DNA from: Oscillospiraceae bacterium
GTDB lineage: Bacteria > Bacillota > Clostridia > Oscillospirales > Ruminococcaceae
Direction: 5' to 3'
DNA length: 64,000 bases
Assembly: GCA_009784825.1 (NCBI GenBank)
Contig: WQXO01000002.1
Location: 62,001 to 126,000, forward strand
Shown: one piece after another, positions 1 to 64,000 of the stretch
Layout: each line of letters opens with the position of its first letter
How positions within the stretch are numbered: position 1 is the first letter of the stretch
The notes under the pieces: generated by a model
Databases searched by the model: none
The model's input: the letters and a program-made list of their open reading frames with translations, nothing else
Told to the model about the DNA's origin: nothing
Position numbers and translations under genes: made by a program

Positions 1-1
1 T

Positions 2-847
2 TACTGGTATGTAAACAATACCGGCTATCGTGAAAGCATATATGTTGACAAATTAACAGCCGAAGTATTTCTAAACTTAAACGGAAAGCTGACCCCCTTA
101 CCGTTTGACGAAGCAATGCAAGCAGCGTTTTTCATAAAAAGATTCAATCAAATGCCTCACTATACCCCGTTAGCCGCTTTCAATCATATTAACAATATTC
201 CCCTTGAGAACCTTATCAGAATATTCATAAGGGATTTTAATATCGAAGAAGCTGACTTTCAATACACTGAGGAACAGTTTGAAAAATTCATAAAAGCCGA
301 TACAGAAAGCGATATAGTGCAGGCATACGCAATCACCCCCGAAACAATCGAGAGCTTTATAAAAGAAAACTACAGCCCTGATTTCTCAATAAGCGGCTAT
401 AACCTGAGCAACCTCAACAATCATGAAGACTATTGGGGAAGAACAGGATTACCGGTGAATACAGGTTGCAGAGTTTTGTGGGATAATGAGAACGAAACAA
501 TAGCCGTTTTACTGACAAACGATGCAAGCGGAGCGACATACTACAACAGCTTAATAATAAAAATTGAACAATCCGATAATATATATCAAGCCGTCAGTGC
601 AGATTATCAATACGGCTACCATGGTTATTTCTACCTTGTGGGTTATTTCCTGCACACGATTGAAAAAACCGACGACGGAAAATTCATAATCATATCAAAA
701 CAATTAATAAATATTAACGATATAGAATTCACCGAGGAAGAATTAGTCGATATAGGCTCATACAGAATCGGAAAAGAAATATTGACAGACGGCGAATTCG
801 TCACGAATTTCGGCTCAGAATACGCATATGAAATCGACGAAAATTAA
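2..847 (+). CDS. Hypothetical protein, 5' end cut by the window
   Basis: The reading frame is open from base 2, before the first ATG at 116, so this is the C-terminal 281 residues of a longer gene. I do not recognise a family. The visible part is rich in Asn, Glu, Ile and Tyr, has no clear membrane segment or cysteine motif, and ends Glu-Ile-Asp-Glu-Asn. The first part (FNQMPHYTPLAAFNHI) looks helical and the rest looks beta-rich, with many alternating hydrophobic stretches. It converges on the pdaA-like gene with only two bases between the stops and no hairpin there. That it is a gene is fairly sure from length and codon pattern; its function is unknown. Confidence 0.65.
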   Translation, partial: YWYVNNTGYRESIYVDKLTAEVFLNLNGKLTPLPFDEAMQAAFFIKRFNQMPHYTPLAAFNHINNIPLENLIRIFIRDFNIEEADFQYTEEQFEKFIKADTESDIVQAYAITPETIESFIKENYSPDFSISGYNLSNLNNHEDYWGRTGLPVNTGCRVLWDNENETIAVLLTNDASGATYYNSLIIKIEQSDNIYQAVSADYQYGYHGYFYLVGYFLHTIEKTDDGKFIIISKQLININDIEFTEEELVDIGSYRIGKEILTDGEFVTNFGSEYAYEIDEN

Positions 848-849
848 CC

Positions 850-1824
850 CTACAACAACCCCAGCTTATACCCCTCGCTGTGCCAGTAGTCTATCAGATG
901 AGGTAAAACCTCGGCATTAGTCGCCGACACTGCATGAAGCAGGAATATCGCACCCGGGTGAGAATTATTAGTCAGCTTCTTCAACGCCACAGCGGGATTT
1001 GGCTGATTATTCACGTCCCAGTCAACATAGGCATAACTCCAGAAAACACTCCTATACCCCATTTCCTGTGCAATCCCTAAGCACCTCTCGGAAAACTCTC
1101 CCATCGGGAATCGTATAAGGTTCATCTCATACCCGAATGTTTCTTTCACATAATCGTGCAGCTTCCCTATCTCGTCACGTACCTGCTCAGCAGAACACCT
1201 CGGGAACGACGGGTGACTGTACGAATGGTTTCCCACGACATGACCCTCTCTAATCATTCGCTTTACTAATTCGGGCGAGGTTTTGCAATAGTCATAGGTC
1301 ACGAAGAACGTCGCAGAAACCCCTTTGCTCTTCAATGTATCTAAAATAACATCGGTATACCCATTCTCATACCCCTCATCGAACGTCAGATAAATCCTGT
1401 TATTGTTCTCCCCGATGAACACCGCACCTAATTCCCCATACTGTTCATTGGCATTAACCGCATCAACGGGACGTCCGTTATCGTCGGTCGCCGAACCCAA
1501 CCCCCAACCTATTGACAGTTGAGAATTTTGTAGGGGCGAACTGCGTTCGCCCGCCGAAAACGCCAAGTTATTATAATCGGCAGTCGGGGTATTTTCCCCA
1601 ACTGCCGCTGAATTATTATTTTCATTTTCCGAGGTTATGCCGCCCGGATTAACTTCTTCTTCAGTGGATGCGGTTGTTCCCGAGGTATTATTGTTGTGCG
1701 GCAATGTAGTAATCGATGTGTTATTGCCTTCTTCCTCATGCTTTGCGGGAACGTTGGGCTTACAGCTTGTTAAAATAACCGCACACCCGATAATTGCACA
1801 TATTAAAAGTAATCTTGATTTCAT
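850..1824 (-). CDS. PdaA-type polysaccharide deacetylase lipoprotein
   Basis: NodB-fold deacetylase of the carbohydrate esterase 4 type, closest by motif to PdaA, which removes N-acetyl from muramic acid to make the muramic delta-lactam of spore cortex. A signal peptide ends in a lipobox (Leu18-Thr-Ser-Cys21), so the mature protein should be a lipoprotein on the outer face of the membrane. A Thr/Asn/Glu-rich linker covers about residues 25-130. The catalytic domain runs from about 143 to the end, with TFDEGYENGYT (Asp149) and the metal histidines H200 and H204 in GNHSYSHPS, followed by RFPMGEFSE and LLHAVSATNAE, all PdaA-like. An AAGGA ribosome site precedes the ATG. A palindromic element lies in frame in the linker (residues 91-99). 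The family call is strong; a role in cortex is inference. Confidence 0.88.
   Translation of the reverse strand: MKSRLLLICAIIGCAVILTSCKPNVPAKHEEEGNNTSITTLPHNNNTSGTTASTEEEVNPGGITSENENNNSAAVGENTPTADYNNLAFSAGERSSPLQNSQLSIGWGLGSATDDNGRPVDAVNANEQYGELGAVFIGENNNRIYLTFDEGYENGYTDVILDTLKSKGVSATFFVTYDYCKTSPELVKRMIREGHVVGNHSYSHPSFPRCSAEQVRDEIGKLHDYVKETFGYEMNLIRFPMGEFSERCLGIAQEMGYRSVFWSYAYVDWDVNNQPNPAVALKKLTNNSHPGAIFLLHAVSATNAEVLPHLIDYWHSEGYKLGLL
1530..1554 (-). repeat. In-frame palindromic element inside the pdaA-like gene
   Basis: A 25-base element beginning GTAGGGGCGAA and ending TTCGCCCGC (plus-strand order), able to fold on itself. It encodes AGERSSPLQ (residues 91-99) in the linker of the lipoprotein. 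It matches the intergenic element at 37636-37660 (opposite orientation) at 24 of 25 bases, the difference being in the loop. The long variant at 27084-27133 has the same ends. Confidence 0.85.
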
Positions 1825-1928
1825 TATATTGTTTCCTTTCGCTAATTAACGACGGACTGAAAAAGCCCGTTGCAATTATTTTAACTAAAAAGAAAACATA
1901 TATACTTATGAAAATCATGGAAAAAACG

Positions 1929-2177
1929 CTATTCAGCCAAATAGCTTTTCACCAACATCTGCAAAAGCTCATCACGGTCAATGTGTCTGATAAGGCTTCT
2001 CGCATTGTTGTAAGTAGTGATATACGTCGGGTCCTCCGAGAGAATATATCCCACAAGCTGATTAATCGGATTATACCCTTTTTCCCGAAGTGCTTCATAC
2101 ACGGTAACAAGGATTTCCTTCATCTCATTTTCCCGCTCTCGCTGAACCGAACTGAAAGCAATTGTTTTATCAATCAT
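1929..2177 (-). CDS. ireB: IreB family regulatory phosphoprotein (DUF965/UPF0297)
   Basis: Small cytosolic protein of 82 residues, close to the usual 85-90. IreB of enterococci is phosphorylated on N-terminal threonines by the PASTA kinase IreK and modulates cephalosporin resistance. The signature is clear: [17 protein letters not shown], then [11 protein letters not shown], then a helical tail [13 protein letters not shown]. Thr5 in the N-terminal tail is the candidate phosphosite by position. A consensus-like promoter reading into it lies at 2212-2240, and an AAAGGCGGTG ribosome site precedes the ATG. In many Firmicutes ireB sits next to alaS and ruvX (yrrK); here it stands alone between the deacetylase and a divergent acidic protein. 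The family call is strong; the role in this organism is inferred. Confidence 0.92.
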
Positions 2178-2211
2178 GGGTCTGCACCGCCTTTACAATT
2201 TATTCTTTGTT

Positions 2212-2240
2212 ATTATACACTAAAAAAATAAATTTTTCAA
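2212..2240 (-). promoter_or_regulatory. Sigma-A type promoter for ireB
   Basis: On the minus strand, TTGAAA (2235-2240), a 17-base spacer, then TATAAT (2212-2217), 35 bases before the ATG of ireB. The spacer is nearly all A and T. Confidence 0.75.
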
Positions 2241-2336
2241 GTCTTTTTTATATATTTTTTTATTTTCTTATAAAAATCGCTTATTTTTAAGCAATTCATT
2301 CAAAATATCACTGCATTATTTATAAATTTTTACCTA

Positions 2337-2365
2337 TTGAATTATTAATAAATTAATGTTATAAT
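2337..2365 (+). promoter_or_regulatory. Sigma-A type promoter for the DivIVA-like gene
   Basis: TTGAAT (2337-2342), a 17-base spacer, TATAAT (2360-2365). It lies in a very AT-rich stretch, 40 bases before a start that has a strong AAAGGAGG ribosome site at 2391-2398. It is divergent to the ireB promoter. Confidence 0.72.
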
Positions 2366-2405
2366 AATTATTAATTGTTTATTTTTTATAAAAGGAGGCT
2401 TTCAA

Positions 2406-3845
2406 ATGGCTGAAAAACAAAAGCAACCCCAACCCTCACAACAGGGCGGTGTATTCAAAACTGTTCCTATGGGCTTCGACAAGAGGGAAGTCAACCTTTA
2501 CATAAAAAATCTGATTAAAGAAAAAGAAGATGAGCTGCAAACATACATCACCAACAATAAGCTTTCGGGGAGCGGCTCTGCACCCTCAGGCGGTGACGGT
2601 GAATCGGCAAAAATAATCGAATCATTAAATAAAGAGCTTGAGGCTGAACGTAAAAAATCGGCAAAGCTTCAATCTGATTTAACCAATCTTGAAAAAGCCA
2701 ATGCGGCAGGCGGAAAAGCACCTGTACAAACCGTGGTATCTTCCGGCGACCCCGAAGCGTTCAAGGCTGTGTTAGAGCAGTTAAGGGACGGGAAAACCAA
2801 GGCAGACAATAACTATTTCGCATTAGCGGCATTTTTCAGTGAAGCGATTACCTCCCTTGAGGACGGGTTGGCTTCCTTTAAAGCATCTGCAGCCACCGCA
2901 AAGTCAACAATTACAATTGACAAGCCGGCAGAGCAGAAAGCGTCAAAGCCCGCCGCTCCTGCCGTTTCGAGTGAGTTTGACGAGTTTGCCGATTTCGCAA
3001 TTGACGCACCCGAACCAACTCCTGCACCTGCACCGGCAGCTGCCTCCGAACCCGCAGTCAGCGATTTGGACGATTTTGCAGACTTCACGATTGACAGTTC
3101 AGATTTAGGTGTTTCCGGCTCTGCCGACACAACAAGCGATGAATTAAGCGAATTTGCTGACTTCGCATTCGACGGGGACGATTCTGACGATTCCGACATG
3201 AGCAACGACTTAAGCGACTTCTCTGACTTCTCGCTTGACGAACCCGACCCTGCACCGAAACAAGAACCCCAACCCGAGCCTGTTCAAATGGTTCAACCCG
3301 TTAAAGAACCGGAAATTGAAATAGAGGATATTCAACTCGAGGTCTCCGACGCAAGCGACGACACTCCGCTCTTGAAGAAGGGCAATAAGGGCGAATTCTC
3401 CGAGGATTTCCAAGACTTCATGCTTAACTCTAATGACGAGACGGGCATTAAAGGCTCTAACCTTTCGGAAAATGATGTTGTTGTTAAACACGAAAAGGGC
3501 GGCGACCTTGATGAAAGTCTGTTTGAGATGATGCTTTCGCCTACTACAGGTGCTCTTTCAGTTTCTGAAAATGGCGAGGGTGGCTTCACACTATCCGGCT
3601 CGGAGAACGTCCCGGCTAATGATTACGTCGCCGAAAAACCCCCAACCCCCGCAGAAGACAATCATGACAATTTTGATGATTTCATGGCGGCAACCGATAA
3701 GGGGACACGTGCCGATGACAGCGGTGTTATCAAAATCACGCCCGAATCGCTCGACGCCGTCTGGAATTTCGACATGGACGAGGACAATGACGAGGACGAC
3801 GATATGTCCTCCGACCATATAGAAATATCGGATTTACTGTTGTAA
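2406..3845 (+). CDS. DivIVA-like N-terminus with acidic F-x-D-F repeat tail
   Basis: A cytosolic 479-residue protein. Residues 17-45 (FKTVPMGFDKREVNLYIKN) resemble the short membrane-curvature and septum-targeting segment at the N-terminus of DivIVA/GpsB proteins, and a charged, probably coiled-coil stretch follows (about 40-105). From about 185 to the end the chain is very acidic and carries repeated units of the form E-F-A-D-F-A-I-D near residues 189, 219, 245 and 268, with looser copies (DFQDFM, NFDDFM) later. It has no signal peptide or membrane segment. It is monocistronic, with its own promoter and a strong ribosome site, and is followed by the sigma factor gene in the same orientation. 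The DivIVA link is suggestive, not proven; it may be an adaptor or scaffold. Confidence 0.7.
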   Translation: MAEKQKQPQPSQQGGVFKTVPMGFDKREVNLYIKNLIKEKEDELQTYITNNKLSGSGSAPSGGDGESAKIIESLNKELEAERKKSAKLQSDLTNLEKANAAGGKAPVQTVVSSGDPEAFKAVLEQLRDGKTKADNNYFALAAFFSEAITSLEDGLASFKASAATAKSTITIDKPAEQKASKPAAPAVSSEFDEFADFAIDAPEPTPAPAPAAASEPAVSDLDDFADFTIDSSDLGVSGSADTTSDELSEFADFAFDGDDSDDSDMSNDLSDFSDFSLDEPDPAPKQEPQPEPVQMVQPVKEPEIEIEDIQLEVSDASDDTPLLKKGNKGEFSEDFQDFMLNSNDETGIKGSNLSENDVVVKHEKGGDLDESLFEMMLSPTTGALSVSENGEGGFTLSGSENVPANDYVAEKPPTPAEDNHDNFDDFMAATDKGTRADDSGVIKITPESLDAVWNFDMDEDNDEDDDMSSDHIEISDLLL

Positions 3846-3975
3846 GGGATATTTTCCCCAAGCTCGGTAAAAATATATTCATCGACATAATTGTGCATTT
3901 TCACCATTTTTTAATAATGCAAAAAACTTAATTATGCAATATATTTAGAAAATTAATAATTTTACATTAATTTTA

Positions 3976-4004
3976 TTGACATTATATACGCATAATGTTA
4001 CAAT
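3976..4004 (+). promoter_or_regulatory. Sigma-A type promoter for the sigma factor gene
   Basis: TTGACA (3976-3981), a 17-base spacer, TACAAT (3999-4004). The TTG of the -35 box is also the first possible start codon of the longest open frame, which therefore cannot be the translation start. Transcription should begin near 4011, leaving a leader of about 25 bases before the TTG start. Confidence 0.78.
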
Positions 4005-4035
4005 TTCTTTAAAAAGAATTGGCAGGTGGATATTG

Positions 4036-4560
4036 TTGGTAGTATCAGACGAGGTTGCTTTGATTTCTCAATACATGCCGATTGTCAAAATCATCGCCAA
4101 CAAGATTAAGCAAAAATCATCAGACACGGTTGATACTGATGACCTTGTTTCCGAGGGAATTTTAGGATTGCTCTCCGCCATAAGAACCTATAACGAGGAA
4201 AAAGGTTCGTTTCAGGCATACGCTAATGCCTGCATAACCAACAAAATCAGGACTGCTGCGTTCGGCAGGAAAAACAGCCGCTTATCATCGAATGAAGAAT
4301 TTGATGTTACACAAACCCCGGACAAGCTGTTAACCGAGGAATTTATAATCGAAAAAGAGAGTGAAAGCGAAATAGCGGTGTGGCTTTCCGAAACCCTGTC
4401 AGAAACCGAGCTAAGGGTGTTTACTCTATATTTAAACTCCTACAGCTACACAGCGATTGCCGAAAAACTCTCAATCAGCGTCAAATCGGTAGACAATGCA
4501 TTATCCCGTGCGAGGGGCAAGCTTAGGAGCAAGCTCAGCAGTATGCTCAGTATGTCATGA
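4036..4560 (+). CDS. RNA polymerase sigma-70 family factor, SigH-like
   Basis: Directs RNA polymerase to a subset of promoters. Region 2 is clear (DTDDLVSEGILGLLSAIRTY, then FQAYANACITNKI) and region 4 is clear (LSETELRVFTLYLNSYSYTAIAEKL followed by KSVDNALSRARGKL), with a short linker and no region 1 or 3. The spacing and the KSVDNALSRARGKL helix are closest to the stationary-phase and sporulation factor SigH (Spo0H). I place the start at TTG 4036 (175 residues), six bases after AGGTGG at 4024-4029; TTG 4033 is the alternative. No anti-sigma factor is adjacent. The family is sure; the SigH identity is probable only. Confidence 0.85.
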   Translation: MVVSDEVALISQYMPIVKIIANKIKQKSSDTVDTDDLVSEGILGLLSAIRTYNEEKGSFQAYANACITNKIRTAAFGRKNSRLSSNEEFDVTQTPDKLLTEEFIIEKESESEIAVWLSETLSETELRVFTLYLNSYSYTAIAEKLSISVKSVDNALSRARGKLRSKLSSMLSMS

Positions 4561-4640
4561 CTATAATTCGGTGCAAACCGGTTATATAGACCCGGAATGG
4601 AAATTTCGGTCGTTAAAAATCCAAAATGAGGTAAAAGCAA

Positions 4641-4916
4641 ATGTACGACGACAAGACCCTACAATGCAAAGACTGTGGAGCGGATTTCGTATTCACAGTA
4701 GGCGAACAGGAATTCTACGCTGAAAAAGGTTTCGTAAACGAGCCGCAACGCTGCAAAATCTGCCGCGACGCTAAGAAGAGTTCCATGAGAAACAGAGAAC
4801 CGTTCATCGCAACATGTGCGGAATGCGGCGGAGAAGCAAAACTTCCGTTCAAACCCCGTGACGAGAGACCGGTATACTGCAGTGAGTGTTTCGCCAACAA
4901 AAAAGAAAGCGTTTAA
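4641..4916 (+). CDS. Small double zinc-ribbon protein (CxxC-x17-CxxC type)
   Basis: A 91-residue cytosolic protein with two four-cysteine zinc sites: Cys9-x2-Cys12 paired with Cys38-x2-Cys41, and Cys59-x2-Cys62 followed after exactly 17 residues by Cys80-x2-Cys83. The second matches the CxxC-x17-CxxC domain family, the first the probable zinc-ribbon family with a conserved FYxEKGF segment. Both domains recur together in Clostridia, and the function is not known to me. It follows the sigma factor gene by 80 bases and is followed by a good intrinsic terminator, so the two may be co-transcribed. Confidence 0.85.
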   Translation: MYDDKTLQCKDCGADFVFTVGEQEFYAEKGFVNEPQRCKICRDAKKSSMRNREPFIATCAECGGEAKLPFKPRDERPVYCSECFANKKESV

Positions 4917-4940
4917 TCCCCGTAAATCCCGCAAAGCGGG

Positions 4941-4964
4941 GCTTGCCGCCGGCGATGTCGTCGG
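4941..4964. repeat. Degenerate palindrome resembling the GCTTGCCCGAC element
   Basis: Starts GCTTGCCGCC and ends GTCGTCGG, with a CCG...CGG self-complementary structure. It looks like a diverged relative of the elements inside the genes at 25040-25060 and 60780-60800. A second small hairpin (CCCGCAAAGCGGG) lies just before it at 4928-4940. Confidence 0.4.
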
Positions 4965-4993
4965 TTAACGATAAAGCGTATTTCAAAAATTCA

Positions 4994-5031
4994 CGCCCCT
5001 TCGTGTGTTCACAAAAGGGGCGAATTTTTTT
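4994..5031 (+). terminator. Intrinsic terminator after the zinc-ribbon gene
   Basis: CGCCCCTT (4994-5001) pairs with AAGGGGCG (5015-5022) over a 13-base loop, followed by a run of seven T (5025-5031). The orientation suits the sigma factor and zinc-ribbon transcript. Confidence 0.8.
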
Positions 5032-5035
5032 GCTT

Positions 5036-5063
5036 ACGGGACGACAGGGTCGTCGTCCCCTAC
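5036..5063 (-). repeat. 28-base palindromic element, intergenic copy
   Basis: Read on the minus strand it begins GTAGGGGACG, has an 11-base centre, and ends GTCCCGT. Two other 28-base copies with the same ends are at 5550-5577 (inside rsmE) and 37688-37715 (intergenic). The centres differ. Confidence 0.75.
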
Positions 5064-5070
5064 ATTATTA

Positions 5071-5271
5071 TTATTCTTCCTCGGAAACGATTACATCTGT
5101 TTCCTCATCACCAAAAAAATGCTCGAATTCCTCATCATCAACGGCAATGTCGAAATCATCGAAATCAATTTCGTTCCCGGACAGTTTTTTCCTTATAAGC
5201 AAGGCGGCAACCACTGCACCCGCAACCAACGCCACAATTGCGATTATTAAAACTCCCAATCCTTTATTCAT
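5071..5271 (-). CDS. Small single-pass membrane protein with acidic tail
   Basis: About 66 residues. A hydrophobic helix near the N-terminus (GVLIIAIVALVAGAVVAALL) is followed by the basic stop RKK and a strongly acidic tail (DFDDFDIAVDDEEFEHFFGDEE). The tail should be cytosolic by the positive-inside rule. I chose ATG 5271 because AAGGAAGG lies eight bases before it; an upstream in-frame ATG at 5292 lies on the 5' side of that site. Its own promoter is at 5319-5347. The DFDDFD tail recalls the acidic F-x-D-F units of the protein at 2406-3845, which may be coincidence. I do not recognise a family. Confidence 0.7.
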   Translation of the reverse strand: MNKGLGVLIIAIVALVAGAVVAALLIRKKLSGNEIDFDDFDIAVDDEEFEHFFGDEETDVIVSEEE

Positions 5272-5318
5272 GTTGAAAACCTTCCTTTTCATTTATTGAT
5301 TACCAAAATCTGTATATT

Positions 5319-5347
5319 ATTATATAATATTTACTTTTATTTTTCAA
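5319..5347 (-). promoter_or_regulatory. Sigma-A type promoter for the small membrane protein
   Basis: Minus strand: TTGAAA (5342-5347), a 17-base spacer, TATAAT (5319-5324), about 50 bases before the ATG at 5271. Confidence 0.7.
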
Positions 5348-5384
5348 TAGTTATACTTAAAAAGTAGCAAATTCACCAAAATTA

Positions 5385-6101
5385 TTACATGTTTCCTGTT
5401 AAATTCATCAATAGAGAAAGTGCAACAATCGGAGCTGTTTCCACCCTTAAAATTCGCTTGCCGAGTGTGGCAGTCACAATTCCATGAGAATTCGCAAGCT
5501 CGATTTCCTCCTCGGTGAATCCGCCCTCCGAACCGATGAACATTCCAATGTAGGGGACGATGCCCACATAGTCCCGCTTTGGCAAAATTTCGTTTAATCG
5601 TTCACCGCCGCATTCGTAGAATATTATACCCAATGTATCATTGTTCAATTCCTTAACTGCTTCATCGAATTTCCTAACCTCGCTGACCCTCGGAACAATT
5701 CCCCTCCCGCATTGCTTCGCCGCCTCATAAGCGATTTTGTTCCATCTGGTTATCTTATCAGAACGAGCAATAACCCGCCTTGATATTACAGGAACAATCT
5801 CAACTACGCCAAGCTCCACCGCTTTTTGAACAATCATGTCCATTTTATCCGACTTCGGCAAGCACTGGAACAATCGAATATGAATACTCGGCTCTGTTTC
5901 ATTTTTAACAGTTTCGATGATTTTAATGTTTTCGCCGAATTCGCAAATATAATCCGTACCTTTCCCGTCGCAGATTATTAACTTATCGCCCTGCTTCATT
6001 CTGAGAACCGACTTAGCATGGTGCAAGTCCGTTTCTGATAAATTTATATCATTTGAAAAAAACCTCGGGTATCTCCAACGCTCAATTATATCCATATTCA
6101 T
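5385..6101 (-). CDS. rsmE: 16S rRNA m3U1498 methyltransferase RsmE
   Basis: SPOUT-fold methyltransferase that methylates N3 of U1498 in 16S rRNA. An N-terminal PUA-like part (RYPRFF, LHHAKSVLRMKQGD) is followed by the knot-forming C-terminal part with KAVELGV, MFIGSEGGFTEEEI and LGKRILRVETAP, all diagnostic. The longest frame adds 34 residues upstream inside recG; I choose ATG 6101 (AAGGAC ribosome site a few bases before), giving a 20-base overlap with the 3' end of recG, with ATG 6095 as alternative. The segment just before the SAM-binding loop carries an extra RDYVGIVPY, which is exactly the sequence of a palindromic element. Last gene of the run from the 12741-12769 promoter. Confidence 0.93.
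   Translation of the reverse strand: MNMDIIERWRYPRFFSNDINLSETDLHHAKSVLRMKQGDKLIICDGKGTDYICEFGENIKIIETVKNETEPSIHIRLFQCLPKSDKMDMIVQKAVELGVVEIVPVISRRVIARSDKITRWNKIAYEAAKQCGRGIVPRVSEVRKFDEAVKELNNDTLGIIFYECGGERLNEILPKRDYVGIVPYIGMFIGSEGGFTEEEIELANSHGIVTATLGKRILRVETAPIVALSLLMNLTGNM
5550..5577 (-). repeat. In-frame palindromic element inside rsmE
   Basis: Shares its ends (GTAGGGGACGA on the plus strand, GTCCCGC at the other end) and its 28-base length with the intergenic elements at 5036-5063 and 37688-37715. It encodes RDYVGIVPY, immediately before the MFIGSEGGF motif of RsmE. Confidence 0.65.
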
Positions 6102-8142
6102 TACTGTCCTTAAATAATTCTGCGACCAATTCTCGTAATTCGGCAGATTGCCGCAAGTCCGGGTCATTTTTAATAATGCTCCTCGCCAAGTCCTGTGTTT
6201 CAATAATTACATCATTGTCCTCGGTCATGTCTGCGATTTTCAGCATAGGCAGCCCGTGCTGTTTACTCCCGAAAAAGTCACCCGGCCCTCTGAGCTTCAA
6301 ATCCTCGCCCGCAATCTCGAAACCGTCGCAGGTTCTTGTCATGGTATCCACTCTCGCTTTTGTATAGGGGGACTTGCTGTCCGTCACTAACACACAGTAG
6401 GACTGTTCCTCACCCCTGCCCACTCTCCCCCTTAACTGGTGCAATTGCGACAGCCCGAACTGCTCTGCGTTTTCTATAAGCATTACCGTTGCATTAGGAA
6501 CATCAACCCCCACCTCAATTACAGTAGTCGAAACAAGCACCTTTATGCTCCCCGACTTAAACAACCCCATGACCTCATCTTTTTCGGACTGCTTCATTCT
6601 CCCGTGAAGCAGTCCTATTTCAATATCACCGAACCATTCTTCTTTTAATTCATTGTAATACTTAACAGCACTTGTTTTCTCGGAAACACCCTCATCAATC
6701 AACGGACAAACTATATAAGCCTGCCTGCCCTCATTAATCTGCTTTATTATAAACCTGTACAACCGCTCCCGATAATCTGTACCGACCCCGTAGGTCATAA
6801 TCGGCTTTCTGCCTTTCGGCATTTCATCAAGGAGGGAAATGTCCAAGTCACCGTAGATTATCAGCCCCAACGTCCTCGGTATTGGCGTAGCCGACATAAC
6901 AAGGGTATGGGGGTTATGCCCTTTAGAAATCAACTCACTCCTCTGCCCTACCCCGAAGCGGTGCTGTTCATCAGTCACGACTAATCCCAATGAATTGAAC
7001 ACCACGCCTTTTTGAATAAGTGCGTGCGTCCCCACGATTACCGAGGCCTCCCCGCTCATTACCTCGGAATAAACCTGCTTTTTCTCACCTGCTTTAAGTC
7101 CGCCTATAATCAGAGTGCATTTTATTCCGAGCGGTTCCAAAAACCCGTTTAATGTCTTATAGTGTTGCTTTGCTAATATTTCGGTAGGCACCATTAACGC
7201 TGTCTGAAACCCGTTTAAATGTGCGTAATACGCTAAAGCCGCCGCAACTAATGTTTTACCGCTTCCTACATCACCCTGTAAAAGCCTGTTCATCGGGACA
7301 CGCTTTTTCATATCTGCGATACATTCGTTGACCGAGCGAACCTGTGCCTTTGTCGGTTTAAACGGCAGTGTTTTATAAAGAGGCGATATGTCATAATCTT
7401 TCATGGGCGTTCCGGTTAATTTACGATTGCGTGAACGGATAATCGCCATTCCTAATTGCAGAACTAACAGCTCCTTAAAAACCAAGCTGCGTTTCGCCGA
7501 ACGGTATTCCTCCATAGAAGTCGGGAAGTGGATATTCTTCACAGCCTGCCCCACCGGCATAAGTGAATATTCCTCAAGAATCTCACACGGCAAATCGCTG
7601 AACATTGTATTCTCAATCAAACGAAACGCATTTTTCACGTTTGCCGAAACGATTGCATGGCTTAACCCCGCTGTCAACCGGTAACGGGGTAATAGCTTAT
7701 TCGGGTCATCAGTCAGAATAAAAAGCGGGTTGACAATCTCTTTTAATTCCCCTCCGAGGAGGGGTGTCCCGTAGGGACGGGGTGGTCTACCGTTAATTTT
7801 CCCGTAAAAAATATATTCTTTATTTAAAATCAATTTATTATAACTAAACTCACTGTTGAAAAACGTACAGAGTATCTCTTCGCTTTCATCAGTGAGTATT
7901 AATTTATAAACAGGGATTCTACTGCCTATATAGGGCGACAGCTTTTTCTTTACAATTGCACATATTACACAATATTCGCCCACCTCACACGCAGAGATTT
8001 CTACAGGGGCAGTAAAGTCAATATAACCGCGAGGGTAGTGCGTCAGCAAATCGCCGACACTTTCTACCCCGAGCTTTTTATATAAAGCGGCACGCTTATC
8101 GGATATGCCTTGAACTGTTTTGATATTATCGGTTATTTTCAT
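6082..8142 (-). CDS. recG: ATP-dependent DNA helicase RecG
   Basis: Superfamily 2 helicase that remodels stalled replication forks and Holliday junctions. It has an N-terminal wedge/OB domain (about 1-200), then helicase motifs: LLQGDVGSGKT (Walker A), TDEQHRFGV (DEQH box), MSATPIPRT, and the C-terminal domain with LLHGRMK, STTVIEVGVDVPNA and QLRGRVGRG. Its 686 residues are normal for RecG. The start lies directly after the fakA stop with a GTGGAG ribosome site. In the OB domain residues about 120-132 (PPRPYGTPLLGGE) are encoded by a palindromic element, between YGKING and the family's usual NPLF. Confidence 0.97.
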   Translation of the reverse strand: MKITDNIKTVQGISDKRAALYKKLGVESVGDLLTHYPRGYIDFTAPVEISACEVGEYCVICAIVKKKLSPYIGSRIPVYKLILTDESEEILCTFFNSEFSYNKLILNKEYIFYGKINGRPPRPYGTPLLGGELKEIVNPLFILTDDPNKLLPRYRLTAGLSHAIVSANVKNAFRLIENTMFSDLPCEILEEYSLMPVGQAVKNIHFPTSMEEYRSAKRSLVFKELLVLQLGMAIIRSRNRKLTGTPMKDYDISPLYKTLPFKPTKAQVRSVNECIADMKKRVPMNRLLQGDVGSGKTLVAAALAYYAHLNGFQTALMVPTEILAKQHYKTLNGFLEPLGIKCTLIIGGLKAGEKKQVYSEVMSGEASVIVGTHALIQKGVVFNSLGLVVTDEQHRFGVGQRSELISKGHNPHTLVMSATPIPRTLGLIIYGDLDISLLDEMPKGRKPIMTYGVGTDYRERLYRFIIKQINEGRQAYIVCPLIDEGVSEKTSAVKYYNELKEEWFGDIEIGLLHGRMKQSEKDEVMGLFKSGSIKVLVSTTVIEVGVDVPNATVMLIENAEQFGLSQLHQLRGRVGRGEEQSYCVLVTDSKSPYTKARVDTMTRTCDGFEIAGEDLKLRGPGDFFGSKQHGLPMLKIADMTEDNDVIIETQDLARSIIKNDPDLRQSAELRELVAELFKDSNEYGYN
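7748..7785 (-). repeat. In-frame palindromic element inside recG
   Basis: Contains CCCCTCC-GA-GGAGGGG and GTCCC-GTA-GGGAC stem-loops side by side. On the minus strand it begins CCACCCCGTCC, the same 11 bases that begin the intergenic element at 37765-37808, and both share the CCCCTCC/GGAGGGG hairpin. It encodes PPRPYGTPLLGGE in RecG. Confidence 0.78.
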
Positions 8143-9783
8143 TTACTCCACTGATACGATATAATAATATATCGGTTGACCGCCGTTCACAAGAACCATC
8201 TCAACATCGTCACTTATTTTGGCACGCAGCTGCCTGAACGCCTCCTCCGCCGCCATATCAGAAATATCAGTTCCGTAAATAACCGTCACATAAGAGGAAT
8301 CGTTTTTCACCATTCTTTTGGTAATGCGGATTAACGCCTTAGTCACGTCTTTTTCAACATATGCTAACTTACCGTTATCGAGGGCGAGAATATCGTTTTT
8401 CTTGATTTTCTTCTCCTCGAAATCAGAATCACGCACGGCAAAGGTTACAGCACCCGAACCCACACGGTCTAACGCAAGGGTCATCTGAACGGAGTTTTCC
8501 TTAACGTCGAAATCAGGGCTGAAGCTCAACAACGCCGATATACCCTGCGGTATAGACCTCGACTGAAGCACAACAACATTCCTGTCCTTTATCATTTTTT
8601 GTGCCTGCTCCGCCGCTAATATAATATTCTTGTTATTTGGTAAAACAAAGACATTCTTTGCGGGAGTCGCCAAAATCGCCTCAACAATATCCTCGGTTGA
8701 CGGGTTAAAGGTCTGCCCGCCCCGAACGATTGAATCAACACCTAAATCAACGAACAACGCCTCTAAGCCTGCACCGCTTGCCACTGCCACAATCCCGAAT
8801 TTCTCAATAGGTGCTTTGGGAGGTAATTTCCTCTTTTTCTGTTGTTCAACTTTTGTGGCTTCTACTTGGTGCTGTTCCCGCATATTCTCGATTTTCATAC
8901 CGGTCAGCATTCCGAAAAGCAACCCCTCCTCTAAGGCTTTACCGGGGTTCTCGGTGTGAACGTGGACTTTGATAATCTCCTCATCATCGACGACCACAAC
9001 ACTGTCACCGATTGACTCCAAAAACGCACGCAGGGCAGAAATGTCATTAGCACCCACTTTTTTCTTAACTAAATACTCCGTACAATAAGTAAACTCAATA
9101 TCAGCGTCAAACGAACCTGCCACATTTGTGACAATTGCGTCCTTAGCAGAACCCGCACCACCCTGTTCGATAATGCCGTCACCGTCGATAACGCTTTTCA
9201 TTCCCTTTAAAATATAGAGATACCCAACGCCGCCCGCATCGACTACGCCTGCTTTTTTCAGCATAGGGAGCAGGTCAGGGGTTCTCTCAACCGATTTTTC
9301 CGCCTCCTCAACAAGAACACGGAAAACCTCGGTAAAGCTGTCAGCGATTTTCGCATGAGCCTTAGCCGCCGCAACAGCCTCCCTTGCGACTGTTAATATA
9401 GTTCCCTCTGTGGGTTTCATAACCGATTTATACGCTGCCTCAACACCAAGTTCAAAAGCAATGCATACCTCGGCGGGGGTAGCGGTGACTTTACCCTTCA
9501 GCCCCTTAGACAATCCTCTGAAAAGCAGTGACAGAATAACGCCCGAGTTCCCTCTCGCACCTCTGAGCATAGCCGAGGCGGTTTTTTCGGCGACTAAGCC
9601 CACATCTGCGTCATCCTCGATTACAGAAAGCTCGGCAATCGCACTTTTCATGGTGGCAGACATATTCGCACCCGTGTCACCGTCGGGTACGGGGAACACG
9701 TTTAACTCGTCAACCTCTGTCTTGTTATTTATAATATTGTTTGCACCCGATATAATTGCATTTCTTAATGTTTTCCCGTCCAA
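8143..9783 (-). CDS. fakA: Fatty acid kinase FakA (DAK2 domain, YloV family)
   Basis: Catalytic subunit that phosphorylates fatty acids held by a FakB carrier protein, feeding exogenous fatty acids into phospholipid synthesis. The N-terminal DAK2-like nucleotide domain has NVFPVPDGDTGANM and LLRGARGNSGVILSLLFRG; a middle domain (about 200-300) and a C-terminal DegV-like part (about 320-546) follow. Its 546 residues are typical. The start is TTG 9783 with GGAGGGAAAACC before it. The order Asp23 (YloU)-FakA (YloV)-RecG is conserved in many Firmicutes. No fakB is visible in the window. Confidence 0.94.
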   Translation of the reverse strand: MDGKTLRNAIISGANNIINNKTEVDELNVFPVPDGDTGANMSATMKSAIAELSVIEDDADVGLVAEKTASAMLRGARGNSGVILSLLFRGLSKGLKGKVTATPAEVCIAFELGVEAAYKSVMKPTEGTILTVAREAVAAAKAHAKIADSFTEVFRVLVEEAEKSVERTPDLLPMLKKAGVVDAGGVGYLYILKGMKSVIDGDGIIEQGGAGSAKDAIVTNVAGSFDADIEFTYCTEYLVKKKVGANDISALRAFLESIGDSVVVVDDEEIIKVHVHTENPGKALEEGLLFGMLTGMKIENMREQHQVEATKVEQQKKRKLPPKAPIEKFGIVAVASGAGLEALFVDLGVDSIVRGGQTFNPSTEDIVEAILATPAKNVFVLPNNKNIILAAEQAQKMIKDRNVVVLQSRSIPQGISALLSFSPDFDVKENSVQMTLALDRVGSGAVTFAVRDSDFEEKKIKKNDILALDNGKLAYVEKDVTKALIRITKRMVKNDSSYVTVIYGTDISDMAAEEAFRQLRAKISDDVEMVLVNGGQPIYYYIVSVE

Positions 9784-9810
9784 GGTTTTCCCTCCGTCAT
9801 AAATATATTT

Positions 9811-10182
9811 TTACGATTTAATCCCGTCAATAAACACATTAACACGTTCAACCTTTATATCGGTTTCTTCCTCAACAACGTATTTAATCTTATGTTGAAT
9901 ACTCTTAACTACGGAGGAAACATTAACCCCGTACATAACAGTTATATGAAGCTGAATATACAGCTTGTCGTTTATGATTTTAAAGGAAATCCCTTTGTCT
10001 ATATAATTAGTTTTCGGGAAAATCTTAGGCAGAAACGGAAGCGTTTCAAAAACTGTTTGCTTGGGACCGTCCGCATTCATATCCACCACACCGAAACAGT
10101 TTACAATGGTTCGCCCGATTAGCTCCCCGAAGAATTGCTTTGTAACAATGATGTTACCGAGATGTGTACGTTTAGTTATCAT
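9811..10182 (-). CDS. Asp23/Gls24 family envelope stress protein (YloU-like)
   Basis: A 123-residue protein of the Asp23/Gls24 family. These are membrane-associated or cytosolic small proteins tied to alkaline and cell-envelope stress. Visible are the N-terminal GNIIVTKQFFGELIGRTI segment and the conserved amphipathic YIQLHITVMYGVNVSSVV stretch, then VERVNVFIDGI at the end. It lies 27 bases before fakA, the usual arrangement. An AAGGGGGG ribosome site precedes the ATG. Confidence 0.9.
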   Translation of the reverse strand: MITKRTHLGNIIVTKQFFGELIGRTIVNCFGVVDMNADGPKQTVFETLPFLPKIFPKTNYIDKGISFKIINDKLYIQLHITVMYGVNVSSVVKSIQHKIKYVVEEETDIKVERVNVFIDGIKS

Positions 10183-10202
10183 AAAATAACCCCCCTTATG
10201 TC

Positions 10203-10254
10203 AATTAACAATTTACAATTAACAATTAACAATTATTGTGTCGCCTGCGGCGAC
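10203..10254. repeat. AT-rich heptamer repeat plus GTCGCC hairpin
   Basis: Imperfect tandem copies of a CAATTAA-type heptamer (10203-10238) run directly into a perfect hairpin GTCGCCTGCGGCGAC (10240-10254). It lies between ispE and the asp23-like gene. The structure suggests a small mobile or REP-like element; no coding capacity. Confidence 0.6.
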
Positions 10255-10272
10255 GGATTTAAAATACCAAAA

Positions 10273-10305
10273 TTATTCATTATTACTTATTCATTATTAC
10301 TTATT
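10273..10305. repeat. 14-base direct repeat next to the ispE stop
   Basis: TTATTCATTATTAC occurs twice in tandem (10273-10286 and 10287-10300) and a partial third copy touches the ispE stop codon. Confidence 0.75.
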
Positions 10306-11163
10306 TTATTCGCTTAAGTTGCATGCTATGTATTTAAAAGGGAAATCTAATTTTCCATAGGCTGCAAGGGCATTGTGGAAATCCTCGAAAACCCCGAACA
10401 CAGCACTGCCCGTCCCCGTTAAGTTAGTTCCTTTTGCACCCACACTGTATAATTCCTCGTGGATTTTATAATCATTCTCACTTTGGAATACGTTATACAT
10501 CAAATGCAGATTTTCACTGAATTTACCTTTTTTAATGGCGGTGATAAACTCGTCTAATTTATTATTGTGCATTTTCGGGTGAAGGTCATACGCTTCATAA
10601 AGCTCCTTCGTGGAATTGGAATAGTCCGGCTTAACAATCACATAATACACATTCTTAATAGGCGGGAGCGGGGTTAAAACCTCGCCAATCCCCCTGCATA
10701 TGGCAGTTCCCCTTGTCAAACAAAACGGAACGTCTGCCCCTAATTGAACGCCCATATCGCATAATTCGGCAATGCTGAACGCATTATCGAATAAATGGTT
10801 CAACCCTGCCAAAACCGCCGCACCGTCCGCACTTGAGCCGCCCAAGCCTGCCATAGCGGGGATTTGCTGCTTTATATCCACGGCAACTCCGAGAGGCAGC
10901 ATGTTCTGGCTGTCAAGCCCGCTGGTTTTAATGAACAGCTCTGCCGCTTTATAGGCGACACTGTTATTGTCGGTGGGGACTTCGGGATTATCACATGTCA
11001 CAGTAATTCCCGGAGTGTCGGTGATATATACGGTAACTCTGTCATGCAGGTCAATCGCCTGCATAACCCCCTCAAGCTCGTGATAACCGTCCTCACGCTT
11101 ACCGACAATGTCGAGATAAAGATTTAATTTAGCGTAGGCACACAAGGTAACTTTTCGGTTCAT
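10306..11163 (-). CDS. ispE: 4-diphosphocytidyl-2-C-methyl-D-erythritol kinase IspE
   Basis: GHMP-family kinase of the methylerythritol phosphate route to isoprenoids. The N-terminus AYAKLNLYLDIVGKREDGYH and the ATP loop PAMAGLGGSSADGAA are diagnostic, and GTGSAVFG near the end is the third GHMP motif. Its 285 residues are normal. It starts two bases after the BMP lipoprotein stop with an AAGGGGG ribosome site, so the two are co-transcribed. The call is firm. Confidence 0.97.
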   Translation of the reverse strand: MNRKVTLCAYAKLNLYLDIVGKREDGYHELEGVMQAIDLHDRVTVYITDTPGITVTCDNPEVPTDNNSVAYKAAELFIKTSGLDSQNMLPLGVAVDIKQQIPAMAGLGGSSADGAAVLAGLNHLFDNAFSIAELCDMGVQLGADVPFCLTRGTAICRGIGEVLTPLPPIKNVYYVIVKPDYSNSTKELYEAYDLHPKMHNNKLDEFITAIKKGKFSENLHLMYNVFQSENDYKIHEELYSVGAKGTNLTGTGSAVFGVFEDFHNALAAYGKLDFPFKYIACNLSE

Positions 11164-11165
11164 GC

Positions 11166-12695
11166 TTATCCCCCTTCGGGTTCATCAGTTGTAGTTTCCT
11201 CGCTTGACTCCGGAACGTCCGTGGACTCCGTTTCGTCGGTAGGCTCCGGTTCATCTGTAACAGGTTCATCGGTAGGTTCGGGTTCGTCTGTTGGCTCCGG
11301 AACGTCCGGAATTGGTTCTTCCGTGGTCGGTTCTTCGGTAGTAGGTTCTTCCGTAGTTGGTTCTTCTGTGGTAGTCTCGGGTAATTCGGGCGGCGGTGCT
11401 ATCTTGGGCCACTCACCCTTTACAATAAAGTCGGAGGAAATAAGGTCGTCATTCGGCTCGGAGAAGCGTTTTAAATTCTGACCGACACTAACCTCCAACC
11501 ACATTATCCCTAATATATCCTTTATTCCGAGTGTAACCCCGCTCGGGACTTGGATTTGCCCGTTATTGTCCCGCAACTCACCAACGAATATCCCGTCACG
11601 CTCGCTTACTTTTTGATATAACCCGTCGATTAAATTATTAATAGCGTCCTTAACATCGGCGAACATGTTCTTGGGGTTGAGCTGGTGCATTCTCACTAAG
11701 CCGGAGGATAATCCGCCATCGGTAATCGTCCCCTTGAAATTTCTGTTGCGGTCGATAACCTGTTCCTCCTCCTCGGCGAAGATGTTGACTTCTTTTTCCT
11801 TAGTGTTCTCGATTTCCCAGTCATTTTGAATAAAACGAATCTGCTCGGTCAAATATGAATTTACGTTAAAGAAAAATCCGGTTAAATAGCTTTCGGGTGC
11901 AATATCCGGCAAATCTCCGGAAAAGGCGATTACTTTTACTCCGATTTCCTCACAATACCGAATACCGTATTCCGTGCTTTGATACACGAATATAATCTCG
12001 CTCCCCTGTGCGACTAAATCATCAATCGCTTTTATGGTGTCTTCACGGGATTGAGATGACGCAAAGTTCACCGGTGTGCTGAAGTTTATCTGATTGACTA
12101 ACTTTGCCCCAATGATGTATGAGTTTATGACCCCATAGCTGTTATACATTCTCCAGTCGGCAACAATCCCCATAACGGGAGAGTTGCTGTTGACTGCCGC
12201 CGCTAACCCGCTCACGTTTGCCGGTTGGTATAAAAGCGGTCTGTAGCTGGCTAAGTTATGTGAGGCAGAGTCCCCTCCGAAGCTGATAAATCTGATTGTG
12301 GGGTTCTCTAACGCTGCTCTCTCGCAGACACTGGTGAAATAGTTACTCGCTGATACAATAACGTTAACGTCATGCTCGATTAACACATTAACCGCTTGAG
12401 CGAAATCCTTGACTAACACACCCTCGATATAACAGGTTTCTAACCCGAGGTTCTTCTCGACTTGGATACGCCCTGTTTCAAAAATTTTATTAATAGTTCC
12501 GCCGGCGACTGAGCCGTTGTAAATAAACCCGATTTTAATCGGCATGGGTTCTTCATCGGCAGGCTCTTCGGTTGAGGATTCACCGGGGTCGTCACCGCCG
12601 TTACCGGGGCAAGCAGTCAGCAGGGGGAGCATAATAAGGCTCAACGCAAGCAACCAAGCAAACCCTTTCAACGGTTTCTTTATGTAAAATTTCAT
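11166..12695 (-). CDS. BMP-family substrate-binding lipoprotein with Thr/Glu/Pro tail
   Basis: Solute-binding protein of the basic membrane protein (Bmp/Med/PnrA) family, usually binding nucleosides for an ABC importer. The start is taken as ATG 12695 after GGGAGG; the longer frame reads through the promoter. A signal peptide ends in a lipobox (PLLTAC). The core (about 50-400) shows IGFIYNGSVAGGTINKIFETGR and VNVIVSASNYF. The last 70 residues are a disordered tail of TTEEP and EPTDEP repeats, encoded by 15-base tandem repeats. A Thr/Glu tail at the C-terminus is unusual for this family. No permease or ATPase for it lies nearby, so the role as an importer subunit is uncertain. Confidence 0.85.
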   Translation of the reverse strand: MKFYIKKPLKGFAWLLALSLIMLPLLTACPGNGGDDPGESSTEEPADEEPMPIKIGFIYNGSVAGGTINKIFETGRIQVEKNLGLETCYIEGVLVKDFAQAVNVLIEHDVNVIVSASNYFTSVCERAALENPTIRFISFGGDSASHNLASYRPLLYQPANVSGLAAAVNSNSPVMGIVADWRMYNSYGVINSYIIGAKLVNQINFSTPVNFASSQSREDTIKAIDDLVAQGSEIIFVYQSTEYGIRYCEEIGVKVIAFSGDLPDIAPESYLTGFFFNVNSYLTEQIRFIQNDWEIENTKEKEVNIFAEEEEQVIDRNRNFKGTITDGGLSSGLVRMHQLNPKNMFADVKDAINNLIDGLYQKVSERDGIFVGELRDNNGQIQVPSGVTLGIKDILGIMWLEVSVGQNLKRFSEPNDDLISSDFIVKGEWPKIAPPPELPETTTEEPTTEEPTTEEPTTEEPIPDVPEPTDEPEPTDEPVTDEPEPTDETESTDVPESSEETTTDEPEGG

Positions 12696-12740
12696 TGTAA
12701 ACCTCCCATAGGAAATGATTTTGAAAAATCTAATTAATAC

Positions 12741-12769
12741 ATTATAACACATATTGGTTGACAAGTCAA
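12741..12769 (-). promoter_or_regulatory. Promoter for the BMP-ispE-asp23-fakA-recG-rsmE run
   Basis: Minus strand: TTGACT (12764-12769), a 17-base spacer, TATAAT (12741-12746). Its -35 box abuts that of the divergent promoter at 12758-12786 without a gap. Confidence 0.82.
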
Positions 12770-12786
12770 GAATTATATATTATAAT
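12758..12786 (+). promoter_or_regulatory. Perfect-consensus promoter for the PpiC-type lipoprotein
   Basis: TTGACA (12758-12763), a 17-base spacer, TATAAT (12781-12786), then AAGGAG and the ATG at 12813. The two divergent -35 boxes form the near-palindrome TTGACAAGTCAA. Confidence 0.88.
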
Positions 12787-12812
12787 ACTCTATAAATAAA
12801 AAGGAGAATATT

Positions 12813-14015
12813 ATGTTAAAAAAAGTAAAACTGATAAGTGTTATGCTGGCGGCTGTGATTATCCTGTCATCCTGCACTGTTAAAGAAACCGATGTAATCG
12901 CTTGGGTTGAGAATTCCCCTGCACCGGACATAACCTACGGCGAGTTCCTGAAGGAATATCGTTTAGCCCTGTATATCCAAGGTATTGATGAGGAGAGTGA
13001 CCCCTATAACGCAATGGTCACCCGCAGTGAGGTAATCAACTATCAAATAAACGAGCAGGTGCAGCTACGCATTGCCGAGGATATGGGAATAGGTATAAGC
13101 TCACTCACCGCTGAGGATTATGCACAAATTGAGATAAACACCGCTCAAAGGATTGCGGACGTTCGTGAAAACCTCACTGATGAAGCCCGTTCCGCTTTCC
13201 CGAATGAACCCACTGAGGAACAGCTTAACGCAAGGATAACCATGCTTTATGAACGGTTTCTCCGGGAATCCGGGATTGACGAGGAGTTCATCCGCAAATC
13301 CTGCACCAGCGAATATATAACCTCACGCCTGTGGGACACGGTTATTGACACTGTCACTCTAAGTGACGAGGAATTCGACGCTTTCATAAAACAACAGCAG
13401 GAAGAGGCATGGGCAGACATTACCGTCAACCCGAACCTGTACACCAACAGCTACACCAACTATGAATTATATATTCCCGAGGGCTGCCGAAGCGTAAAGC
13501 ATATATTAATCAAGCTTGACGACGATGTGAGCGGGGTTATCTCGGAAATTCGGGCACAGGGCAGCCATGAAGACGCTGACGACATTAGAGATTCTGTCCT
13601 TGAGGATATTCGTGGGAGAGCTGAGAACGCTTTGGCTCGCCTTGAAGACGGCGAGGATTTTGAAGCAGTCATGCGGGAGGTTTCCAACGACAGAGGACTT
13701 ATTTTAAGTGAAGAGGGAGTTTATCGGATTGCACCGGGGTTCACGCTGTTCGGGCAGGAATATCATGATGCGGTTTTCGCATTGTCTGCCCCCGGTGAAT
13801 ATACCGGACTAATCCCCACCGACTTCGGTTGGGTAATAATCCTGTTTGAAGCCTACACCATGTACACCGACGAGGAATGGAAGGAAATCCTTGACGAATT
13901 GAAAGAACTCAGGCTTTCTTTTATGAAGCATTCTTCCCGTGGTGAATTCAATGCGTTATGGCAAGAACAATACCCCTATGAAATTGATAATAAAAAATTA
14001 AGAATAGATTTTTAG
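12813..14015 (+). CDS. PpiC/PrsA-type peptidyl-prolyl isomerase lipoprotein
   Basis: Extracytoplasmic folding catalyst of the parvulin type, anchored by a lipobox (IILSSC) after a typical signal peptide. The N-terminal part (about 30-215) is SurA-like helical with acidic stretches. The parvulin domain (about 225-350) has SVKHILIKLDDD, ALARLEDGEDFEAVMREVS and FALSAPGEYTGLIPTDFGWVIIL. At 400 residues it is somewhat longer than PrsA. A consensus promoter and an AAGGAG site precede it. It converges tail to tail on the next gene with a one-base gap. The family is firm; clients are unknown. Confidence 0.88.
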   Translation: MLKKVKLISVMLAAVIILSSCTVKETDVIAWVENSPAPDITYGEFLKEYRLALYIQGIDEESDPYNAMVTRSEVINYQINEQVQLRIAEDMGIGISSLTAEDYAQIEINTAQRIADVRENLTDEARSAFPNEPTEEQLNARITMLYERFLRESGIDEEFIRKSCTSEYITSRLWDTVIDTVTLSDEEFDAFIKQQQEEAWADITVNPNLYTNSYTNYELYIPEGCRSVKHILIKLDDDVSGVISEIRAQGSHEDADDIRDSVLEDIRGRAENALARLEDGEDFEAVMREVSNDRGLILSEEGVYRIAPGFTLFGQEYHDAVFALSAPGEYTGLIPTDFGWVIILFEAYTMYTDEEWKEILDELKELRLSFMKHSSRGEFNALWQEQYPYEIDNKKLRIDF

Positions 14016-14016
14016 T

Positions 14017-14580
14017 TTACAATTCCTTATAAATTTCGTCAATGCGTACAACGAAATAAAACCCGTCACTTTCATAAACGCAGATGACTTTTTCACCGTT
14101 CAATATATCTTTTTCACCTGCACATGCGGCATTCACCTCAAACTCGTGTTCCTTATGAATGAGTTTGACCCGCCCCCACGAATCCGCTTGAATTTCCGCT
14201 GTGCAATATCCGTTAAGTCCTGCTGCCGCTTCCCCTTTCGGGAGGCGGTTTCCTTTTAATGAATTTACCGCACTTGCCATCAGGTGCTGGACGATAAAAC
14301 ATGCGAACAACCCGCTTACGATTGCGAACGGCAGTGAAACATACCACACGATTTGCATGAATTCATAAAACACGCCCGAAACCGACAAAACTAAAAAAAA
14401 CACGAACACCATTGTTAAGGTTTCCGGTAAAAACTTTTCAATGGGTATAGTATCATTTTTGTATTTGAAGAACCTTTTCTCAATGTCGAAATTCTTCATC
14501 TTAACCATATAACGCAGGATTACGTCTGCTGTTATGGCACATACCGATATTATTAATAATATGAGATAGAAATATATCAT
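14017..14580 (-). CDS. Membrane protein with NfeD-like C-terminal OB domain
   Basis: A 187-residue protein with an N-terminal membrane helix (residues 2-22), two further hydrophobic segments (about 58-102), and a cytosolic-type beta-barrel at the end (GYCTAEIQADSWGRVKLI, then GEKVICVYESDGFYFVV) that resembles the NfeD/YuaF OB fold. NfeD-type proteins work with flotillin-like proteins in membrane organisation, but no flotillin gene is adjacent. It overlaps the preceding gene by four bases (ATGA), so it is translationally coupled. Last gene of the long minus-strand run. Confidence 0.65.
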   Translation of the reverse strand: MIYFYLILLIISVCAITADVILRYMVKMKNFDIEKRFFKYKNDTIPIEKFLPETLTMVFVFFLVLSVSGVFYEFMQIVWYVSLPFAIVSGLFACFIVQHLMASAVNSLKGNRLPKGEAAAGLNGYCTAEIQADSWGRVKLIHKEHEFEVNAACAGEKDILNGEKVICVYESDGFYFVVRIDEIYKEL

Positions 14581-15758
14581 AAGCTATCTAATTTTTCCAC
14601 CATGTCATAACCGAACAGCAATATATCATTGCCGATGTTTATGAATTTCGTGAACTCCTCGTCTAAAGAAAAAGCCTCATAATCTGACAATAACGTGTCA
14701 TAACAAGCAATACGATAGGGTTCGAGAACGTATACGCCGTCCTTTGAAATTTTAACCTGTGACGAACCCGCGGGAACTTGTGCTTGTGCGATTATTTGTG
14801 CTGACGAATCCAATAAAACCAACCATGTTATTCCCGCTGAAAAATCGTTGATTAATAATGCAGAGAAATCGGAATTTAAATCATGGTCAATGATGTTCCC
14901 GACGAATGAGAAAACGCCTTTCGATTTGCCGCTGTCCGCCTCGAACGAGAACAGCCCGGTATCGCACAGCACAAAAACATTCTCCTCGTCTGCGTGAATG
15001 GCAAGCGGCAATGCGTTAAGCGGGAGAACCGATTTCCAGACCCCATCCTCCTCATCTGCGGTAGTCGTGTCAAACCTGTATACCGCCGCAGTGTTATCAC
15101 CGCCGTAAAACCCTATTACCGCCACAATAATATCCTTGTCGTTATTCATAAAAGCTACTCTCATTATATGCTCGTCTACAAAACGGTGACGGTATTTCCA
15201 GTTCCCCCGTCCGTCGAATATCTCAAGAATATTAGTATACACCGTTCCTCTGTATACTATTGCCGCCATATCCCCCGAACCCATTTCGGCATAGACAATT
15301 CTGTCGTCGGTGGAATTGTGATACACCCGCCCGTTTTTAGAATAAAGCGAGAACTGCCGCCCGTTTTGGTCATAAACGAGAATTCTCTTATCGTTGACCG
15401 ACATTCTCGGATTAGCGTACCCGTGCTGCCACAAATCATACTGTGCTCCGTTTGCGGCATACATATACACATATGTATCCGTGACAATGGTGAACCCGTC
15501 CTCAAAATTATCGAAAGCGTAGCCGGTGCTGCCGGGCAGCTTCACGGGGAAACCCGCCTCACCCATTGTTGTGCCTGTGAAAGTGTTGAATAATCTCGGT
15601 GCAATCCCTTGTAACGGGGCGACAATCGCTCGAAAGTTAAGCACCACTAATAAAACGCAGATTGTAACAATTGCGAATATAATCAGATTTATTAAATTGC
15701 TCTTTTGCTTTTTGCGTTTGCGGAAAGCAACAATGTCATTCGGGTTGTTTCGGTTCAT
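14577..15758 (-). CDS. DUF5711-type membrane-anchored beta-propeller-like protein
   Basis: 393 residues: a basic N-terminus (FRKRKKQKSN), one membrane helix (about 23-45), then a large outer domain of repeated beta segments (FEDGFTIVTDTYVYMYAANG, RILVYDQNGRQFSLYSKNG, MAAIVYRGTVYTNILEIFDG) with propeller-like periodicity. It matches my memory of the DUF5711 family in Clostridia, whose function is unknown. It starts inside the end of truA (23-base overlap) after AAGGTGG. The family name is moderately sure. Confidence 0.7.
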   Translation of the reverse strand: MNRNNPNDIVAFRKRKKQKSNLINLIIFAIVTICVLLVVLNFRAIVAPLQGIAPRLFNTFTGTTMGEAGFPVKLPGSTGYAFDNFEDGFTIVTDTYVYMYAANGAQYDLWQHGYANPRMSVNDKRILVYDQNGRQFSLYSKNGRVYHNSTDDRIVYAEMGSGDMAAIVYRGTVYTNILEIFDGRGNWKYRHRFVDEHIMRVAFMNNDKDIIVAVIGFYGGDNTAAVYRFDTTTADEEDGVWKSVLPLNALPLAIHADEENVFVLCDTGLFSFEADSGKSKGVFSFVGNIIDHDLNSDFSALLINDFSAGITWLVLLDSSAQIIAQAQVPAGSSQVKISKDGVYVLEPYRIACYDTLLSDYEAFSLDEEFTKFINIGNDILLFGYDMVEKLDSL

Positions 15759-16506
15759 AATCCACCTTATTCAAATATAGTCCCTGCGGGGGAAGTGTTA
15801 CACCTGCCAATTCCCTTTTACCGCCCGCTAAGGATTCACGCACATCGTCAATAGTCCGCTTACCCTCGCTTACGTATACCAATGTCCCTGCCATAATCCT
15901 CACCATGTTGTGTAAAAATCCGTTGCCCGTTACCGTCAGCTCAACATACTCGCCTTTCCGCTTAACCGTAAAATCGTATATTTTGCGGAAGGTTCCGTAT
16001 TTCTTGGATTGAACGAGTTCTAATGATTCGGCTTTGCAGTATGCGGAAAAATCATGGATTCCTATGAATAATTTCGCCGCCTCAGCCATCAATTCCTCAT
16101 TTAAGCTTTTCGGGTAAAAGAACGACATATCCCTCATAAACACATCACGAACCGAACCGTTATGAATAAGATAAGAATACTCCTTGCTCGTTGCGTTATA
16201 CCGTGCATGGAAATTATCGTCAACATCTTCACAGGACAGCACCGCAATGTCCGGGGGGAGAAGCCCGTTCATGGCTTTAACGAATCCCATGTGCGGGATA
16301 ACCCGCTCCGTCCACATATTAAAGCAGAACGCCCTTGCGTGGACACCTGCATCGGTTCTCCCGCAGCCGGTTATGCCGATTGGAGCTTTCAGAATGTTTT
16401 CGGCGGCAATTTCTAATTCCGCTTGAATAGTGGGAGCGTTATTTTGAATCTGGAAGCCGTGATAGTTAGCACCGTTGAATGAAATTATTACTTTTAAGTT
16501 TCTCAT
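15736..16506 (-). CDS. truA: tRNA pseudouridine(38-40) synthase TruA
   Basis: Isomerises uridines 38-40 in the tRNA anticodon arm. The catalytic aspartate lies in GCGRTDAGVHA. DNFHARYNATSKEYSYLI, FIGIHDFSAYCK and NGFLHNMVRIMAGTLV are diagnostic. 256 residues, normal length. truA after ecfT is the usual order in Firmicutes; here a HEAT-repeat gene stands between them. Confidence 0.97.
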   Translation of the reverse strand: MRNLKVIISFNGANYHGFQIQNNAPTIQAELEIAAENILKAPIGITGCGRTDAGVHARAFCFNMWTERVIPHMGFVKAMNGLLPPDIAVLSCEDVDDNFHARYNATSKEYSYLIHNGSVRDVFMRDMSFFYPKSLNEELMAEAAKLFIGIHDFSAYCKAESLELVQSKKYGTFRKIYDFTVKRKGEYVELTVTGNGFLHNMVRIMAGTLVYVSEGKRTIDDVRESLAGGKRELAGVTLPPQGLYLNKVDYEPKQPE

Positions 16507-16529
16507 AAATTAATACTTTCGTTTATAAT

Positions 16530-17612
16530 TTAATCCTCTGCATCATACGGCTTAGGCGGGAATTTTAAGCGGATTTCCTGATACCCGCCCGCTGTCGGCC
16601 CGCTGTTCATCAAAGGGTTGTCCCATCTGGGGATTTCCACCTTAGCCTTGACCCAATTCCATATCGGTAATAATACATAGGGGTTGGTTTCGGCTAATTT
16701 AATCATCGCCATTGCGTCGGTTACGTCGTTGTATTCCATGTCGCCGACTAACCCTGCATACTCACTGTATTCATCTAATTTTTTATACGCTTCGACTTTC
16801 ACATCATCATCTGTGGAGGAATTTAAAATATCAAGAATGTCGTTTTGGTTTTGAAGCTTCTTTACCGCTGTTCTGCAAACGAAACGGTCTTTATCGTTCT
16901 TGGCGATTTTCGCTAAGATGATTTGGTCTTCCAATTTCTCAACCGCACGAAGTCTTACACAGCCGTCACTGTCGTTGACGGCAATGTCTGCTACAATGTC
17001 AGGGTCTGTCAGCCTTGCAACTGCCTCCAACCTTACTCGTGCATCACTGTCAAGCCTTGCAATATTAATAAGCACCGGCTGGTCGTATATCTTAACCACC
17101 GCCCTTTGTCGGGCACTGCAATCGGTATCGTTTTCTGCAATTTCCGCAAGGATTTCCGGGTCATTTAACTTAGTCACCGCACCCACTCGAACGAAGCTGT
17201 CCGGGTCGTTCATGGCAATGCTTTTTAAAACATGATTGTCCTCTAACTTTGCAACTGCCACATGTCGAACATTCCTGTCTTTATCAGAGATTGCCACCCT
17301 TGTAATTATGTACTGGTCGTCTAACCTCACGACGGCGTTTTCTCTGATATACTCGTCTTCATCGGTTAGGGCAATGCTCGCAAGCACCGACTGATTAGTC
17401 AGCTTACCCACTGCCTTTTGCCGTGTCGGCCCGCAGGTTGCGGTTTTTGCGATTTCCTCAAGTATCGTTTGATTGTTAATCATCTCCACCGCTTCAATCC
17501 GCACCTCGGAAAGCGGTGCTTTCATCGCAATTGCGGCAAGCTCCGTTTGTTTAGTAGTTTTCCTTAATGCATCGAACGCCTTTTCCCTGTTTTTACTTTT
17601 CCAAGCCGCCAT
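16530..17612 (-). CDS. HEAT-type repeat protein with seven or more 26-residue repeats
   Basis: A soluble alpha-solenoid. From about residue 60 to 260 units of exactly 26 residues follow each other, of the form I/VLxxIAxNDxDxxVRxxAVxKLxD (for example SIAMNDPDSFVRVGAVTKL). A C-terminal part (about 300-360) lacks the repeat and is Pro-rich. The start is ATG 17612 with GGAGG seven bases before; the longer frame begins inside ecfT. Such repeats bind proteins; the partner is not visible. It sits between ecfT and truA in the same orientation, which is not the standard locus. Confidence 0.8.
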   Translation of the reverse strand: MAAWKSKNREKAFDALRKTTKQTELAAIAMKAPLSEVRIEAVEMINNQTILEEIAKTATCGPTRQKAVGKLTNQSVLASIALTDEDEYIRENAVVRLDDQYIITRVAISDKDRNVRHVAVAKLEDNHVLKSIAMNDPDSFVRVGAVTKLNDPEILAEIAENDTDCSARQRAVVKIYDQPVLINIARLDSDARVRLEAVARLTDPDIVADIAVNDSDGCVRLRAVEKLEDQIILAKIAKNDKDRFVCRTAVKKLQNQNDILDILNSSTDDDVKVEAYKKLDEYSEYAGLVGDMEYNDVTDAMAMIKLAETNPYVLLPIWNWVKAKVEIPRWDNPLMNSGPTAGGYQEIRLKFPPKPYDAED

Positions 17613-17628
17613 AGCAAAACCTCCAAAA

Positions 17629-18432
17629 TCAGAATAACATATTCGCCAAAACAACCGTACCCGATATACATAACATAATAAAACCTGCGATAACATCTAA
17701 ATAGCTTGTCCTTAACTGCCTTAGTCTTGTCCTGCCCTCGCCTCCGGTGTAGCACCGGCATTCCATCGCCATTGCGAGTTCGTTCGCATGCTTGAACGCC
17801 GATATAAACAGCGGAATCATAATAGGAACCAACGCCCTTGCTCTTTTTATCAGTCCGCCTGTGTCTAAGCTGGCTCCCCTTGCCTTTTGTGCCGACATAA
17901 TTCTGTCGGTTTCCTCGATTAATATTGGGATATACCGCAGTGCAATTGTCATCATCATCGCCAATTCGTGGGAGGGGAACTTGATTTTTTTAAGCGGTGA
18001 CAGCAGACTTTCAATTGCATCGGTCAGCATAATGGGTGAGGTGGTATACGTCAGCAGTGACATTCCGATAATTAATGAGATTATGCGGATTATCATGAAT
18101 ATCGATGTACTCATGCCCTCGGGGTATATTTTAATGAACCCGTATTCCACAAGCGGTTCCTCCCCTGTTATGAAGAACAGGTTGAGTATTCCTGTGAAAA
18201 CAATCAGCGGGATAATCGGTCGCAGGCTTTTTAAAATCAGACGAAACTTAATTCTTGAAATGGTATATACGATTAGAATAAACGCCGCCGATATTGCCAA
18301 GGCTGTGAAGTTGCGTGCCATAAACAGCATGACCACAAAGAACATGTCGAATATGATTTTGCACCTGCTGTCAAGCCGGTGGATTATTGAATTTCCGGGG
18401 AAATATTGCCCGAGGGTGATGTCTTTAAGCAT
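17629..18432 (-). CDS. ecfT: ECF transporter transmembrane subunit EcfT
   Basis: Membrane scaffold that couples the EcfA1-EcfA2 ATPases to exchangeable substrate-binding S components for vitamins and metals. It has several hydrophobic helices and two coupling-helix motifs, MSAQKARGAS and MAMECRCYTGGEGRT, plus the N-terminal GQYFPGNSIIHRLDSRCKI. Its 267 residues are normal. No S component is in the window, as expected for a group II (shared) module. It is separated from ecfA2 by five accessory genes. Confidence 0.95.
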   Translation of the reverse strand: MLKDITLGQYFPGNSIIHRLDSRCKIIFDMFFVVMLFMARNFTALAISAAFILIVYTISRIKFRLILKSLRPIIPLIVFTGILNLFFITGEEPLVEYGFIKIYPEGMSTSIFMIIRIISLIIGMSLLTYTTSPIMLTDAIESLLSPLKKIKFPSHELAMMMTIALRYIPILIEETDRIMSAQKARGASLDTGGLIKRARALVPIMIPLFISAFKHANELAMAMECRCYTGGEGRTRLRQLRTSYLDVIAGFIMLCISGTVVLANMLF

Positions 18433-18474
18433 TGGTTTTCCTTTTTTTATTTTTCTATTTTTATTCTGTTTCGA

Positions 18475-18708
18475 TTATGCAACCTTGCTGTTGTTATAGT
18501 CCACAACGGCAATTTCACTAATAGTTGACTTAGCCGTTGATAATACTTCTTCTAAATGCTTAACTACATCACCTGTATAAATAATCTCGTTACATTCGAT
18601 ACACTTATGGCAAGGTACATTACGAATAATAACAAGACGTCCGTCTAAGTCTGTAACATCTGATGTTGTTGATACAAAAGTTTTCGCTCCGCAAGAAATA
18701 CATCTCAT
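18475..18708 (-). CDS. YgiT-type zinc-finger antitoxin-like protein
   Basis: A 77-residue protein starting MRCISCGAKTF, with two CxxC pairs (Cys3/Cys6, and within VPCHKCIECNEIIYTGD) typical of YgiT/MqsA N-terminal zinc domains that neutralise MqsR-like or DUF4258 toxins. The start is ATG 18708 after AAAGGAG. It overlaps the DUF4258 gene by four bases. It lacks the helix-turn-helix half of full MqsA. Confidence 0.85.
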   Translation of the reverse strand: MRCISCGAKTFVSTTSDVTDLDGRLVIIRNVPCHKCIECNEIIYTGDVVKHLEEVLSTAKSTISEIAVVDYNNSKVA

Positions 18709-19031
18709 AATTGTTTCTCCTTTCTGGTTTTCAAATCGCTTTCCCACTCGTTTTCATCGGGATAATATGCAGTGATTATATAGAGATATGAACTTTCAAT
18801 GCTTGCAACTATGTGCATATATTTATTCTGCTCCGTTTTTCCTAAAACTAAGCACCCCGGGAATGGTTTACTATTTTCATATTGTTCTATAACTTCACCT
18901 GCCGAAACAGCAGTCTTTATATTTTCGATAGTTATATTGCGTTCTGTAAGGCGTTTTCTTGCATGGTTTGTAATAGCAATGCTTTTATCATTGCATAGAT
19001 TCCGTAAATCATTTATTTCAAGCAAATTCAT
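18705..19031 (-). CDS. DUF4258 domain protein, probable toxin of the YgiT pair
   Basis: 108 residues. ITNHARKRLTERNITIENIKTAV is the conserved DUF4258 helix pair with the HAxxR motif, followed by short beta strands (KYMHIVASIESSYLYIITAYYP). Proteins of this type next to YgiT zinc fingers are thought to be RelE/MqsR-like toxins. The start is ATG 19029-19031, which overlaps the stop of the fic gene as TGATG, so translation is coupled. Toxicity is inferred from family and pairing. Confidence 0.82.
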   Translation of the reverse strand: MNLLEINDLRNLCNDKSIAITNHARKRLTERNITIENIKTAVSAGEVIEQYENSKPFPGCLVLGKTEQNKYMHIVASIESSYLYIITAYYPDENEWESDLKTRKEKQL

Positions 19032-19777
19032 CAACTCCTTTTTAACGTGCTGTCCCACGTTTTGATTGTTTGAGATTTAATAAATTCATAAAGCGGTTGA
19101 ATTTCTTCATCGCTGTCGTATTTTTCGAGTGCCTCATAGTAGTGTTTCTTGTCCTCGTCATACACGATTAGCGGAGGGTGATTATTCAACATTAAATAAT
19201 AATTGAGCAGCGTCCGCCCTACACGTCCGTTCCCGTCTGCGAACGGGTGAATATATTCAAACCTTGCGTGGAAATATGCCCCGATTTTTAGAATATTTTC
19301 ATCATCGGCACAATTAATTTCATTTAATAAATCCACTATATCTTTTTCGACGTTTTCCGGTTTTGAACCGACCTCGTACCGCCCTGTCACATAATCGACT
19401 TTTTTGAATTCCCCGCTTCGCTCGTTGTTGTCAACATAACGGCGTTCATCATATGTCCCCGCTGTTAAAAGCAGATGAACCTCTTTAACTAAATTGACTG
19501 TCATGGGTTTCTTTGCAATTATATATTCTTTCAGAATGTCGTAGCAGATTTTTTGGTTTTGCTGCTCGAGTAAGGTTCGTGCGTTTCCTGTGTAGTTAAT
19601 TACTTTGCCGTTATCAAATAATTCACGCGTGTCGTGATAGTCGGTTTCGGGGTTCTCTATTTTATTGGAATTATACGCAAACAGCACACGGAAATTATGC
19701 AGCTTGTTTTCTAAATCAGTGACTGTTTTTATTTCCGGGTTTCGCCACAGATTTATGATTTGTTGGTATTTATCCAT
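19031..19777 (-). CDS. Fic family protein with N-terminal inhibitory helix (class II)
   Basis: AMP-transferring or related Fic enzyme. The active-site loop HPFADGNGRVGR (about residues 176-187) is complete: catalytic His, acidic residue and GNGR anion hole. Upstream, SNKIEN (about 36-41) fits the (S/T)xxxE(G/N) inhibitory motif that blocks ATP in class II Fic proteins. Residues 100-130 hold the flap region. I set the start at ATG 19777: 25 bases covering its ribosome site and start are identical to those of the next upstream gene (20304-20328). Target unknown. Confidence 0.92.
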   Translation of the reverse strand: MDKYQQIINLWRNPEIKTVTDLENKLHNFRVLFAYNSNKIENPETDYHDTRELFDNGKVINYTGNARTLLEQQNQKICYDILKEYIIAKKPMTVNLVKEVHLLLTAGTYDERRYVDNNERSGEFKKVDYVTGRYEVGSKPENVEKDIVDLLNEINCADDENILKIGAYFHARFEYIHPFADGNGRVGRTLLNYYLMLNNHPPLIVYDEDKKHYYEALEKYDSDEEIQPLYEFIKSQTIKTWDSTLKRS

Positions 19778-19794
19778 TCGAGTATCCTCTCTTT
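19770..19794. repeat. Translation-start repeat, copy C
   Basis: 25 bases identical to 20304-20328, spanning the ribosome site (GAGAGGATACTCGA on the minus strand) and ATGGATAA of the fic gene. Part of this unit is also found in the 3' end of ecfA2. Confidence 0.88.
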
Positions 19795-19801
19795 CATTCA
19801 T

Positions 19802-20311
19802 TCACCTATTTAACTCCTCTAACTTTGATACCATATCAGACATATCATATGAGCCTTCTATTTTCTTACGGTTGCTGACCATTCCCCGCCACATTGATGC
19901 GATTGGTAAAATTGCTGTGGCAAGAATAGTCATATACCATAACAAATTATTAATATCTGCAAAACTCCATAAAAACATCGGCATCCATATAGGATATAAC
20001 AATACACCTACAACATTAATAACCGCACTATTTCCGAAAGCAAAGGTAATTGACAGAATCAATACTAAAATAACAAGCAGCCCGACTGCCGGTATAAAAG
20101 AAAGAAGATTATGTTTAATACTATTGTATTTCTTTATGAATTTTCTGCCGCAAAAAATGTTGACAGCAATGATGAATAATAAATAAAGCACCATCGCAAG
20201 TATCGGGTTGATAAGCTCCAAAAAATATGCACCAAACGCTGAAACGCATGTTGATATTAAATGAATAAAAAACACTTTTATGTTGTTGATGATTATTCCT
20301 TTTTTATCCAT
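19802..20311 (-). CDS. Four-helix membrane protein of unknown function
   Basis: 169 residues with hydrophobic segments near 10-30, 36-52, 70-95 and 115-140, a basic N-terminus and a polar C-terminal tail (WRGMVSNRKKIEG, then MVSKLEELNR). I do not recognise the family. It shares its translation start region with the downstream fic gene and sits directly behind a 45-base copy of the 3' end of ecfA2. It may belong functionally to the fic gene or be independent cargo. Confidence 0.65.
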   Translation of the reverse strand: MDKKGIIINNIKVFFIHLISTCVSAFGAYFLELINPILAMVLYLLFIIAVNIFCGRKFIKKYNSIKHNLLSFIPAVGLLVILVLILSITFAFGNSAVINVVGVLLYPIWMPMFLWSFADINNLLWYMTILATAILPIASMWRGMVSNRKKIEGSYDMSDMVSKLEELNR

Positions 20312-20356
20312 TCGAGTATCCTCTCTTTTGCCCGTTCAACTGTGTAGATGTCGTTC
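20304..20356. repeat. Copy B of the ecfA2 3'-end repeat plus start region
   Basis: 20312-20356 matches 21001-21045 (coding for the end of ecfA2) at 42 of 45 bases; 20304-20328 matches 19770-19794 exactly. Together with copy A it forms direct repeats flanking the phd-relE pair. Confidence 0.9.
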
Positions 20357-20358
20357 TA

Positions 20359-20670
20359 TTAAACCAACCTTGATATATCTCTTCTGCTGTATACAAAACG
20401 ACGCATTTCCATTACATCGTCTATAACAACATAAAAAATTAAGTAATTGTTAACTCTGATTGTATAATAAGGTTGCTTTCTGTCTTTGGCAGAATGATAT
20501 TTGCGATAGGCTGTCGGATTCAATAATCGCTTTTCAACAGCTTTCTCGATTTCATCAACCAAACGCTCGGCGGCGGCAGGATTTTTAAGAATACTTGAAA
20601 TATATCTTTTCACTTCGGAAACATCTTGCTCAAACAACGGAAGATATTCCGGCTTATACTCCTTAAGCAT
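20359..20670 (-). CDS. RelE/ParE family toxin
   Basis: 103 residues with the ParE/RelE pattern: FEQDVSEVKRYISSILKNPAAAERLVDEIEKAV (helices), KQPYYTIRVNNYLIFYVV (central strands) and RRFVYSRRDISRLV (C-terminal basic strand). It overlaps the Phd-type antitoxin by eight bases. RelE members cleave mRNA at the ribosome and ParE members poison gyrase; which applies here cannot be told. The pair sits between direct repeats. Confidence 0.9.
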   Translation of the reverse strand: MLKEYKPEYLPLFEQDVSEVKRYISSILKNPAAAERLVDEIEKAVEKRLLNPTAYRKYHSAKDRKQPYYTIRVNNYLIFYVVIDDVMEMRRFVYSRRDISRLV

Positions 20671-20920
20671 TATTCTTGTTCCTTAATCTTGTGAATACTT
20701 CCTCATGTGTATACCTTACATTCGACATTTCGGCGGCATAATCAGCTTCATCAAGTTTTAGCTCTATACCGTCGGTGAGCTCGGAATATTTCTCAATACT
20801 CATAACCACCATTGTTCCGTAACCATTTTTAGTCAGAAACACGGGTTCGCCGTTGCCGACAACACCTTCTATTTCGGGGAATTTATTCCTTAAATCTGAT
20901 ACAGGTCTTATTTGTAACAT
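20663..20920 (-). CDS. Phd/YefM family antitoxin
   Basis: 85 residues. The N-terminal DNA-binding fold is typical (IRPVSDLRNKFPEIEGVV, EPVFLTKNGYGTMVVMSIEKY), and the C-terminal tail should wrap the toxin. GGAGGAG lies eight bases before the ATG. Upstream, two 22-base tandem repeats follow the likely -10 box and are candidate operators for autoregulation. Confidence 0.92.
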   Translation of the reverse strand: MLQIRPVSDLRNKFPEIEGVVGNGEPVFLTKNGYGTMVVMSIEKYSELTDGIELKLDEADYAAEMSNVRYTHEEVFTRLRNKNNA

Positions 20921-20945
20921 AATACCGGCTCCTCCAACTCGTTTT

Positions 20946-20989
20946 TTATCATAATATTATCACGTATTTATCATAATATTATCACGTAT
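20946..20989. repeat. Two 22-base tandem repeats at the antitoxin promoter
   Basis: TTATCATAATATTATCACG followed by TAT, twice in tandem (20946-20967 and 20968-20989). Each contains a TAATATTA palindrome. The second copy covers the ecfA2 stop codon. Likely operator for the Phd-type antitoxin. Confidence 0.8.
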
Positions 20990-21004
20990 TCATCATAATG
21001 TCAA
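20976..21004 (-). promoter_or_regulatory. Promoter for phd-relE inside the 3' end of ecfA2
   Basis: Minus strand: TTGACA (20999-21004), a 17-base spacer, TAATAT (20976-20981). The -35 box lies in the Ile-Leu-Asp-Ile codons of ecfA2, so the antitoxin promoter is partly coding sequence. Confidence 0.68.
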
Positions 21005-21836
21005 GTATCCTCTCGTTTGCCCGTTCGACTGTGTAGATGTCGTTCCCTAAATCCACGCCTCTTTCTTTAAGCAATTGTGCAAGTCGGGTAATCTGCGGGA
21101 CACCTAACCCGATTTCGGTGATTTCGTTGACGTGGGAGAACACCGTGTCGGTGTCCTCGTAGCAATGAATTCCGCCCTTGTTCATTACAATTACCTTGTT
21201 GGCGTATTTAACTATATCCTCCATTGAGTGGGAAACAAGAATTACCGTTATATCGGAATTTTTGTGATAGTTGTAAATATATGACAGAACCTTGTCCCGC
21301 CCTCTCGGGTCTAAGCCTGCTGCCGGCTCGTCTAAAATCAGAATCTGCGGCTGCATTGCGATAACTCCCGCAAGTGCTACCCTGCGTTTCTGCCCTCCCG
21401 ATAAATCGAAGGGTGAACGTATGAGCCACGTATCGTGAACTCCCATGTATTCTGCGGCTTTGAGAACACGCTCTTTTATTTCCTCCTCAGACAATCCCAT
21501 ATTTCGGGGCCCGAACGCAATATCCTTAAACACGGTTTCTTCAAACAACTGGTGCTCGGAATATTGGAAAACCAATCCCACTTCAAACCGAACGTCACGG
21601 ATATTAACACCCTTTGCACGAATGTTCCGCCCGTTAACCCACACCTCGCCGCTTGTCTGTTTTAATAAGCCGTTGAGGTGCTGCATTAGGGTGGACTTTC
21701 CGCTTCCGGTATGCCCGATTATTCCGATGAAGTCGCCTTTTTCTACAGTGAAGCTTATATCGTTAATTGCGGTAACTTCAAAAGGAGTTCCGACGGAATA
21801 TTTGTAGGAAAGGTTCTTAGTTTCGATTACTGTCAT
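20982..21836 (-). CDS. ecfA2: ECF transporter ATPase subunit EcfA2
   Basis: ABC ATPase of the energy-coupling-factor module. Walker A GHTGSGKSTL, Q-loop VFQYSEHQLFEETV, signature LSGGQKRRVALAG, Walker B ILILDEPAAGLDP and the switch His in LVSHSMEDI are all present. The YSEHQLFEETV segment marks the A2-type subunit. 284 residues, normal. The last 15 codons are duplicated at 20312-20356 and contain the -35 box of the phd-relE promoter. Confidence 0.96.
   Translation of the reverse strand: MTVIETKNLSYKYSVGTPFEVTAINDISFTVEKGDFIGIIGHTGSGKSTLMQHLNGLLKQTSGEVWVNGRNIRAKGVNIRDVRFEVGLVFQYSEHQLFEETVFKDIAFGPRNMGLSEEEIKERVLKAAEYMGVHDTWLIRSPFDLSGGQKRRVALAGVIAMQPQILILDEPAAGLDPRGRDKVLSYIYNYHKNSDITVILVSHSMEDIVKYANKVIVMNKGGIHCYEDTDTVFSHVNEITEIGLGVPQITRLAQLLKERGVDLGNDIYTVERANERILDIMMNT
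21001..21045. repeat. Copy A of the ecfA2 3'-end repeat (coding)
   Basis: 45 bases within ecfA2 matching 20312-20356 at 42 positions. Copies A and B are direct repeats that flank 20357-21000, which holds phd-relE and its promoter. Confidence 0.9.
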
Positions 21837-21866
21837 AGTTATCAGTTCCTGTATATTTACACAATA

Positions 21867-22046
21867 TTAGACACGTCTGTCCGAAAGAATATCATCACGT
21901 TTTGCATTAGACACAGCAATCTCTTCCGGTGTTACAACACGCTCCTCAACTATTACCTTATCTGTACCTTCACCACGAGTAATTCTAATTGTACACCCGT
22001 TTTTTCTTATACGCTCTGCATAAGGATTTTTAATAAATTTTCTCAT
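21867..22046 (-). CDS. Small antitoxin-like protein downstream of BrnT
   Basis: A 59-residue gene. It starts MRKFIKNPYAERIRKNG and ends SDRRV, is highly charged, and its ATG overlaps the BrnT stop by four bases (ATGA). An AAGGGGAAACC ribosome site precedes it. BrnT toxins are followed by a BrnA antitoxin in exactly this arrangement. I do not see the ribbon-helix-helix signature of classical BrnA with certainty, but VTPEEIAVSNAKRDDIL could be its helical part, so it is called by position. 30 bases separate it from ecfA2. Confidence 0.75.
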   Translation of the reverse strand: MRKFIKNPYAERIRKNGCTIRITRGEGTDKVIVEERVVTPEEIAVSNAKRDDILSDRRV

Positions 22047-22336
22047 TGGTTTCCCCTTTCACTCCAATATAAATCGATTTCAAATTTATCAGCTTTTCGG
22101 GCAGATATTAAACGGATTATATCACCTCGTTCACAATGACAAACAAAAAGTAGTTTTGTGTTTTCATCAAACCCAATAAGATTTTGGCGTTCTTCATTAT
22201 ACGAATGTTCATAATCGGTTTCAACAATAGCGTGAACATCATTAAACGCAGTCCAAGCAACATTGAAATCTACTCCGTGTTTCTTTATATTAATTTGGTT
22301 TTTATTTTCGTCCCATTCAAACATATTTCTTGTCAT
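22043..22336 (-). CDS. brnT: BrnT family toxin
   Basis: 97 residues with the full BrnT pattern: FEWDENKNQINIKKHGVDF, then VETDYEHSYNEERQNLIGF, then IIRLISARKADKFEIDLYW. BrnT is a RelE-fold ribonuclease toxin. It is followed by a small overlapping gene in the antitoxin position and lies between the sortase-like gene and ecfA2, in the same direction as the ECF operon. Confidence 0.95.
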   Translation of the reverse strand: MTRNMFEWDENKNQINIKKHGVDFNVAWTAFNDVHAIVETDYEHSYNEERQNLIGFDENTKLLFVCHCERGDIIRLISARKADKFEIDLYWSERGNQ

Positions 22337-22363
22337 TTAATTATAGTCCCTTATTATATTTTA

Positions 22364-23386
22364 TTAATTCCCGTAAAATTCATCAAAGCCTTTGACTTTT
22401 GAGGTGTCCCAGTTTCTGCCGTCCCACTCGCCTCCCCTTACTTCATAATAATAATCAAAGTAAAGGGGTGACGGGTTCATGTATGTTAAGTCGGTATTGA
22501 CACTTGCAGATTCATCAGGGCGTACCCGCCTTGCGAATAATACGAACCTCATGCTATCGCCGCCGAGAGGGGAATAAACTGTCGCAAGTGTTAAAAACTC
22601 ATCGCCGAATTCAAGGTCGATTTCTGTATAGAAAACGCTCCTGTCCATGACGTTGCTGATAAAATCGAAGAACGCTTCTTCATCGGGTAAAAACCGCTTT
22701 TGGAAATATCTATACACCTCACCGTGACGTTCCTCCGTGTTAAAGAAAGCACCTGCGAAGATTTTATACTCGTTTCTGTCGTTATCGTAAATTGTTTCAA
22801 AATTGATAACAGGGTGGTTAATAATTGCGTCCATTCCGAAATCCTGTACGAAGTATTTCGTCACATAACTAAACATTGAACCATTATTCATATTATGACC
22901 GTACATAACTGCATTATCGGGGCGGGTTTGGTCAATTATCGGGGTTGCACGGTCAACGAAAATTGTACCGAATACGCTTTCTTCATCCATAAAATCGTGT
23001 GAAAAATAATAAGTGTTATCACCTATAATCCTGCCATCTTCATCGTATATAGTGCGCTGAACCACAGGATAATTAATCTGTGTTCCGGGAATTTCTATCC
23101 AGCCGACTAAGTCGTTATTCAACTCATAAAGTTCATCCCACTGTGGCAGAATTTCGGCATTTACAGTTGGCTCTGCGGGCTGCTCGGTTGTGGTGGTTTC
23201 AACGGCTAAGGTCGCCTCAGTGGCAGTAGTAGCAATAGTAGCAGTCGTTTCAACGGTAGTTGTCGCTTCGGTAGTGGTGCTTTGACGTTCGGTTTCGTCA
23301 TACTCATCATATGGGTTGCTTTCAACGCAGGCGGTTATACTTATGATAATTGCTGTCGATAATAGTAATGTGATTAGTTTTTTCAT
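22364..23386 (-). CDS. Class B sortase-like lipoprotein lacking the catalytic cysteine
   Basis: A signal peptide with lipobox (ISITAC) and a Thr-rich linker (about 30-75) precede a sortase B fold: [29 protein letters not shown], the catalytic-His motif [13 protein letters not shown], and FVLFARRV with the conserved Arg. Where sortase B has TLSTC, this protein reads TLATV, checked at the DNA level (GCG ACA GTT), so the transpeptidase Cys is Val. It should be inactive as a sortase. The start ATG 23386 overlaps the ecfA1 stop by four bases (GGGAG site before it). Sortases are not normally lipoproteins. It may be a binding or regulatory pseudoenzyme. Confidence 0.85.
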
Positions 23387-24243
23387 GTGGTGTCTCCCAA
23401 TAATTTCATTATATAATCCGCACATTCATCTGTGTAAATTACATCTTCGGGAATATTAACTCCCGCTTTGCGTAACTCGTGCGCTAACTCAGTTACCTGC
23501 GGAACGTCAAGTCCGACGGATTTGAGCTTTTCCACTTCACGGAAAATCTTCCTCGGAACATCGTCCATTATTATTTTTCCGCTGTCCATAACGATTATTC
23601 TGTCGGCTTCGGCGGCTTCCTCCATATAGTGGGTTATATAAATAATCGTTGCTCCGTCACGATTAAGCTTCTTCACAGTTTTCATTACCTCTGCCCTGCC
23701 GCTTGGGTCAAGCATGGCAGTCGGTTCATCAAAGACTATACATTTCGGTGCCATTGCGATTACCCCCGCTATCGCCACCCTCTGCTTCTGCCCGCCCGAT
23801 AACTGGTGGGGAGCGTGCTTGGCGAACTTAGTCATGTTCACGGTTTTAAGAGCCCAGTCGATTTTTTCACGAATTTCCGGGGGAGGGACACCGAGGTTTT
23901 CTAAAGCGAACGCCACATCCTCCTCCACGATTGTAGCGACGATTTGGTTGTCGGGGTTCTGGAATACCATGCCCACTGTTTGGCGTAATTTTTGAAGCAT
24001 TTCATCGTCGGAAACGTCAATATCATCTACAACTACTGTTCCCTCAGTCGGGGTGAGAATTCCGTTGAACAGTTTCGCCAATGTGGACTTGCCGCTCCCG
24101 TTATGCCCGAGTATCGCTAAGAACTGCCCCCTCGGAACATCAAGCGATATGTCTGACAAAACAGGAACGCTTCCTGTCACCTTGTCCCTGTCGTCATATG
24201 AATTGTATTCAAAATAAAGGTTTTTAACTTTGATGATATTCAT
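23383..24243 (-). CDS. ecfA1: ECF transporter ATPase subunit EcfA1
   Basis: ABC ATPase pairing with EcfA2. Walker [12 protein letters not shown]-loop [20 protein letters not shown] (the A1 hallmark), signature [13 protein letters not shown], Walker [14 protein letters not shown] and YITHYMEEA are present. The start ATG 24243 overlaps the stop of the preceding small membrane protein by one base; the longer frame starts three codons upstream at TTG. Codes for 286 residues. Confidence 0.96.
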
Positions 24244-24662
24244 TAATCCCAAACGCCCATTTCTCTGATTATTGCTCTTGTTGCCACACCGTTTTCGTTA
24301 TACACACAAAGCTCATATGTAATAAAACCTTCGCTTTCAGGGTGAATCTTGCTGCCTGCCGGATAAAGCCATTCACCCTCTTTATTAACATAACCGCCCA
24401 TTAAAACAATTTCTTTACATTCGTCATAGTTAAGCCCGATTAATGTTTTTTCCTTGACTAATTCTTCAATGAATAAATAGCGTTCGTTGGGTTCATATTT
24501 CGCATTGTCCATGTAGATAAATAACAGAAAGCCGCCTACTAAAAACGCAATAATTAAAACCACCGGAAGTGCGTATCCGAGAAACGCAACTATTTTCGGA
24601 GTTTCTTTAATTTTTACATTGTCTTTGATTTTTTTCTTCTTTTTCTTGTTACTTTTACTCAT
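24243..24662 (-). CDS. Single-pass membrane protein with Lys-rich N-terminus
   Basis: 139 residues from ATG 24662 (GAGG five bases before): a very basic start ([16 protein letters not shown]), one membrane helix (about 28-50) and an outer domain of about 85 residues ([35 protein letters not shown]). It overlaps the methyltransferase gene by four bases and ecfA1 by one, so it is coupled to both. I do not recognise a family. Confidence 0.7.
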
Positions 24663-25540
24663 ATGAACCTCACGATTGCCGTACAGCCGCACGGCATATT
24701 TAATCCCGACGCTTTGACGGGTAAGCCGATTTCGTCCGCCTCGACTGTTACAGAATATTTCCTGCCTACTGTCATATGCAACAAATACGCTGTCGCCTGT
24801 GCCGATAGTCCCGTTGTGTAGCTGTTCAGCATTAGAAATAACGGATTGTCCGACAAAACCTCGGTGCATTTAAGCATTAGTGAATTAAGCGAGTCCTCTA
24901 ACTTCCACATTTCTCCGCCCGTTCCCCTGCCGTAGCTCGGCGGGTCAAGGATTACTGCATCGTATTTTTTCCCTCGCTTGATTTCCCGATTAAGAAACTT
25001 AACTGCGTCGTCTATTATCCAACGCGGAGAGCCTCCGCCCGCTTGCCCGACTTCGTCGGGATTCCATAATCCACTTAATGTGGCATTTTCTTTTGCCCAC
25101 TCCACCATTCCTTTAACCGCATCAAGGTGGCAGACATTCGCTCCGGCTTTTAGGCAGGCGAGTGTTGCCCCTCCCGTATAGGCAAACAGGTTCAGCACGT
25201 TTATTTCTCTCCCTGCATTTGAAATAATCTCGGTGCAGAAGTCCCAGTTTACCGCTTGTTCCGGGAATACGCCGGTATGCTTAAATCCGGTTGGCTTAAC
25301 CTTGAAAGTTAACCCCTTATACGAGATGTTCCAATTATCCGGGATTTTCCGATTGTGTAACCATTCACCGGATTTTGAATCGGTGCGTATATACTTAGCG
25401 TCGGCGGTTTTGTTTAATTCGCTCCCCCACATGACTTGGGGGTCAGGGCGGATTAGGGTATATTCTCCCCAGCGTTCTAACCGCTCACCCGAAGAAGTGT
25501 CAAGCAGTTCATAATCTGTCCAGTCTGTGGCAACACGCAT
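24659..25540 (-). CDS. RlmI/RlmK-like class I SAM-dependent methyltransferase
   Basis: 293 residues. The SAM-binding domain shows VLNLFAYTGGATLACLKAGA (motif I), VCHLDAVKGMVEWAKENA and the catalytic-type AVILDPPSYGRG, with an N-terminal part KYIRTDSKSGEWLHNRKIP. This fits the family of 23S rRNA cytosine C5 methyltransferases (RlmI/RlmK-like), although the N-terminal PUA domain is absent, so the substrate is uncertain. PDEVGQA (residues 161-167), between the SAM pocket and RWIIDDAVKFL, is encoded by a palindromic element also present inside the asnB-like gene. Confidence 0.85.
   Translation of the reverse strand: MRVATDWTDYELLDTSSGERLERWGEYTLIRPDPQVMWGSELNKTADAKYIRTDSKSGEWLHNRKIPDNWNISYKGLTFKVKPTGFKHTGVFPEQAVNWDFCTEIISNAGREINVLNLFAYTGGATLACLKAGANVCHLDAVKGMVEWAKENATLSGLWNPDEVGQAGGGSPRWIIDDAVKFLNREIKRGKKYDAVILDPPSYGRGTGGEMWKLEDSLNSLMLKCTEVLSDNPLFLMLNSYTTGLSAQATAYLLHMTVGRKYSVTVEADEIGLPVKASGLNMPCGCTAIVRFI
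25040..25060 (-). repeat. In-frame palindromic element inside the methyltransferase gene
   Basis: A 21-base element with the core hairpin CCCGACTTCGTCGGG (25046-25060), identical over all 21 bases to 60780-60800 and read in the same frame, giving PDEVGQA in both proteins. Confidence 0.88.
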
Positions 25541-26899
25541 TTATGATAATTCCCTTTCGGCAACAGAGCAGATTTTATCTGCCCATTGTGTGATTTCTGC
25601 CATGTTACTGCCCTCAATCATAACCCGCAAAAGCGGCTCTGTCCCCGATTCACGAATCAGCACCCTTGCGTTTGGCCCTGCCATTGCACGGACTTCGGCA
25701 ATTACCGCTGTCACCGCTTGATTAGTTTCCCACTGTCCTTTTTTATCCGGGGCAATTGTAACATTCTTTAAGATTTGCGGGAATATGGGAATTCCGGCGA
25801 CTAATGACGAGAACGACACTCCCCTGTCTTTAAGCAGGCACAACAGCTTTATCGCTGTTATCATGCCGTCACCCGTGGTGGAATGCTCGGTGAATATGAT
25901 ATGCCCCGACTGCTCGCCGCCTACTGCGATACCCTCTGCCATCATTTTCTCGATAACATATCGGTCGCCTACCTGCACCTGAACAGTGTTAATCCCGTGA
26001 GTACGCATAAATTGGTGGAAGCCCATGTTACTCATGACCGTGACCACCACCGAATCCTTGGGTAGCTTCGCCTTTTGTTTGGCGTAAAGTGCTAATAAGG
26101 CAATCAGCTTGTCACCGTCAACAACCATGCCTTTTTCGTCAACAGCAAGCATACGGTCGGCATCACCGTCAAACGATATTCCGATATTAAACTTACCGTC
26201 AACCACCTGTCTTGCAAGTTCGTCCATGTAGGTTGAACCGCATTCTTTATTTATGTTCATACCGTCGGGGGAATTGTTAATGATAACACAGTCTGCACCT
26301 AAGTTTGCAAAAATCTCCCTTGCGGGGACACCTGCACAGCCGTTAGCACAGTCGATGAGAATATTTAACCCGTCCAACCGCCTGTCAGCTATGTCGCATA
26401 AATCGAAAACATAATCGGTCATGGCACTCCTGCGTTCGGAGATTGTACCGACTTCATAACCGTCCTTCACGGGGATTTCGTGCGGGGCTTTCACGAGTGC
26501 TTCTATTTCATCTTCAAGTGAGTCGGGCAGCTTCATACCGTCACCGTTGAAGATTTTTATACCGTTGAATTCGGCAGGATTATGCGAGGCTGTTATCATA
26601 ATTCCTGCATCTGCACCGTATCTCTTTACGGCGTAGGCAACTGCGGGGGTGGGGACAATCCCGACTAAATCTGCATCTGCTCCCACTGATGTAATCCCTG
26701 CAATCAGTGCCGCTTCTAATATATCCGACGAACGCCTTGTGTCCTTTCCGATTATAATATGGGGGGTTGATTCGGGATTTTTCAATTCCCCCTTAAGTAA
26801 AACATGTGCTAACGCTTTGCCGATGCTCATGGCAAGTTCTGAGGAAAGTTCCGAGATTGCTACTCCTCTGACACCGTCTGTTCCGAATAATCTGCTCAT
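25541..26899 (-). CDS. glmM: Phosphoglucosamine mutase GlmM
   Basis: Interconverts glucosamine-6-phosphate and glucosamine-1-phosphate for UDP-GlcNAc and cell wall synthesis. The start MSRLFGTDGVRGVA, the phosphoserine loop ITASHNPAEFNG, the metal loop SFDGDADR, GEQSGHI in the sugar-binding loop and RESGTEPLLRVMIEG are all diagnostic. ATG 26899 has AAAGGAG eight bases before it; the longer frame adds ten residues. 452 residues, normal. It stops one base before the methyltransferase gene starts. Confidence 0.97.
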   Translation of the reverse strand: MSRLFGTDGVRGVAISELSSELAMSIGKALAHVLLKGELKNPESTPHIIIGKDTRRSSDILEAALIAGITSVGADADLVGIVPTPAVAYAVKRYGADAGIMITASHNPAEFNGIKIFNGDGMKLPDSLEDEIEALVKAPHEIPVKDGYEVGTISERRSAMTDYVFDLCDIADRRLDGLNILIDCANGCAGVPAREIFANLGADCVIINNSPDGMNINKECGSTYMDELARQVVDGKFNIGISFDGDADRMLAVDEKGMVVDGDKLIALLALYAKQKAKLPKDSVVVTVMSNMGFHQFMRTHGINTVQVQVGDRYVIEKMMAEGIAVGGEQSGHIIFTEHSTTGDGMITAIKLLCLLKDRGVSFSSLVAGIPIFPQILKNVTIAPDKKGQWETNQAVTAVIAEVRAMAGPNARVLIRESGTEPLLRVMIEGSNMAEITQWADKICSVAERELS

Positions 26900-27083
26900 T
26901 AGTTGTTCTCCTTTGTATATTTTATGCATTTATACATTGTGCCTCGCACGCACGCACGCGTGTTTTATTAATTATATTAAAGCGGTTTGTAAAAAATCGG
27001 AAATTATGCGGTTTTGGGGGACTTAAACTGTGCATAAATGTTGCATAATGTATGAATATGTTGATTTATGTGTTGATTGGATT

Positions 27084-27133
27084 GCGGGCGGACAGGGTGG
27101 ACAGAATGCCCACATCGTCGTCACCGCCCCTAC
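27084..27133 (-). repeat. Long palindromic element that supplies the ruvB stop codon
   Basis: A 50-base element with ends GCGGGCG and CGCCCCTAC, the same ends as the 25-base elements at 1530-1554 and 37636-37660 but with a longer centre. The TAG stop of ruvB (27130-27132) lies in its GTAGGGG end. Confidence 0.75.
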
Positions 27134-28167
27134 AGCGTCAATTGCCCTGTTGGGGTGATTCCGAGGTGTTTATACGCTAATACTGTTGCGGTTCTGCCTC
27201 TCGGGGTTTTTGCAATGAACCCTAACTGCATTAAGAAAGGCTCGCAGACGTCTTCTAACGTGACTGCTTCTTCTCCTAATGCTGCCGACAGGGTGTCAAG
27301 TCCCGCAGGCCCTCCCGAGAAGCCTTTTATCATAATTTCAAGGTATCGCCTGTCAAGACTGTCTAACCCGATTTTGTCGATTTCTAACCGTGACAGTGCA
27401 ATGTCGGCGAGTTCCTTTGTGATTTTACCGTCGCCCATTACCTCGGCAAAATCACGCACACGCTTTAATAAACGATTGGCAATTCGGGGAGTTCCCCTTG
27501 AACGAAGTGCCATTTCCTCTGCACCGTCCTTAGAAGTGGGGATTGCAAGGATTACCGACGAACGCATGATGATTTCGCATAGCTGTGCTTGGTTGTACAT
27601 TTCCAGCCGCTGGATTACTCCGAAACGGTCACGCAGGGGGTTAGTAAGCTGTCCCGCTCTTGTGGTTGCTCCGATTAGTGTGAAGCGGGGCAGGTCAATC
27701 CTTATTGATTGGGCGGAGGGGCCTTTCCCGATTATTATATCTAATGCAAAGTCCTCCATTGCGGGGTAGAGGATTTCCTCGACTTGGCGTGACAAGCGGT
27801 GAATTTCATCTATAAAAAGCACGTCCCCGTCTTGCAGATTAGTCAACAGTGCCGCTAAGTCGCCGGGTTTTTCGATTGCCGGCCCTGAGGTTACACGGAT
27901 ATTCACGCCTAACTCATTGGCGATAATCATGGCTAAGGTGGTTTTGCCGAGTCCGGGCGGCCCGTATAACAGGACGTGGTCTAACTCTTCCTCCCGCTTT
28001 TTCGCCGCCGATATAAACACTGACAGGTTTTCCTTGACTTTGTCCTGCCCAATATACTCTGCGAGGGTTTTCGGGCGGAGAGTGTATTCGGTGTCAAATT
28101 CGGCATTGTCGGCTTCCGGGTTGACTATGCGGTTTTGTTTGTTTTCATCATTTGATTTAAGAATCAT
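27130..28167 (-). CDS. ruvB: Holliday junction branch migration ATPase RuvB
   Basis: AAA+ motor that drives branch migration with Ruv[19 protein letters not shown], Walker [15 protein letters not shown], Walker [11 protein letters not shown], sensor [11 protein letters not shown] and the C-terminal winged helix ([13 protein letters not shown]) are present. Its 345 residues are normal. It overlaps the upstream TPR gene by 11 bases. The stop codon is provided by the palindromic element just behind it, but the protein is not shorter than usual. Confidence 0.97.
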
Positions 28168-28888
28168 TGCACAAGTCCCTTATAGTTTTTATTGAAGTCA
28201 ACCGCTTTTCTAATCTGTCTAAATCTCTGAAATTATTGTCCTTGACTTGGTTATAGTAGATTTCCGCTTGGTTTTGGTCGTCCCTTATGGCGGACAGCAC
28301 CGACAATTCTGCGGCGGCAGAGGTGAACCTTTCGTCAATTTCGAGGACGCGGGAAAGTTGATTGTTCGCCTCCTCGTATCGTTCACCGCCCATATGGATT
28401 GCACCGAGCATGAAAATTGCGGCAACATTGTCCTTATCGTATTTCAGGATAGTGTTATAGTAATATTCCGCTTTGTCGAACCGCCCCGCCCTGCTGTATC
28501 TGTCGGCAATGTTGAAAAGTGTTCTGATGTTCGAGGGGGCATAGTTCACCGCTTTTATGCAGCATTGAAGTGCCTCATCATATTTTTCCTGTGCGTCGTA
28601 GCATTTAATCATCCAGTCAAGGCAGAAGGCGTTATTCTGCGAAACATAGGAATGCTCCATAGCTTTTTCAAAATAAAGCAGTGCTTTACCGTAGTTATTG
28701 CGGAAAAATGCACATAAGCCTTTGTGTGCCAATCTCGCTCCCTTGTCCTTATGAAGCGGGATTTTGCTCCCTAAGTTCAGCTTAGCGTCATTGTGAATTC
28801 TCACGGTTTCCATAGCATGCTTACAAATGTAAACCGTTGGGACGGCAATGAGGATTATATATGCGATTATAATTACAACTATAGGCAT
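28157..28888 (-). CDS. TPR-repeat membrane-anchored protein (second of a pair)
   Basis: 243 residues: an N-terminal membrane helix ([19 protein letters not shown]), then about four tetratricopeptide repeats ([61 protein letters not shown]). TPR domains mediate protein contacts. It overlaps both the upstream paralogue (10 bases) and ruvB (11 bases). Two TPR genes between ruvA and ruvB are not the textbook order. Client unknown. Confidence 0.82.
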
Positions 28889-29595
28889 GTTTTAATCGCC
28901 TCCTCCAATTTCTCGAATTCGTATAAATCGTTCGCCATTGCTAAGAGAAAATATCGCAATGTATTCTTATTATCGCCTTTTTTAGCGTATTCAATCGCCG
29001 CCTCTGCCATTGGGGCGACATAGCTGTTGTTAACCGTTATTGCCATTTTGTATTGCTCGATTGCTTTGTCGGACATTCCCCTTGAGCTGAACAGCTTGCC
29101 GAGGCGGTAATATGTATGTGCTTCTGTCGGGTCGTATTCAAGTGATTGCTTGTAGTATTTTATTGATTTTTTAAAATCGTTTTCGCTGTGGTATTCCGCC
29201 AATCTGCTTAGGGCAAAGGTATCCGAGGGGGCGATTTTCACCGCTTGATTATACAATTCGATTGCGTTGTCTTCTTCACCGGTCATTTCATAACACTTGC
29301 CGACCCAGCCCGCACAATATGCCTCGTCAAGCGGGTCAACAGCATTATCCATAATGCTTTCAAAGATTGTTAAGGCTTTGTAGTAATTCGGTTGGTCTGA
29401 TATGAACAGCTTTATCGCCCTTTTGAATTGTTTTTTGGCTTTGGGATTGGTGTTCAGGCGGGTTTCATCAATGAGTTTCTCAACCATGTTCTTATTTTCG
29501 ATATGCATTTTCCCGGTGTAAATTCGGCAGGCAGTGAGAATAATCCCAATCGGGATTATAGCAAGCAAGACAATTGCAATTATTTCAATAAACAT
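28879..29595 (-). CDS. TPR-repeat membrane-anchored protein (first of a pair)
   Basis: 238 residues, same layout as the next gene: a membrane helix (about 5-22), then repeats YYKALTIFESIMDNA, EDNAIELYNQAVKIAP, FKKSIKYYKQSLEYDP and SDKAIEQYKMAITVN. Probably a tandem paralogue of the next gene. A strong GGGGAGG site precedes the ATG, three bases behind ruvA. Confidence 0.82.
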   Translation of the reverse strand: MFIEIIAIVLLAIIPIGIILTACRIYTGKMHIENKNMVEKLIDETRLNTNPKAKKQFKRAIKLFISDQPNYYKALTIFESIMDNAVDPLDEAYCAGWVGKCYEMTGEEDNAIELYNQAVKIAPSDTFALSRLAEYHSENDFKKSIKYYKQSLEYDPTEAHTYYRLGKLFSSRGMSDKAIEQYKMAITVNNSYVAPMAEAAIEYAKKGDNKNTLRYFLLAMANDLYEFEKLEEAIKTCL

Positions 29596-29598
29596 AAC

Positions 29599-30201
29599 CT
29601 ACCTCCCCGATGACAGTTTTTTTAATGCTTGTTTAATCTGCTCTGAGGTTTCCATTTCTGCGGGAAGCCCCGACAGTGCTTGTGCTGATTCCGATGCTGA
29701 GAAGCCTAACACCATTAATGCGGATACCGCCGAGTTGGAGGATTTTCCGCTTATGTGCTTAGATGTGATGTTGTTCCATTCGGTTGCTGTAAAGCTCTGC
29801 TGTTTGTCGATTTTGTCCTTTAACTCAAGGATTATGCGTTGGGCGGTTTTTGCACCGATTCCCGAAACCTGTGTAAGCCGCTTAACATCGTCGGCGACTA
29901 CTGACAGTGCGAAGTTTTGCGGGGTCATGTCTGACAGGATGGATAATGCGGATTTTGCACCTACTCCCGACACTGTCAACAGCATTTTGAAGCAGTTCAG
30001 CTCGGCTTTGTCGGCAAATCCGAAGAGCTCTACCGCATCCTCTCGGACGTGCAGGTGTGTGAAGAACACAACCTCGGTGTTGAGCTTCAGCCCGTCTGTG
30101 GAATTAGATGTGGTTCGGCAGGCATAACCCACTCCCGCACATTCGATTACGGCGAGGTTGATTTCCTTATGTATTAATTCACCTTTTACGGAATATATCA
30201 T
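29599..30201 (-). CDS. ruvA: Holliday junction DNA-binding subunit RuvA
   Basis: Binds four-way junctions and loads RuvB. The OB fold at the start (MIYSVKGELIHK), the helix-hairpin-helix pairs (LLTVSGVGAKSALSIL, LTQVSGIGAKTAQRIILELKDKI) and the small C-terminal RuvB-binding domain (SALMVLGFSASESAQAL) are clear. 200 residues, normal. It lies four bases from ruvC. Confidence 0.96.
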   Translation of the reverse strand: MIYSVKGELIHKEINLAVIECAGVGYACRTTSNSTDGLKLNTEVVFFTHLHVREDAVELFGFADKAELNCFKMLLTVSGVGAKSALSILSDMTPQNFALSVVADDVKRLTQVSGIGAKTAQRIILELKDKIDKQQSFTATEWNNITSKHISGKSSNSAVSALMVLGFSASESAQALSGLPAEMETSEQIKQALKKLSSGR

Positions 30202-30205
30202 GTTT

Positions 30206-30700
30206 TCATTTTCCCTGTATTTTTATTCGTGAGCCGTGAGAGTGTGCGTGGCAGACGGCTACTGCTAATGCGTCGGCTACATCGTCGGGCTTCGGGATTT
30301 CGGAGAGGTTCAAAATCCGTGCCGTCATTTCCTGAACCTGCTTTTTTGTGGCTTTACCGTAGCCTGTCACCGCTTGCTTAACCTGTAGCGGGGTATATTC
30401 CGATAATGAGATATTGTTATTCGCCGCTGCCAGCAGGATTACCCCCCTTGCCTGTGCCACGTCAATCGCTGTTTTTTGGTTGGTGGTGAAGAATAACCGC
30501 TCTACTGCCATGAATTCGGGGGTGTGGGTTTCTATAATTTCGGAAAGGTCTGTGTGGATTTCAAGCAGCCGTTTTTCAAAATCGGTGTCGGCATGGGTTA
30601 GGATTGCACCGTAGTCAATAGTGGTAAACCTGCCGTTTTTGTATTCTATTACCCCAAATCCGACTGTCGCATAACCGGGGTCAACCCCTAATATTCTCAT
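30206..30700 (-). CDS. ruvC: Crossover junction endodeoxyribonuclease RuvC
   Basis: Resolves Holliday junctions. ILGVDPGYATVGFGV holds the first catalytic Asp, MAVERLFFTTNQKTAIDVAQARGVILLAA the Glu, and PDDVADALAVAVCHAH the last acidic pair. 164 residues, normal. First gene of the long minus-strand run; its promoter at 30732-30761 carries a perfect palindrome. Confidence 0.96.
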   Translation of the reverse strand: MRILGVDPGYATVGFGVIEYKNGRFTTIDYGAILTHADTDFEKRLLEIHTDLSEIIETHTPEFMAVERLFFTTNQKTAIDVAQARGVILLAAANNNISLSEYTPLQVKQAVTGYGKATKKQVQEMTARILNLSEIPKPDDVADALAVAVCHAHSHGSRIKIQGK

Positions 30701-30731
30701 ATAACTGCATATTCCTTTTTATAGATATTTA

Positions 30732-30761
30732 ATTATAACATGTTATAAATATAAAAGTCAA
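30732..30761 (-). promoter_or_regulatory. ruvC promoter with a 16-base palindrome
   Basis: Minus strand: TTGACT (30756-30761), an 18-base spacer, TATAAT (30732-30737). The perfect palindrome TTATAACATGTTATAA (30733-30748) covers the -10 box and half the spacer and could be an operator. It does not match the Gram-positive LexA box. Confidence 0.7.
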
Positions 30762-30783
30762 GAAAATTTTTATTAAAAATCTC

Positions 30784-30812
30784 TTGTAAAAAAGGGGGAA
30801 TTGTAGTAATAT
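30784..30812 (+). promoter_or_regulatory. apbE promoter, possibly giving a leaderless mRNA
   Basis: TTGTAA (30784-30789), a 17-base spacer, TAATAT (30807-30812). Only seven bases separate the -10 box from the ATG at 30820, and no ribosome site lies in that gap. Confidence 0.55.
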
Positions 30813-30819
30813 TAAGTTT

Positions 30820-31839
30820 ATGAAGAAATTTTTATTGATATTTTGCTTGGTTTTTACACTAAGCATAGTCGGTTGTGTCCGTTCAACCGAGCCGGAAAAG
30901 ATAACGCAAACGATATTTGTTATGGATACTTTTGCGAGCATTACTGTTTTTGATAATTCAGATGAGGCTGAGGCGGCGATAGTTAGGGCGTTTGAGCGGT
31001 TATACGAGATTGAAGAGACTTTCAATTATTATGACCCTGACAGTGAATTAAGCTGGTTGAACCGAATGGCGTTTTACGAACCGGTCACAATGAGCGAAGA
31101 CATGAACGTACTTGCCACTCTCGGGGTTAGGTATTCTGAAATGACGGGCGGGGCTTTCGATGTTTCTATCGGGAAGCTGATTGAGTTGTGGGAGAGGGAG
31201 GATACTCTCTCGCCCTCGCAAAAAGAAATTGATGAGCTATTGCCGTATTTGGGGTGGAACAATATAGTTTTCGGGGTTTGTCAGGACGGTGTCAGCACGA
31301 CAATCCGTTTCTTAAACGAGCATGTGCAGTTGCATTTCGGGGCAATTGCAAAGGGCTGGGCTGTTGATGTTATTATGTGGCAGTTACAAAATGACGGAGT
31401 TACCTCCGCTTTAATCGACATTGGCGGGGAAATCGGCGTGTTGGGTGACGCACCTCGGGAGAGCGGGCTGTGGCATGTTCAAATAAATGACCCGTTCGGT
31501 GATTTGGAGTTCATCACTTATGTCAAGGTAAAAGGCGGCACGAGAGTTGCTACCAGCGGAACTTATGAGCGGGGTGAGCATATTCTAAACCCTAAGACGG
31601 GTTATCCCGCAGACAAGGGATTGGTAAGCGTTACGGTTATCGGGCTTTCCGGGAATTCTGCCGATGCGTTTTCTACGGCGATTTTTGTGTTTGGTGCGGG
31701 AGAAATCAGAAATATAATTGACCGGGGAGGATGTGTTGTTACCATTGATGAGGAAAGAAGATTTGCGGATTATCATTTCGACGGTTGTGATTGCGGTGAT
31801 AGCGTTGAGTTCATTAATCGTTTGGATGTGGTTAAATAA
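30820..31839 (+). CDS. apbE: FAD:protein FMN transferase ApbE, lipoprotein
   Basis: Transfers FMN from FAD to threonine of flavoproteins (such as RnfG/NqrC-type or extracellular flavin-linked proteins). A signal peptide with lipobox (SIVGC) is followed by the ApbE core: MDTFASITVF, GGAFDVSIGKL, HFGAIAKGWAVDVI, ALIDIGGEIGVLG and ATSGTYERGEHILNPKTGYP. 339 residues. The 3' end overlaps the next gene. Together with the NusG-II and Gx transporter genes it forms a trio seen together in Firmicutes; the flavin acceptor is not in the window. Confidence 0.94.
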   Translation: MKKFLLIFCLVFTLSIVGCVRSTEPEKITQTIFVMDTFASITVFDNSDEAEAAIVRAFERLYEIEETFNYYDPDSELSWLNRMAFYEPVTMSEDMNVLATLGVRYSEMTGGAFDVSIGKLIELWEREDTLSPSQKEIDELLPYLGWNNIVFGVCQDGVSTTIRFLNEHVQLHFGAIAKGWAVDVIMWQLQNDGVTSALIDIGGEIGVLGDAPRESGLWHVQINDPFGDLEFITYVKVKGGTRVATSGTYERGEHILNPKTGYPADKGLVSVTVIGLSGNSADAFSTAIFVFGAGEIRNIIDRGGCVVTIDEERRFADYHFDGCDCGDSVEFINRLDVVK

Positions 31840-32119
31840 TTCGGGTTATGATAACGCTTCGGCTCGCATTTACCATGAGGGTGAGTTGGTTCATGTTATT
31901 GATTTGGCAAGTGTTAATGTGCCTTATGAAATAGATGTCGGCAATGTAATTGTTCAAGTTCGTGTCGGTGAAATAGGGGTTGTGTATTCCGATTGCCGAA
32001 ATAAGTTATGCGAGAAAACCGGATTTGTAGACGGGAGAGTTCCCATTATATGCATTCCTAATCGGTTGGAAATTCGGGTTGAAAATAATCAATTTGACTT
32101 TGATGGTGTTACGAGATGA
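31736..32119 (+). CDS. NusG domain II-containing membrane protein
   Basis: About 127 residues: a membrane helix (IIISTVVIAVIALSSLIVWMWL), then a small beta domain (ARIYHEGELVHVIDLASVN, IVQVRVGEIGVVYSDCRNKLC, VPIICIPNRLEIRVE) typical of the extracytoplasmic NusG-II family. It contains conserved Cys in DCRNKLCEKTG. Start choice: TTG 31736 is five bases after GGGGAGG, while ATG 31748 is further away; both are inside the apbE 3' end. It overlaps the next gene by four bases. Confidence 0.8.
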   Translation: MLPLMRKEDLRIIISTVVIAVIALSSLIVWMWLNNSGYDNASARIYHEGELVHVIDLASVNVPYEIDVGNVIVQVRVGEIGVVYSDCRNKLCEKTGFVDGRVPIICIPNRLEIRVENNQFDFDGVTR

Positions 32120-32628
32120 ATAAAACTCGCAAGTTAGTAGTGTTGGCGTTGTTGACCGCAGTTTCACTGTGTTTGTTTGTAGTGGAAATGCAAGTCCCCA
32201 ACTTGATTCCTGTTCCGGGGGTTAAGCTCGGGTTGGCTAACATAATCACGCTGTTCATATTATACGACAATAGGTTCAAATGGAGCGACGCGGTTCTTGT
32301 TGTAATCGCGAGGGTGGGTTTGGCGGCACTTGTTACCGGGAATGTATATGCATTATTGTACAGCTTTGTCGGCGGGATTTTTGCATTGGCAGTTATGCTT
32401 TTGATGAAAAAAGTATTCGAGGGGAAATTAATCCCCGTTGTGAGTGTTGCGGGTGGGATAACCCACAATATAGGGCAGGTTGTTGTTGCGGTGATTATTT
32501 ATGGGGCGGGTGTGTTATTCTATTTACCGGTGCTTGTTTTGGGCGGGATTGCGTCGGGCTTGCTGACCGGATTTACGGCAGTGTTTTTATTAAAAAGACT
32601 TAAGAATATCGGGAGGAATAAACCATGA
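32116..32628 (+). CDS. Gx transporter family protein (heptaprenyl-PP synthase component I-like)
   Basis: 170 residues, all membrane: LVVLALLTAVSLCLFVVEMQ, PVPGVKLGLANIITLFILY (the conserved PGxKLGLAN motif), ALLYSFVGGIFALAVMLLM and GGITHNIGQVVVA. The fold resembles ECF S components. It overlaps the genes on both sides by four bases. The old name as a prenyl synthase component is probably not its biochemical role. Confidence 0.88.
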   Translation: MNKTRKLVVLALLTAVSLCLFVVEMQVPNLIPVPGVKLGLANIITLFILYDNRFKWSDAVLVVIARVGLAALVTGNVYALLYSFVGGIFALAVMLLMKKVFEGKLIPVVSVAGGITHNIGQVVVAVIIYGAGVLFYLPVLVLGGIASGLLTGFTAVFLLKRLKNIGRNKP

Positions 32629-33347
32629 ATGAATATGATATTCTGAAAAATCAGATAAACGATTCGATTAAAAATATGCGTGTGCATATTAACCGAATAA
32701 TCGGGGCGGCTGTTATGCTTGAGCAGTTACCTGATTCCAATGAGAATTTGGCTTTGTCGGAGCTGATATATAGTTCGTGTAAGCTGTTGACGCAAAACAT
32801 AAACCTCTCTTACAACTGCTCTGAGGAATTGTTCGAGGGGAGCAAGACTGTTTTGAATTCCGGGGAGATTTTACAGGGGATTGTCGATGAATGCTCCCGC
32901 CTTGTTGCACCTGTTAATCGTAGGATTGATTTTATAAATAATTGCACTGTTTCCGGTGTGAAAATGGACGATAAGGCTTTTACCGTCGTTTTCATGAACC
33001 TTATTCAAAATGCACTACTTTATTCGCCGAGTGATTGTATTGTTCGGGTAAAAATGGAGAATTCGGGCGGGAATGTTGTTATCGTTATTGAAAATTCGGT
33101 GGATTCCGGTAAGACAGCGGATTATGAGGGCGGCGGCTTGGGTTTGGCTCTGTCACGGAGAATCGCTGAATGGCATAACGGCAGCTTGGATTATTCCAAG
33201 GTTGACGGGGTGTTCACGGTTACGCTGGTGCTTCCGATTTGTAATGAAACGGTCGGCATAAGCTTCGGCTCTGATTATGCTGAATATGTTTCGGAGCGGT
33301 TTAAACCTGTGAATTTATTCATGAATGATGTCACTCGCTCAAATTAA
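32625..33347 (+). CDS. Orphan histidine-kinase-like ATPase without sensor domain
   Basis: 240 residues, soluble. Residues 1-60 form a helical region with MRVHINRI in the place of an H-box. The HATPase_c domain has an N-box (VFMNLIQNALLYSPSD) and a G2 box (GGGLGLALSRRIAEWHNGSLDY), but the first glycine box is degenerate (VIVIENSVDSG, without the usual DxGxG). There is no membrane or PAS domain and no response regulator next to it. GGGAGG precedes the ATG, and it is coupled to the Gx transporter gene. Kinase activity is uncertain. Confidence 0.75.
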   Translation: MNEYDILKNQINDSIKNMRVHINRIIGAAVMLEQLPDSNENLALSELIYSSCKLLTQNINLSYNCSEELFEGSKTVLNSGEILQGIVDECSRLVAPVNRRIDFINNCTVSGVKMDDKAFTVVFMNLIQNALLYSPSDCIVRVKMENSGGNVVIVIENSVDSGKTADYEGGGLGLALSRRIAEWHNGSLDYSKVDGVFTVTLVLPICNETVGISFGSDYAEYVSERFKPVNLFMNDVTRSN

Positions 33348-33350
33348 TGA

Positions 33351-33380
33351 TTGACATTATGTATTATAGTGTGGTATAAT
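33351..33380 (+). promoter_or_regulatory. Sigma-A type promoter for cvpA-like-clpE-SDR
   Basis: TTGACA (33351-33356), an 18-base spacer, TATAAT (33375-33380), 33 bases before the ATG at 33414. Confidence 0.75.
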
Positions 33381-33413
33381 TATCTGATGTTGATATTTAA
33401 GGATGGTTAAGAT

Positions 33414-34454
33414 ATGGGGACACAGTTCTTTTGGTTTTATGATATTTTACTTATCGGCGTGTTCCTTGCCATCGCTTATAAATGTGCTCGGCAGGGATTG
33501 GCGGCGGCTGTTCTCGGAGTTGTCGGAATGCTGCTTGCATTTGTTATTGCATTGGTTTTGAGCGGGGGAATTGCTAATTATATTTATGATGAGTGGATAA
33601 GTAAGACGGTTTCGGAAAAGATAAGTTATTCGCCTGTTTCAAGTGAAGAGGACAGGATTGTTTCAATAGCCCCTGTGTTCGATGATTTACGGAAAATAGA
33701 TATGTCTAAGGCGAGGATTTCCGATAATGTGATTTCTGAGGCGGGGTTTAATCTTGAGCCGGATTCTGCAGGGAAAATCACCCTCGATTTATCTAAAATT
33801 GATTTAAGTGAGACGGGAATAAAAGAAGCGGATTTGCGGTTTTTCGGGATTGATACTGATGAAAATGATTATGAGGAAATTAATCTCGGGAGAATAAGCA
33901 TTAATGCACAGGAGCTTAGTGAAACCGATTTGGAGACGATTATCTTAGTGAGGGTTCTGTCGGCACAGATTGCGAAGAATTCCGGTGATGTGCATGAGCA
34001 GCTTTCCGAGACAATGGAGGAGACGCTTCCGGGGTTTTCACGGGCTTCACAAGGTAATATTGACTTGGTGGCAATGCTGTTGACTACTGTTATTAAAAGC
34101 GATTCGCAGACACTTGCTGAAACTGTTAACGACAACATTGTTAAACCGGTTTTGGTTGTTCCCGTGAGAGTGGTTGTTTTCTCGATTATTTTTGCTGTTT
34201 TAAATATCGGTGTTGCCATTGCCGTAAAATCGCTTAAGCTGATTAACCGAATTCCCGTTATCGGAAAGATAAATACGTTCGGGGGAGCAGTCCTCGGGGT
34301 TTTAGAAGCGACGGTTGTGGTGTTCTTGGTTTGTATCGGTATTAGGCTGTTAATCACAATTACGGGGGATAATATTATCTTCCTCAACACCATGACGGTA
34401 AATGAGACGTTTATTTTCAAACATATATATTACATGGAGTTTTTGAAGTTCTAA
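33414..34454 (+). CDS. CvpA family membrane protein with large inserted loop
   Basis: 346 residues. Two N-terminal helices (FYDILLIGVFLAIAYKCARQGLA, GVVGMLLAFVIALVLSGGIA) and two C-terminal ones (VVFSIIFAVLNIGVAIAV, GAVLGVLEATVVVFLVCIGI) frame an acidic loop of about 190 residues containing short repeats such as KIDMSKARISD and KIDLSETGIKEADL. The ends fit the CvpA family; the loop is much longer than in ordinary CvpA. It precedes the clp gene by 19 bases. Confidence 0.72.
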   Translation: MGTQFFWFYDILLIGVFLAIAYKCARQGLAAAVLGVVGMLLAFVIALVLSGGIANYIYDEWISKTVSEKISYSPVSSEEDRIVSIAPVFDDLRKIDMSKARISDNVISEAGFNLEPDSAGKITLDLSKIDLSETGIKEADLRFFGIDTDENDYEEINLGRISINAQELSETDLETIILVRVLSAQIAKNSGDVHEQLSETMEETLPGFSRASQGNIDLVAMLLTTVIKSDSQTLAETVNDNIVKPVLVVPVRVVVFSIIFAVLNIGVAIAVKSLKLINRIPVIGKINTFGGAVLGVLEATVVVFLVCIGIRLLITITGDNIIFLNTMTVNETFIFKHIYYMEFLKF

Positions 34455-34473
34455 CCGAAAGGAACAACATTAC

Positions 34474-36786
34474 ATGAAATGCACCAGATGCAAAAAAAGA
34501 ATGGCTGTCGTGTTTATCACGACTATGCAGGGCAATGAGAAACATAATGAGGGGCTTTGTTTGATTTGTGCTAAGGAATTAGGTGTGCCGCAGGTCAGCG
34601 AATATATGAAGCAGATGGGGCTTTCTGAGGAGGATTTCGAGGAAAGCTATAAGGCGATATTCGGGGACGAGGACGACGACGATATGTTCGACGACGACGA
34701 TGATGACGAAATAGGCGGGTTTAAACCGGGGGGTGCGGGTACTATGCCGCAGTTTCTGCAGAACCTGTTTAAAGAAAACCACGCTTCAAATTTTGAGAGT
34801 AATTCCGGTTTCGAGAAAAAGAAGCCTCTGCCCCCTCCTAAGCCTAAGCAAGGTAAGCCTCCTAAGGAAGACAAGAAACGTAAGTTCCTTGATACCTTTT
34901 GCACCAACGTCACCGCTAAGGCGAAAAAAGGTGAGTTAGACCGAATTGTCGGCAGGGATAAGGAAATTGAACGGGTTATTCAGATTTTGTCACGACGTAC
35001 CAAAAATAACCCTTGTCTTATAGGTGAGCCGGGTGTCGGTAAGACCGCAATTGCTGAGGGGATTGCCCAGAAGTTAGTTGCGGGTGAGGTTCCGTTCAGA
35101 CTCCAGAATAAAGAGATTTATCTCCTTGATTTGACTGTACTGATTGCGGGGACGCAGTTCAGGGGGCAGTTCGAGAGTAGGGTTAAGTCATTAATCGAGG
35201 AAATTAAAACTGCGGGGAATATTATTATATTCATTGATGAGGTGCATAACCTTGTGGGGACGGGGGATTCCGAGGGGACAATGAACGCCGCAAACATGTT
35301 CAAGCCCGCACTTTCACGCGGGGAAATGCAGGTAATCGGGGCGACGACTTTCGGCGAGTATCGCAAGTATATCGAGAAAGACGGGGCTTTGGAAAGACGT
35401 TTCCAGCCTGTTACTATTGCTGAGCCGACTATTGAAGAAACTATTGAGCTGTTAAAAGGTATTAAGCAGTATTACGAAGAACACCACAAGATTAATGTTC
35501 CCGATGAAATAATCCGTTCGTGTGCTATACTTTCTGAAAGGTATATCTCGGACAGGTTTTTACCGGATAAGGCGATTGATTTATTAGATGAAGCGGCGGC
35601 GTGTGCGAGCATACGCAGCGACGACTTAACCTTATACGAAAAGTTAAAAGCCGAGAATATAGGCTTGGAAAAAGAAGAAAATGATATGTTTAATTCCGGT
35701 GAAGAAGTTGATTATGAAAAAATCGCCGAGTATAAAACTAAGCTGGCACAGAATATTCAAAAAATTGCCGAGCTTGAGCCGATTGTATCTCAGTTACAAA
35801 TAACTGACCTTGACCTGTCAACTGTTATTGAGTTGTGGACAGGGATTCCCGCTACGAAAATAATGGAGACCGAGTTTAAGAAAATCGGGAAATTAGAGGA
35901 TTCTCTGAAAGAAAAAATAATCGGTCAGGACGAAGCCTGCGGGTTAGTCGCTGCGGCAATTCGGCGTTCGAGAGTTCAGCTGTCTTCGAGAAGACGACCG
36001 TCGTCGTTCATTTTCGTAGGTCCTACCGGTGTGGGTAAAACTGAATTAGTAAAGGTCTTGGCAGGTGAGTTATTCGATTCGGTTGACCCGTTAATTCGGT
36101 TAGACATGTCCGAGTTTATGGAAAAGCACAGCGTTTCCCGCATTATCGGTTCACCTCCCGGTTATGTCGGTTATGATGAGGCGGGACAGTTAACCGAGAA
36201 GGTACGCCGTAAGCCTTATTCTGTGGTATTGTTCGACGAGATTGAAAAGGCTCACCCCGATGTGATGAATATACTTTTGCAAATCTTAGATGAGGGGAAG
36301 GTCAATGACGCACACGGCAGGACTGTTTCTTTCGAGAATACTGTTATATGTATGACAAGTAATGCCGGTTCTAACGATAAATCGACGGGGCTGGGGTTCG
36401 GGAAAACGGCAGGCGATATTTCAAAAGAGAAGGCTATGAAAGCGTTGAAGGACTTTTTACGTCCGGAATTCTTGAGCAGGGTTGATGAGGTAGTCGTATT
36501 TCAGCCGCTTACCGAGGAGGATTATGCGAGGATTTCTAAGCTCATGATTGAGGAAATGCGTGAGCCGCTTAAGGAAAAGAATATTGAATTAAATGTTACC
36601 GATGAAGTATTCACCTATGTGGGCGGAAAAGCCTTCGGCGGTAAGTTCGGCGGGCGTGATATTCGCAAGATTATCCGTGACGAAATCGAAAACCCTGTCG
36701 CTGTATTAATCGTGGAGCATGGCGGTGAGGGAGTGAGCTCGGTGAGGATTGATATTAAGGACGAGAAAATCCATGTTACAGAATAG
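34474..36786 (+). CDS. clpE: ClpE-type AAA+ ATPase of a Clp protease
   Basis: Two-ring unfoldase that should feed proteins to ClpP. Instead of the Clp-N domain it begins with a zinc finger (Cys3-x2-Cys6 and Cys29-x2-Cys32), the mark of ClpE. A run of Asp residues ([15 protein letters not shown]) and a Pro/Lys linker follow. First AAA+: GEPGVGKTA (about 184-192), [10 protein letters not shown]. Second: GPTGVGKTE (about 516), [12 protein letters not shown], and LGFG in STGLGFGKT as the probable ClpP-docking loop. 770 residues. No McsA/McsB or CtsR gene is adjacent. Confidence 0.9.
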
Positions 36787-37477
36787 GAAAACCGCCGTTA
36801 TTACAGGCGGTACGGGGACTATCGGCAGTGCGATGGTTGAGATTTTAAGTAAACGCTATGACGTTGTGTTTACTTATCTTACTAATAAAAACAAGGCAAG
36901 TGAGCTTGAGGCGGCTTATGGGGTCAAGGGGTATCGATGTGACATTACTGACCACAATGTCGCTCGGAGGCTGGCTTCTAAGTTTAGCTGTGACTTACTT
37001 ATAAATAATGCGGGGATTTCACAGATTAAGCTATTCTCGGACATTAGCGAGCTTGACTGGTATAAGATGATGGACGTTCACTTGACGGGGGCGTTCAATT
37101 TTACGCAGGCGTTTTTACCGGGTATGATTAGTCGGAAAAGCGGCTGCATTATTAATATTTCGTCGGTTTGGGGAGTTGTGGGCGGTTCTTGTGAGGTGCA
37201 TTATTCCACGGCTAAGGCGGGGTTAATCGGGTTCACCAAGGCGTTGGCGAAGGAAGTGGGACCCTCCGGAATAAGAGTCAACTGCATTGCTCCGGGGGTA
37301 ATCGCCGGTGATATGAATAAGAAGTTATCCGAGGAAGAATTAAACGAGTTGAAAAGCAGCACGCCTTTGGGGAGGCTGGGTTCGGCTAAGGAAGTGGCAG
37401 TGGCGGCGTTATATTTGGCGGGTGCGGATTTTGTTACCGGACAGGTTTTAGGGGTGGACGGCGGGTTTGGAATGTAG
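36773..37477 (+). CDS. SDR family oxidoreductase, FabG-like
   Basis: 234 residues from ATG 36773, overlapping the end of the clp gene by 14 bases; the longest frame adds eight residues. NAD(P)-binding TGGTGTIGSAM, NNAG (LLINNAGISQ), the catalytic Ser (INISSVWG) and Tyr-x3-Lys (HYSTAKAG), then a FabG-like end (VNCIAPGVIAGDM, FVTGQVLGVDGGF). Could be a 3-oxoacyl-ACP reductase or another dehydrogenase; no fab genes lie nearby. Confidence 0.9.
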   Translation: MLQNRKTAVITGGTGTIGSAMVEILSKRYDVVFTYLTNKNKASELEAAYGVKGYRCDITDHNVARRLASKFSCDLLINNAGISQIKLFSDISELDWYKMMDVHLTGAFNFTQAFLPGMISRKSGCIINISSVWGVVGGSCEVHYSTAKAGLIGFTKALAKEVGPSGIRVNCIAPGVIAGDMNKKLSEEELNELKSSTPLGRLGSAKEVAVAALYLAGADFVTGQVLGVDGGFGM

Positions 37478-37503
37478 GCTTTTTGGAAATTTATAGGGAA
37501 CAT

Positions 37504-37529
37504 GTAGGGTCACGATATATCGTGACTGC
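37504..37529 (+). repeat. Palindromic element with GTCACG core
   Basis: GTAGG followed by the perfect 18-base palindrome GTCACGATATATCGTGAC (37509-37526). Confidence 0.8.
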
Positions 37530-37543
37530 AACCACCGATATAA

Positions 37544-37567
37544 GGACACCATATATGGTGTCCCTAC
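37544..37567 (-). repeat. Palindromic element with GGACACC core
   Basis: The perfect 20-base palindrome GGACACCATATATGGTGTCC (37544-37563) followed by CTAC. Same plan as the element 15 bases before, in the other orientation, with a different stem. Confidence 0.8.
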
Positions 37568-37635
37568 GAGGATATTAGCGGGCGATAGTGGTAGTAAGAG
37601 GGGCGATGTTATTCAATACAGGTGATAAAATGTAA

Positions 37636-37660
37636 GCGGGCGAACACAGTTCGCCCCTAC
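37636..37660 (-). repeat. 25-base palindromic element, intergenic twin of the pdaA copy
   Basis: GCGGGCGAAC...GTTCGCCCCTAC; its reverse complement equals 1530-1554 except for one loop base. Confidence 0.88.
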
Positions 37661-37687
37661 GGGAAGACACCAGTTTGTACCAAAGCC

Positions 37688-37715
37688 ACGGGACGCCCGG
37701 GTGTGCGTCCCCTAC
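37688..37715 (-). repeat. 28-base palindromic element, intergenic copy
   Basis: On the minus strand GTAGGGGACG, an 11-base centre (CACACCCGGGC), GTCCCGT. Same ends and length as 5036-5063 and the copy inside rsmE. Confidence 0.78.
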
Positions 37716-37764
37716 AGTTTTTGTTGAAACAGAAATGTTGTGCAGAACACCGCCTGTACCAGAA

Positions 37765-37808
37765 CCACCCCGTCCGCTGACGCGTCCACCCCTCCAAGGA
37801 GGGGATGG
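37765..37808 (+). repeat. Palindromic element, intergenic twin of the recG copy
   Basis: Begins CCACCCCGTCC and contains CCCCTCC-AA-GGAGGGG. The recG element (7748-7785) has the same start and hairpin on its coding strand but a shorter centre. Confidence 0.75.
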
Positions 37809-37849
37809 CAGGCATTAAGTATTTAGACGGGTTTTTCAGTTAATTATTT

Positions 37850-39664
37850 TTATAAACTTTCGATATATTCGATTAAATTCGTGTAATGTGGTTTTACAAT
37901 TATTGTGTTTTGCTGAGGATATTTCTCTTGACCGAATTCAACGACGTGGGGTGCAAATTCTTTAACAATAATATAGTAGTATTCCATGTTTGCTTCGGCG
38001 AACATTTGCTCCTCGGTTTCGGCGTACATGTCCATACGATACGCCTCCATTATAGCGTTGTGCATATCGGTATTATATATTTCGGCAATCGGGATTAATT
38101 CGTAATAATACTCCGTTTCTACCTTTTTTTGAATGGTTATATTCGGGTTGTCGCCTTGTAGAAGTGTGTGACTGCTCTTTAGTTTTGCCTCGATATATTC
38201 CGATGACAAGAACAGCTTTTTCAAGGGTTCAAGTGTGTATTCGGTAAGCGGGTAGGTGCGTTCAATCGGGTTTGAGCCGTTTATGGAATAGGAAATTGAA
38301 GTAGTATCAATCCAATAATAATTATTAATGTCATACCTTATTTCAAGGGCACGATTGTGAAATTCCAAGATATGCTTGATGTTTTCTTTTTCCTTGAACT
38401 CGTATCCCCATACACCGCGTCTTACTTCATAATCAATGAAATCACCCTCGTATCCGCGGACAAAGTAATTGCTTACTATGACACCGTTGACATTTTCGAG
38501 TTTCGGGACATGGTTTACTGCACCGAAACCTCCGCTCATAAACAATCCCAAACATATTAAAACTGAGCCGCCTGTTGTAACTAACCACCTTAGCAAGACA
38601 ATGGGCGGTTTTTTCAGCCCTTTGTTGTTGATAACATCAAACAGTAAATATATACACAAGGTCGCAAGAACACCGAAGCAGATTAGTATTGGGGAGGTAA
38701 GTCCGTCAAATTCATAGTAGTATCTGAAGTATGTGAATTCCCTTTGGATAATAAAGTACATACATACCGCAGTTATGCAAAAGGTGATTGATGTTATATA
38801 TACGTGGTAGAACATTTTAACCGGGAAGGGTCTGCCGGTGTGTTCGGGTTTACGACGCATGTTGAGAAAGTATGCGGCGATTATGAATAATACACTCATC
38901 AAAAAGGCGAACAAGGGTTCCCATGTCATTTGGTCGTCAAACCAACCCTCAATATACTGCTGCAGCCACATCGCCATCGTAAATGGCGAGCTTATGAAAA
39001 GAGGGGTAGAGAATTGGGCTAAATCGTACCACAGTCCGTAGGTGTTGCCGTAGGTTATCATAATCAGCAGGTACATCATTGCGGGGACTAAGATACCGTA
39101 CATTAAGGGGACACTGATTGACTCGAATATCCGCCCGCATAGTGAGGTTGCAAACACTGTCATGGAATACAGCATGAGCATAATTAATACGCCGAATATA
39201 CCGATTTTACATACTGCTTCAAAGTCATGAGCATTATCGATATTCATTAACAGTATGGGGAATGCCAATATGAACGACGATATGAACGGTATTGTCGTAA
39301 TTGCCAGTCCCGAAAGGTAGTCACCCCAGTATCGCATTTTCCGTGAAATTGGCAGAGAGTATACCATGTCGGTGAGGTTTTTGTCGTGCAGATGGTTAAA
39401 CGAGGATATGCCGATTGCATATGTCATTATTGCAAATCCGATTAATGACAGGGCGAATACCATCATACTTATGTCACGGATTTCACTCGAGGTTTGGTAG
39501 AGGAAGCCGAATTGGATAAACGAGAAGACCATGAATATCACGTTCATCAAAAGCTGCATTTTCTGGTTGATTATTCTCGATATGACATAGGCGAGGAATT
39601 TGCTTCTACCACCAGTAGATGTCGTCATCGTATTCATGTTCGTATTGTTGGTCATATTCGACAT
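37850..39664 (-). CDS. ABC-2 type permease-like protein with C-terminal outer domain
   Basis: 604 residues with an N-terminal set of helices (about 25-265), another set (about 280-380) and an extracytoplasmic C-terminal domain of roughly 220 residues. GISSFNHLHDKNLTDMVYSLPISRKMRYWGDYLSG matches the paralogous upstream gene (NSFNYLHNKNISDMHLSLPI). The start at 39664 has GGGGGTG seven bases before and overlaps the upstream gene by 59 bases. Exports an unknown substrate together with the next two genes; resembles ytr-type or peptide-resistance transporters. Confidence 0.8.
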   Translation of the reverse strand: MSNMTNNTNMNTMTTSTGGRSKFLAYVISRIINQKMQLLMNVIFMVFSFIQFGFLYQTSSEIRDISMMVFALSLIGFAIMTYAIGISSFNHLHDKNLTDMVYSLPISRKMRYWGDYLSGLAITTIPFISSFILAFPILLMNIDNAHDFEAVCKIGIFGVLIMLMLYSMTVFATSLCGRIFESISVPLMYGILVPAMMYLLIMITYGNTYGLWYDLAQFSTPLFISSPFTMAMWLQQYIEGWFDDQMTWEPLFAFLMSVLFIIAAYFLNMRRKPEHTGRPFPVKMFYHVYITSITFCITAVCMYFIIQREFTYFRYYYEFDGLTSPILICFGVLATLCIYLLFDVINNKGLKKPPIVLLRWLVTTGGSVLICLGLFMSGGFGAVNHVPKLENVNGVIVSNYFVRGYEGDFIDYEVRRGVWGYEFKEKENIKHILEFHNRALEIRYDINNYYWIDTTSISYSINGSNPIERTYPLTEYTLEPLKKLFLSSEYIEAKLKSSHTLLQGDNPNITIQKKVETEYYYELIPIAEIYNTDMHNAIMEAYRMDMYAETEEQMFAEANMEYYYIIVKEFAPHVVEFGQEKYPQQNTIIVKPHYTNLIEYIESL

Positions 39665-41159
39665 AGACTAACACCCCCATTTCTAATAGTTTATCAACGT
39701 CACATTCGTTATAATATCTTCCGACTTTTAAGCCGTTTTTCAACTCGTATTCGATATTCACCCAGAAGTTTTGATTACCCGGAGAGTCTATGAACGCTAT
39801 ATGAACATTTCGGGCAAATTCGACCGTTTCTTTCCACTCTTGTGCATCCGTGTATTCTTCTTTTCTTACGAAAGTGTAATATGGGTAGGCTTGAGTTATT
39901 TCATTTTTTGATAATTCATAGTAGCCTCCGTTATCATCATTATATCTGTAGCCCATTATACTGATACCTGTGATACTGTCGGCGGACGGAACGTATTTCT
40001 CTGCACCGAAGCCGTTTGACAGGTTCAGTCCCGTGCATAGTAAAAGTGATGCCGTTACGGTAATTGCGTAGGCTATAAAAGCTTTTTTCAGCCCCTTGAA
40101 CCCCCTCTTATATATGATATTGCCCACTAAGAAGACCACCGCTGTCAGGATTATCGACCATATTATATACCCGTACATTGCCCTTGCAAACATTGCGGCA
40201 TAGAAGAAAAACGAGGTTATGCAAAGGCAGATTATGCTTTGTTGAATGTGATAGGCGAGCTTGTATAAAAAGTCACGCCCTATGTTTTCTGCCTTGACAT
40301 TCTTTGAAAGGTAAAATGATGCGGTTATCATTCCTGTTGTTATGATAATCAGCGGGATAATATATATCGGTTTTGTGATTGGGGCACTCCCCATGTCCAC
40401 TAAACTGTACATCGTGTTTATGAGGAAAACTACCGGGGTTGTTATTGTCATGAGGTACGCTTCTATACCGTTGAATACCCCTCTTGCATTTTCGAGTGAT
40501 ATTGCTGACAGCACTTGAATTAACATTGGTATTGCGGCACTGATTAGTATGGGGTACATTGTCACGATTGCTAATTTTCCGCATAAGGTGGTGCAGAGTA
40601 TCGTTAGGGAGTACATCATAATAAGCGATAACAGCCCCGTTAGTATACACGGTATGGCGTATTTCGTCATGAAGCCGCTTAAGCCGCCCATGTACTCAAA
40701 TTCTAACTCGAGAATCTCTGTATTTGCGGAGGCGTAGAGTACGATTATTGCGACAAGTGACATTATGACATAGGGGAGGATTGATATTAGAAGCCCTGTA
40801 CAGTAATTGACCCAGAAGCGGGTTTTGTGGGATATTGGAAGTGACAGGTGCATATCGCTGATGTTTTTATTATGCAGATAGTTGAAGCTGTTTATTGCAG
40901 TTATATAAGAAAGCATGAATGCTCCCCCTAATGCAACAAGGGTTGTCATAAAATATACTTCTATATTAAATGTGTAGTATTGATGGCTGTCCGGGGATAG
41001 GTGGGTGTAGTATGAGATTGCAATTGCTAATATGGGGTAGGACACTGTACACAATATGCAGTTTATAACCAGCAGCAGCCTCATATCGTTCATACGGGTG
41101 CGGAAATATGCAAATGCTTTATTGGTGGGTTTATTCACCGGTGACGCCACTGTAGTCAT
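39606..41159 (-). CDS. ABC-2 type permease-like protein, paralogue of the next gene
   Basis: 517 residues from ATG 41159 (GGAGG upstream; overlaps the ATPase gene by 29 bases). Two clusters of helices (about 20-260 and 280-385) and an outer C-terminal domain. It is related to the neighbour along its length, notably at the YLHNKNISDMHLSLPISHKTRFWVNY segment, which suggests a tandem duplication and a heterodimeric permease. Confidence 0.8.
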   Translation of the reverse strand: MTTVASPVNKPTNKAFAYFRTRMNDMRLLLVINCILCTVSYPILAIAISYYTHLSPDSHQYYTFNIEVYFMTTLVALGGAFMLSYITAINSFNYLHNKNISDMHLSLPISHKTRFWVNYCTGLLISILPYVIMSLVAIIVLYASANTEILELEFEYMGGLSGFMTKYAIPCILTGLLSLIMMYSLTILCTTLCGKLAIVTMYPILISAAIPMLIQVLSAISLENARGVFNGIEAYLMTITTPVVFLINTMYSLVDMGSAPITKPIYIIPLIIITTGMITASFYLSKNVKAENIGRDFLYKLAYHIQQSIICLCITSFFFYAAMFARAMYGYIIWSIILTAVVFLVGNIIYKRGFKGLKKAFIAYAITVTASLLLCTGLNLSNGFGAEKYVPSADSITGISIMGYRYNDDNGGYYELSKNEITQAYPYYTFVRKEEYTDAQEWKETVEFARNVHIAFIDSPGNQNFWVNIEYELKNGLKVGRYYNECDVDKLLEMGVLVYVEYDQQYEHEYDDDIYWW

Positions 41160-42033
41160 ACCCCAGCACCTCCATTTCATAAACGAATATCTCTTCTAAA
41201 GTCAATGGGAGAATGTCGTAGATTTTCGGGTTGTGTTTGTCGATTTTACTTCGCAATTCACCTGCGTCGCCTCGTGCAATTATATAGACGATACTGCCTG
41301 TTATATCGATATGCAGTATGTCAATGTCGGCGAAGTCTTCCTTTGTTATGGGTTTGTCAAAGGCGGTTTGGATTTTATGGATATTACCCTTGATATTGTC
41401 AAGCTCACGGTCGAAGACGAATTTGCCTTGATGAATTAGTCCCGCTCGGTCGCAGAATTCGTTGATTTCCTTGAGGTTATGCGAGGAGAGGAGAACCGTT
41501 AGGTCATTGTCAATCATTGCGTCGACTAACATCTTCTTGACGATTATACGCATTGTCGGGTCAAGACCGTCAAACGCTTCATCAAGCAGTAGATAGTCGG
41601 TTTTGCAGGCAATACCGCATATGACCGCCGCCTGCCGTTTCATGCCTTTTGAGAAGGACGAAATTTTCTTGGTCATGGGCAGTTTTAATGTAGCGTGAAG
41701 CTTGTTGAAAATATCCTCGGAAAAGTTATCGTAGAACAGCTTGTAGTAGTTTTTCAGCTCTTTTAATGTATAGGAATTGTACTGCACGGTTTCGTCGTTT
41801 ATAAAAAATACCCGTGCTTTTACCTTTGCGTTGTCGTAGACATTTTCGCCGTCGATATGAACTTGACCGCTTTCGGCTTTGTATACTCCCGAAAGTAAAC
41901 GCAGCAGCGTAGACTTCCCTGCCCCGTTTGAGCCGATTAAGCCGTATGCAGTCCCTTTGGGGATAGATAGTGATACGTTATCTAAGGCGGTGAAGCTGTC
42001 GAATGTTTTGGTTACGTTTTTTGTTTCAATCAT
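41131..42033 (-). CDS. ABC transporter ATP-binding protein
   Basis: 300 residues. Walker A LIGSNGAGKSTLLRLL, signature-like FSKGMKRQAAV (SKGM in place of SGGQ, usual in this exporter subfamily), Walker B YLLLDEAFDGLDP and LSSHNLKEI. A C-terminal extension of about 80 residues follows. It overlaps the GntR regulator by four bases and the permease by 29. The order regulator-ATPase-permease-permease is that of YtrA/YtrB-type systems that respond to cell-wall antibiotics. Confidence 0.93.
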   Translation of the reverse strand: MIETKNVTKTFDSFTALDNVSLSIPKGTAYGLIGSNGAGKSTLLRLLSGVYKAESGQVHIDGENVYDNAKVKARVFFINDETVQYNSYTLKELKNYYKLFYDNFSEDIFNKLHATLKLPMTKKISSFSKGMKRQAAVICGIACKTDYLLLDEAFDGLDPTMRIIVKKMLVDAMIDNDLTVLLSSHNLKEINEFCDRAGLIHQGKFVFDRELDNIKGNIHKIQTAFDKPITKEDFADIDILHIDITGSIVYIIARGDAGELRSKIDKHNPKIYDILPLTLEEIFVYEMEVLGYDYSGVTGE

Positions 42034-42413
42034 TGTTGTTTCTCCTTTATTGAATCGATTTCTTCGTGCAGGGTTTTTGCACTTACGCCGTGGTTGATTG
42101 CGTTGATTGCACTTTCTTTAAATTGGGTAATGCTTTTTTTCCGCAGTGAGGCTAACGCATCCGATTCCTCCGTCAGCTTGCAGACGTAGCTGCCTTTCGC
42201 CGGTACGGAATAAATCAGTCCGTTTTGTTCGAGCAGTTGATATGTTTTTTGAACCGTGTTCGGGTTAATCCCCATGTCCTTAGCCACCTCCCTAATCGGG
42301 GGGAGCTTTTCGTCCGGTGCCATTGAGCCGCTTAGAATAAGCTCGGATATTCGGGTGTATAGCTGTTCGTAAATCGGCTTCCCGCCTTGTATGTTGATTG
42401 AAAACAAGCTCAT
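42030..42413 (-). CDS. GntR family regulator, YtrA subfamily
   Basis: 127 residues from ATG 42413 (AAAGGAG just before). Winged helix: PIYEQLYTRISELILSGSMAPDEKLPPIREVAKDMGINPNTVQKTYQLLEQNGLIYSVPAKGSY is the GntR DNA-binding pattern, here with a short C-terminal dimerisation helix pair as in YtrA. It is expected to repress its own ABC transporter operon through the inverted repeat at 42427-42453. Confidence 0.93.
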   Translation of the reverse strand: MSLFSINIQGGKPIYEQLYTRISELILSGSMAPDEKLPPIREVAKDMGINPNTVQKTYQLLEQNGLIYSVPAKGSYVCKLTEESDALASLRKKSITQFKESAINAINHGVSAKTLHEEIDSIKEKQQ

Positions 42414-42426
42414 CACTCCTTTCTTA

Positions 42427-42484
42427 AACTGTATCATATGAACTAATACAGTTAGATTATAGCATGGGATTTTTTGTTTGTCAA
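42427..42484 (-). promoter_or_regulatory. Promoter and GntR operator of the ABC operon
   Basis: Minus strand: TTGACA (42479-42484), a 17-base spacer, TATAAT (42456-42461). Just downstream is the inverted repeat AACTGTAT (42427-42434) and ATACAGTT (42446-42453) with 11 bases between, placed to block elongation or initiation; likely bound by the regulator. Confidence 0.82.
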
Positions 42485-42529
42485 TAGGTTTTTGAAAAAT
42501 TTTGAAAAATTTATTTAAAATATTCTTGC

Positions 42530-42558
42530 TTGATTAATTTTTGGAATTGTGTTATTAT
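42530..42558 (+). promoter_or_regulatory. Probable promoter of the AmmeMemoRadiSam operon
   Basis: TTGATT (42530-42535), a 17-base spacer, TATTAT (42553-42558), 27 bases before the ATG. Confidence 0.5.
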
Positions 42559-42585
42559 ATACAAAACAATATTAAGGGGAATGAA

Positions 42586-43245
42586 ATGTCTGTGCTTGCC
42601 GCTTTTGTTATGCCGCACCCGCCTATAATTATGCCGAATATCGGTAAGGGTGAGGAAAGAAAAATCGCCGCTACTTCCAATTCTTGTGAGGAATGTGGGA
42701 GAATTATTGCCGAGATTAAGCCTGAGGTGATTATTCTGTGTTCCCCGCACGCTAAAGCGTATTCTGATGAGTTTTATGTAAGTGAGCCTTATGAGCCGCT
42801 TGACCATGGGGTTTATGTTCCGCTTTATTTTATTAATAATCATTATGAGGATTATTCGCTTGTGCGAATAAGTGTGTCGGGGTTATCGTTACAGGAGCAT
42901 TATGATTTCGGGAAAAAAGTCGCCGCCTCTGTGAGTGATAAGCGGGTGGTGTTCATAGCATCGGGGGACTTGTCGCATAAGTTAAAGCATGATGGGCCTT
43001 ACGGGTTCGCTGAGGAGGGTGTTATTTTCGACAAGACAGTCACCGAGATACTCAGTTCGGGGGATTTCGATAAATTATTAAACATTGATGAGGAATTAGT
43101 CGAAGCCGCCGCCGAGTGCGGATTACGCCCCCTTGTTATGATGGCTGGAGTTTTGGACGGGGTTGAAGTTACATCTGAACTGCTGTCTTACGAAAACACG
43201 TTCGGGGTGGGATATGCGGTTGCGAAATATATTGTAAAGGAATAA
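42586..43245 (+). CDS. AmmeMemoRadiSam system LigB/MEMO-like protein
   Basis: 219 residues of the class III extradiol dioxygenase (LigB) fold, related to MEMO. Metal or active-site motifs: MPHPPIIMPNIG, VIILCSPHAK, VVFIASGDLSHKLK, and the C-terminal ENTFGVGYAVAKY. ATG 42586 has AAGGGGA five bases before it. It is followed by AMMECR1 and radical SAM genes, the trio that defines this conserved but functionally unexplained system. Confidence 0.88.
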   Translation: MSVLAAFVMPHPPIIMPNIGKGEERKIAATSNSCEECGRIIAEIKPEVIILCSPHAKAYSDEFYVSEPYEPLDHGVYVPLYFINNHYEDYSLVRISVSGLSLQEHYDFGKKVAASVSDKRVVFIASGDLSHKLKHDGPYGFAEEGVIFDKTVTEILSSGDFDKLLNIDEELVEAAAECGLRPLVMMAGVLDGVEVTSELLSYENTFGVGYAVAKYIVKE

Positions 43246-43250
43246 GAATT

Positions 43251-43757
43251 ATGACACATGTTGAATTGGCGTTATATTCTATTGAAAATTATGTTAAAAC
43301 GGGAAAGACTGCTGCTCTGCCTGATGGGTTGTCCGAGGAGTTGTTAAACGAAAAGGCAGGCGTGTTCGTGTCTTTGAAGAAGCACGGGCAGTTACGGGGG
43401 TGCATTGGAACGATTATGCCGACTAAAGCAAGCGTTGCCGAGGAAATTCTGCGTAATGCGGTTTCTGCTTGTTCGGAAGACCCGCGGTTTTCTCCGGTCA
43501 AGGAAAATGAGTTAGACGAGTTAGTATGCAGTGTTGATGTCCTTAAACCTGCTGAATTTGTTAATAGTCTTGATAAGCTTGATGTGAAAAAATACGGCGT
43601 TATTGTAAGCTCGGGCTATAAAAGAGGGTTGCTGTTGCCTAATCTTGATGGGGTGGATTCTGTGGAGGAGCAGGTTGCCATTGCCATGCAGAAGGCGGGC
43701 ATTGGTATGAGTGAAACCATTAATCTTGAGCGGTTTGAGGTAGTTAGATATACATGA
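43251..43757 (+). CDS. AMMECR1 domain protein (AmmeMemoRadiSam protein A)
   Basis: 168 residues with the invariant LRGCIGTIMP motif, NAVSACSEDPRFSPVKENELDELVCSVDVL and GYKRGLLLPNLDGVDSVEEQVAIAMQKAGI, all AMMECR1. AAAGGA precedes the ATG. It overlaps the radical SAM gene by four bases. In many Clostridia this domain is fused to the LigB protein; here they are separate adjacent genes. Confidence 0.93.
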   Translation: MTHVELALYSIENYVKTGKTAALPDGLSEELLNEKAGVFVSLKKHGQLRGCIGTIMPTKASVAEEILRNAVSACSEDPRFSPVKENELDELVCSVDVLKPAEFVNSLDKLDVKKYGVIVSSGYKRGLLLPNLDGVDSVEEQVAIAMQKAGIGMSETINLERFEVVRYT

Positions 43758-44566
43758 AAATTAGCTGTCAATTATGCCTGCACAATTGTGCTTTGGAGGA
43801 AAATCAGACGGGGTTGTGCCTTGCGAGAGGCAATGTAAACAACGAGATTGTGTGTTTGAATTATGGGAGGGTGACTTCTCTTGCTTTAGACCCAATTGAA
43901 AAGAAGCCCCTGTATCGGTTTTTCCCGGGCATGAAAATCCTTTCGGTGGGTAGCTTTGGCTGTAACATGAAGTGTGGGTTCTGCCAGAACTATGGGATTT
44001 CTATGGTGGGTTCGGATTGTGAGCATGTGTATATTTCACCGGAGGAGCTTGTTCAAAAATCTGATGAGCTTGTCAGTCAAAAGAATATCGGGATTGCATT
44101 CACTTATAATGAGCCTTTAATCGGCTATGAGTATGTTGTGGATGTTGCGAGGATTAATAAGTTAAAGACCGTTCTTGTGACGAATGGGCTTATAAATGAA
44201 AAACCGTTAATGGAGTTATTGCCTTATATTGATGCGATGAACATTGATTTGAAGTGTTTTTCGAGTGGGTTTTATGAGAAATTAAAGGGCGATTTTGAAA
44301 TGGTAAAAAGGACAATTGAGTTATCGGTTCAGCAGTGCCATGTTGAGGTGACTACGCTTATTATTCCGGGGGAGAATGACAGTGTTGAGGAAATTACTCA
44401 GTTATGTAAGTGGCTTGGCAGTGTTAACAAGGATATACCATTACATTTATCACGGTTTTTCCCGAGGTATAGGTATTCAGGGGGAAGCACAGAAGTTAGT
44501 AAGATTTATGAATTATGTAATATTGCAAAGGAGTTTTTGAATTATGTGTATGCGGGAAATGTTTAG
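43754..44566 (+). CDS. AmmeMemoRadiSam system radical SAM enzyme
   Basis: 270 residues. The iron-sulfur motif is GCNMKCGFCQNY (C-x3-C-x2-C), with N-terminal cysteines (CQLCLHNCALEENQTGLC) seen in pyruvate-formate-lyase-activase-like members, and AFTYNEPLIGYEYV, VTNGLI and MNIDLKCF as further motifs. Its substrate is unknown. Translationally coupled to AMMECR1 (ATGA overlap). Confidence 0.93.
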   Translation: MKISCQLCLHNCALEENQTGLCLARGNVNNEIVCLNYGRVTSLALDPIEKKPLYRFFPGMKILSVGSFGCNMKCGFCQNYGISMVGSDCEHVYISPEELVQKSDELVSQKNIGIAFTYNEPLIGYEYVVDVARINKLKTVLVTNGLINEKPLMELLPYIDAMNIDLKCFSSGFYEKLKGDFEMVKRTIELSVQQCHVEVTTLIIPGENDSVEEITQLCKWLGSVNKDIPLHLSRFFPRYRYSGGSTEVSKIYELCNIAKEFLNYVYAGNV

Positions 44567-45566
44567 TATTAAGAAAATAGCAGTTTTATTGGTGGTTGTG
44601 TTTGTGTTTGCGGCGTGCAAGCCCATTGAACCTGTTGAACCGCCTGAGCCTGCCGGAAAGGTAATCGAGGGGGGGTTCTACGTTTCGGGAACGTCGTTAT
44701 ATGACGCTGAGGGGGTTGAGTTTGTTATGCGTGGGGTCAATTATCCGCATACCTGGTTCAAGAATAATCTTGAAGAGGCCTTGCCCGCCATTGCCGCTAC
44801 CGGGTCTAACACGGTACGTATAGTATTGTCCAACGGCGTTCAATGGAGAAAAGACAGCGAGGAAGATGTTTTACGCATTATCGAAATGTGTAAGGAGCTT
44901 CATATGATTGCGGTTCTTGAGGTGCATGACGCTACCGGCAGAAATGACATCGACGACCTTATGAAAGCCGTCGATTATTGGATTGAAATTAAAGATGTTC
45001 TTATCGGGAATGAAGCATATGTTATAGTTAATATCGCTAATGAGTGGTTAGGCAATTGGGAGAGTGAGGCTTGGCGTGATGGTTATGTTGAGGCTATTCC
45101 GAAATTGCGTGAGGTGGGAATAAAAAATACGATTATGGTGGACGCGGCAGGCTGGGGACAGTATGCAAAAAGTATCCACGATTATGGGAGAGAGGTGTTC
45201 GATTCTGATGAATTGAGCAATACCATATTCTCCATCCATATGTATGAAAATGCGGGGAGAACCGAGAAAATAGTTAAGACGAACATTGACCGTGCCTTGG
45301 CTATCGGCGTTCCTGTTTTAATCGGCGAGTTCGGGCATAAACACGGCAATAAGTCTGTTGCGTTTGAGTCGATATTGTCCTATTGCGAGGAAGTTGGTGC
45401 GGGGTATTTAGGCTGGTCTTGGAAAGGTAATTCCGGCGGGGTGGAATATTTAGATATTGCACTTGAATGGGACGGTAGTGTGTTATCGGCGGATTGGGGA
45501 GAGATACTTGTAAATGGCGAGAATGGCATTAGGCAGACGAGCGTGATGTGTTCGGTTTTTGAATGA
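44544..45566 (+). CDS. Glycoside hydrolase family 5 lipoprotein (mannanase/cellulase type)
   Basis: 340 residues. A signal peptide with lipobox (FVFAAC) leads to one catalytic domain: FVMRGVNYPHTWF, NTVRIVLSNG, acid/base Glu in VNIANEW, and nucleophile Glu in LIGEFGHK, then YLGWSWKGN. It looks closest to subfamily 8-type beta-mannanases, but substrate cannot be set from motifs. It overlaps the radical SAM gene by 23 bases; the start may be ATG 44544 (AAAGGAG ten bases before) or 44559. No binding module. Confidence 0.9.
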   Translation: MCMREMFSIKKIAVLLVVVFVFAACKPIEPVEPPEPAGKVIEGGFYVSGTSLYDAEGVEFVMRGVNYPHTWFKNNLEEALPAIAATGSNTVRIVLSNGVQWRKDSEEDVLRIIEMCKELHMIAVLEVHDATGRNDIDDLMKAVDYWIEIKDVLIGNEAYVIVNIANEWLGNWESEAWRDGYVEAIPKLREVGIKNTIMVDAAGWGQYAKSIHDYGREVFDSDELSNTIFSIHMYENAGRTEKIVKTNIDRALAIGVPVLIGEFGHKHGNKSVAFESILSYCEEVGAGYLGWSWKGNSGGVEYLDIALEWDGSVLSADWGEILVNGENGIRQTSVMCSVFE

Positions 45567-45584
45567 TTAAGGAGTTAATTAGTA

Positions 45585-46004
45585 ATGATTATTAAACCGT
45601 TTATTCGCAAAGCAAACTTCTACGAGACTGACCAAATGGGGATTATTCATCACTCGAACTATATTCGCTGGTTTGAGGAGGCACGTGTTGACTTTATGGA
45701 GCAAATCGGGTTCGGGTATGAAAAGGCGGAGCAGTCGGGTGTGGATATTGCTTTAATCGGGCTTTCCTGCGAGTATAAGTCTATGGTACGGTTCGGGGAG
45801 AGTGTTGTTATTTATGCGAGGATAGTTATGCTCACGAATTCGAGAATGACTGTGACTTATGAAGTGCGTGACAGCAAATCCGATGTACTGCGTTCTATTG
45901 GGGAAACTCGGCATTGTTTCCTCGACGGTAAAAGTAAACGCCCGGTTTCACTTAAGAAAGTGTTACCGGAGTTAAATGAGTTATTCGTGAGGACAATGGA
46001 GTGA
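45585..46004 (+). CDS. YbgC-like acyl-CoA thioesterase (hotdog fold)
   Basis: 139 residues. ETDQMGIIHHSNYIRWFEEARVDFMEQIGF is the 4-hydroxybenzoyl-CoA thioesterase pattern with the catalytic Asp in the D-x-M-G-I-I-H motif. Hydrolyses short acyl-CoA thioesters. AAGGAG precedes the ATG. Followed by a strong hairpin, last gene of this run. Confidence 0.92.
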   Translation: MIIKPFIRKANFYETDQMGIIHHSNYIRWFEEARVDFMEQIGFGYEKAEQSGVDIALIGLSCEYKSMVRFGESVVIYARIVMLTNSRMTVTYEVRDSKSDVLRSIGETRHCFLDGKSKRPVSLKKVLPELNELFVRTME

Positions 46005-46019
46005 GGATTAATAGAGTAT

Positions 46020-46049
46020 AACAGGGCGGGAAGAAATTCCCGCCCTGTT
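46020..46049. terminator. Bidirectional hairpin between convergent genes
   Basis: A perfect 13-base stem (AACAGGGCGGGAA with TTCCCGCCCTGTT) closed by a GAAA tetraloop. It lies between the stops of two convergent genes. No clear T-run follows on either strand. Confidence 0.82.
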
Positions 46050-46057
46050 GTGTATAC

Positions 46058-46834
46058 TTATATAACCTTGGCAATCAATTGAATTGTATTAAAATACTTC
46101 CCGTCTTCTGCTTTTTTCATATCTAATGTCCATTTGTCCACGTATTCCGCATCTAATGCAAATTCTTCCCCCTTATTCGGGTCAAGGCTTGTGAGGTATT
46201 CCTCCCATGCTATATCATGGCAAGCCATTTCGCTGACGTTAATAATTTCTAACCCTTCTGCTTTATTGAACAAGTCCCTCCACCATTCGATACCTCGTAC
46301 ACATCGTGCAACATCGGGGACACTCCAGAATTCTTGCATTTCCGGCGGAACATTATCACAGTTGTTGCCGAACTCATACTTCAACCCCGGAAATGCGACT
46401 GCAATGTATCCGCCTTTTTTTATATACGGAATAAGCTTAGGCAGCATTTCCTCGTTGTCGCCGAACATGTTATATGCACCTACCGAAAAAACCACATCGA
46501 AATAATCCTTTGCAAACGGCAACGGTTGCGTTGCGTCAAGCAACATGGGGACGATTTTTTCGGCAACTCCGAGCGACTTAAACCGCTCGTAATTCTCGGT
46601 CGGGTCTGCATATAGGTCGGTGGCGAAAACGATTGTGCCGTGTTCCTGCACTAAGTAAAACGCCGACAAGCCTGTTCCCGTTCCTAAATCAAGGATTTTC
46701 ATGTCCTTTGTAATCGTGAAATGTGAAGCCAATTCCTCGGCTTGCCTTATTGCGTTTGGTCCCCACATTGTTTCTTTTAACAGCATACGGTTCTTTTCGT
46801 CGGCAACGTACTTGTCTGAAAATGTATTACTCAT
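46058..46834 (-). CDS. Class I SAM-dependent methyltransferase
   Basis: 258 residues. Motif I ILDLGTGTGLSAFYL, motif II ATDLYADP, motif IV DVVFSVGAYNMFG and the post-motif KKGGYIAVAFPGLKYEF are clear. The substrate is unknown. Monocistronic, with promoter at 46874-46902 and a GAGGAG site. Confidence 0.9.
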   Translation of the reverse strand: MSNTFSDKYVADEKNRMLLKETMWGPNAIRQAEELASHFTITKDMKILDLGTGTGLSAFYLVQEHGTIVFATDLYADPTENYERFKSLGVAEKIVPMLLDATQPLPFAKDYFDVVFSVGAYNMFGDNEEMLPKLIPYIKKGGYIAVAFPGLKYEFGNNCDNVPPEMQEFWSVPDVARCVRGIEWWRDLFNKAEGLEIINVSEMACHDIAWEEYLTSLDPNKGEEFALDAEYVDKWTLDMKKAEDGKYFNTIQLIAKVI

Positions 46835-46873
46835 AATTACTCCTCATATAAATTTATTAGTGATTATGTAATT

Positions 46874-46902
46874 ATTCTATCACGGTTTACGGGAGATGTC
46901 AA
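46874..46902 (-). promoter_or_regulatory. Promoter for the methyltransferase gene
   Basis: Minus strand: TTGACA (46897-46902), a 17-base spacer, TAGAAT (46874-46879). Confidence 0.75.
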
Positions 46903-47077
46903 GAATGGTGACGGTTGGGTCTGTTTTGTTCACTGTTTCTTGAATTGTGAAAGTTGATATTTGTTAGTTTTGTTGCAGTTTATACTAAAGATTTCGGGTG
47001 CTCTGACGATAAACAATATATGGTGTTTTGAATGAAAATTATTGTTAATTTATGGTTATTATTTTACTTATAAATGG

Positions 47078-47106
47078 TTGACAAAAGTTTAATATTACCT
47101 TATAAT
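47078..47106 (+). promoter_or_regulatory. Perfect-consensus promoter of the surface protein block
   Basis: TTGACA (47078-47083), a 17-base spacer, TATAAT (47101-47106). The leader to the ATG at 47181 is about 70 bases, with AAAGGGAG at 47163-47170. Confidence 0.88.
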
Positions 47107-47180
47107 AGTCATACAGAATACTTTGCTACACATGTTATATTTCGGTTACACTTTAAATTATTAAAGGGAGTTTAATATTC

Positions 47181-49811
47181 ATGAAGAAGAATCTTGCTTT
47201 TTTACTGGTTTTTTCGATTTTTTTCTCGTTTTTCTCTGTTCTTAATCTTAATAAGACCGCAGAAGCTATATCACCCTTTGCCGTAACCGATGCCGAACTT
47301 GCTGTCGCACGCGAACAATTCTTTGGAAATGGTTCGAGTGGCGACAATTTTTCATTTATTTCAGGCGTTGAACGTGAAATCGTACACATTGACGACAGCA
47401 GAGTTATACATAAACCGCAGGTATACGAAATCCCCGAGCTTTTGCCGGAATCGTCTGAAATCGTTTCCTATTCAGTTGTTGGTGCCGGTTTTTTCAGCGT
47501 TGGTGAAACTCGTTCGTTTTTCACTTCAACGCACGGCAGTACCGCTCAAACAGGAACTCTTATGGCACAAGGGGCACACACTAACATTTGGGTACTCAAC
47601 AATCCGGGGGTCAATGCCGGTTACGTAGATACTGCGATTGCACAGAGCATTGCTACCACTTTCGATGGCATATATTCACGAATGACCCACCCGACCACCG
47701 GCTTTGCTCCTTTTGCGAATGTTCGGATTGAAACCAACTTCGGCAGCACCTTGCCTTTGGTTGGCGATTTATCGGGTGACGGCAAGGTAAACTTTTTATT
47801 ATATGATATTGACAATGACGGTGCTTCGTCCTCCGGATATGTAGGCGGCTTCTTTACAAATGGTGACTTTATCACGGGAACCGGACGTAACGGATTAGAC
47901 ATGCTCCATATGGATATAGGAACTAATCAGGGTTTTAAAAATTTAACCTCGGCGAATGAGGAAGAGCGGCTTGTTTTTTACGACACAATGGCACATGAAT
48001 TTCAACATTTGCTCTATTATATGTACTTCGGTGTGTACAGACCTTCTACAGGATACGATTCAGATGCTTGGGTCAATGAAACTCTTTCTGAGCTTGCAGG
48101 TGCATTCTACACTTCATCCGGCAGAGAGTTAGTCAGCTTCAGCAGATTGGCAGCGGCGGCAGGAAATAATCATGATGGCAGCGGTTACCGGGATTTTCTT
48201 AATTTCGCCGGTATGAAGGGTTACGGAATGTCGAAAACGTTCGGGCATTTTCTACATAAGAGGTATCCGAATGTAGTAAGAAACATCTATTCTTCTATGA
48301 TTGTAACATATCCGCCTGCGACAAGTGCCGCAGGACATAACGCAAATATTGCAAAAATCACAAATATGCCGCAGGCTGTCGGAAATCTCTTGCGTGCGGG
48401 AACAAATAATACCATAGGTACCGGTGGGCAAAACACAATGTCATTGCTTTATTATCTGTTTATGGAGAGCTTTGCGGCAGACGGAGGTGTTATCCACACC
48501 TCGCCGACTACTCAATCGACTAAGCTGTTCGCTCCCGCAACCACCCCGACGAATAATCTTTGGGCAATTCGCCCTGCTATGGGAGTTGCCGGCGGCAGAG
48601 TTTTCTTGAGCGGAACAAGCGGGAGTTATTTTGACGTAGCGTCATATGATGCTATTCCTGTATTATCCTCGGGTGTGGCAGGTTCAATTTCACTGCAAGG
48701 CTTCGGCGGTACGTCTGCACGCGGAGCGACTCACGAAAGGATATACAGATTAAATGGCGGAGGAGCGGGTTCCCCGTTCTTGCGAGTGACTGCTCCAAAT
48801 GACGGCAACGCCGAGACAAGATACTATATTGCTGTTCCTAATGACACTGTCACAACCGGAGCTACCACTTATTCATCAGGTTCAAACGGTGCGGCTTTAT
48901 ATCCCTTAGTTAAAGGCAGTTTAACTGAAATTAATACAAACGGCAGACCTGCTTATTTATTTGTATCAACCATATACAGAAACGTAAACTCGTCGATTAC
49001 TTATTCATGGTCGGCAGTTTCTGACCCGGGAATCGGAGGCGGGACTACTCCGCCCGTTACACCGCCCTCCGGTGGTAATGACATACTCGGTGAAACAAAA
49101 GCAAACGGAAATGGCAGTATAGTATACACAGACACTAATATATACTCTGTTTTACTCCCAACCGCAGAATCGTGGGACTTCGTTCTTGACCCGCAAGGCT
49201 TGATTGGAGCTCATGCAAGCGGAACAGTCGGAAATGCAAATGAGTTATCTAACGCCACGCCGAGTGATTTAGCACCGTTCGCAGGGAAAATTATATCAGG
49301 CAGTTACGTTCCTACGGCAATCAATAACAGTTCTTTTGATGTTACATTAGGTGTGACGTTACGAGTAACCGGTGATGCTGTTGCGGTTACAAGCGAGTCG
49401 GCAGTACATGCCGGTATAAGTAATAATATTTTACTTACTGTTGAGCCTGCAGCTAACTCTGTAAATACACAAGGTGCAGAATTTGTCGGTTCCGGTACAG
49501 GTTATGCCGTATTAAATACTGCTGGAGAGCTTAAATTCGTGCTTGATTCGGCTAATTATGTGTTTAACGCTGTTCCCGGCAGCAGTGGGAGTGAGTTTAG
49601 CTATGACATTGTCCCCAACACAGGAAAAGGTACGCAACTCAAAATTGGCGGTTATTGTAATAAAAATGCAGATTGGACACAATTCGCCGATGATACAAAA
49701 GGTGTTGGCATTAACGCAGTATTCTCTTTCTCGCCCGCTGTTGCTTCAGAAAATGCGTTATCTGACGTAAGCGGTGCATACGGACTTAAGGAGTATGGAC
49801 TTTCGGCGTAA
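47181..49811 (+). CDS. Secreted zinc metalloprotease (M30-like) with shared C-terminal domain
   Basis: 876 residues. Signal peptide (LAFLLVFSIFFSFFSVL). A protease domain (about 110-480) has the zinc motif HEFQH (272-276) in DTMAHEFQHLLYYM and a downstream acidic residue in NETLSELAGAF, as in hyicolysin-type (M30) enzymes; a VGDLSGDGKVNFLLYDIDNDG stretch precedes it. A Gly/Pro/Thr linker (about 614-633) leads to a C-terminal domain (about 640-876) homologous to the protein at 50491-51657: NIYSVLLPT, WDFVLDPQGL, GTVGN, LAPFAGKII and VTGDAV recur in order. No LPxTG or S-layer motif. Probably processes or co-assembles with the surface protein. Confidence 0.82.
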   Translation: MKKNLAFLLVFSIFFSFFSVLNLNKTAEAISPFAVTDAELAVAREQFFGNGSSGDNFSFISGVEREIVHIDDSRVIHKPQVYEIPELLPESSEIVSYSVVGAGFFSVGETRSFFTSTHGSTAQTGTLMAQGAHTNIWVLNNPGVNAGYVDTAIAQSIATTFDGIYSRMTHPTTGFAPFANVRIETNFGSTLPLVGDLSGDGKVNFLLYDIDNDGASSSGYVGGFFTNGDFITGTGRNGLDMLHMDIGTNQGFKNLTSANEEERLVFYDTMAHEFQHLLYYMYFGVYRPSTGYDSDAWVNETLSELAGAFYTSSGRELVSFSRLAAAAGNNHDGSGYRDFLNFAGMKGYGMSKTFGHFLHKRYPNVVRNIYSSMIVTYPPATSAAGHNANIAKITNMPQAVGNLLRAGTNNTIGTGGQNTMSLLYYLFMESFAADGGVIHTSPTTQSTKLFAPATTPTNNLWAIRPAMGVAGGRVFLSGTSGSYFDVASYDAIPVLSSGVAGSISLQGFGGTSARGATHERIYRLNGGGAGSPFLRVTAPNDGNAETRYYIAVPNDTVTTGATTYSSGSNGAALYPLVKGSLTEINTNGRPAYLFVSTIYRNVNSSITYSWSAVSDPGIGGGTTPPVTPPSGGNDILGETKANGNGSIVYTDTNIYSVLLPTAESWDFVLDPQGLIGAHASGTVGNANELSNATPSDLAPFAGKIISGSYVPTAINNSSFDVTLGVTLRVTGDAVAVTSESAVHAGISNNILLTVEPAANSVNTQGAEFVGSGTGYAVLNTAGELKFVLDSANYVFNAVPGSSGSEFSYDIVPNTGKGTQLKIGGYCNKNADWTQFADDTKGVGINAVFSFSPAVASENALSDVSGAYGLKEYGLSA

Positions 49812-49864
49812 CATGACGGAGCAGTGTATTTCAGCAAAACGATAATAATAATGAAAGCGGTGGT

Positions 49865-50458
49865 ATGTCCACTATGTCAAAACAATCAAGTAAAAATGTC
49901 ACAGTTAATAAAGAACGCTATTTGGGTAGTGTGAAGTTTTTCAAAAACATGATTGTATTATTTGTTATTCTTCTTGTGGTTGGATTATCTTCTGCACTTG
50001 TATATTTCGCAGTCTTTAAAAATGATGATGTTGATGATGGCAGACGACTTCTTCTTACTGATGAGATAGTTGACGGTCGGGGTATAGTCGCTGTGCCGAA
50101 TAATATATCAGCGATTATTGAGCATTTGGAAGAGCCCGTTGTAGATGGTTATTATTTAACCACCATGAACGCTGACTGGCATTTCGACACATGGAACACT
50201 CCATCGTCTAACGCTTATGTTGAAAACGCAATCGAAAACACTCGAACGGTTTATTTTGATTTGTTTTTGGACGAAACCGAGGAGTTGATATATTCGTCCC
50301 CGTTTATTCCTGTGGGGGCTAAATGGGAAAGGTTTGCACTCGATAAGGAAATTCCGGTCGGTGTGCATTCGGCGACTGTGACCTATCATCTTGTAGATGA
50401 TGAGTTTCAAAGCATTACTACGGTATCAGTTGCAGTGCAATTGAATATAAATCGGTGA
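49865..50458 (+). CDS. Single-pass membrane protein with beta-sandwich outer domain
   Basis: 197 residues: a basic cytosolic start, a membrane helix (about 29-53), and an outer domain (YYLTTMNADWHFDTW, NTRTVYFDLFLDETEEL, IPVGAKWERFALDKEIPVGVHSATVTYHLVDD) with an Ig-like strand pattern. It lies between the two shared-domain secreted proteins, so a role in their export, anchoring or assembly is inferred. The VYFDLFLDETEELIYSSPF segment resembles small Clostridial surface-associated proteins I have seen, but I cannot name the family. Confidence 0.75.
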   Translation: MSTMSKQSSKNVTVNKERYLGSVKFFKNMIVLFVILLVVGLSSALVYFAVFKNDDVDDGRRLLLTDEIVDGRGIVAVPNNISAIIEHLEEPVVDGYYLTTMNADWHFDTWNTPSSNAYVENAIENTRTVYFDLFLDETEELIYSSPFIPVGAKWERFALDKEIPVGVHSATVTYHLVDDEFQSITTVSVAVQLNINR

Positions 50459-50490
50459 AACACCGAAACATTATTTTGGAGGTAAATCTA

Positions 50491-51657
50491 ATGAAAAGAC
50501 TGTTGGCAATCCTTATCGCAGGTGCGATGGCAATGACGTTAGGTGTAGCGGCATTTGCAGACCAAGCAACTTCGGGCGATTTTACAGGCGACGGTGACAC
50601 AACCTACATCGCAACTGATGTTTATTCAGTGTTGCTCCCTACCACACTTGCTTGGGACTTTATTCTTGACCCGCAGGGTCTTGTTGGTGCATACAGAAGC
50701 GGTACTGTTGGCTCTGAAAATGCATTAGCAAGTGCTACTCCCGAGCAATTAGCTCCGTTTGCAGGCAAAATTATTCCGGGCACAGCTTTCCCTGTTGTTC
50801 AAAACAGAAGCTCTTATGATGTTGCTCTTTCTGTTGACATCAAAGTAACAGGTGATGCAGTTGTAGTTGCTTCCGCATCCTCAGTATCTCCCGCTTCCGG
50901 TGAAGACGGTGCTACTGCTAACAATGTTCTGCTTGAAGTAGATATTGCAACAGCGGCAATCACCTCAAACATCGTTGAGACTGCTGTAACAACATTCCCT
51001 GCTTCTACTGTATCCCAAACACTTGACGATAAAGGAAAAAGCTTATCCTTTGTTCTCGGTGCGGCTAATTATGTATTCAGTGCTACAGGCACTCCTCCTG
51101 TTTTCTCTTATGCAAGAAATGCAGACAGCTTTGGTAACGGCACAGCTCTTCAGCTCAGCGGTGAAGTAAACAAAAATGCAGATTGGTCTGCTTTCGTTGG
51201 CGACGCTCCCACTACTAAAAAAGTTGGTATTGACGCTAAATTCACCATTGCAAAAGCTACTGAAGAAGATGTTGCTATTGCATCTGTAGACGGTGCTTAC
51301 GGGTTCAAGGGCGTTGGAATGTTCACCGCTAAACCGACAGCTGCTGCGGCACTTACCGGTGGTATGCTGACTGTAACAATTACCGCTGCAGGCGATTATA
51401 CTTTCCCCGCTGAATCTCTTACAAGCTTCAAAGGTGTTAATGCGGCCGGAAATACTGTTACTTTCGCAAACATGCCCGCAATTACAAGAAGCTCCGGCAA
51501 TGCTGTGATGGCATTCACTTTAGCGGCTTCTTGGGGTACAACCGGAGCCAATGCCGGTTGGACAGAGTTAGAATTAACCTTCCCGTCATATGTCGTTGTT
51601 GTAACTAAGGCTTCTGCGGCTGCAACAACTGCTACTGTAGAAATCACTTTAAAATAA
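50491..51657 (+). CDS. Ala/Thr-rich secreted surface protein, shared domain
   Basis: 388 residues from ATG 50491, with TTTTGGAGG eight bases before. Signal peptide ending near AAFA-DQ. Residues about 25-280 are homologous to the C-terminal domain of the protease (DVYSVLLPT, WDFILDPQGL, GTVGS, LAPFAGKII, VTGDAV, VNKNADW, KKVGIDAKF). A second beta-rich domain (about 285-388) follows. Poor in Cys and aromatic residues, rich in Ala, Thr, Val and Ser: the look of an abundant fibre, layer or pilus-like subunit. No sorting signal. A hairpin follows the stop. Confidence 0.82.
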   Translation: MKRLLAILIAGAMAMTLGVAAFADQATSGDFTGDGDTTYIATDVYSVLLPTTLAWDFILDPQGLVGAYRSGTVGSENALASATPEQLAPFAGKIIPGTAFPVVQNRSSYDVALSVDIKVTGDAVVVASASSVSPASGEDGATANNVLLEVDIATAAITSNIVETAVTTFPASTVSQTLDDKGKSLSFVLGAANYVFSATGTPPVFSYARNADSFGNGTALQLSGEVNKNADWSAFVGDAPTTKKVGIDAKFTIAKATEEDVAIASVDGAYGFKGVGMFTAKPTAAAALTGGMLTVTITAAGDYTFPAESLTSFKGVNAAGNTVTFANMPAITRSSGNAVMAFTLAASWGTTGANAGWTELELTFPSYVVVVTKASAAATTATVEITLK

Positions 51658-51677
51658 TTAAGCGAAATTAAATTGCT

Positions 51678-51708
51678 GACTCGTTAGACATCTTTAGTCT
51701 AACGAGTC
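51678..51708 (+). terminator. Hairpin between surface protein and glycan genes
   Basis: A perfect 12-base stem (GACTCGTTAGAC with GTCTAACGAGTC) over a 7-base loop, 20 bases after the stop. Only a weak TCAATTT follows, so partial read-through into the glycan genes is likely. Confidence 0.78.
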
Positions 51709-51730
51709 TCAATTTAAACAAGGGGTTTAT

Positions 51731-52849
51731 ATGAATTTTAGGCACGAATTGGGGAAAATTTCACCCAAAACTAAAAATGGTGCTGACATTTATTTTTTTG
51801 GTTGCGGAAAGCATTTTGAAGACCTTCGCAAATGGTATCGTTGTTTTGCTGACATTTGTATTGAAGATTATGCCACTGCTTTCATCGACAACGATGTAAA
51901 TAAGTGGGGGAAAGAGTTTTATGGCAAGCCCGTCTTGTCGCCTGACACGATTACTGCTGAAAATTCGGTTGTTGTGATTACGGCAGCGGATTATAAAGAT
52001 TTTAGTATAGACCGGCAAATGATGGATAAGGGCTTTTATTGGAGAAGCGATTTACATTCTGCTTATCAAATTCTTTGGGTGTTGCAAGCTTGGATTTTTG
52101 ATAATTTTATGAAATTAAAGGACAAGCATAAAAACGAGCGTTGTTTTATTGTGGGTAACGGCACTTCTTTAAAATCGGAAGATTTAGATATGCTGGTTAA
52201 CGAAAAGACCTTTGCAATGAACAAGGTTTATAAGGTTTTCGATAAAACTTTATGGCGACCAAGTTTTTATGTTGTTGACGGTTTGGCTTTAAATGAACAT
52301 TGGCATGATATAAACAAAAATATTGATTGTGGTATTTTTACCGGGTTTGAATATTGCCTTGATGCGATTAATAAAGACCCGGAATTTCGACTAAAAAATG
52401 CAAATTATTATTCATTGTTCAACATTTATACTCGTCCTGCAGAGCATAGAAAACCTATATTCGGAGAGTATCCGGATATGTTTTTTGCGGGCGGTACATC
52501 GGCATTTTGCTGTTTTCAATTAGCAGTTTTTCTGGGATTTAATGAAATATATCTGCTGGGTATGGACAATGAATATTCAATAATGATTTCAAATTCAGGC
52601 GAGATTGATTTTTCGGAGAGAAACGACCATTTCGCAATTGAATATCATGATAAAAGTATATTTAAGGATTATAATAGGCAAGGATTTGCTGCAATAAATA
52701 AGGATATAATTAATTGTGCATACCAATCAGCGAAGGAATATGCCGATTCACATGATATAAAAATCTATAACGCTACTCGCGGCGGAAAGCTTGAGATATT
52801 TGAGCGTGTTAATTTTGACGAAATATTTAGTAATCAAAGCGGGAGTTAA
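51731..52849 (+). CDS. DUF115 (Maf/MptE-like) protein with N-terminal Rossmann-like module
   Basis: 372 residues. Residues 15-110 (ADIYFFGCGKHFEDLRKW, FIDNDVNKWGKEFYGKPVL, SVVVITAADYKDFS) form a nucleotide-binding-like module common in glycan enzymes. Residues 135-360 match DUF115: CFIVGNGTSL, TFAMNKVY, FAGGTSAFCCFQLAVFLGFNEIYLLGMD. DUF115 proteins include flagellin-glycosylation Maf proteins that transfer nonulosonates, and a distant resemblance to sialyltransferases is possible. AAGGGG precedes the ATG. First gene of the glycan cluster; probable transferase. Confidence 0.82.
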   Translation: MNFRHELGKISPKTKNGADIYFFGCGKHFEDLRKWYRCFADICIEDYATAFIDNDVNKWGKEFYGKPVLSPDTITAENSVVVITAADYKDFSIDRQMMDKGFYWRSDLHSAYQILWVLQAWIFDNFMKLKDKHKNERCFIVGNGTSLKSEDLDMLVNEKTFAMNKVYKVFDKTLWRPSFYVVDGLALNEHWHDINKNIDCGIFTGFEYCLDAINKDPEFRLKNANYYSLFNIYTRPAEHRKPIFGEYPDMFFAGGTSAFCCFQLAVFLGFNEIYLLGMDNEYSIMISNSGEIDFSERNDHFAIEYHDKSIFKDYNRQGFAAINKDIINCAYQSAKEYADSHDIKIYNATRGGKLEIFERVNFDEIFSNQSGS

Positions 52850-52855
52850 TTTAAT

Positions 52856-54448
52856 ATGATTGGTAATACTGAATTTAAGTCGTTTGGAGCTTATCTGATA
52901 TATCGCCTGAAAGAAAAAAAGCATAACCAAGTTTATGTGTATGGAATTGGTTTATATGCCAAAATGGTTTGTGAATTATTTCGGGAGAATGATATAAAAG
53001 TCATAGCCTTACTTGATGAGGGATATGGGCGAAGCAAGTATATTGCAGAAATGAATTTACCTGTATGCAGCATTAGCGAAATCGAGAATAGACCAATTGT
53101 TATTGCTTCAAAGGATTATCAGGAGGAGATTTTCGCACGGCTCATTAAACAAGGTGTAAGCGAGGATAGGTTATTCAAAATTTTCACACATGCAGATTTG
53201 TTTTATGGGGAAAAATCACTCGATGATATATTCAGTAAATGTCCAAAACCAACTGCCGGGGATATGAATACGATAGTTTTTGTCGGAGATAATAGCGATT
53301 ATTTGAATTTCGGTTGTCGTGCAACAAGCATGGCATTGTCGGATATATTAAGTGAAACAACAACAATATCAGAGAGAATTTCACGCGGGGATATACTTGG
53401 TTTATTCTCTGCAATTCCGATTTGCGACGATTGGGGAGTATATATTTCTACAATAAAAAAATATAATTGCACGATTTTTGAAAAGCTCGTGAATTCTATT
53501 AAAAAAGCTGATGCTGTTGTTTTTAACGGCGAAGGTAGTTTCATTTTAAAATCACCTCCCAGAGTTGATTTGCACAACTATCTTGTTGTAATGCTTGCTT
53601 GTATCGAAGCGGACAAACCATTTTTTGTGTTAAATTTCATGTTCTCTGCGTTTTCAAGTGAACCATTAAACAATGATTTGTCTAAAACTTGCTTGCAGGC
53701 ATTTGGAAAAGCGGAAATAATTTGTGTGAGAGATAATGAGTCAAAGCGATTAATTGAGTCGGAGAATAACAGCATTAATGTCAAGTATTTACCCGATGCA
53801 TTGTTTTCATGGTATAATTTATTAACAAACAATGCAGAAAAATTGAAATGCGTTGCAGACAATTATCAATTTTCTTTACCATTTATCTCAGATGAGCGTT
53901 TTTATCGTGAATTGGATTTATCACAGCGTTATATACTTCTTAGCGGTAATTCATACGCCTCACATTTCCCTAATCTGATGGAGAAGTCATTCTTTAAATT
54001 AGCTGTTGCACTTAGGGACAAGGCAGAAGCATTAGGGTGCAAGCTGTATTTAATAGAGTGTTGCGGCGGCGATTTTCCTTTGAGAAAGGTTGCAATTGAT
54101 GTTGGTGTTCCGCTTATTCCCGCTAATATAAACATTTACTTTGCAATGTATATTTTGTCATCAGCACAGTGTTTTGTATCAGGGCGTTATCACCCGTCAA
54201 TAATGGCCTCATTAGGCGGGACGCCTTGTGTATTTATGGGTAGTAACTCACATAAAACAACATCTTTGCAGGATGTTTTGGAATATAGTGTGATTAAAAC
54301 ATTTAATCCGTTGCCTGACGATGAAGAAATTGATATGATTGTTGAAGAAACGATTGCAAAAATTAATGCAGATAGAGAATTAATTCAACGAAACAGTGAA
54401 AAAAATTGCTTATTAACTGAGGAAATCTTTAAGAAAATCAATTATTGA
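52856..54448 (+). CDS. Polysaccharide pyruvyltransferase family protein
   Basis: 530 residues. An N-terminal Rossmann-like module (about 15-110: VYVYGIGLYAKMVCELF, LLDEGYGRSKYI, RPIVIASKDYQEEIF) precedes the pyruvyltransferase fold (about 140-500): FVGDNSDYLNFGCRATSMAL, VVFNGEGSF, ICVRDNESKRLIE, YILLSGNSYA, CFVSGRYHPSIMASLGGTP. Such enzymes add ketal pyruvate from phosphoenolpyruvate to cell-surface sugars. It looks AT-richer than the housekeeping genes, a possible sign of transfer. Confidence 0.88.
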   Translation: MIGNTEFKSFGAYLIYRLKEKKHNQVYVYGIGLYAKMVCELFRENDIKVIALLDEGYGRSKYIAEMNLPVCSISEIENRPIVIASKDYQEEIFARLIKQGVSEDRLFKIFTHADLFYGEKSLDDIFSKCPKPTAGDMNTIVFVGDNSDYLNFGCRATSMALSDILSETTTISERISRGDILGLFSAIPICDDWGVYISTIKKYNCTIFEKLVNSIKKADAVVFNGEGSFILKSPPRVDLHNYLVVMLACIEADKPFFVLNFMFSAFSSEPLNNDLSKTCLQAFGKAEIICVRDNESKRLIESENNSINVKYLPDALFSWYNLLTNNAEKLKCVADNYQFSLPFISDERFYRELDLSQRYILLSGNSYASHFPNLMEKSFFKLAVALRDKAEALGCKLYLIECCGGDFPLRKVAIDVGVPLIPANINIYFAMYILSSAQCFVSGRYHPSIMASLGGTPCVFMGSNSHKTTSLQDVLEYSVIKTFNPLPDDEEIDMIVEETIAKINADRELIQRNSEKNCLLTEEIFKKINY

Positions 54449-54457
54449 GGGGAAAAC

Positions 54458-55222
54458 ATGATTATCAATAAGCTCGTAGTAAAAGCGGGGACCAAGTGCA
54501 GTTTGAAGTGTGAAAAATGCGGAGAGTTTAATCCATATTTGGGCGAGAACACATTTGATTTCAACCTCGAATATTTATCAAATGATGTGTTTAAAATTGC
54601 AAAATGTGTCGAACATATTAACACTGTTCATATTGCAGGTGGCGAGCCTTTTCTGCACCCTAATTTATATTTATTCGTAAGTTATTTGTCAAACATTCAA
54701 AATATCGGGTTAATTGAAATTGTTACAAACGGAACTGTTATTCCTAATGAAATAACGCTTAAGCTTTTGTTAAAATTACAACGCAGGATTATTGTTTTGG
54801 TAAGCGATTACAGCAATGCGGACGTTAATCAAAAGCGGGTAATATCATTACTTGAAGAAACAGGCATTAATCATCGAGTTAACAAAAATATGATATGGAA
54901 AGATAAAAGCGACACTTCATTTAAAAATCATGACAATGATAAATTGTTGTCAATCGCGAAAAATTGTATTACTTTTCGTGATGATTATTTCAGTTTGATT
55001 AATGGTATTGTTACGGCTCACTGCCCTACTTCCGGCAGTCTTATGTATTTCTTGGGGTATGATATGGCAGATGGTTTCTTCTTCAATCTAAGACAAACAG
55101 AAGACGATAATATAGGTGCAGAGTTATCCAAATTATTAAAACATGAATATACACCTATGTGCAATTGGTGTGTTCCTACAAATGAAGCACCTGATTGTGT
55201 TGCGGGAGGACAATTAAAATGA
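54458..55222 (+). CDS. Radical SAM enzyme of the glycan cluster, short form
   Basis: 254 residues. CSLKCEKCGEF carries the C-x3-C-x2-C cluster motif, IAGGEPFLHPNLY the SAM-contact GGEP, and VTNGT the usual strand. C-terminal cysteines (AHCPTSGS, MCNWCVPTNEAPDC) suggest an auxiliary iron-sulfur site. It is paralogous to the next gene. GAGGGG precedes the ATG; it overlaps the next gene by four bases. It may modify a sugar nucleotide or the carrier protein; the reaction is unknown. Confidence 0.88.
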   Translation: MIINKLVVKAGTKCSLKCEKCGEFNPYLGENTFDFNLEYLSNDVFKIAKCVEHINTVHIAGGEPFLHPNLYLFVSYLSNIQNIGLIEIVTNGTVIPNEITLKLLLKLQRRIIVLVSDYSNADVNQKRVISLLEETGINHRVNKNMIWKDKSDTSFKNHDNDKLLSIAKNCITFRDDYFSLINGIVTAHCPTSGSLMYFLGYDMADGFFFNLRQTEDDNIGAELSKLLKHEYTPMCNWCVPTNEAPDCVAGGQLK

Positions 55223-56502
55223 ATGATTATTCTTACAAATCAATAATATCAGATAAATTGCCAATTTATTTACACGGAGCGTTTTCGGATTACAGTAATC
55301 GTGTACTTGACTGGCTTGATAATAATGATGGTAAATTGACGCATGTGTTTGACCAAAGCTTCCTCGAAGCATATAACACTGACAAGCATGATAGTTACAT
55401 CAGCAGATATAATGAATTGGGATTACGTGTTATGCCTCCACCTAATTATGTTGAAACACTGCCTCGAGGAGTTGTGATTCTCGCTGTTAATGAGCGTAAT
55501 CAGCGAGAGCTTTGGAGAAAATGGGGGGGCGGAAATTATCATAGAGTGATTGATGTTTTGGATATTATTAATTCTTCTTATTATGTACACTGCTCTGATA
55601 TTAATAGAAATTCAAGTGATTTACTCAACAAATGTCATAGTTGCCCTGCGGCTTTGAGGCATTGTGCCGTTAGGAGCGAGTGGTATGAAAGAGAAATGGG
55701 ATTAACTCGTGACAAGGTAATCAGACACTTAGCTTTTAAAGCAGGGGTTATATGCAACTTTAAATGTAAGCACTGCTGTGAATTTCTGCCTCATTTTTCA
55801 GAAAAGCATAGACAAAAATTCGATGCCGACCGTTTAATCGAAGACATTAAAAAATTATCGGAGTCACTGGAATATATAGGTGTTTTAAGCTTTTCCGGTG
55901 GTGATGTTATGCTCAATAAAGGATTGGGGAAGGTAATTGAAGAAACGATTAAGCTTAACAATATAGGGGATATGTATTGTTTAACAAACGGAACTTATAT
56001 ACCCTCGAACGAGGTTTTAGATGCTATTCAATTATCAAACGGTAGAGTTAGAGTAGTGATTAACAATTACAGTATAAACAATGGTGCTTCACCCTTAACC
56101 GATGAGCTTAAAAAACGTAATATTATTCATAATATACGCAATAATACCGGTTGGTTTGACTTTACTGATTACGGATTTAAAAATAGAAGTGTCGGCACAT
56201 TAAAAAGTTTTATTAATACATGTGCTTTTGATGCCGGTTCTCGTTCTAAGTATTATCATATTATGATAGACGGTAAAATTAGCGAGCGCTGCGGAGTAGC
56301 AAGCGGGCTTTTATACTATTTAGATAAATGGAGCGAGTTGACACAAGATTATATTGATATACGCTCTTTATCTGTTGACTGCATACCAACCGCATTAACA
56401 AATCTCGAGGATAGAGGGTATATGGATATTTGTAATTTCTGCGTTTCTGCGGCAACCGGTGAAAACACTTTAGCGGCGGCAGAAGAGCAGCTTAAAAACT
56501 AA
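55219..56502 (+). CDS. Radical SAM enzyme of the glycan cluster with N-terminal module
   Basis: 427 residues from ATG 55219 (GGGAGG before). Residues 10-110 (LPIYLHGAFSDYSNRVLDW, LTHVFDQSFLEAYN, GVVILAVNERNQREL) look like the same Rossmann-type module as in the two preceding glycan proteins. Then come CHSCPAALRHC, the radical SAM motif CNFKCKHCCEF, FSGGDVML, CLTNGT, and a cysteine-containing end (RCGVASGLLYYL, ICNFCVSAATGE). The GGE motif is GGD here. Related to the preceding gene over its second half. Confidence 0.87.
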   Translation: MNDYSYKSIISDKLPIYLHGAFSDYSNRVLDWLDNNDGKLTHVFDQSFLEAYNTDKHDSYISRYNELGLRVMPPPNYVETLPRGVVILAVNERNQRELWRKWGGGNYHRVIDVLDIINSSYYVHCSDINRNSSDLLNKCHSCPAALRHCAVRSEWYEREMGLTRDKVIRHLAFKAGVICNFKCKHCCEFLPHFSEKHRQKFDADRLIEDIKKLSESLEYIGVLSFSGGDVMLNKGLGKVIEETIKLNNIGDMYCLTNGTYIPSNEVLDAIQLSNGRVRVVINNYSINNGASPLTDELKKRNIIHNIRNNTGWFDFTDYGFKNRSVGTLKSFINTCAFDAGSRSKYYHIMIDGKISERCGVASGLLYYLDKWSELTQDYIDIRSLSVDCIPTALTNLEDRGYMDICNFCVSAATGENTLAAAEEQLKN

Positions 56503-56520
56503 AACTTGAGGAGTGTATTT

Positions 56521-57564
56521 ATGCCGGAGGTTCTTGCAATAATTCCTGCACGAAGCGGTTCAAAAGGTGTTATTGATAAAAATATCAGATTATGTAATTG
56601 CAAACCGCTTTTAGCCTATTCCATTGAACATGCTTTGAAAGCCAACAGCGTGAATAGAGTTATTGTTTCTACTGACAGCGAGCATTATGCGGATATTGCA
56701 CGCATGCATGGGGCGGAAGTACCGTTCATCAGACCGCCTGATATATCGGGTGATTATTCACTCGATATAGAGGTTTTTGAGCATTGTTTGAAATTTTTGA
56801 AAAATAACAAAAACTATATACCTGATATATGTGTTCATTTAAGACCGACACATCCTGTGCGTGAGCCTTATATGATAGATGAAATGGTACAGTTATTGCT
56901 CGACAATCCTGAGTGGGATTCTGTTCGCTCGGTTTCGCTTTCACCGATAACTCCATATAAAATGTGGAATTTTGAAAAAAATGGTGTTTTATCGCCGATT
57001 GTTTCATGTGATATTAAAGAAGCCTATAACGCTCCTCGACAAATTTTACCAAAAACCTATATTCAAAATGCTTGTATTGATGTGGTGCGAAGTTCTGTTA
57101 TTTTAGAGAAAAGCTCGATGACGGGGGGAATTATAGGAGGGTATGTTCAAAAAGCGGATTTTGATATTGATACAGAATCGGAATTTCTTAAAGCAGAATT
57201 ATATCTCGAGATAAAGGAAAGAGTCAGTAATGGAGAAAGGTTGAGATTTTGTGTTGATATTGATGGTGTAATTGCCGCAAAAACCGAGCAAAATGATTAT
57301 TCTAAGGCAGAGCCTAATTTACGAAGTATTAGTTTTATTAATAAAATGCACAGCTTGGGGCATTATATAGTTTTATTCACTGCAAGAGGAAGTGCAACCG
57401 GTATAGATTGGGAGCAAACCACAAAAAAACAGCTTGGGGACTGGAACGTGAAGTATTCTGAATTGAAATTCGGAAAACCTGCAGCAACAATTTATATTGA
57501 CGATAGATTGTTAAGTATAGACCATGCACAGATTTTAATGGATTTAACGGAGGTTATGTCATGA
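56521..57564 (+). CDS. CMP-nonulosonate synthetase fused to HAD phosphatase
   Basis: 347 residues. N-terminal domain (about 1-230): IIPARSGSKGV, NVxR-like KNIRLCNCKPLLAYSIEHA, VSTDSEHYADIA, HLRPTHPVR, as in CMP-NeuAc synthetases, which activate sialic-acid-like sugars with CTP. C-terminal domain (from about 240): FCVDIDGVIA with the HAD aspartates, LFTARGSATGIDW, FGKPAATIYIDDR. The fusion suggests removal of a 9-phosphate and activation in one protein, as in known KDN or NeuA fusions. ATG 56521 follows GAGGAG. Confidence 0.9.
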   Translation: MPEVLAIIPARSGSKGVIDKNIRLCNCKPLLAYSIEHALKANSVNRVIVSTDSEHYADIARMHGAEVPFIRPPDISGDYSLDIEVFEHCLKFLKNNKNYIPDICVHLRPTHPVREPYMIDEMVQLLLDNPEWDSVRSVSLSPITPYKMWNFEKNGVLSPIVSCDIKEAYNAPRQILPKTYIQNACIDVVRSSVILEKSSMTGGIIGGYVQKADFDIDTESEFLKAELYLEIKERVSNGERLRFCVDIDGVIAAKTEQNDYSKAEPNLRSISFINKMHSLGHYIVLFTARGSATGIDWEQTTKKQLGDWNVKYSELKFGKPAATIYIDDRLLSIDHAQILMDLTEVMS

Positions 57565-59048
57565 ACAATTTTTTCAATGATTTATTTATTTTTGAATTAG
57601 CAAACAACCATCAAGGTGATGTCAGTCATGCTGAGTATATCATTAAAAGCATAGCAAAAACGGTAAGGAAGTATAACATTAACGCAGCGGTAAAGTTCCA
57701 GTATCGTAACCTTGACACGCTGATACACCCGGATTTTCAAAAAAGAACCGATGTAAAACACATACCGCGTTTTTACTCAACGCGGCTTAGTGATAATGAT
57801 TTTTACGCTATGACTCAAATGGTTAAAGAAGCAGGAATTAAAACAATGTGTACACCATTTGATGAACCGTCTGTTGAGCTCTGCCTTGACCACGGGATTG
57901 ATATTCTGAAGGTCGCAAGTTGCAGTGCGGTTGATTTTCCATTATTAGAAGCGGTTGCTAAGGCAAAAAAACCGATTATAATTTCAACGGGAGGTAAAAC
58001 TTTTTCCGACATTGACAAAATCTACAACTTTTTTATTCATAGGAATTCTATTTTTGCACTACTCCACTGTGTAGGAATGTACCCTGCTAAAAACGAGCAA
58101 ATTCAACTTAATTGCATTGAAAGAATGATAAATCGTTTCCCCGAAACACCAATCGGTTACTCCGGACATGAATCGCCGGATAACCATTTGATTGTTCAAA
58201 TGGCAGTAGCAAAGGGTGCTACTATATTTGAGCGTCACATAGGACACTCAACGGATACAATAACATTAAATGATTATTCAATTGAAGTTGACGAGGTAGA
58301 AAGCTGGGTTGAAGCCGTTTTATCAGCAAAACAAATCTGCGGCAATGCAGATAAAAAGAAAATTGAAGATTTAGAAATAATCTCTATGAATGAGCTTGCT
58401 CGCGGTTGTTATTGTGCAAAAGCTATAACAAAAGGGGAGCCCATTAAAAGGGAGGATGTTTATTTCGCTATGCCTTGTGCAGACACGCAAACAACAAGCG
58501 GTCATTTTTCAACCGATATGATTGCTTCACGGGATTATGAAATTAATGAGGCGTTGTGCGAGAAAAGACCCGTGTCAATTCTTAAAGACACAAGAAGTAT
58601 AATTCATGATGTTAAAGGAATGCTGTACGAAGCTAAAATTATAATAGGGAACGACTTTGAACTTGAGCTTTCACATCATTACGGTTTAGAGCATTTCCGC
58701 AATTATGGAGCGACTATTATAAACATAATTAATAGAGAGTATTGCAAGAAAATAATTATTGTTTTGCCGGGACAAAAAAACCCGACACATATGCACAAGC
58801 TTAAGGAAGAAACTTTCCAAGTGTTATCCGGCACTTTGAATTTAACAATGGACGAGAAAGAAACTGAAATTAAAGCTGGTGAAATAGTTACAATAGAGCG
58901 ATTTGTAAAGCATTCGTTTACATCAGTCAGTGGTTGCATTTTTGAAGAAATATCCACCACTCATATGCGTAACGATTCATTTTATGATGATTCAAAAATA
59001 ACTGATATTGACGTAATGCTCCGTAAAACTATTTTGAAGGAATGGTAA
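57561..59048 (+). CDS. Nonulosonate (NeuAc-type) synthase with SAF and cupin domains
   Basis: 495 residues. A NeuB TIM barrel (about 1-270: FIFELANNHQGDVSHAE, AAVKFQYRNLDTL, TPFDEPSVELC, LKVASCSAVDFPLLE, IGYSGHESPD, TIFERHIGHS) condenses phosphoenolpyruvate with a six-carbon amino sugar. A SAF/antifreeze-like domain (about 275-350: ARGCYCAKAITKGEPIKREDV) and a C-terminal cupin (about 385-480: PTHMHKLKEETFQVLSGTLNL) follow. The cupin may be an isomerase or sugar-binding part. It overlaps the previous gene by four bases. Last gene of the cluster. Confidence 0.92.
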   Translation: MNNFFNDLFIFELANNHQGDVSHAEYIIKSIAKTVRKYNINAAVKFQYRNLDTLIHPDFQKRTDVKHIPRFYSTRLSDNDFYAMTQMVKEAGIKTMCTPFDEPSVELCLDHGIDILKVASCSAVDFPLLEAVAKAKKPIIISTGGKTFSDIDKIYNFFIHRNSIFALLHCVGMYPAKNEQIQLNCIERMINRFPETPIGYSGHESPDNHLIVQMAVAKGATIFERHIGHSTDTITLNDYSIEVDEVESWVEAVLSAKQICGNADKKKIEDLEIISMNELARGCYCAKAITKGEPIKREDVYFAMPCADTQTTSGHFSTDMIASRDYEINEALCEKRPVSILKDTRSIIHDVKGMLYEAKIIIGNDFELELSHHYGLEHFRNYGATIINIINREYCKKIIIVLPGQKNPTHMHKLKEETFQVLSGTLNLTMDEKETEIKAGEIVTIERFVKHSFTSVSGCIFEEISTTHMRNDSFYDDSKITDIDVMLRKTILKEW

Positions 59049-59062
59049 TTTCCGCCCTTGAT

Positions 59063-60013
59063 TTATTTTGGTTTAACCCCCGACAGCTTCGCAAAGCCGG
59101 TTGTGTTATTCGATGAGGTATTATTCGGTTTTACACCGAGTTGATACGGGAAGGTTACTCCCGCACCGGAATAAATCTTTGTTATTACACGAGCTTGCCC
59201 GACTGCCGCCTTTGCAGAAGTCTTAGCCGCATATGCACTTGTCGCATAGGGAGCGGTTATTGTAACCGTGTCCCCAACTTTTAAGGGGCGGCTTGGCGGA
59301 GGTGCAATTGTATTCTGTAAGCCTTTTTTGACATCGGCACGTAATGTATTTCCGCTATAACCGTATTTCCCGAGCCAGTGCCATGGGTCAGCATGGTTTG
59401 AGGCAATCCCCATTAAACTTGCTTCTGCATGACTTGTTAAGGTTCTTGTAGTTACTTTTGAGGGGTCGCCTTTAAAAAAAGCATTAAAGAATTCTATAGA
59501 AAACTTGACCATTTCTTTATAACATAAATCCGCATATTCCTTTGGGGTATACGGATTTTTTCTGCCGTAAACCGTTCCTGTGCATTTAATGTCCTCACAG
59601 ACCTCTACCTGATAGAACCCTAAGAAGTTTGCACTGTTTTTGGAAAATCCGTTCTTTTGGGCAAGTGCGAGATTTCCTGTTCCGGAACACCACGGACAGT
59701 AATTATCCGGCAGTGTTTTTACGGTCAGCATTTTCCCGTCTGTCCCTAAGCCCATTACGGCGTTCGGGCATGGAACGGTTTCTCCCTTTGAATTTTTGGC
59801 GTTTTTGTCGGTGGTTTGCTGAAACCCGTTATTATTCGGGTTTGCACCGATTAATGTGTCCTTTGTTGTACTGTCCCCCGCATAACGCATTACCCACGGG
59901 TTATCCGCTCCCGTAGAATGCCAGAACAGCCCTGCCGGTTTTCCGCCGTCCGGCATTATTGTGCTGTATACATATGCACCGTTTTTTGTTGAATAAAGTG
60001 TCTTAAACCTCAT
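59063..60013 (-). CDS. N-acetylmuramoyl-L-alanine amidase-like protein without signal peptide
   Basis: 316 residues. AGLFWHSTGADNPWVMRYAG corresponds to the zinc-His segment of amidase-2 endolysins, YQVEVCEDI to the next conserved stretch, and LTSHAEASLMGIASNHADPWHWLGKYG to the second zinc-His segment with the Asp-Pro-x-His end. A C-terminal SH3-like cell-wall domain (PLKVGDTVTITAPYATSAYAAKT) follows. A CPWCSG motif (zinc-finger-like) is inserted in the middle. No signal peptide, so release may need lysis or a holin; no phage genes are nearby. AAGGAG before the ATG. Confidence 0.82.
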   Translation of the reverse strand: MRFKTLYSTKNGAYVYSTIMPDGGKPAGLFWHSTGADNPWVMRYAGDSTTKDTLIGANPNNNGFQQTTDKNAKNSKGETVPCPNAVMGLGTDGKMLTVKTLPDNYCPWCSGTGNLALAQKNGFSKNSANFLGFYQVEVCEDIKCTGTVYGRKNPYTPKEYADLCYKEMVKFSIEFFNAFFKGDPSKVTTRTLTSHAEASLMGIASNHADPWHWLGKYGYSGNTLRADVKKGLQNTIAPPPSRPLKVGDTVTITAPYATSAYAAKTSAKAAVGQARVITKIYSGAGVTFPYQLGVKPNNTSSNNTTGFAKLSGVKPK

Positions 60014-60029
60014 AATATTTCTCCTTATG

Positions 60030-61418
60030 TTATACTAATGTTACATCATATTCACTCAGCCAGTGTTCAAGCTGGATAATATACGCCATTATTTGCGGGA
60101 CTGTCATTAACTGTCCGAACCAATTTTTCTTGAAATTCCCACCCTCAGTTTGAATTAAATCAAACAGTTTCTTTTTGTCGTAGATTTCCGTAACTCGGCA
60201 GTAGGGTTTGTTTATAACCTCGCTCAACCTTTCTGAAACACGTTTCATGTATTCAGGGTTGTGGGTCTTCGGGAACGGTGATTTTTTCCGCCATGCAACA
60301 CTTTCGGGGAGCAGTTCATTGAATGCATGACGCAGCAGCCCTTTCTCCCTGCCTTGATACGCTTTCATTTCCCACGGAATATTGTAGGCGTATTCAACGA
60401 TTTGGCGAGTATAAAAAGGCGTGAGGATTTTTAAACCGTGAACCTGTGACATTCTTTCACTGCGTTCCATTAATGTCTGCATGAATCCGTAGTAGTTCAG
60501 GCAGAACATTTCACGGCGTTTTCGGGTAAGTTCGTCGTCGGTGTCGAGATATGAAACATTGTCGATTATTTCCCTGTAGGCATAATTGATATATTCCTGA
60601 GGGTTGATTTTATTCAGAATGTCTTTCCTCAGTAAATCCGCACGTTCGGGGACGCTTCTTACCCAAGGCAGGCAAGCCTGTTTTGTTGTCGATGTCAATA
60701 AAGTTTCATCGAAATACCACTTATAACCGCCGAATAGTTCATCCGCCCCCTCACCGCTTAACGCCACAGAGCCTGTGGTCGCTTGCCCGACTTCGTCGGG
60801 TTTTCTCTCCATTTTAGCAACCTCTTGACAAAATAAATATAACGAGCTGTCAACGTCTGCCATGCCGGGTAAACCCCGTGCAGTTATTGCCGGGATTAAC
60901 GCATTGTAAAGCATATCGGTATCAAGGATTATCTGACGATGCGAACATTCCAAAAAATCGCACATTTCTTTAATGAACGGCGTGTCCTCGGTTGGTTGGA
61001 ACTCTCCCGCCTTGAAGTTTATGTTATTGTCTTTATAATCCACCGAATATGTCATTAATTCTTTTATTTTTCGAGCGGCAACCGTACCGATTATTGAGCT
61101 GTCAAGCCCTCCCGATAAAAACAAACACGGGTTTAAATCAAGATTGCTTTCGATTGATTTTGTCAGCAGCTCACGAATATGTGCCGAGGTTTCTTCAAAT
61201 GCTTCGGTATGTTCTTTAGCGAGCGGCTTATGCGGAAGTGTTTGTTTCACTCCTTTGAAAATTCCGCTTGACACAGGTCTGCCGGGACCCATTAGTGTTA
61301 TTGCCGCCACACCCTCAATATCTAAGCACGGCTTTATTTTAGAAATTTCGAGCAGTTCGGCAATGGTATCGGCATAGTAAGTTTTGCCATTATTTTCACA
61401 ATAGAATTGTCGGTTCAT
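60030..61418 (-). CDS. Asparagine synthase lacking most of the glutaminase domain
   Basis: 462 residues. The synthetase domain is complete: ATP-pyrophosphatase loop LFLSGGLDSSIIG (about 100-112), SVALSGEGADELFGGYKWY and the C-terminal FMQTLMERSERMSQVHGLKILTPF. The N-terminal glutamine amidotransferase is reduced to its last 60-70 residues and the catalytic Cys2 is missing (it begins MNRQFY), so ammonia would be the donor or another protein supplies it. PDEVGQA (207-213), just before the SGEGADE loop, is encoded by a palindromic element. Its ribosome site lies inside a terminator hairpin (61423-61468). Confidence 0.88.
   Translation of the reverse strand: MNRQFYCENNGKTYYADTIAELLEISKIKPCLDIEGVAAITLMGPGRPVSSGIFKGVKQTLPHKPLAKEHTEAFEETSAHIRELLTKSIESNLDLNPCLFLSGGLDSSIIGTVAARKIKELMTYSVDYKDNNINFKAGEFQPTEDTPFIKEMCDFLECSHRQIILDTDMLYNALIPAITARGLPGMADVDSSLYLFCQEVAKMERKPDEVGQATTGSVALSGEGADELFGGYKWYFDETLLTSTTKQACLPWVRSVPERADLLRKDILNKINPQEYINYAYREIIDNVSYLDTDDELTRKRREMFCLNYYGFMQTLMERSERMSQVHGLKILTPFYTRQIVEYAYNIPWEMKAYQGREKGLLRHAFNELLPESVAWRKKSPFPKTHNPEYMKRVSERLSEVINKPYCRVTEIYDKKKLFDLIQTEGGNFKKNWFGQLMTVPQIMAYIIQLEHWLSEYDVTLV
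60780..60800 (-). repeat. In-frame palindromic element inside the asnB-like gene
   Basis: Identical in 21 bases to 25040-25060 (core CCCGACTTCGTCGGG). It encodes PDEVGQA a few residues before the SGEGADELFGG loop. Confidence 0.88.
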
Positions 61419-61422
61419 AAAA

Positions 61423-61468
61423 AATCCCCCTTTATTACATAACAGTATATGTAATATTAGGGGGATTG
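61423..61468 (-). terminator. Terminator hairpin that also covers the asnB ribosome site
   Basis: On the minus strand AATCCCCCT pairs with AGGGGGATT (outer stem) and an inner ATTACAT/ATGTAAT stem continues, over a short loop. The 3' arm is followed by a T6 run that directly touches the ATG of the asnB-like gene. The AAAGGGGG ribosome site of that gene is the 3' arm itself. Confidence 0.78.
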
Positions 61469-61487
61469 TTAATGATATAATGATTAT

Positions 61488-64000
61488 TTAGTTTTTGAGG
61501 ATTTCCTCGTATTTGTTATTGTTTACAATTACAACACTCTCCGGCGAGGATTGTAAATCAGTCTGTTCCTCCATGTTCTTAATCGCTTGAGCCAACATTA
61601 ATCTAATTCGGTTAATCTGATTAACCTCGCTTGCACCGGGGTCGTAGTCAATCGCAACAATGTTCGATTGGGTATTGCGGCGTTTCAACTCGCCGATTAC
61701 GCCTTTCCCTATAATGTGATTAGGCAGACATGCAAACGGCTGCATACAGATAATATTGTTGACGCCGTCGTGCATTAATTCTATCATTTCCGCTGTTAAG
61801 AACCAACCCTCGCCTGCAATATTTCCTGTGGAGACAATGCCGTCGACAAGTTTCCGCACATCACGGAAGTGCATATGATGACCGAACTTTGTCCCCTCAA
61901 TCGCCTCTGCAACGGGTTTTTGCATATATTCAAACAAGTCGATTACTTTGTTGCTGATGAACCAGCGTTTTTTAGAAACGGTTAAGAATTCGTGGCGGGA
62001 ATTTGCGTGGTCACACATGAAACCCATGAAGCTTAAGAAACCGGGGACTACTGCTTCTGCACCCTCCTGTTCTACTAAATCAACCACGTAGTTATTGGCG
62101 ACGGGATGGTATTTTACAAGAACCTCACCCACTATGCCTACTCTGGGTTTTTCGATTTCTAAAACAGGGAGATTGTTAAAATCCTCCACGATTGCTTTGA
62201 CATTTTTCTTAAAACGACTGCGGTTAAGCGACTTGATTTGGGGTTTTAATAACTCGTTCCACTTTTCGTATAACGCATTGGCACTGCCTTTTTCAAGCTC
62301 GTAGGGACGTACACGGTATAGGCAACGGCTTAATAAATCACCATATATTAACGCTACTGCCGCCCTCATTAAAATAATCGGGGTCAATGAGAAGCCGGGG
62401 TTTTTCTCCATGCCTACGATGTTCAGTGAAATGAGAGGAATATGGCTGTAGCCCGCCTCTTTCATCGCTTTTTTCAACATTCCGATATAGTTGGTCGCAC
62501 GGCATGCCCCACCTGTTTGGGTAATCATTACCGACAGGTTGTCCATATCGTATTCACCGCTTTGAAGTGCGTGCATGAGCTGTCCTATTGTGATAATCGC
62601 AGGGTAGCAGGCATCGTTATTAACGTATTTCAAGCCCTCTTCTACTACTTCCTTCGATTCGTCACGCAGGATAACCATGTTAATTCCCGAATGAATGAAC
62701 GCCTGTTCAAGCAGTTCAAAGTGAATGGGGGACAGCTGCGGTGCTATAACTGTGTGCTGCTTCCGCATTGCCTTAGTGTACAACGGGTGACGCTTGAACG
62801 CCTCAATCTCGCCCTCAGCCTTGTAGTTCTTTCTGCGGCGTTCCTCGACTACCGAGATTAGTGAACGTAAGCGAATTCTCGCCGCACCAAGGTTATTCAC
62901 CTCATCAATTTTCAAAAGCGTGTAGAGCCTTCCGCAGGCACGCAGCATTTCCTCGACTTGGTCGGTGGTTACTGCGTCAATCCCGCACCCGAACGAGTTA
63001 AGCTGGACTAATTCTAAACAGGGTTTCTCGGTAACTAATGTTGCCGAAGCGTAAAGACGAGTATGGTACATCCATTGGTCAACGCTCCTAATCGGGCGGA
63101 GAACCTTTGTCATATGCGACACACTGTCCTCGGTGAATACCGCAAAACCGTACCCGCTGACCATTTCGGGAATACCGTGGTTGATTTCCGGGTCAACATG
63201 GTAGGGTCGTCCCGCTAAGACTATTCCCTGTCCGCCGGTTTCCTCTAACATTTTGAGTGTTTCGTCGCCTTTTTTACGAATGTCGTTTTTGAATTTAGCG
63301 TCCTCGGAATATGCCAATGCCAATGCTCGTCCGATTTCCTCGCCGGTTATCCCGAGAGGGAGGAACTCTTCCACTAAGCGTTCTGCCATTCGTTCATGGT
63401 GGTATATGGGTAGGAACGGGTTCATAAGTTCTACCGAATGCTCCCGTAGCTCTGGAACGGAATTCTTGATAACCTCACTGTAGGTCGCAACTACGGGGCA
63501 GTTATAGTGGTTATCGCCGCCGTGACCCTCGTCCATTTCATAAGTCAGGCAGGGAAAGAAAATGAACTTCACGCCGTCATCAATCAGTGACATTATGTGT
63601 CCGTGTGCTAACTTTGCGGGGTAACATACCGATTCGCTGGGCATGGTTTCTATACCTCTGTCGTATAATTCACGGGAAGATTTCGGGGAGAGCTTCACGC
63701 TGTAGCCCAATTCAGTGAAGAAAGTGAACCAGAACGGGTAGTTCTCGTAAAAGCCTAATACACGGGGAATTCCTATAACCCCACGCTCGGCATCTTCTTC
63801 CTTAAGCGGTTCATAGTCAAACAGGCGATTGTACTTATACTGATATAAGTTAGGCAATCCGGATTCCGAATTTTCAGAGCCTACGCCGATTTCACACCTG
63901 TTGTTGGTTATAAATTTGTTTCCGTCGTTAAATTTGCTGATAGTTAATAAACAATAATTCTGACATTTATTACACCGTGCTGTGGACTTCTTAATCGAAA
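61488..64000 (-). CDS. 2-hydroxyacyl-CoA dehydratase activase-related protein, 5' end cut
   Basis: The frame stays open to the window edge, so the gene starts outside; 836 complete codons are visible. At the edge lies a cysteine motif, CNKCQNYC, then FNDGNKFITNNRCEIG, the Fe-S-type joint that follows the ASKHA activase domains in the large (about 1400-residue) activase fusion proteins. Then DUF2229 (IGIPRVLGFYENYPFWFTFFTELGY, SESVCYPAKLAHGH, FFPCLTYE) and a HgdB-like domain (ITQTGGACRATNYIG, FALLPNHI-like QPFACLPNHIIGKG, VAIDYDPGASEVN). These act in anaerobic 2-hydroxyacyl-CoA dehydration or related electron-activation chemistry. The substrate is unknown. Confidence 0.9.
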   Translation of the reverse strand, partial: SIKKSTARCNKCQNYCLLTISKFNDGNKFITNNRCEIGVGSENSESGLPNLYQYKYNRLFDYEPLKEEDAERGVIGIPRVLGFYENYPFWFTFFTELGYSVKLSPKSSRELYDRGIETMPSESVCYPAKLAHGHIMSLIDDGVKFIFFPCLTYEMDEGHGGDNHYNCPVVATYSEVIKNSVPELREHSVELMNPFLPIYHHERMAERLVEEFLPLGITGEEIGRALALAYSEDAKFKNDIRKKGDETLKMLEETGGQGIVLAGRPYHVDPEINHGIPEMVSGYGFAVFTEDSVSHMTKVLRPIRSVDQWMYHTRLYASATLVTEKPCLELVQLNSFGCGIDAVTTDQVEEMLRACGRLYTLLKIDEVNNLGAARIRLRSLISVVEERRRKNYKAEGEIEAFKRHPLYTKAMRKQHTVIAPQLSPIHFELLEQAFIHSGINMVILRDESKEVVEEGLKYVNNDACYPAIITIGQLMHALQSGEYDMDNLSVMITQTGGACRATNYIGMLKKAMKEAGYSHIPLISLNIVGMEKNPGFSLTPIILMRAAVALIYGDLLSRCLYRVRPYELEKGSANALYEKWNELLKPQIKSLNRSRFKKNVKAIVEDFNNLPVLEIEKPRVGIVGEVLVKYHPVANNYVVDLVEQEGAEAVVPGFLSFMGFMCDHANSRHEFLTVSKKRWFISNKVIDLFEYMQKPVAEAIEGTKFGHHMHFRDVRKLVDGIVSTGNIAGEGWFLTAEMIELMHDGVNNIICMQPFACLPNHIIGKGVIGELKRRNTQSNIVAIDYDPGASEVNQINRIRLMLAQAIKNMEEQTDLQSSPESVVIVNNNKYEEILKN

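Follow-up and report, generated by a model that had tools for sequence, protein, structure and literature searches.

A 37-nucleotide double-hairpin repeat, probably a small mobile element, within conserved genes of an Oscillospiraceae bacterium

Why two unrelated enzymes should carry the same run of DNA within their genes is the question raised by the stretch of 64,000 nucleotides analyzed here (the window), which comes from the genome of an Oscillospiraceae bacterium (G000 among the genomes compared). A preliminary description had pointed out that the 21 bases CCCGACGAAGTCGGGCAAGCG are present at both 25040-25060 and 60780-60800, on the minus strand in each case, and that they encode PDEVGQA in the same frame of two open reading frames (ORFs). 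The match is exact, and two matches to the 21-mer with at most three mismatches were found in 0 of 100 dinucleotide shuffles of the window, which bears out this description. As set out below, both enzymes have the identical stretch because a repeat of 37 bases, consisting of two hairpins, has spread through the genome. It is likely that both window stretches are copies of a single small mobile element, dispersed and non-autonomous, that is recognized as a folded single strand.

Past the 21-mer, each window copy runs into a second hairpin, giving a full element of 37 bases. The features of the window are as follows, where R2 is a covariance model that was built from 21 copies in five genomes.

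24659..25540, minus strand: host gene 1, SAM-dependent methyltransferase, 293 aa (Pfam Methyltrans_SAM, PF10672; best PDB sequence match 2igt)
25024..25060, minus strand: element copy 1, double hairpin of 37 nt in the methyltransferase ORF, read as PDEVGQAGGGSPR (55.6 bits with R2, which was built with this copy included)
25046..25060, minus strand: copy 1, hairpin 1, CCCGAC-GAA-GTCGGG (hairpin search and fold)
25039..25045, minus strand: copy 1, linker CAAGCGG, part of which, across the family, shows covariation with the loop of hairpin 2
25024..25038, minus strand: copy 1, hairpin 2, GCGGAG-GCT-CTCCGC (hairpin search, alignment and fold)
60030..61418, minus strand: host gene 2, asparagine synthase-like, 462 aa (Pfam Asn_synthase, PF00733), with the insert just before the VALSGEGADELFGG motif
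60764..60800, minus strand: element copy 2, double hairpin of 37 nt in the asparagine synthase-like ORF, read as PDEVGQATTGSVA (56.7 bits with R2, which was built with this copy included)
60786..60800, minus strand: copy 2, hairpin 1, CCCGAC-GAA-GTCGGG (hairpin search and fold)
60779..60785, minus strand: copy 2, linker CAAGCGA (covariation)
60764..60778, minus strand: copy 2, hairpin 2, CCACAG-GCT-CTGTGG (hairpin search, alignment and fold)
4927..4964, plus strand: weak, diverged third candidate copy (19.5 bits with R2 and E 0.0005 in a search of the window without filters), in no ORF of at least 150 aa

The asparagine synthase-like ORF is short at 462 aa, compared with open frames of about 600-650 aa for full-length matches in relatives, and to judge from these frames it may be without its N-terminal part.

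The preliminary description had placed a hairpin at the core of the 21 bases; hairpin 1 is indeed found there, but the 21 bases are an incomplete part of the 37-base unit with its second hairpin. The 21-mer alone was rejected as the unit, since exact and near-exact genome searches yielded nothing more (no third copy genome-wide with at most three mismatches over 20 bases, and the exact 20-mer in 0 of 40 related genomes), whereas a structure model yielded a family. A covariance model made from the two window copies alone (R1) gave 12 genome matches at E<=10, ten of them additional, and R2 found 33 copies in this genome of 2.18 Mb at E<0.01, of which 26 have E<1e-6; the E-values of both models are rough, and R2 matches in the five genomes are partly circular because the model was built on their copies. 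Thirty of the 33 matches were examined as loci. Within this family the identity of the window pair is unexceptional, at least 18 exact bases being common to 12 of the 435 pairs of the 30 copies. No Rfam match was obtained in the window at the gathering score or, for 25000-25085, at E<=10, and no account of this element was found among the literature matches listed.

The unit is mostly 36-39 nt long and comprises hairpin 1 (CCGNC-GAA-GNCGG), a linker close to CATGCG, and hairpin 2 with a variable stem and a GGCT-type loop; in the window copies these are two triloop hairpins with a 7-base linker between them. The predicted RNA fold consists of two separate 6-bp hairpins for both strands of both window copies, with a modest gain over shuffles (z from -1.2 to -2.3), and the minus strands folded as DNA also give two hairpins (z of -2.5 and -3.5 against shuffles). 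Two close hairpins are not unusual in themselves, simulated windows yielding 0-2 pairs with stems of at least 5; the case is built on sequence and structure jointly. In the alignment of 21 copies, which was fitted to the structure model and hence leans towards structure, 98.3% of pairs are standard and both sides change in 9 of 12 pairs, and double-change cells number 55, compared with 16.6 in shuffles (none of 500 as high); sliding the partners by one base lowers pairing to about 40%. Between the window copies, the first 21 bases are identical (21/21), and the hairpin-2 stems differ at three of six pairs, with every change compensated.

A larger set of 70 distinct rows was taken from 94 aligned matches (the top 82 by score, with identical rows merged and rows with more than five gaps left out). 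Their helix cells comprise 761 Watson-Crick, 20 G-T, 6 A-C and 31 other combinations, the non-standard cells being concentrated at the outermost pair 1-15 (30 of 37), and the excess of G-T over A-C suggests that one strand is the folding one. The strongest signal between the linker and any stem-loop is that of positions 19 (linker) and 30 (hairpin-2 loop), which are G-C or A-T in 62 of 70 rows (G-C 48, A-T 14, G-T 4, A-C 2, other 2), compared with a mean of 48.6 in within-genome shuffles, 0 of 20,000 of which were as high. An A-T or T-A combination is present at positions 17 and 31 in 21 of the 25 rows from G000 and in 43 of all 70 rows; 17 of the 70 have T-T. The simplest reading of this covariation is that the linker and loop 2 probably form a pseudoknot of two to three pairs. 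Hairpin 1 is missing in three short copies (mazG, asd and rsmA). In one locus (L095, 1501-1558), an extra hairpin, TAGTTTG-CAA-CAAACTA, lies within the hairpin-2 loop, like one hairpin inserted in another.

Twenty-three of the 30 examined copies are within ORFs of at least 200 aa, as are 2508 of 3000 random placements of 36 bases. The hosts named by NCBIfam are UvrA, PlsX, Obg, PurD, PriA, Mfd, PheT, PyrF, L-threonylcarbamoyladenylate synthase, IspG, MazG, Asd, RsmA/KsgA, a Cof-type hydrolase and YgiQ, together with AroA, RqcH/EfbA-like and FtsA-like hosts below the curated cut-offs; NCBIfam gave no match for the host of L088. One YgiQ-type radical SAM gene (L093) has two element copies, 1501-1536 and 1794-1829, in different frames. 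A further copy (L119), counted as in-gene by an open frame shared with a PdaB-like domain, may instead lie upstream of a PdaB-like gene.

That the two window enzymes had received an insertion, as the preliminary description supposed, is upheld by their orthologues: the insert is absent in 28 of 29 methyltransferases and in all 24 asparagine synthase rows that cover the site, which five further rows do not reach. In the 29th methyltransferase (L006, from species G003), this site is occupied by another double-hairpin insert (1996-2026), which resembles the element in opposite orientation. It matches the element model weakly (6.0 bits, E 0.37, ranking second among 12 matches in the 3.9 kb locus), and the sequence is possibly that of the same element reversed.

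Another 17 in-gene copies were compared by codon alignment with 1 to 6 orthologues per protein, drawn from up to six related species; together with the two window copies they make up all 23 except both YgiQ copies, L088 and L119. Fifteen of these 17 host proteins exceed in length every compared orthologue without the element; the other two, mfd and mazG, have loops that vary in length between species and say nothing on insertion. The cleanest case is purD, in which exactly 36 nt, or 12 residues, are extra relative to 4/4 orthologues and no target-site duplication was visible by eye, the empty sites being from diverged species. Across hosts the net gain is 4 to 12 residues and most sites are not clean single insertions, so that in these alignments some host codons usually seem to have been lost as well. 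A strong target motif was rejected as an explanation of site choice: the preferences found beside hairpin 1 are only weak, as at position -2, which is A or C in 26/30 (P 3.6e-5 among 1200 tests).

The ORF is open across the element in 23/23 in-gene copies (by the definition used), and in 17/17 compared proteins the homology on both sides is in one frame. Copies are inserted in both orientations (14 sense, 9 antisense) and all six frames are used, with 11 of the 23 in the PDEVGQA-type frame and the other 12 spread over the remaining five. The preliminary description had taken a shared frame in two enzymes as a mark of a coding-compatible element rather than of chance. The coding-compatible part of this claim stands, given the genome-wide family, the orthologues without inserts and the scarcity of stops, which are absent from all six frames in 20 of 26 aligned own-genome copies (0.27 frames with a stop per copy on average, compared with 1.26 in shuffles, both over model columns only). 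The shared frame, however, is reduced to a moderate bias (P 5e-4 for the named frame, 0.003 after multiplication by six). Random frames and many gene disruptions had been named as evidence to the contrary; the former was found by half, with 12 of 23 copies in five other frames, and the latter was not seen, disrupted genes being such as selection would remove anyway. The favoured frame encodes small, polar residues, for which reason a filter for tolerance would suffice to account for the bias.

The seven G000 copies that are not in an ORF of at least 200 aa (L103, L095, L106, L111, L112, L113 and L114, with the element from 1501) all adjoin the upstream gene. At a distance of 0-1 nt, six of them follow the stop codon of an ORF of 111 to 499 codons and one follows the 3' end of a tRNA-Arg gene, and hairpin 2 always faces the upstream gene. 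Reading of the translations indicates neighbours that resemble groES/groEL, rpsM/rpsK, rplF/rplR, mraZ/rsmH and pheS. The same stop-flush placement was found in 3 of 11 copies inspected in relatives, and it is not predicted by random insertion. In-gene copies, inspected by eye, have no TA at the end that faces stops in the non-ORF copies. REPs are described in excerpts of PMC3733652 as lying close to gene 3' ends, and GTAG REPs as often providing a TAG stop.

R2 matches at E<=0.1, many of which are weak, are present in 45 of the 71 genomes from the genus, and the best E is <=1e-5 in 11 of the 71 including G000, in a many-genome search that was run with stricter filters. The source genome, G000, tops the genus with 34 matches, followed by G048 with 17. 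At the level of the order, E<=0.001 was reached in 12 of 197 genomes including G000; the best E in the other 11 was 1.3e-6 or weaker, and the matches outside G000 are possibly chance or REPs. A 19-base core had 15 matches in GTDB contigs, mostly in unrelated taxa, and three of these contigs scored with R2 gave 22-24 bits, two of them without a second hairpin. In the third, from Clostridiales bacterium PH28_bin88 (L192, 5710-5745), the 19-base core is followed by a possible second hairpin, CCTCC-CAGGC-GGAGG; this could be a distant copy or chance. Two core patterns gave 0 matches in viral contigs.

In G052, G055, G057 and G062 (L153-L159, L165-L174, L179, L125 and L181), only 3 of 20 related copies are in an ORF of at least 150 aa, and several are alike over a longer part upstream, CGACGTCCTCGACGCCCC; the element family may therefore include a branch that is REP-like. 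A separate hairpin repeat, GTAGGGGCGA...TCGCCC, is present at L067 10152-10189, L070 14507-14551 and L072 18761-18802, and looks like a GTAG-type REP, although PF01797, the Y1 transposase family, has 0 matches in G000 (98.7% complete).

At two genes the insertion site is common to species. In uvrA, the insertion is at one site in G000 and G017 and in decayed form in G010 (hairpin 1 decayed, a hairpin 2 intact); G014 and G022 lack it, and the stretch found there in G006 is shorter. The simplest reading of this distribution would be inheritance by descent, with repeated insertion at a tolerant site as another possibility. In pheT, G012 and G048 have the insertion at one site with near-identical flanks and it looks inherited, while the G000 copy is at another place in pheT.

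Established, then, are a structured and dispersed family with compensatory changes, its insertion into many conserved genes, and sites common to species at two genes. In the mechanism that we propose, the element would move in single-stranded form, as folded ssDNA or RNA that is recognized by an enzyme acting in trans, and insertion would take place with little regard for genes. Selection would then retain those in-gene copies that have a net length of a multiple of three and lie in tolerant loops, and the added peptide (PDEVGQA, SGEAGM and others) would be a tolerated passenger instead of a functional module. A bolder form of this proposal, which we offer tentatively and regard as doubtful, is a minimal mobile DNA of a new class: a 37-nt pseudoknotted double hairpin whose folded strand would be the mobilization signal for some non-Y1 machinery, perhaps with an RNA copy as intermediate; it would go freely into essential genes as mostly stop-free cassettes of 12 codons and intergenically at stop codons and a tRNA 3' end.

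An unlikely alternative in our judgement is that these are derivatives of REPs or of IS200-IS605 moved by a hairpin-recognizing tyrosine transposase (Y1, RAYT-type). Hairpins as the substrate, with no terminal inverted repeat seen, would suit such an enzyme, as would the copies flush with gene 3' ends, a placement that excerpts of PMC3733652 give for REPs, and PF01797 has matches in 20 of the 71 genus genomes. However, of the 11 genus genomes in which the element matches best, 8 lack any PF01797 match, G000 among them (matches are present in G052, G055 and G057), which argues against Y1 as the present mover, a lost or divergent one being compatible. Furthermore, a consistent tag is lacking in the 30 copies, where GTAG was found 0 times, CTAC 3, CGTC 1 and GACG 0 in the region from 6 nt beyond to 4 nt within either end. 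The copies might otherwise be conserved mRNA elements that serve the host message, for instance through its stability or through pauses in translation, the peptide being incidental. The compensatory structure and strand asymmetry agree with this, as do the six of seven non-ORF copies flush behind a stop codon, but we hold it to be rather improbable in view of the two orientations within genes (14 and 9) of unrelated hosts, the lack of the element in most compared orthologues, and the loss of hairpin 1 in the mazG, asd and rsmA copies.

It would take a quite improbable course of events for each double palindrome to have been made in place by template switching, with the hairpin-2 arm copied from the host. 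The 3' arm does coincide with host codons in several genes (uvrA, obg and asparagine synthase), and the window copies, identical over 21 bases, have the three compensated hairpin-2 differences described above; against this, loops and linker are alike at unrelated loci, which requires common descent, the same hairpin-2 sequences recur at unrelated sites, and in purD the whole 36 nt, both arms included, is extra, which weakens the notion of hairpin 2 as a host copy. Byps are short hairpin inserts in conserved genes of mitochondria that are bypassed by ribosomes, and the present inserts resemble them by analogy. Programmed bypassing, in which ribosomes would skip the insert, can nevertheless be given very little credence, since the open ORFs (23/23) and the one-frame homology on both sides (17/17) make skipping unneeded. 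Chance or convergent coding of a short peptide, which has the shortness of 21 bases and nothing else in its favour, is refuted by the shuffles of the window (0/100) and by the family-wide covariation, and its probability is negligible.

Selfish DNA within protein genes is best known from Rickettsia and Wolbachia (cited in PMC2229807). If the reading as a mobile element is true, the present repeat is a far smaller, two-hairpin version of such DNA, in a bacterium that carries a sporulation-type gene (the PdaB-like domain in the open frame of one copy) and in hosts as central as UvrA, Obg, PheT and IspG. The copies provide naturally matched proteins, some having a peptide insert and others lacking it, and would show a route by which new peptide segments enter old proteins. 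They also pose the question of what moves a 37-nt hairpin pair in a genome in which no Y1-family hairpin transposase was found with PF01797.

Among known systems, the Rickettsia palindromic elements (RPEs) are said to have been described by Ogata et al. in 2000 and 2002. The likeness, as far as partial descriptions go, is that of short palindromic DNA found in frame in conserved protein genes and also between genes; in-frame insertion in conserved genes is found here too, the RPEs being set beside the element by description only. According to excerpts of PMC2229807 and PMC10969869, RPEs are 105-146 or about 150 bp long and have a 12-bp terminal inverted repeat and long stem-loops, whereas the present element is 36-39 nt long with two independent hairpins and linker-loop covariation, its fold being two 6-bp hairpins instead of a whole-element stem-loop closed by a terminal inverted repeat. 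Classical MITEs have terminal inverted repeats and a target-site duplication; the ends of this element are unpaired in the predicted fold, and by eye no duplication was visible at purD, though the empty sites there are from diverged species. Double-hairpin elements of Allomyces were reportedly described by Paquin et al. in 2000; two adjacent hairpins as a repeated unit are the likeness, an analogy of architecture alone that implies no kinship by sequence, and the difference is that those elements are mitochondrial and fungal. In the accessible portions of PMC2800124 the mitochondrial elements are dispersed and have no flanking duplications, an RNA intermediate is suggested, and fungal in-gene copies are said to stay in transcripts. 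By its partial description, the Cod-2 stem-loop family (PMC2267715) is another near system.

REPs, as given in excerpts of PMC3733652, are 20-40 bp long and mostly intergenic, many lying by gene 3' ends and some in ORFs, including uvrA, and dimers or groups of them encode 20-30 aa. Intragenic REPs of the GTAG/CGTC kind (including RPE-4 and RPE-6) are, in these partial accounts, like the element in being small palindromic repeats, some in ORFs and some beside gene 3' ends. In contrast, the element has no consistent GTAG or CGTC end tag, the Y1 (RAYT) transposase associated with GTAG REPs has no PF01797 counterpart in G000, and two unequal hairpins are joined by a fixed linker, with 23 of 30 copies in genes where most REPs in those excerpts are intergenic. 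Because it lacks both the terminal inverted repeat of RPEs and the tag of REPs, the element is filed under neither; it acts, by analogy, like the Rickettsia palindromic elements and the intragenic REPs.
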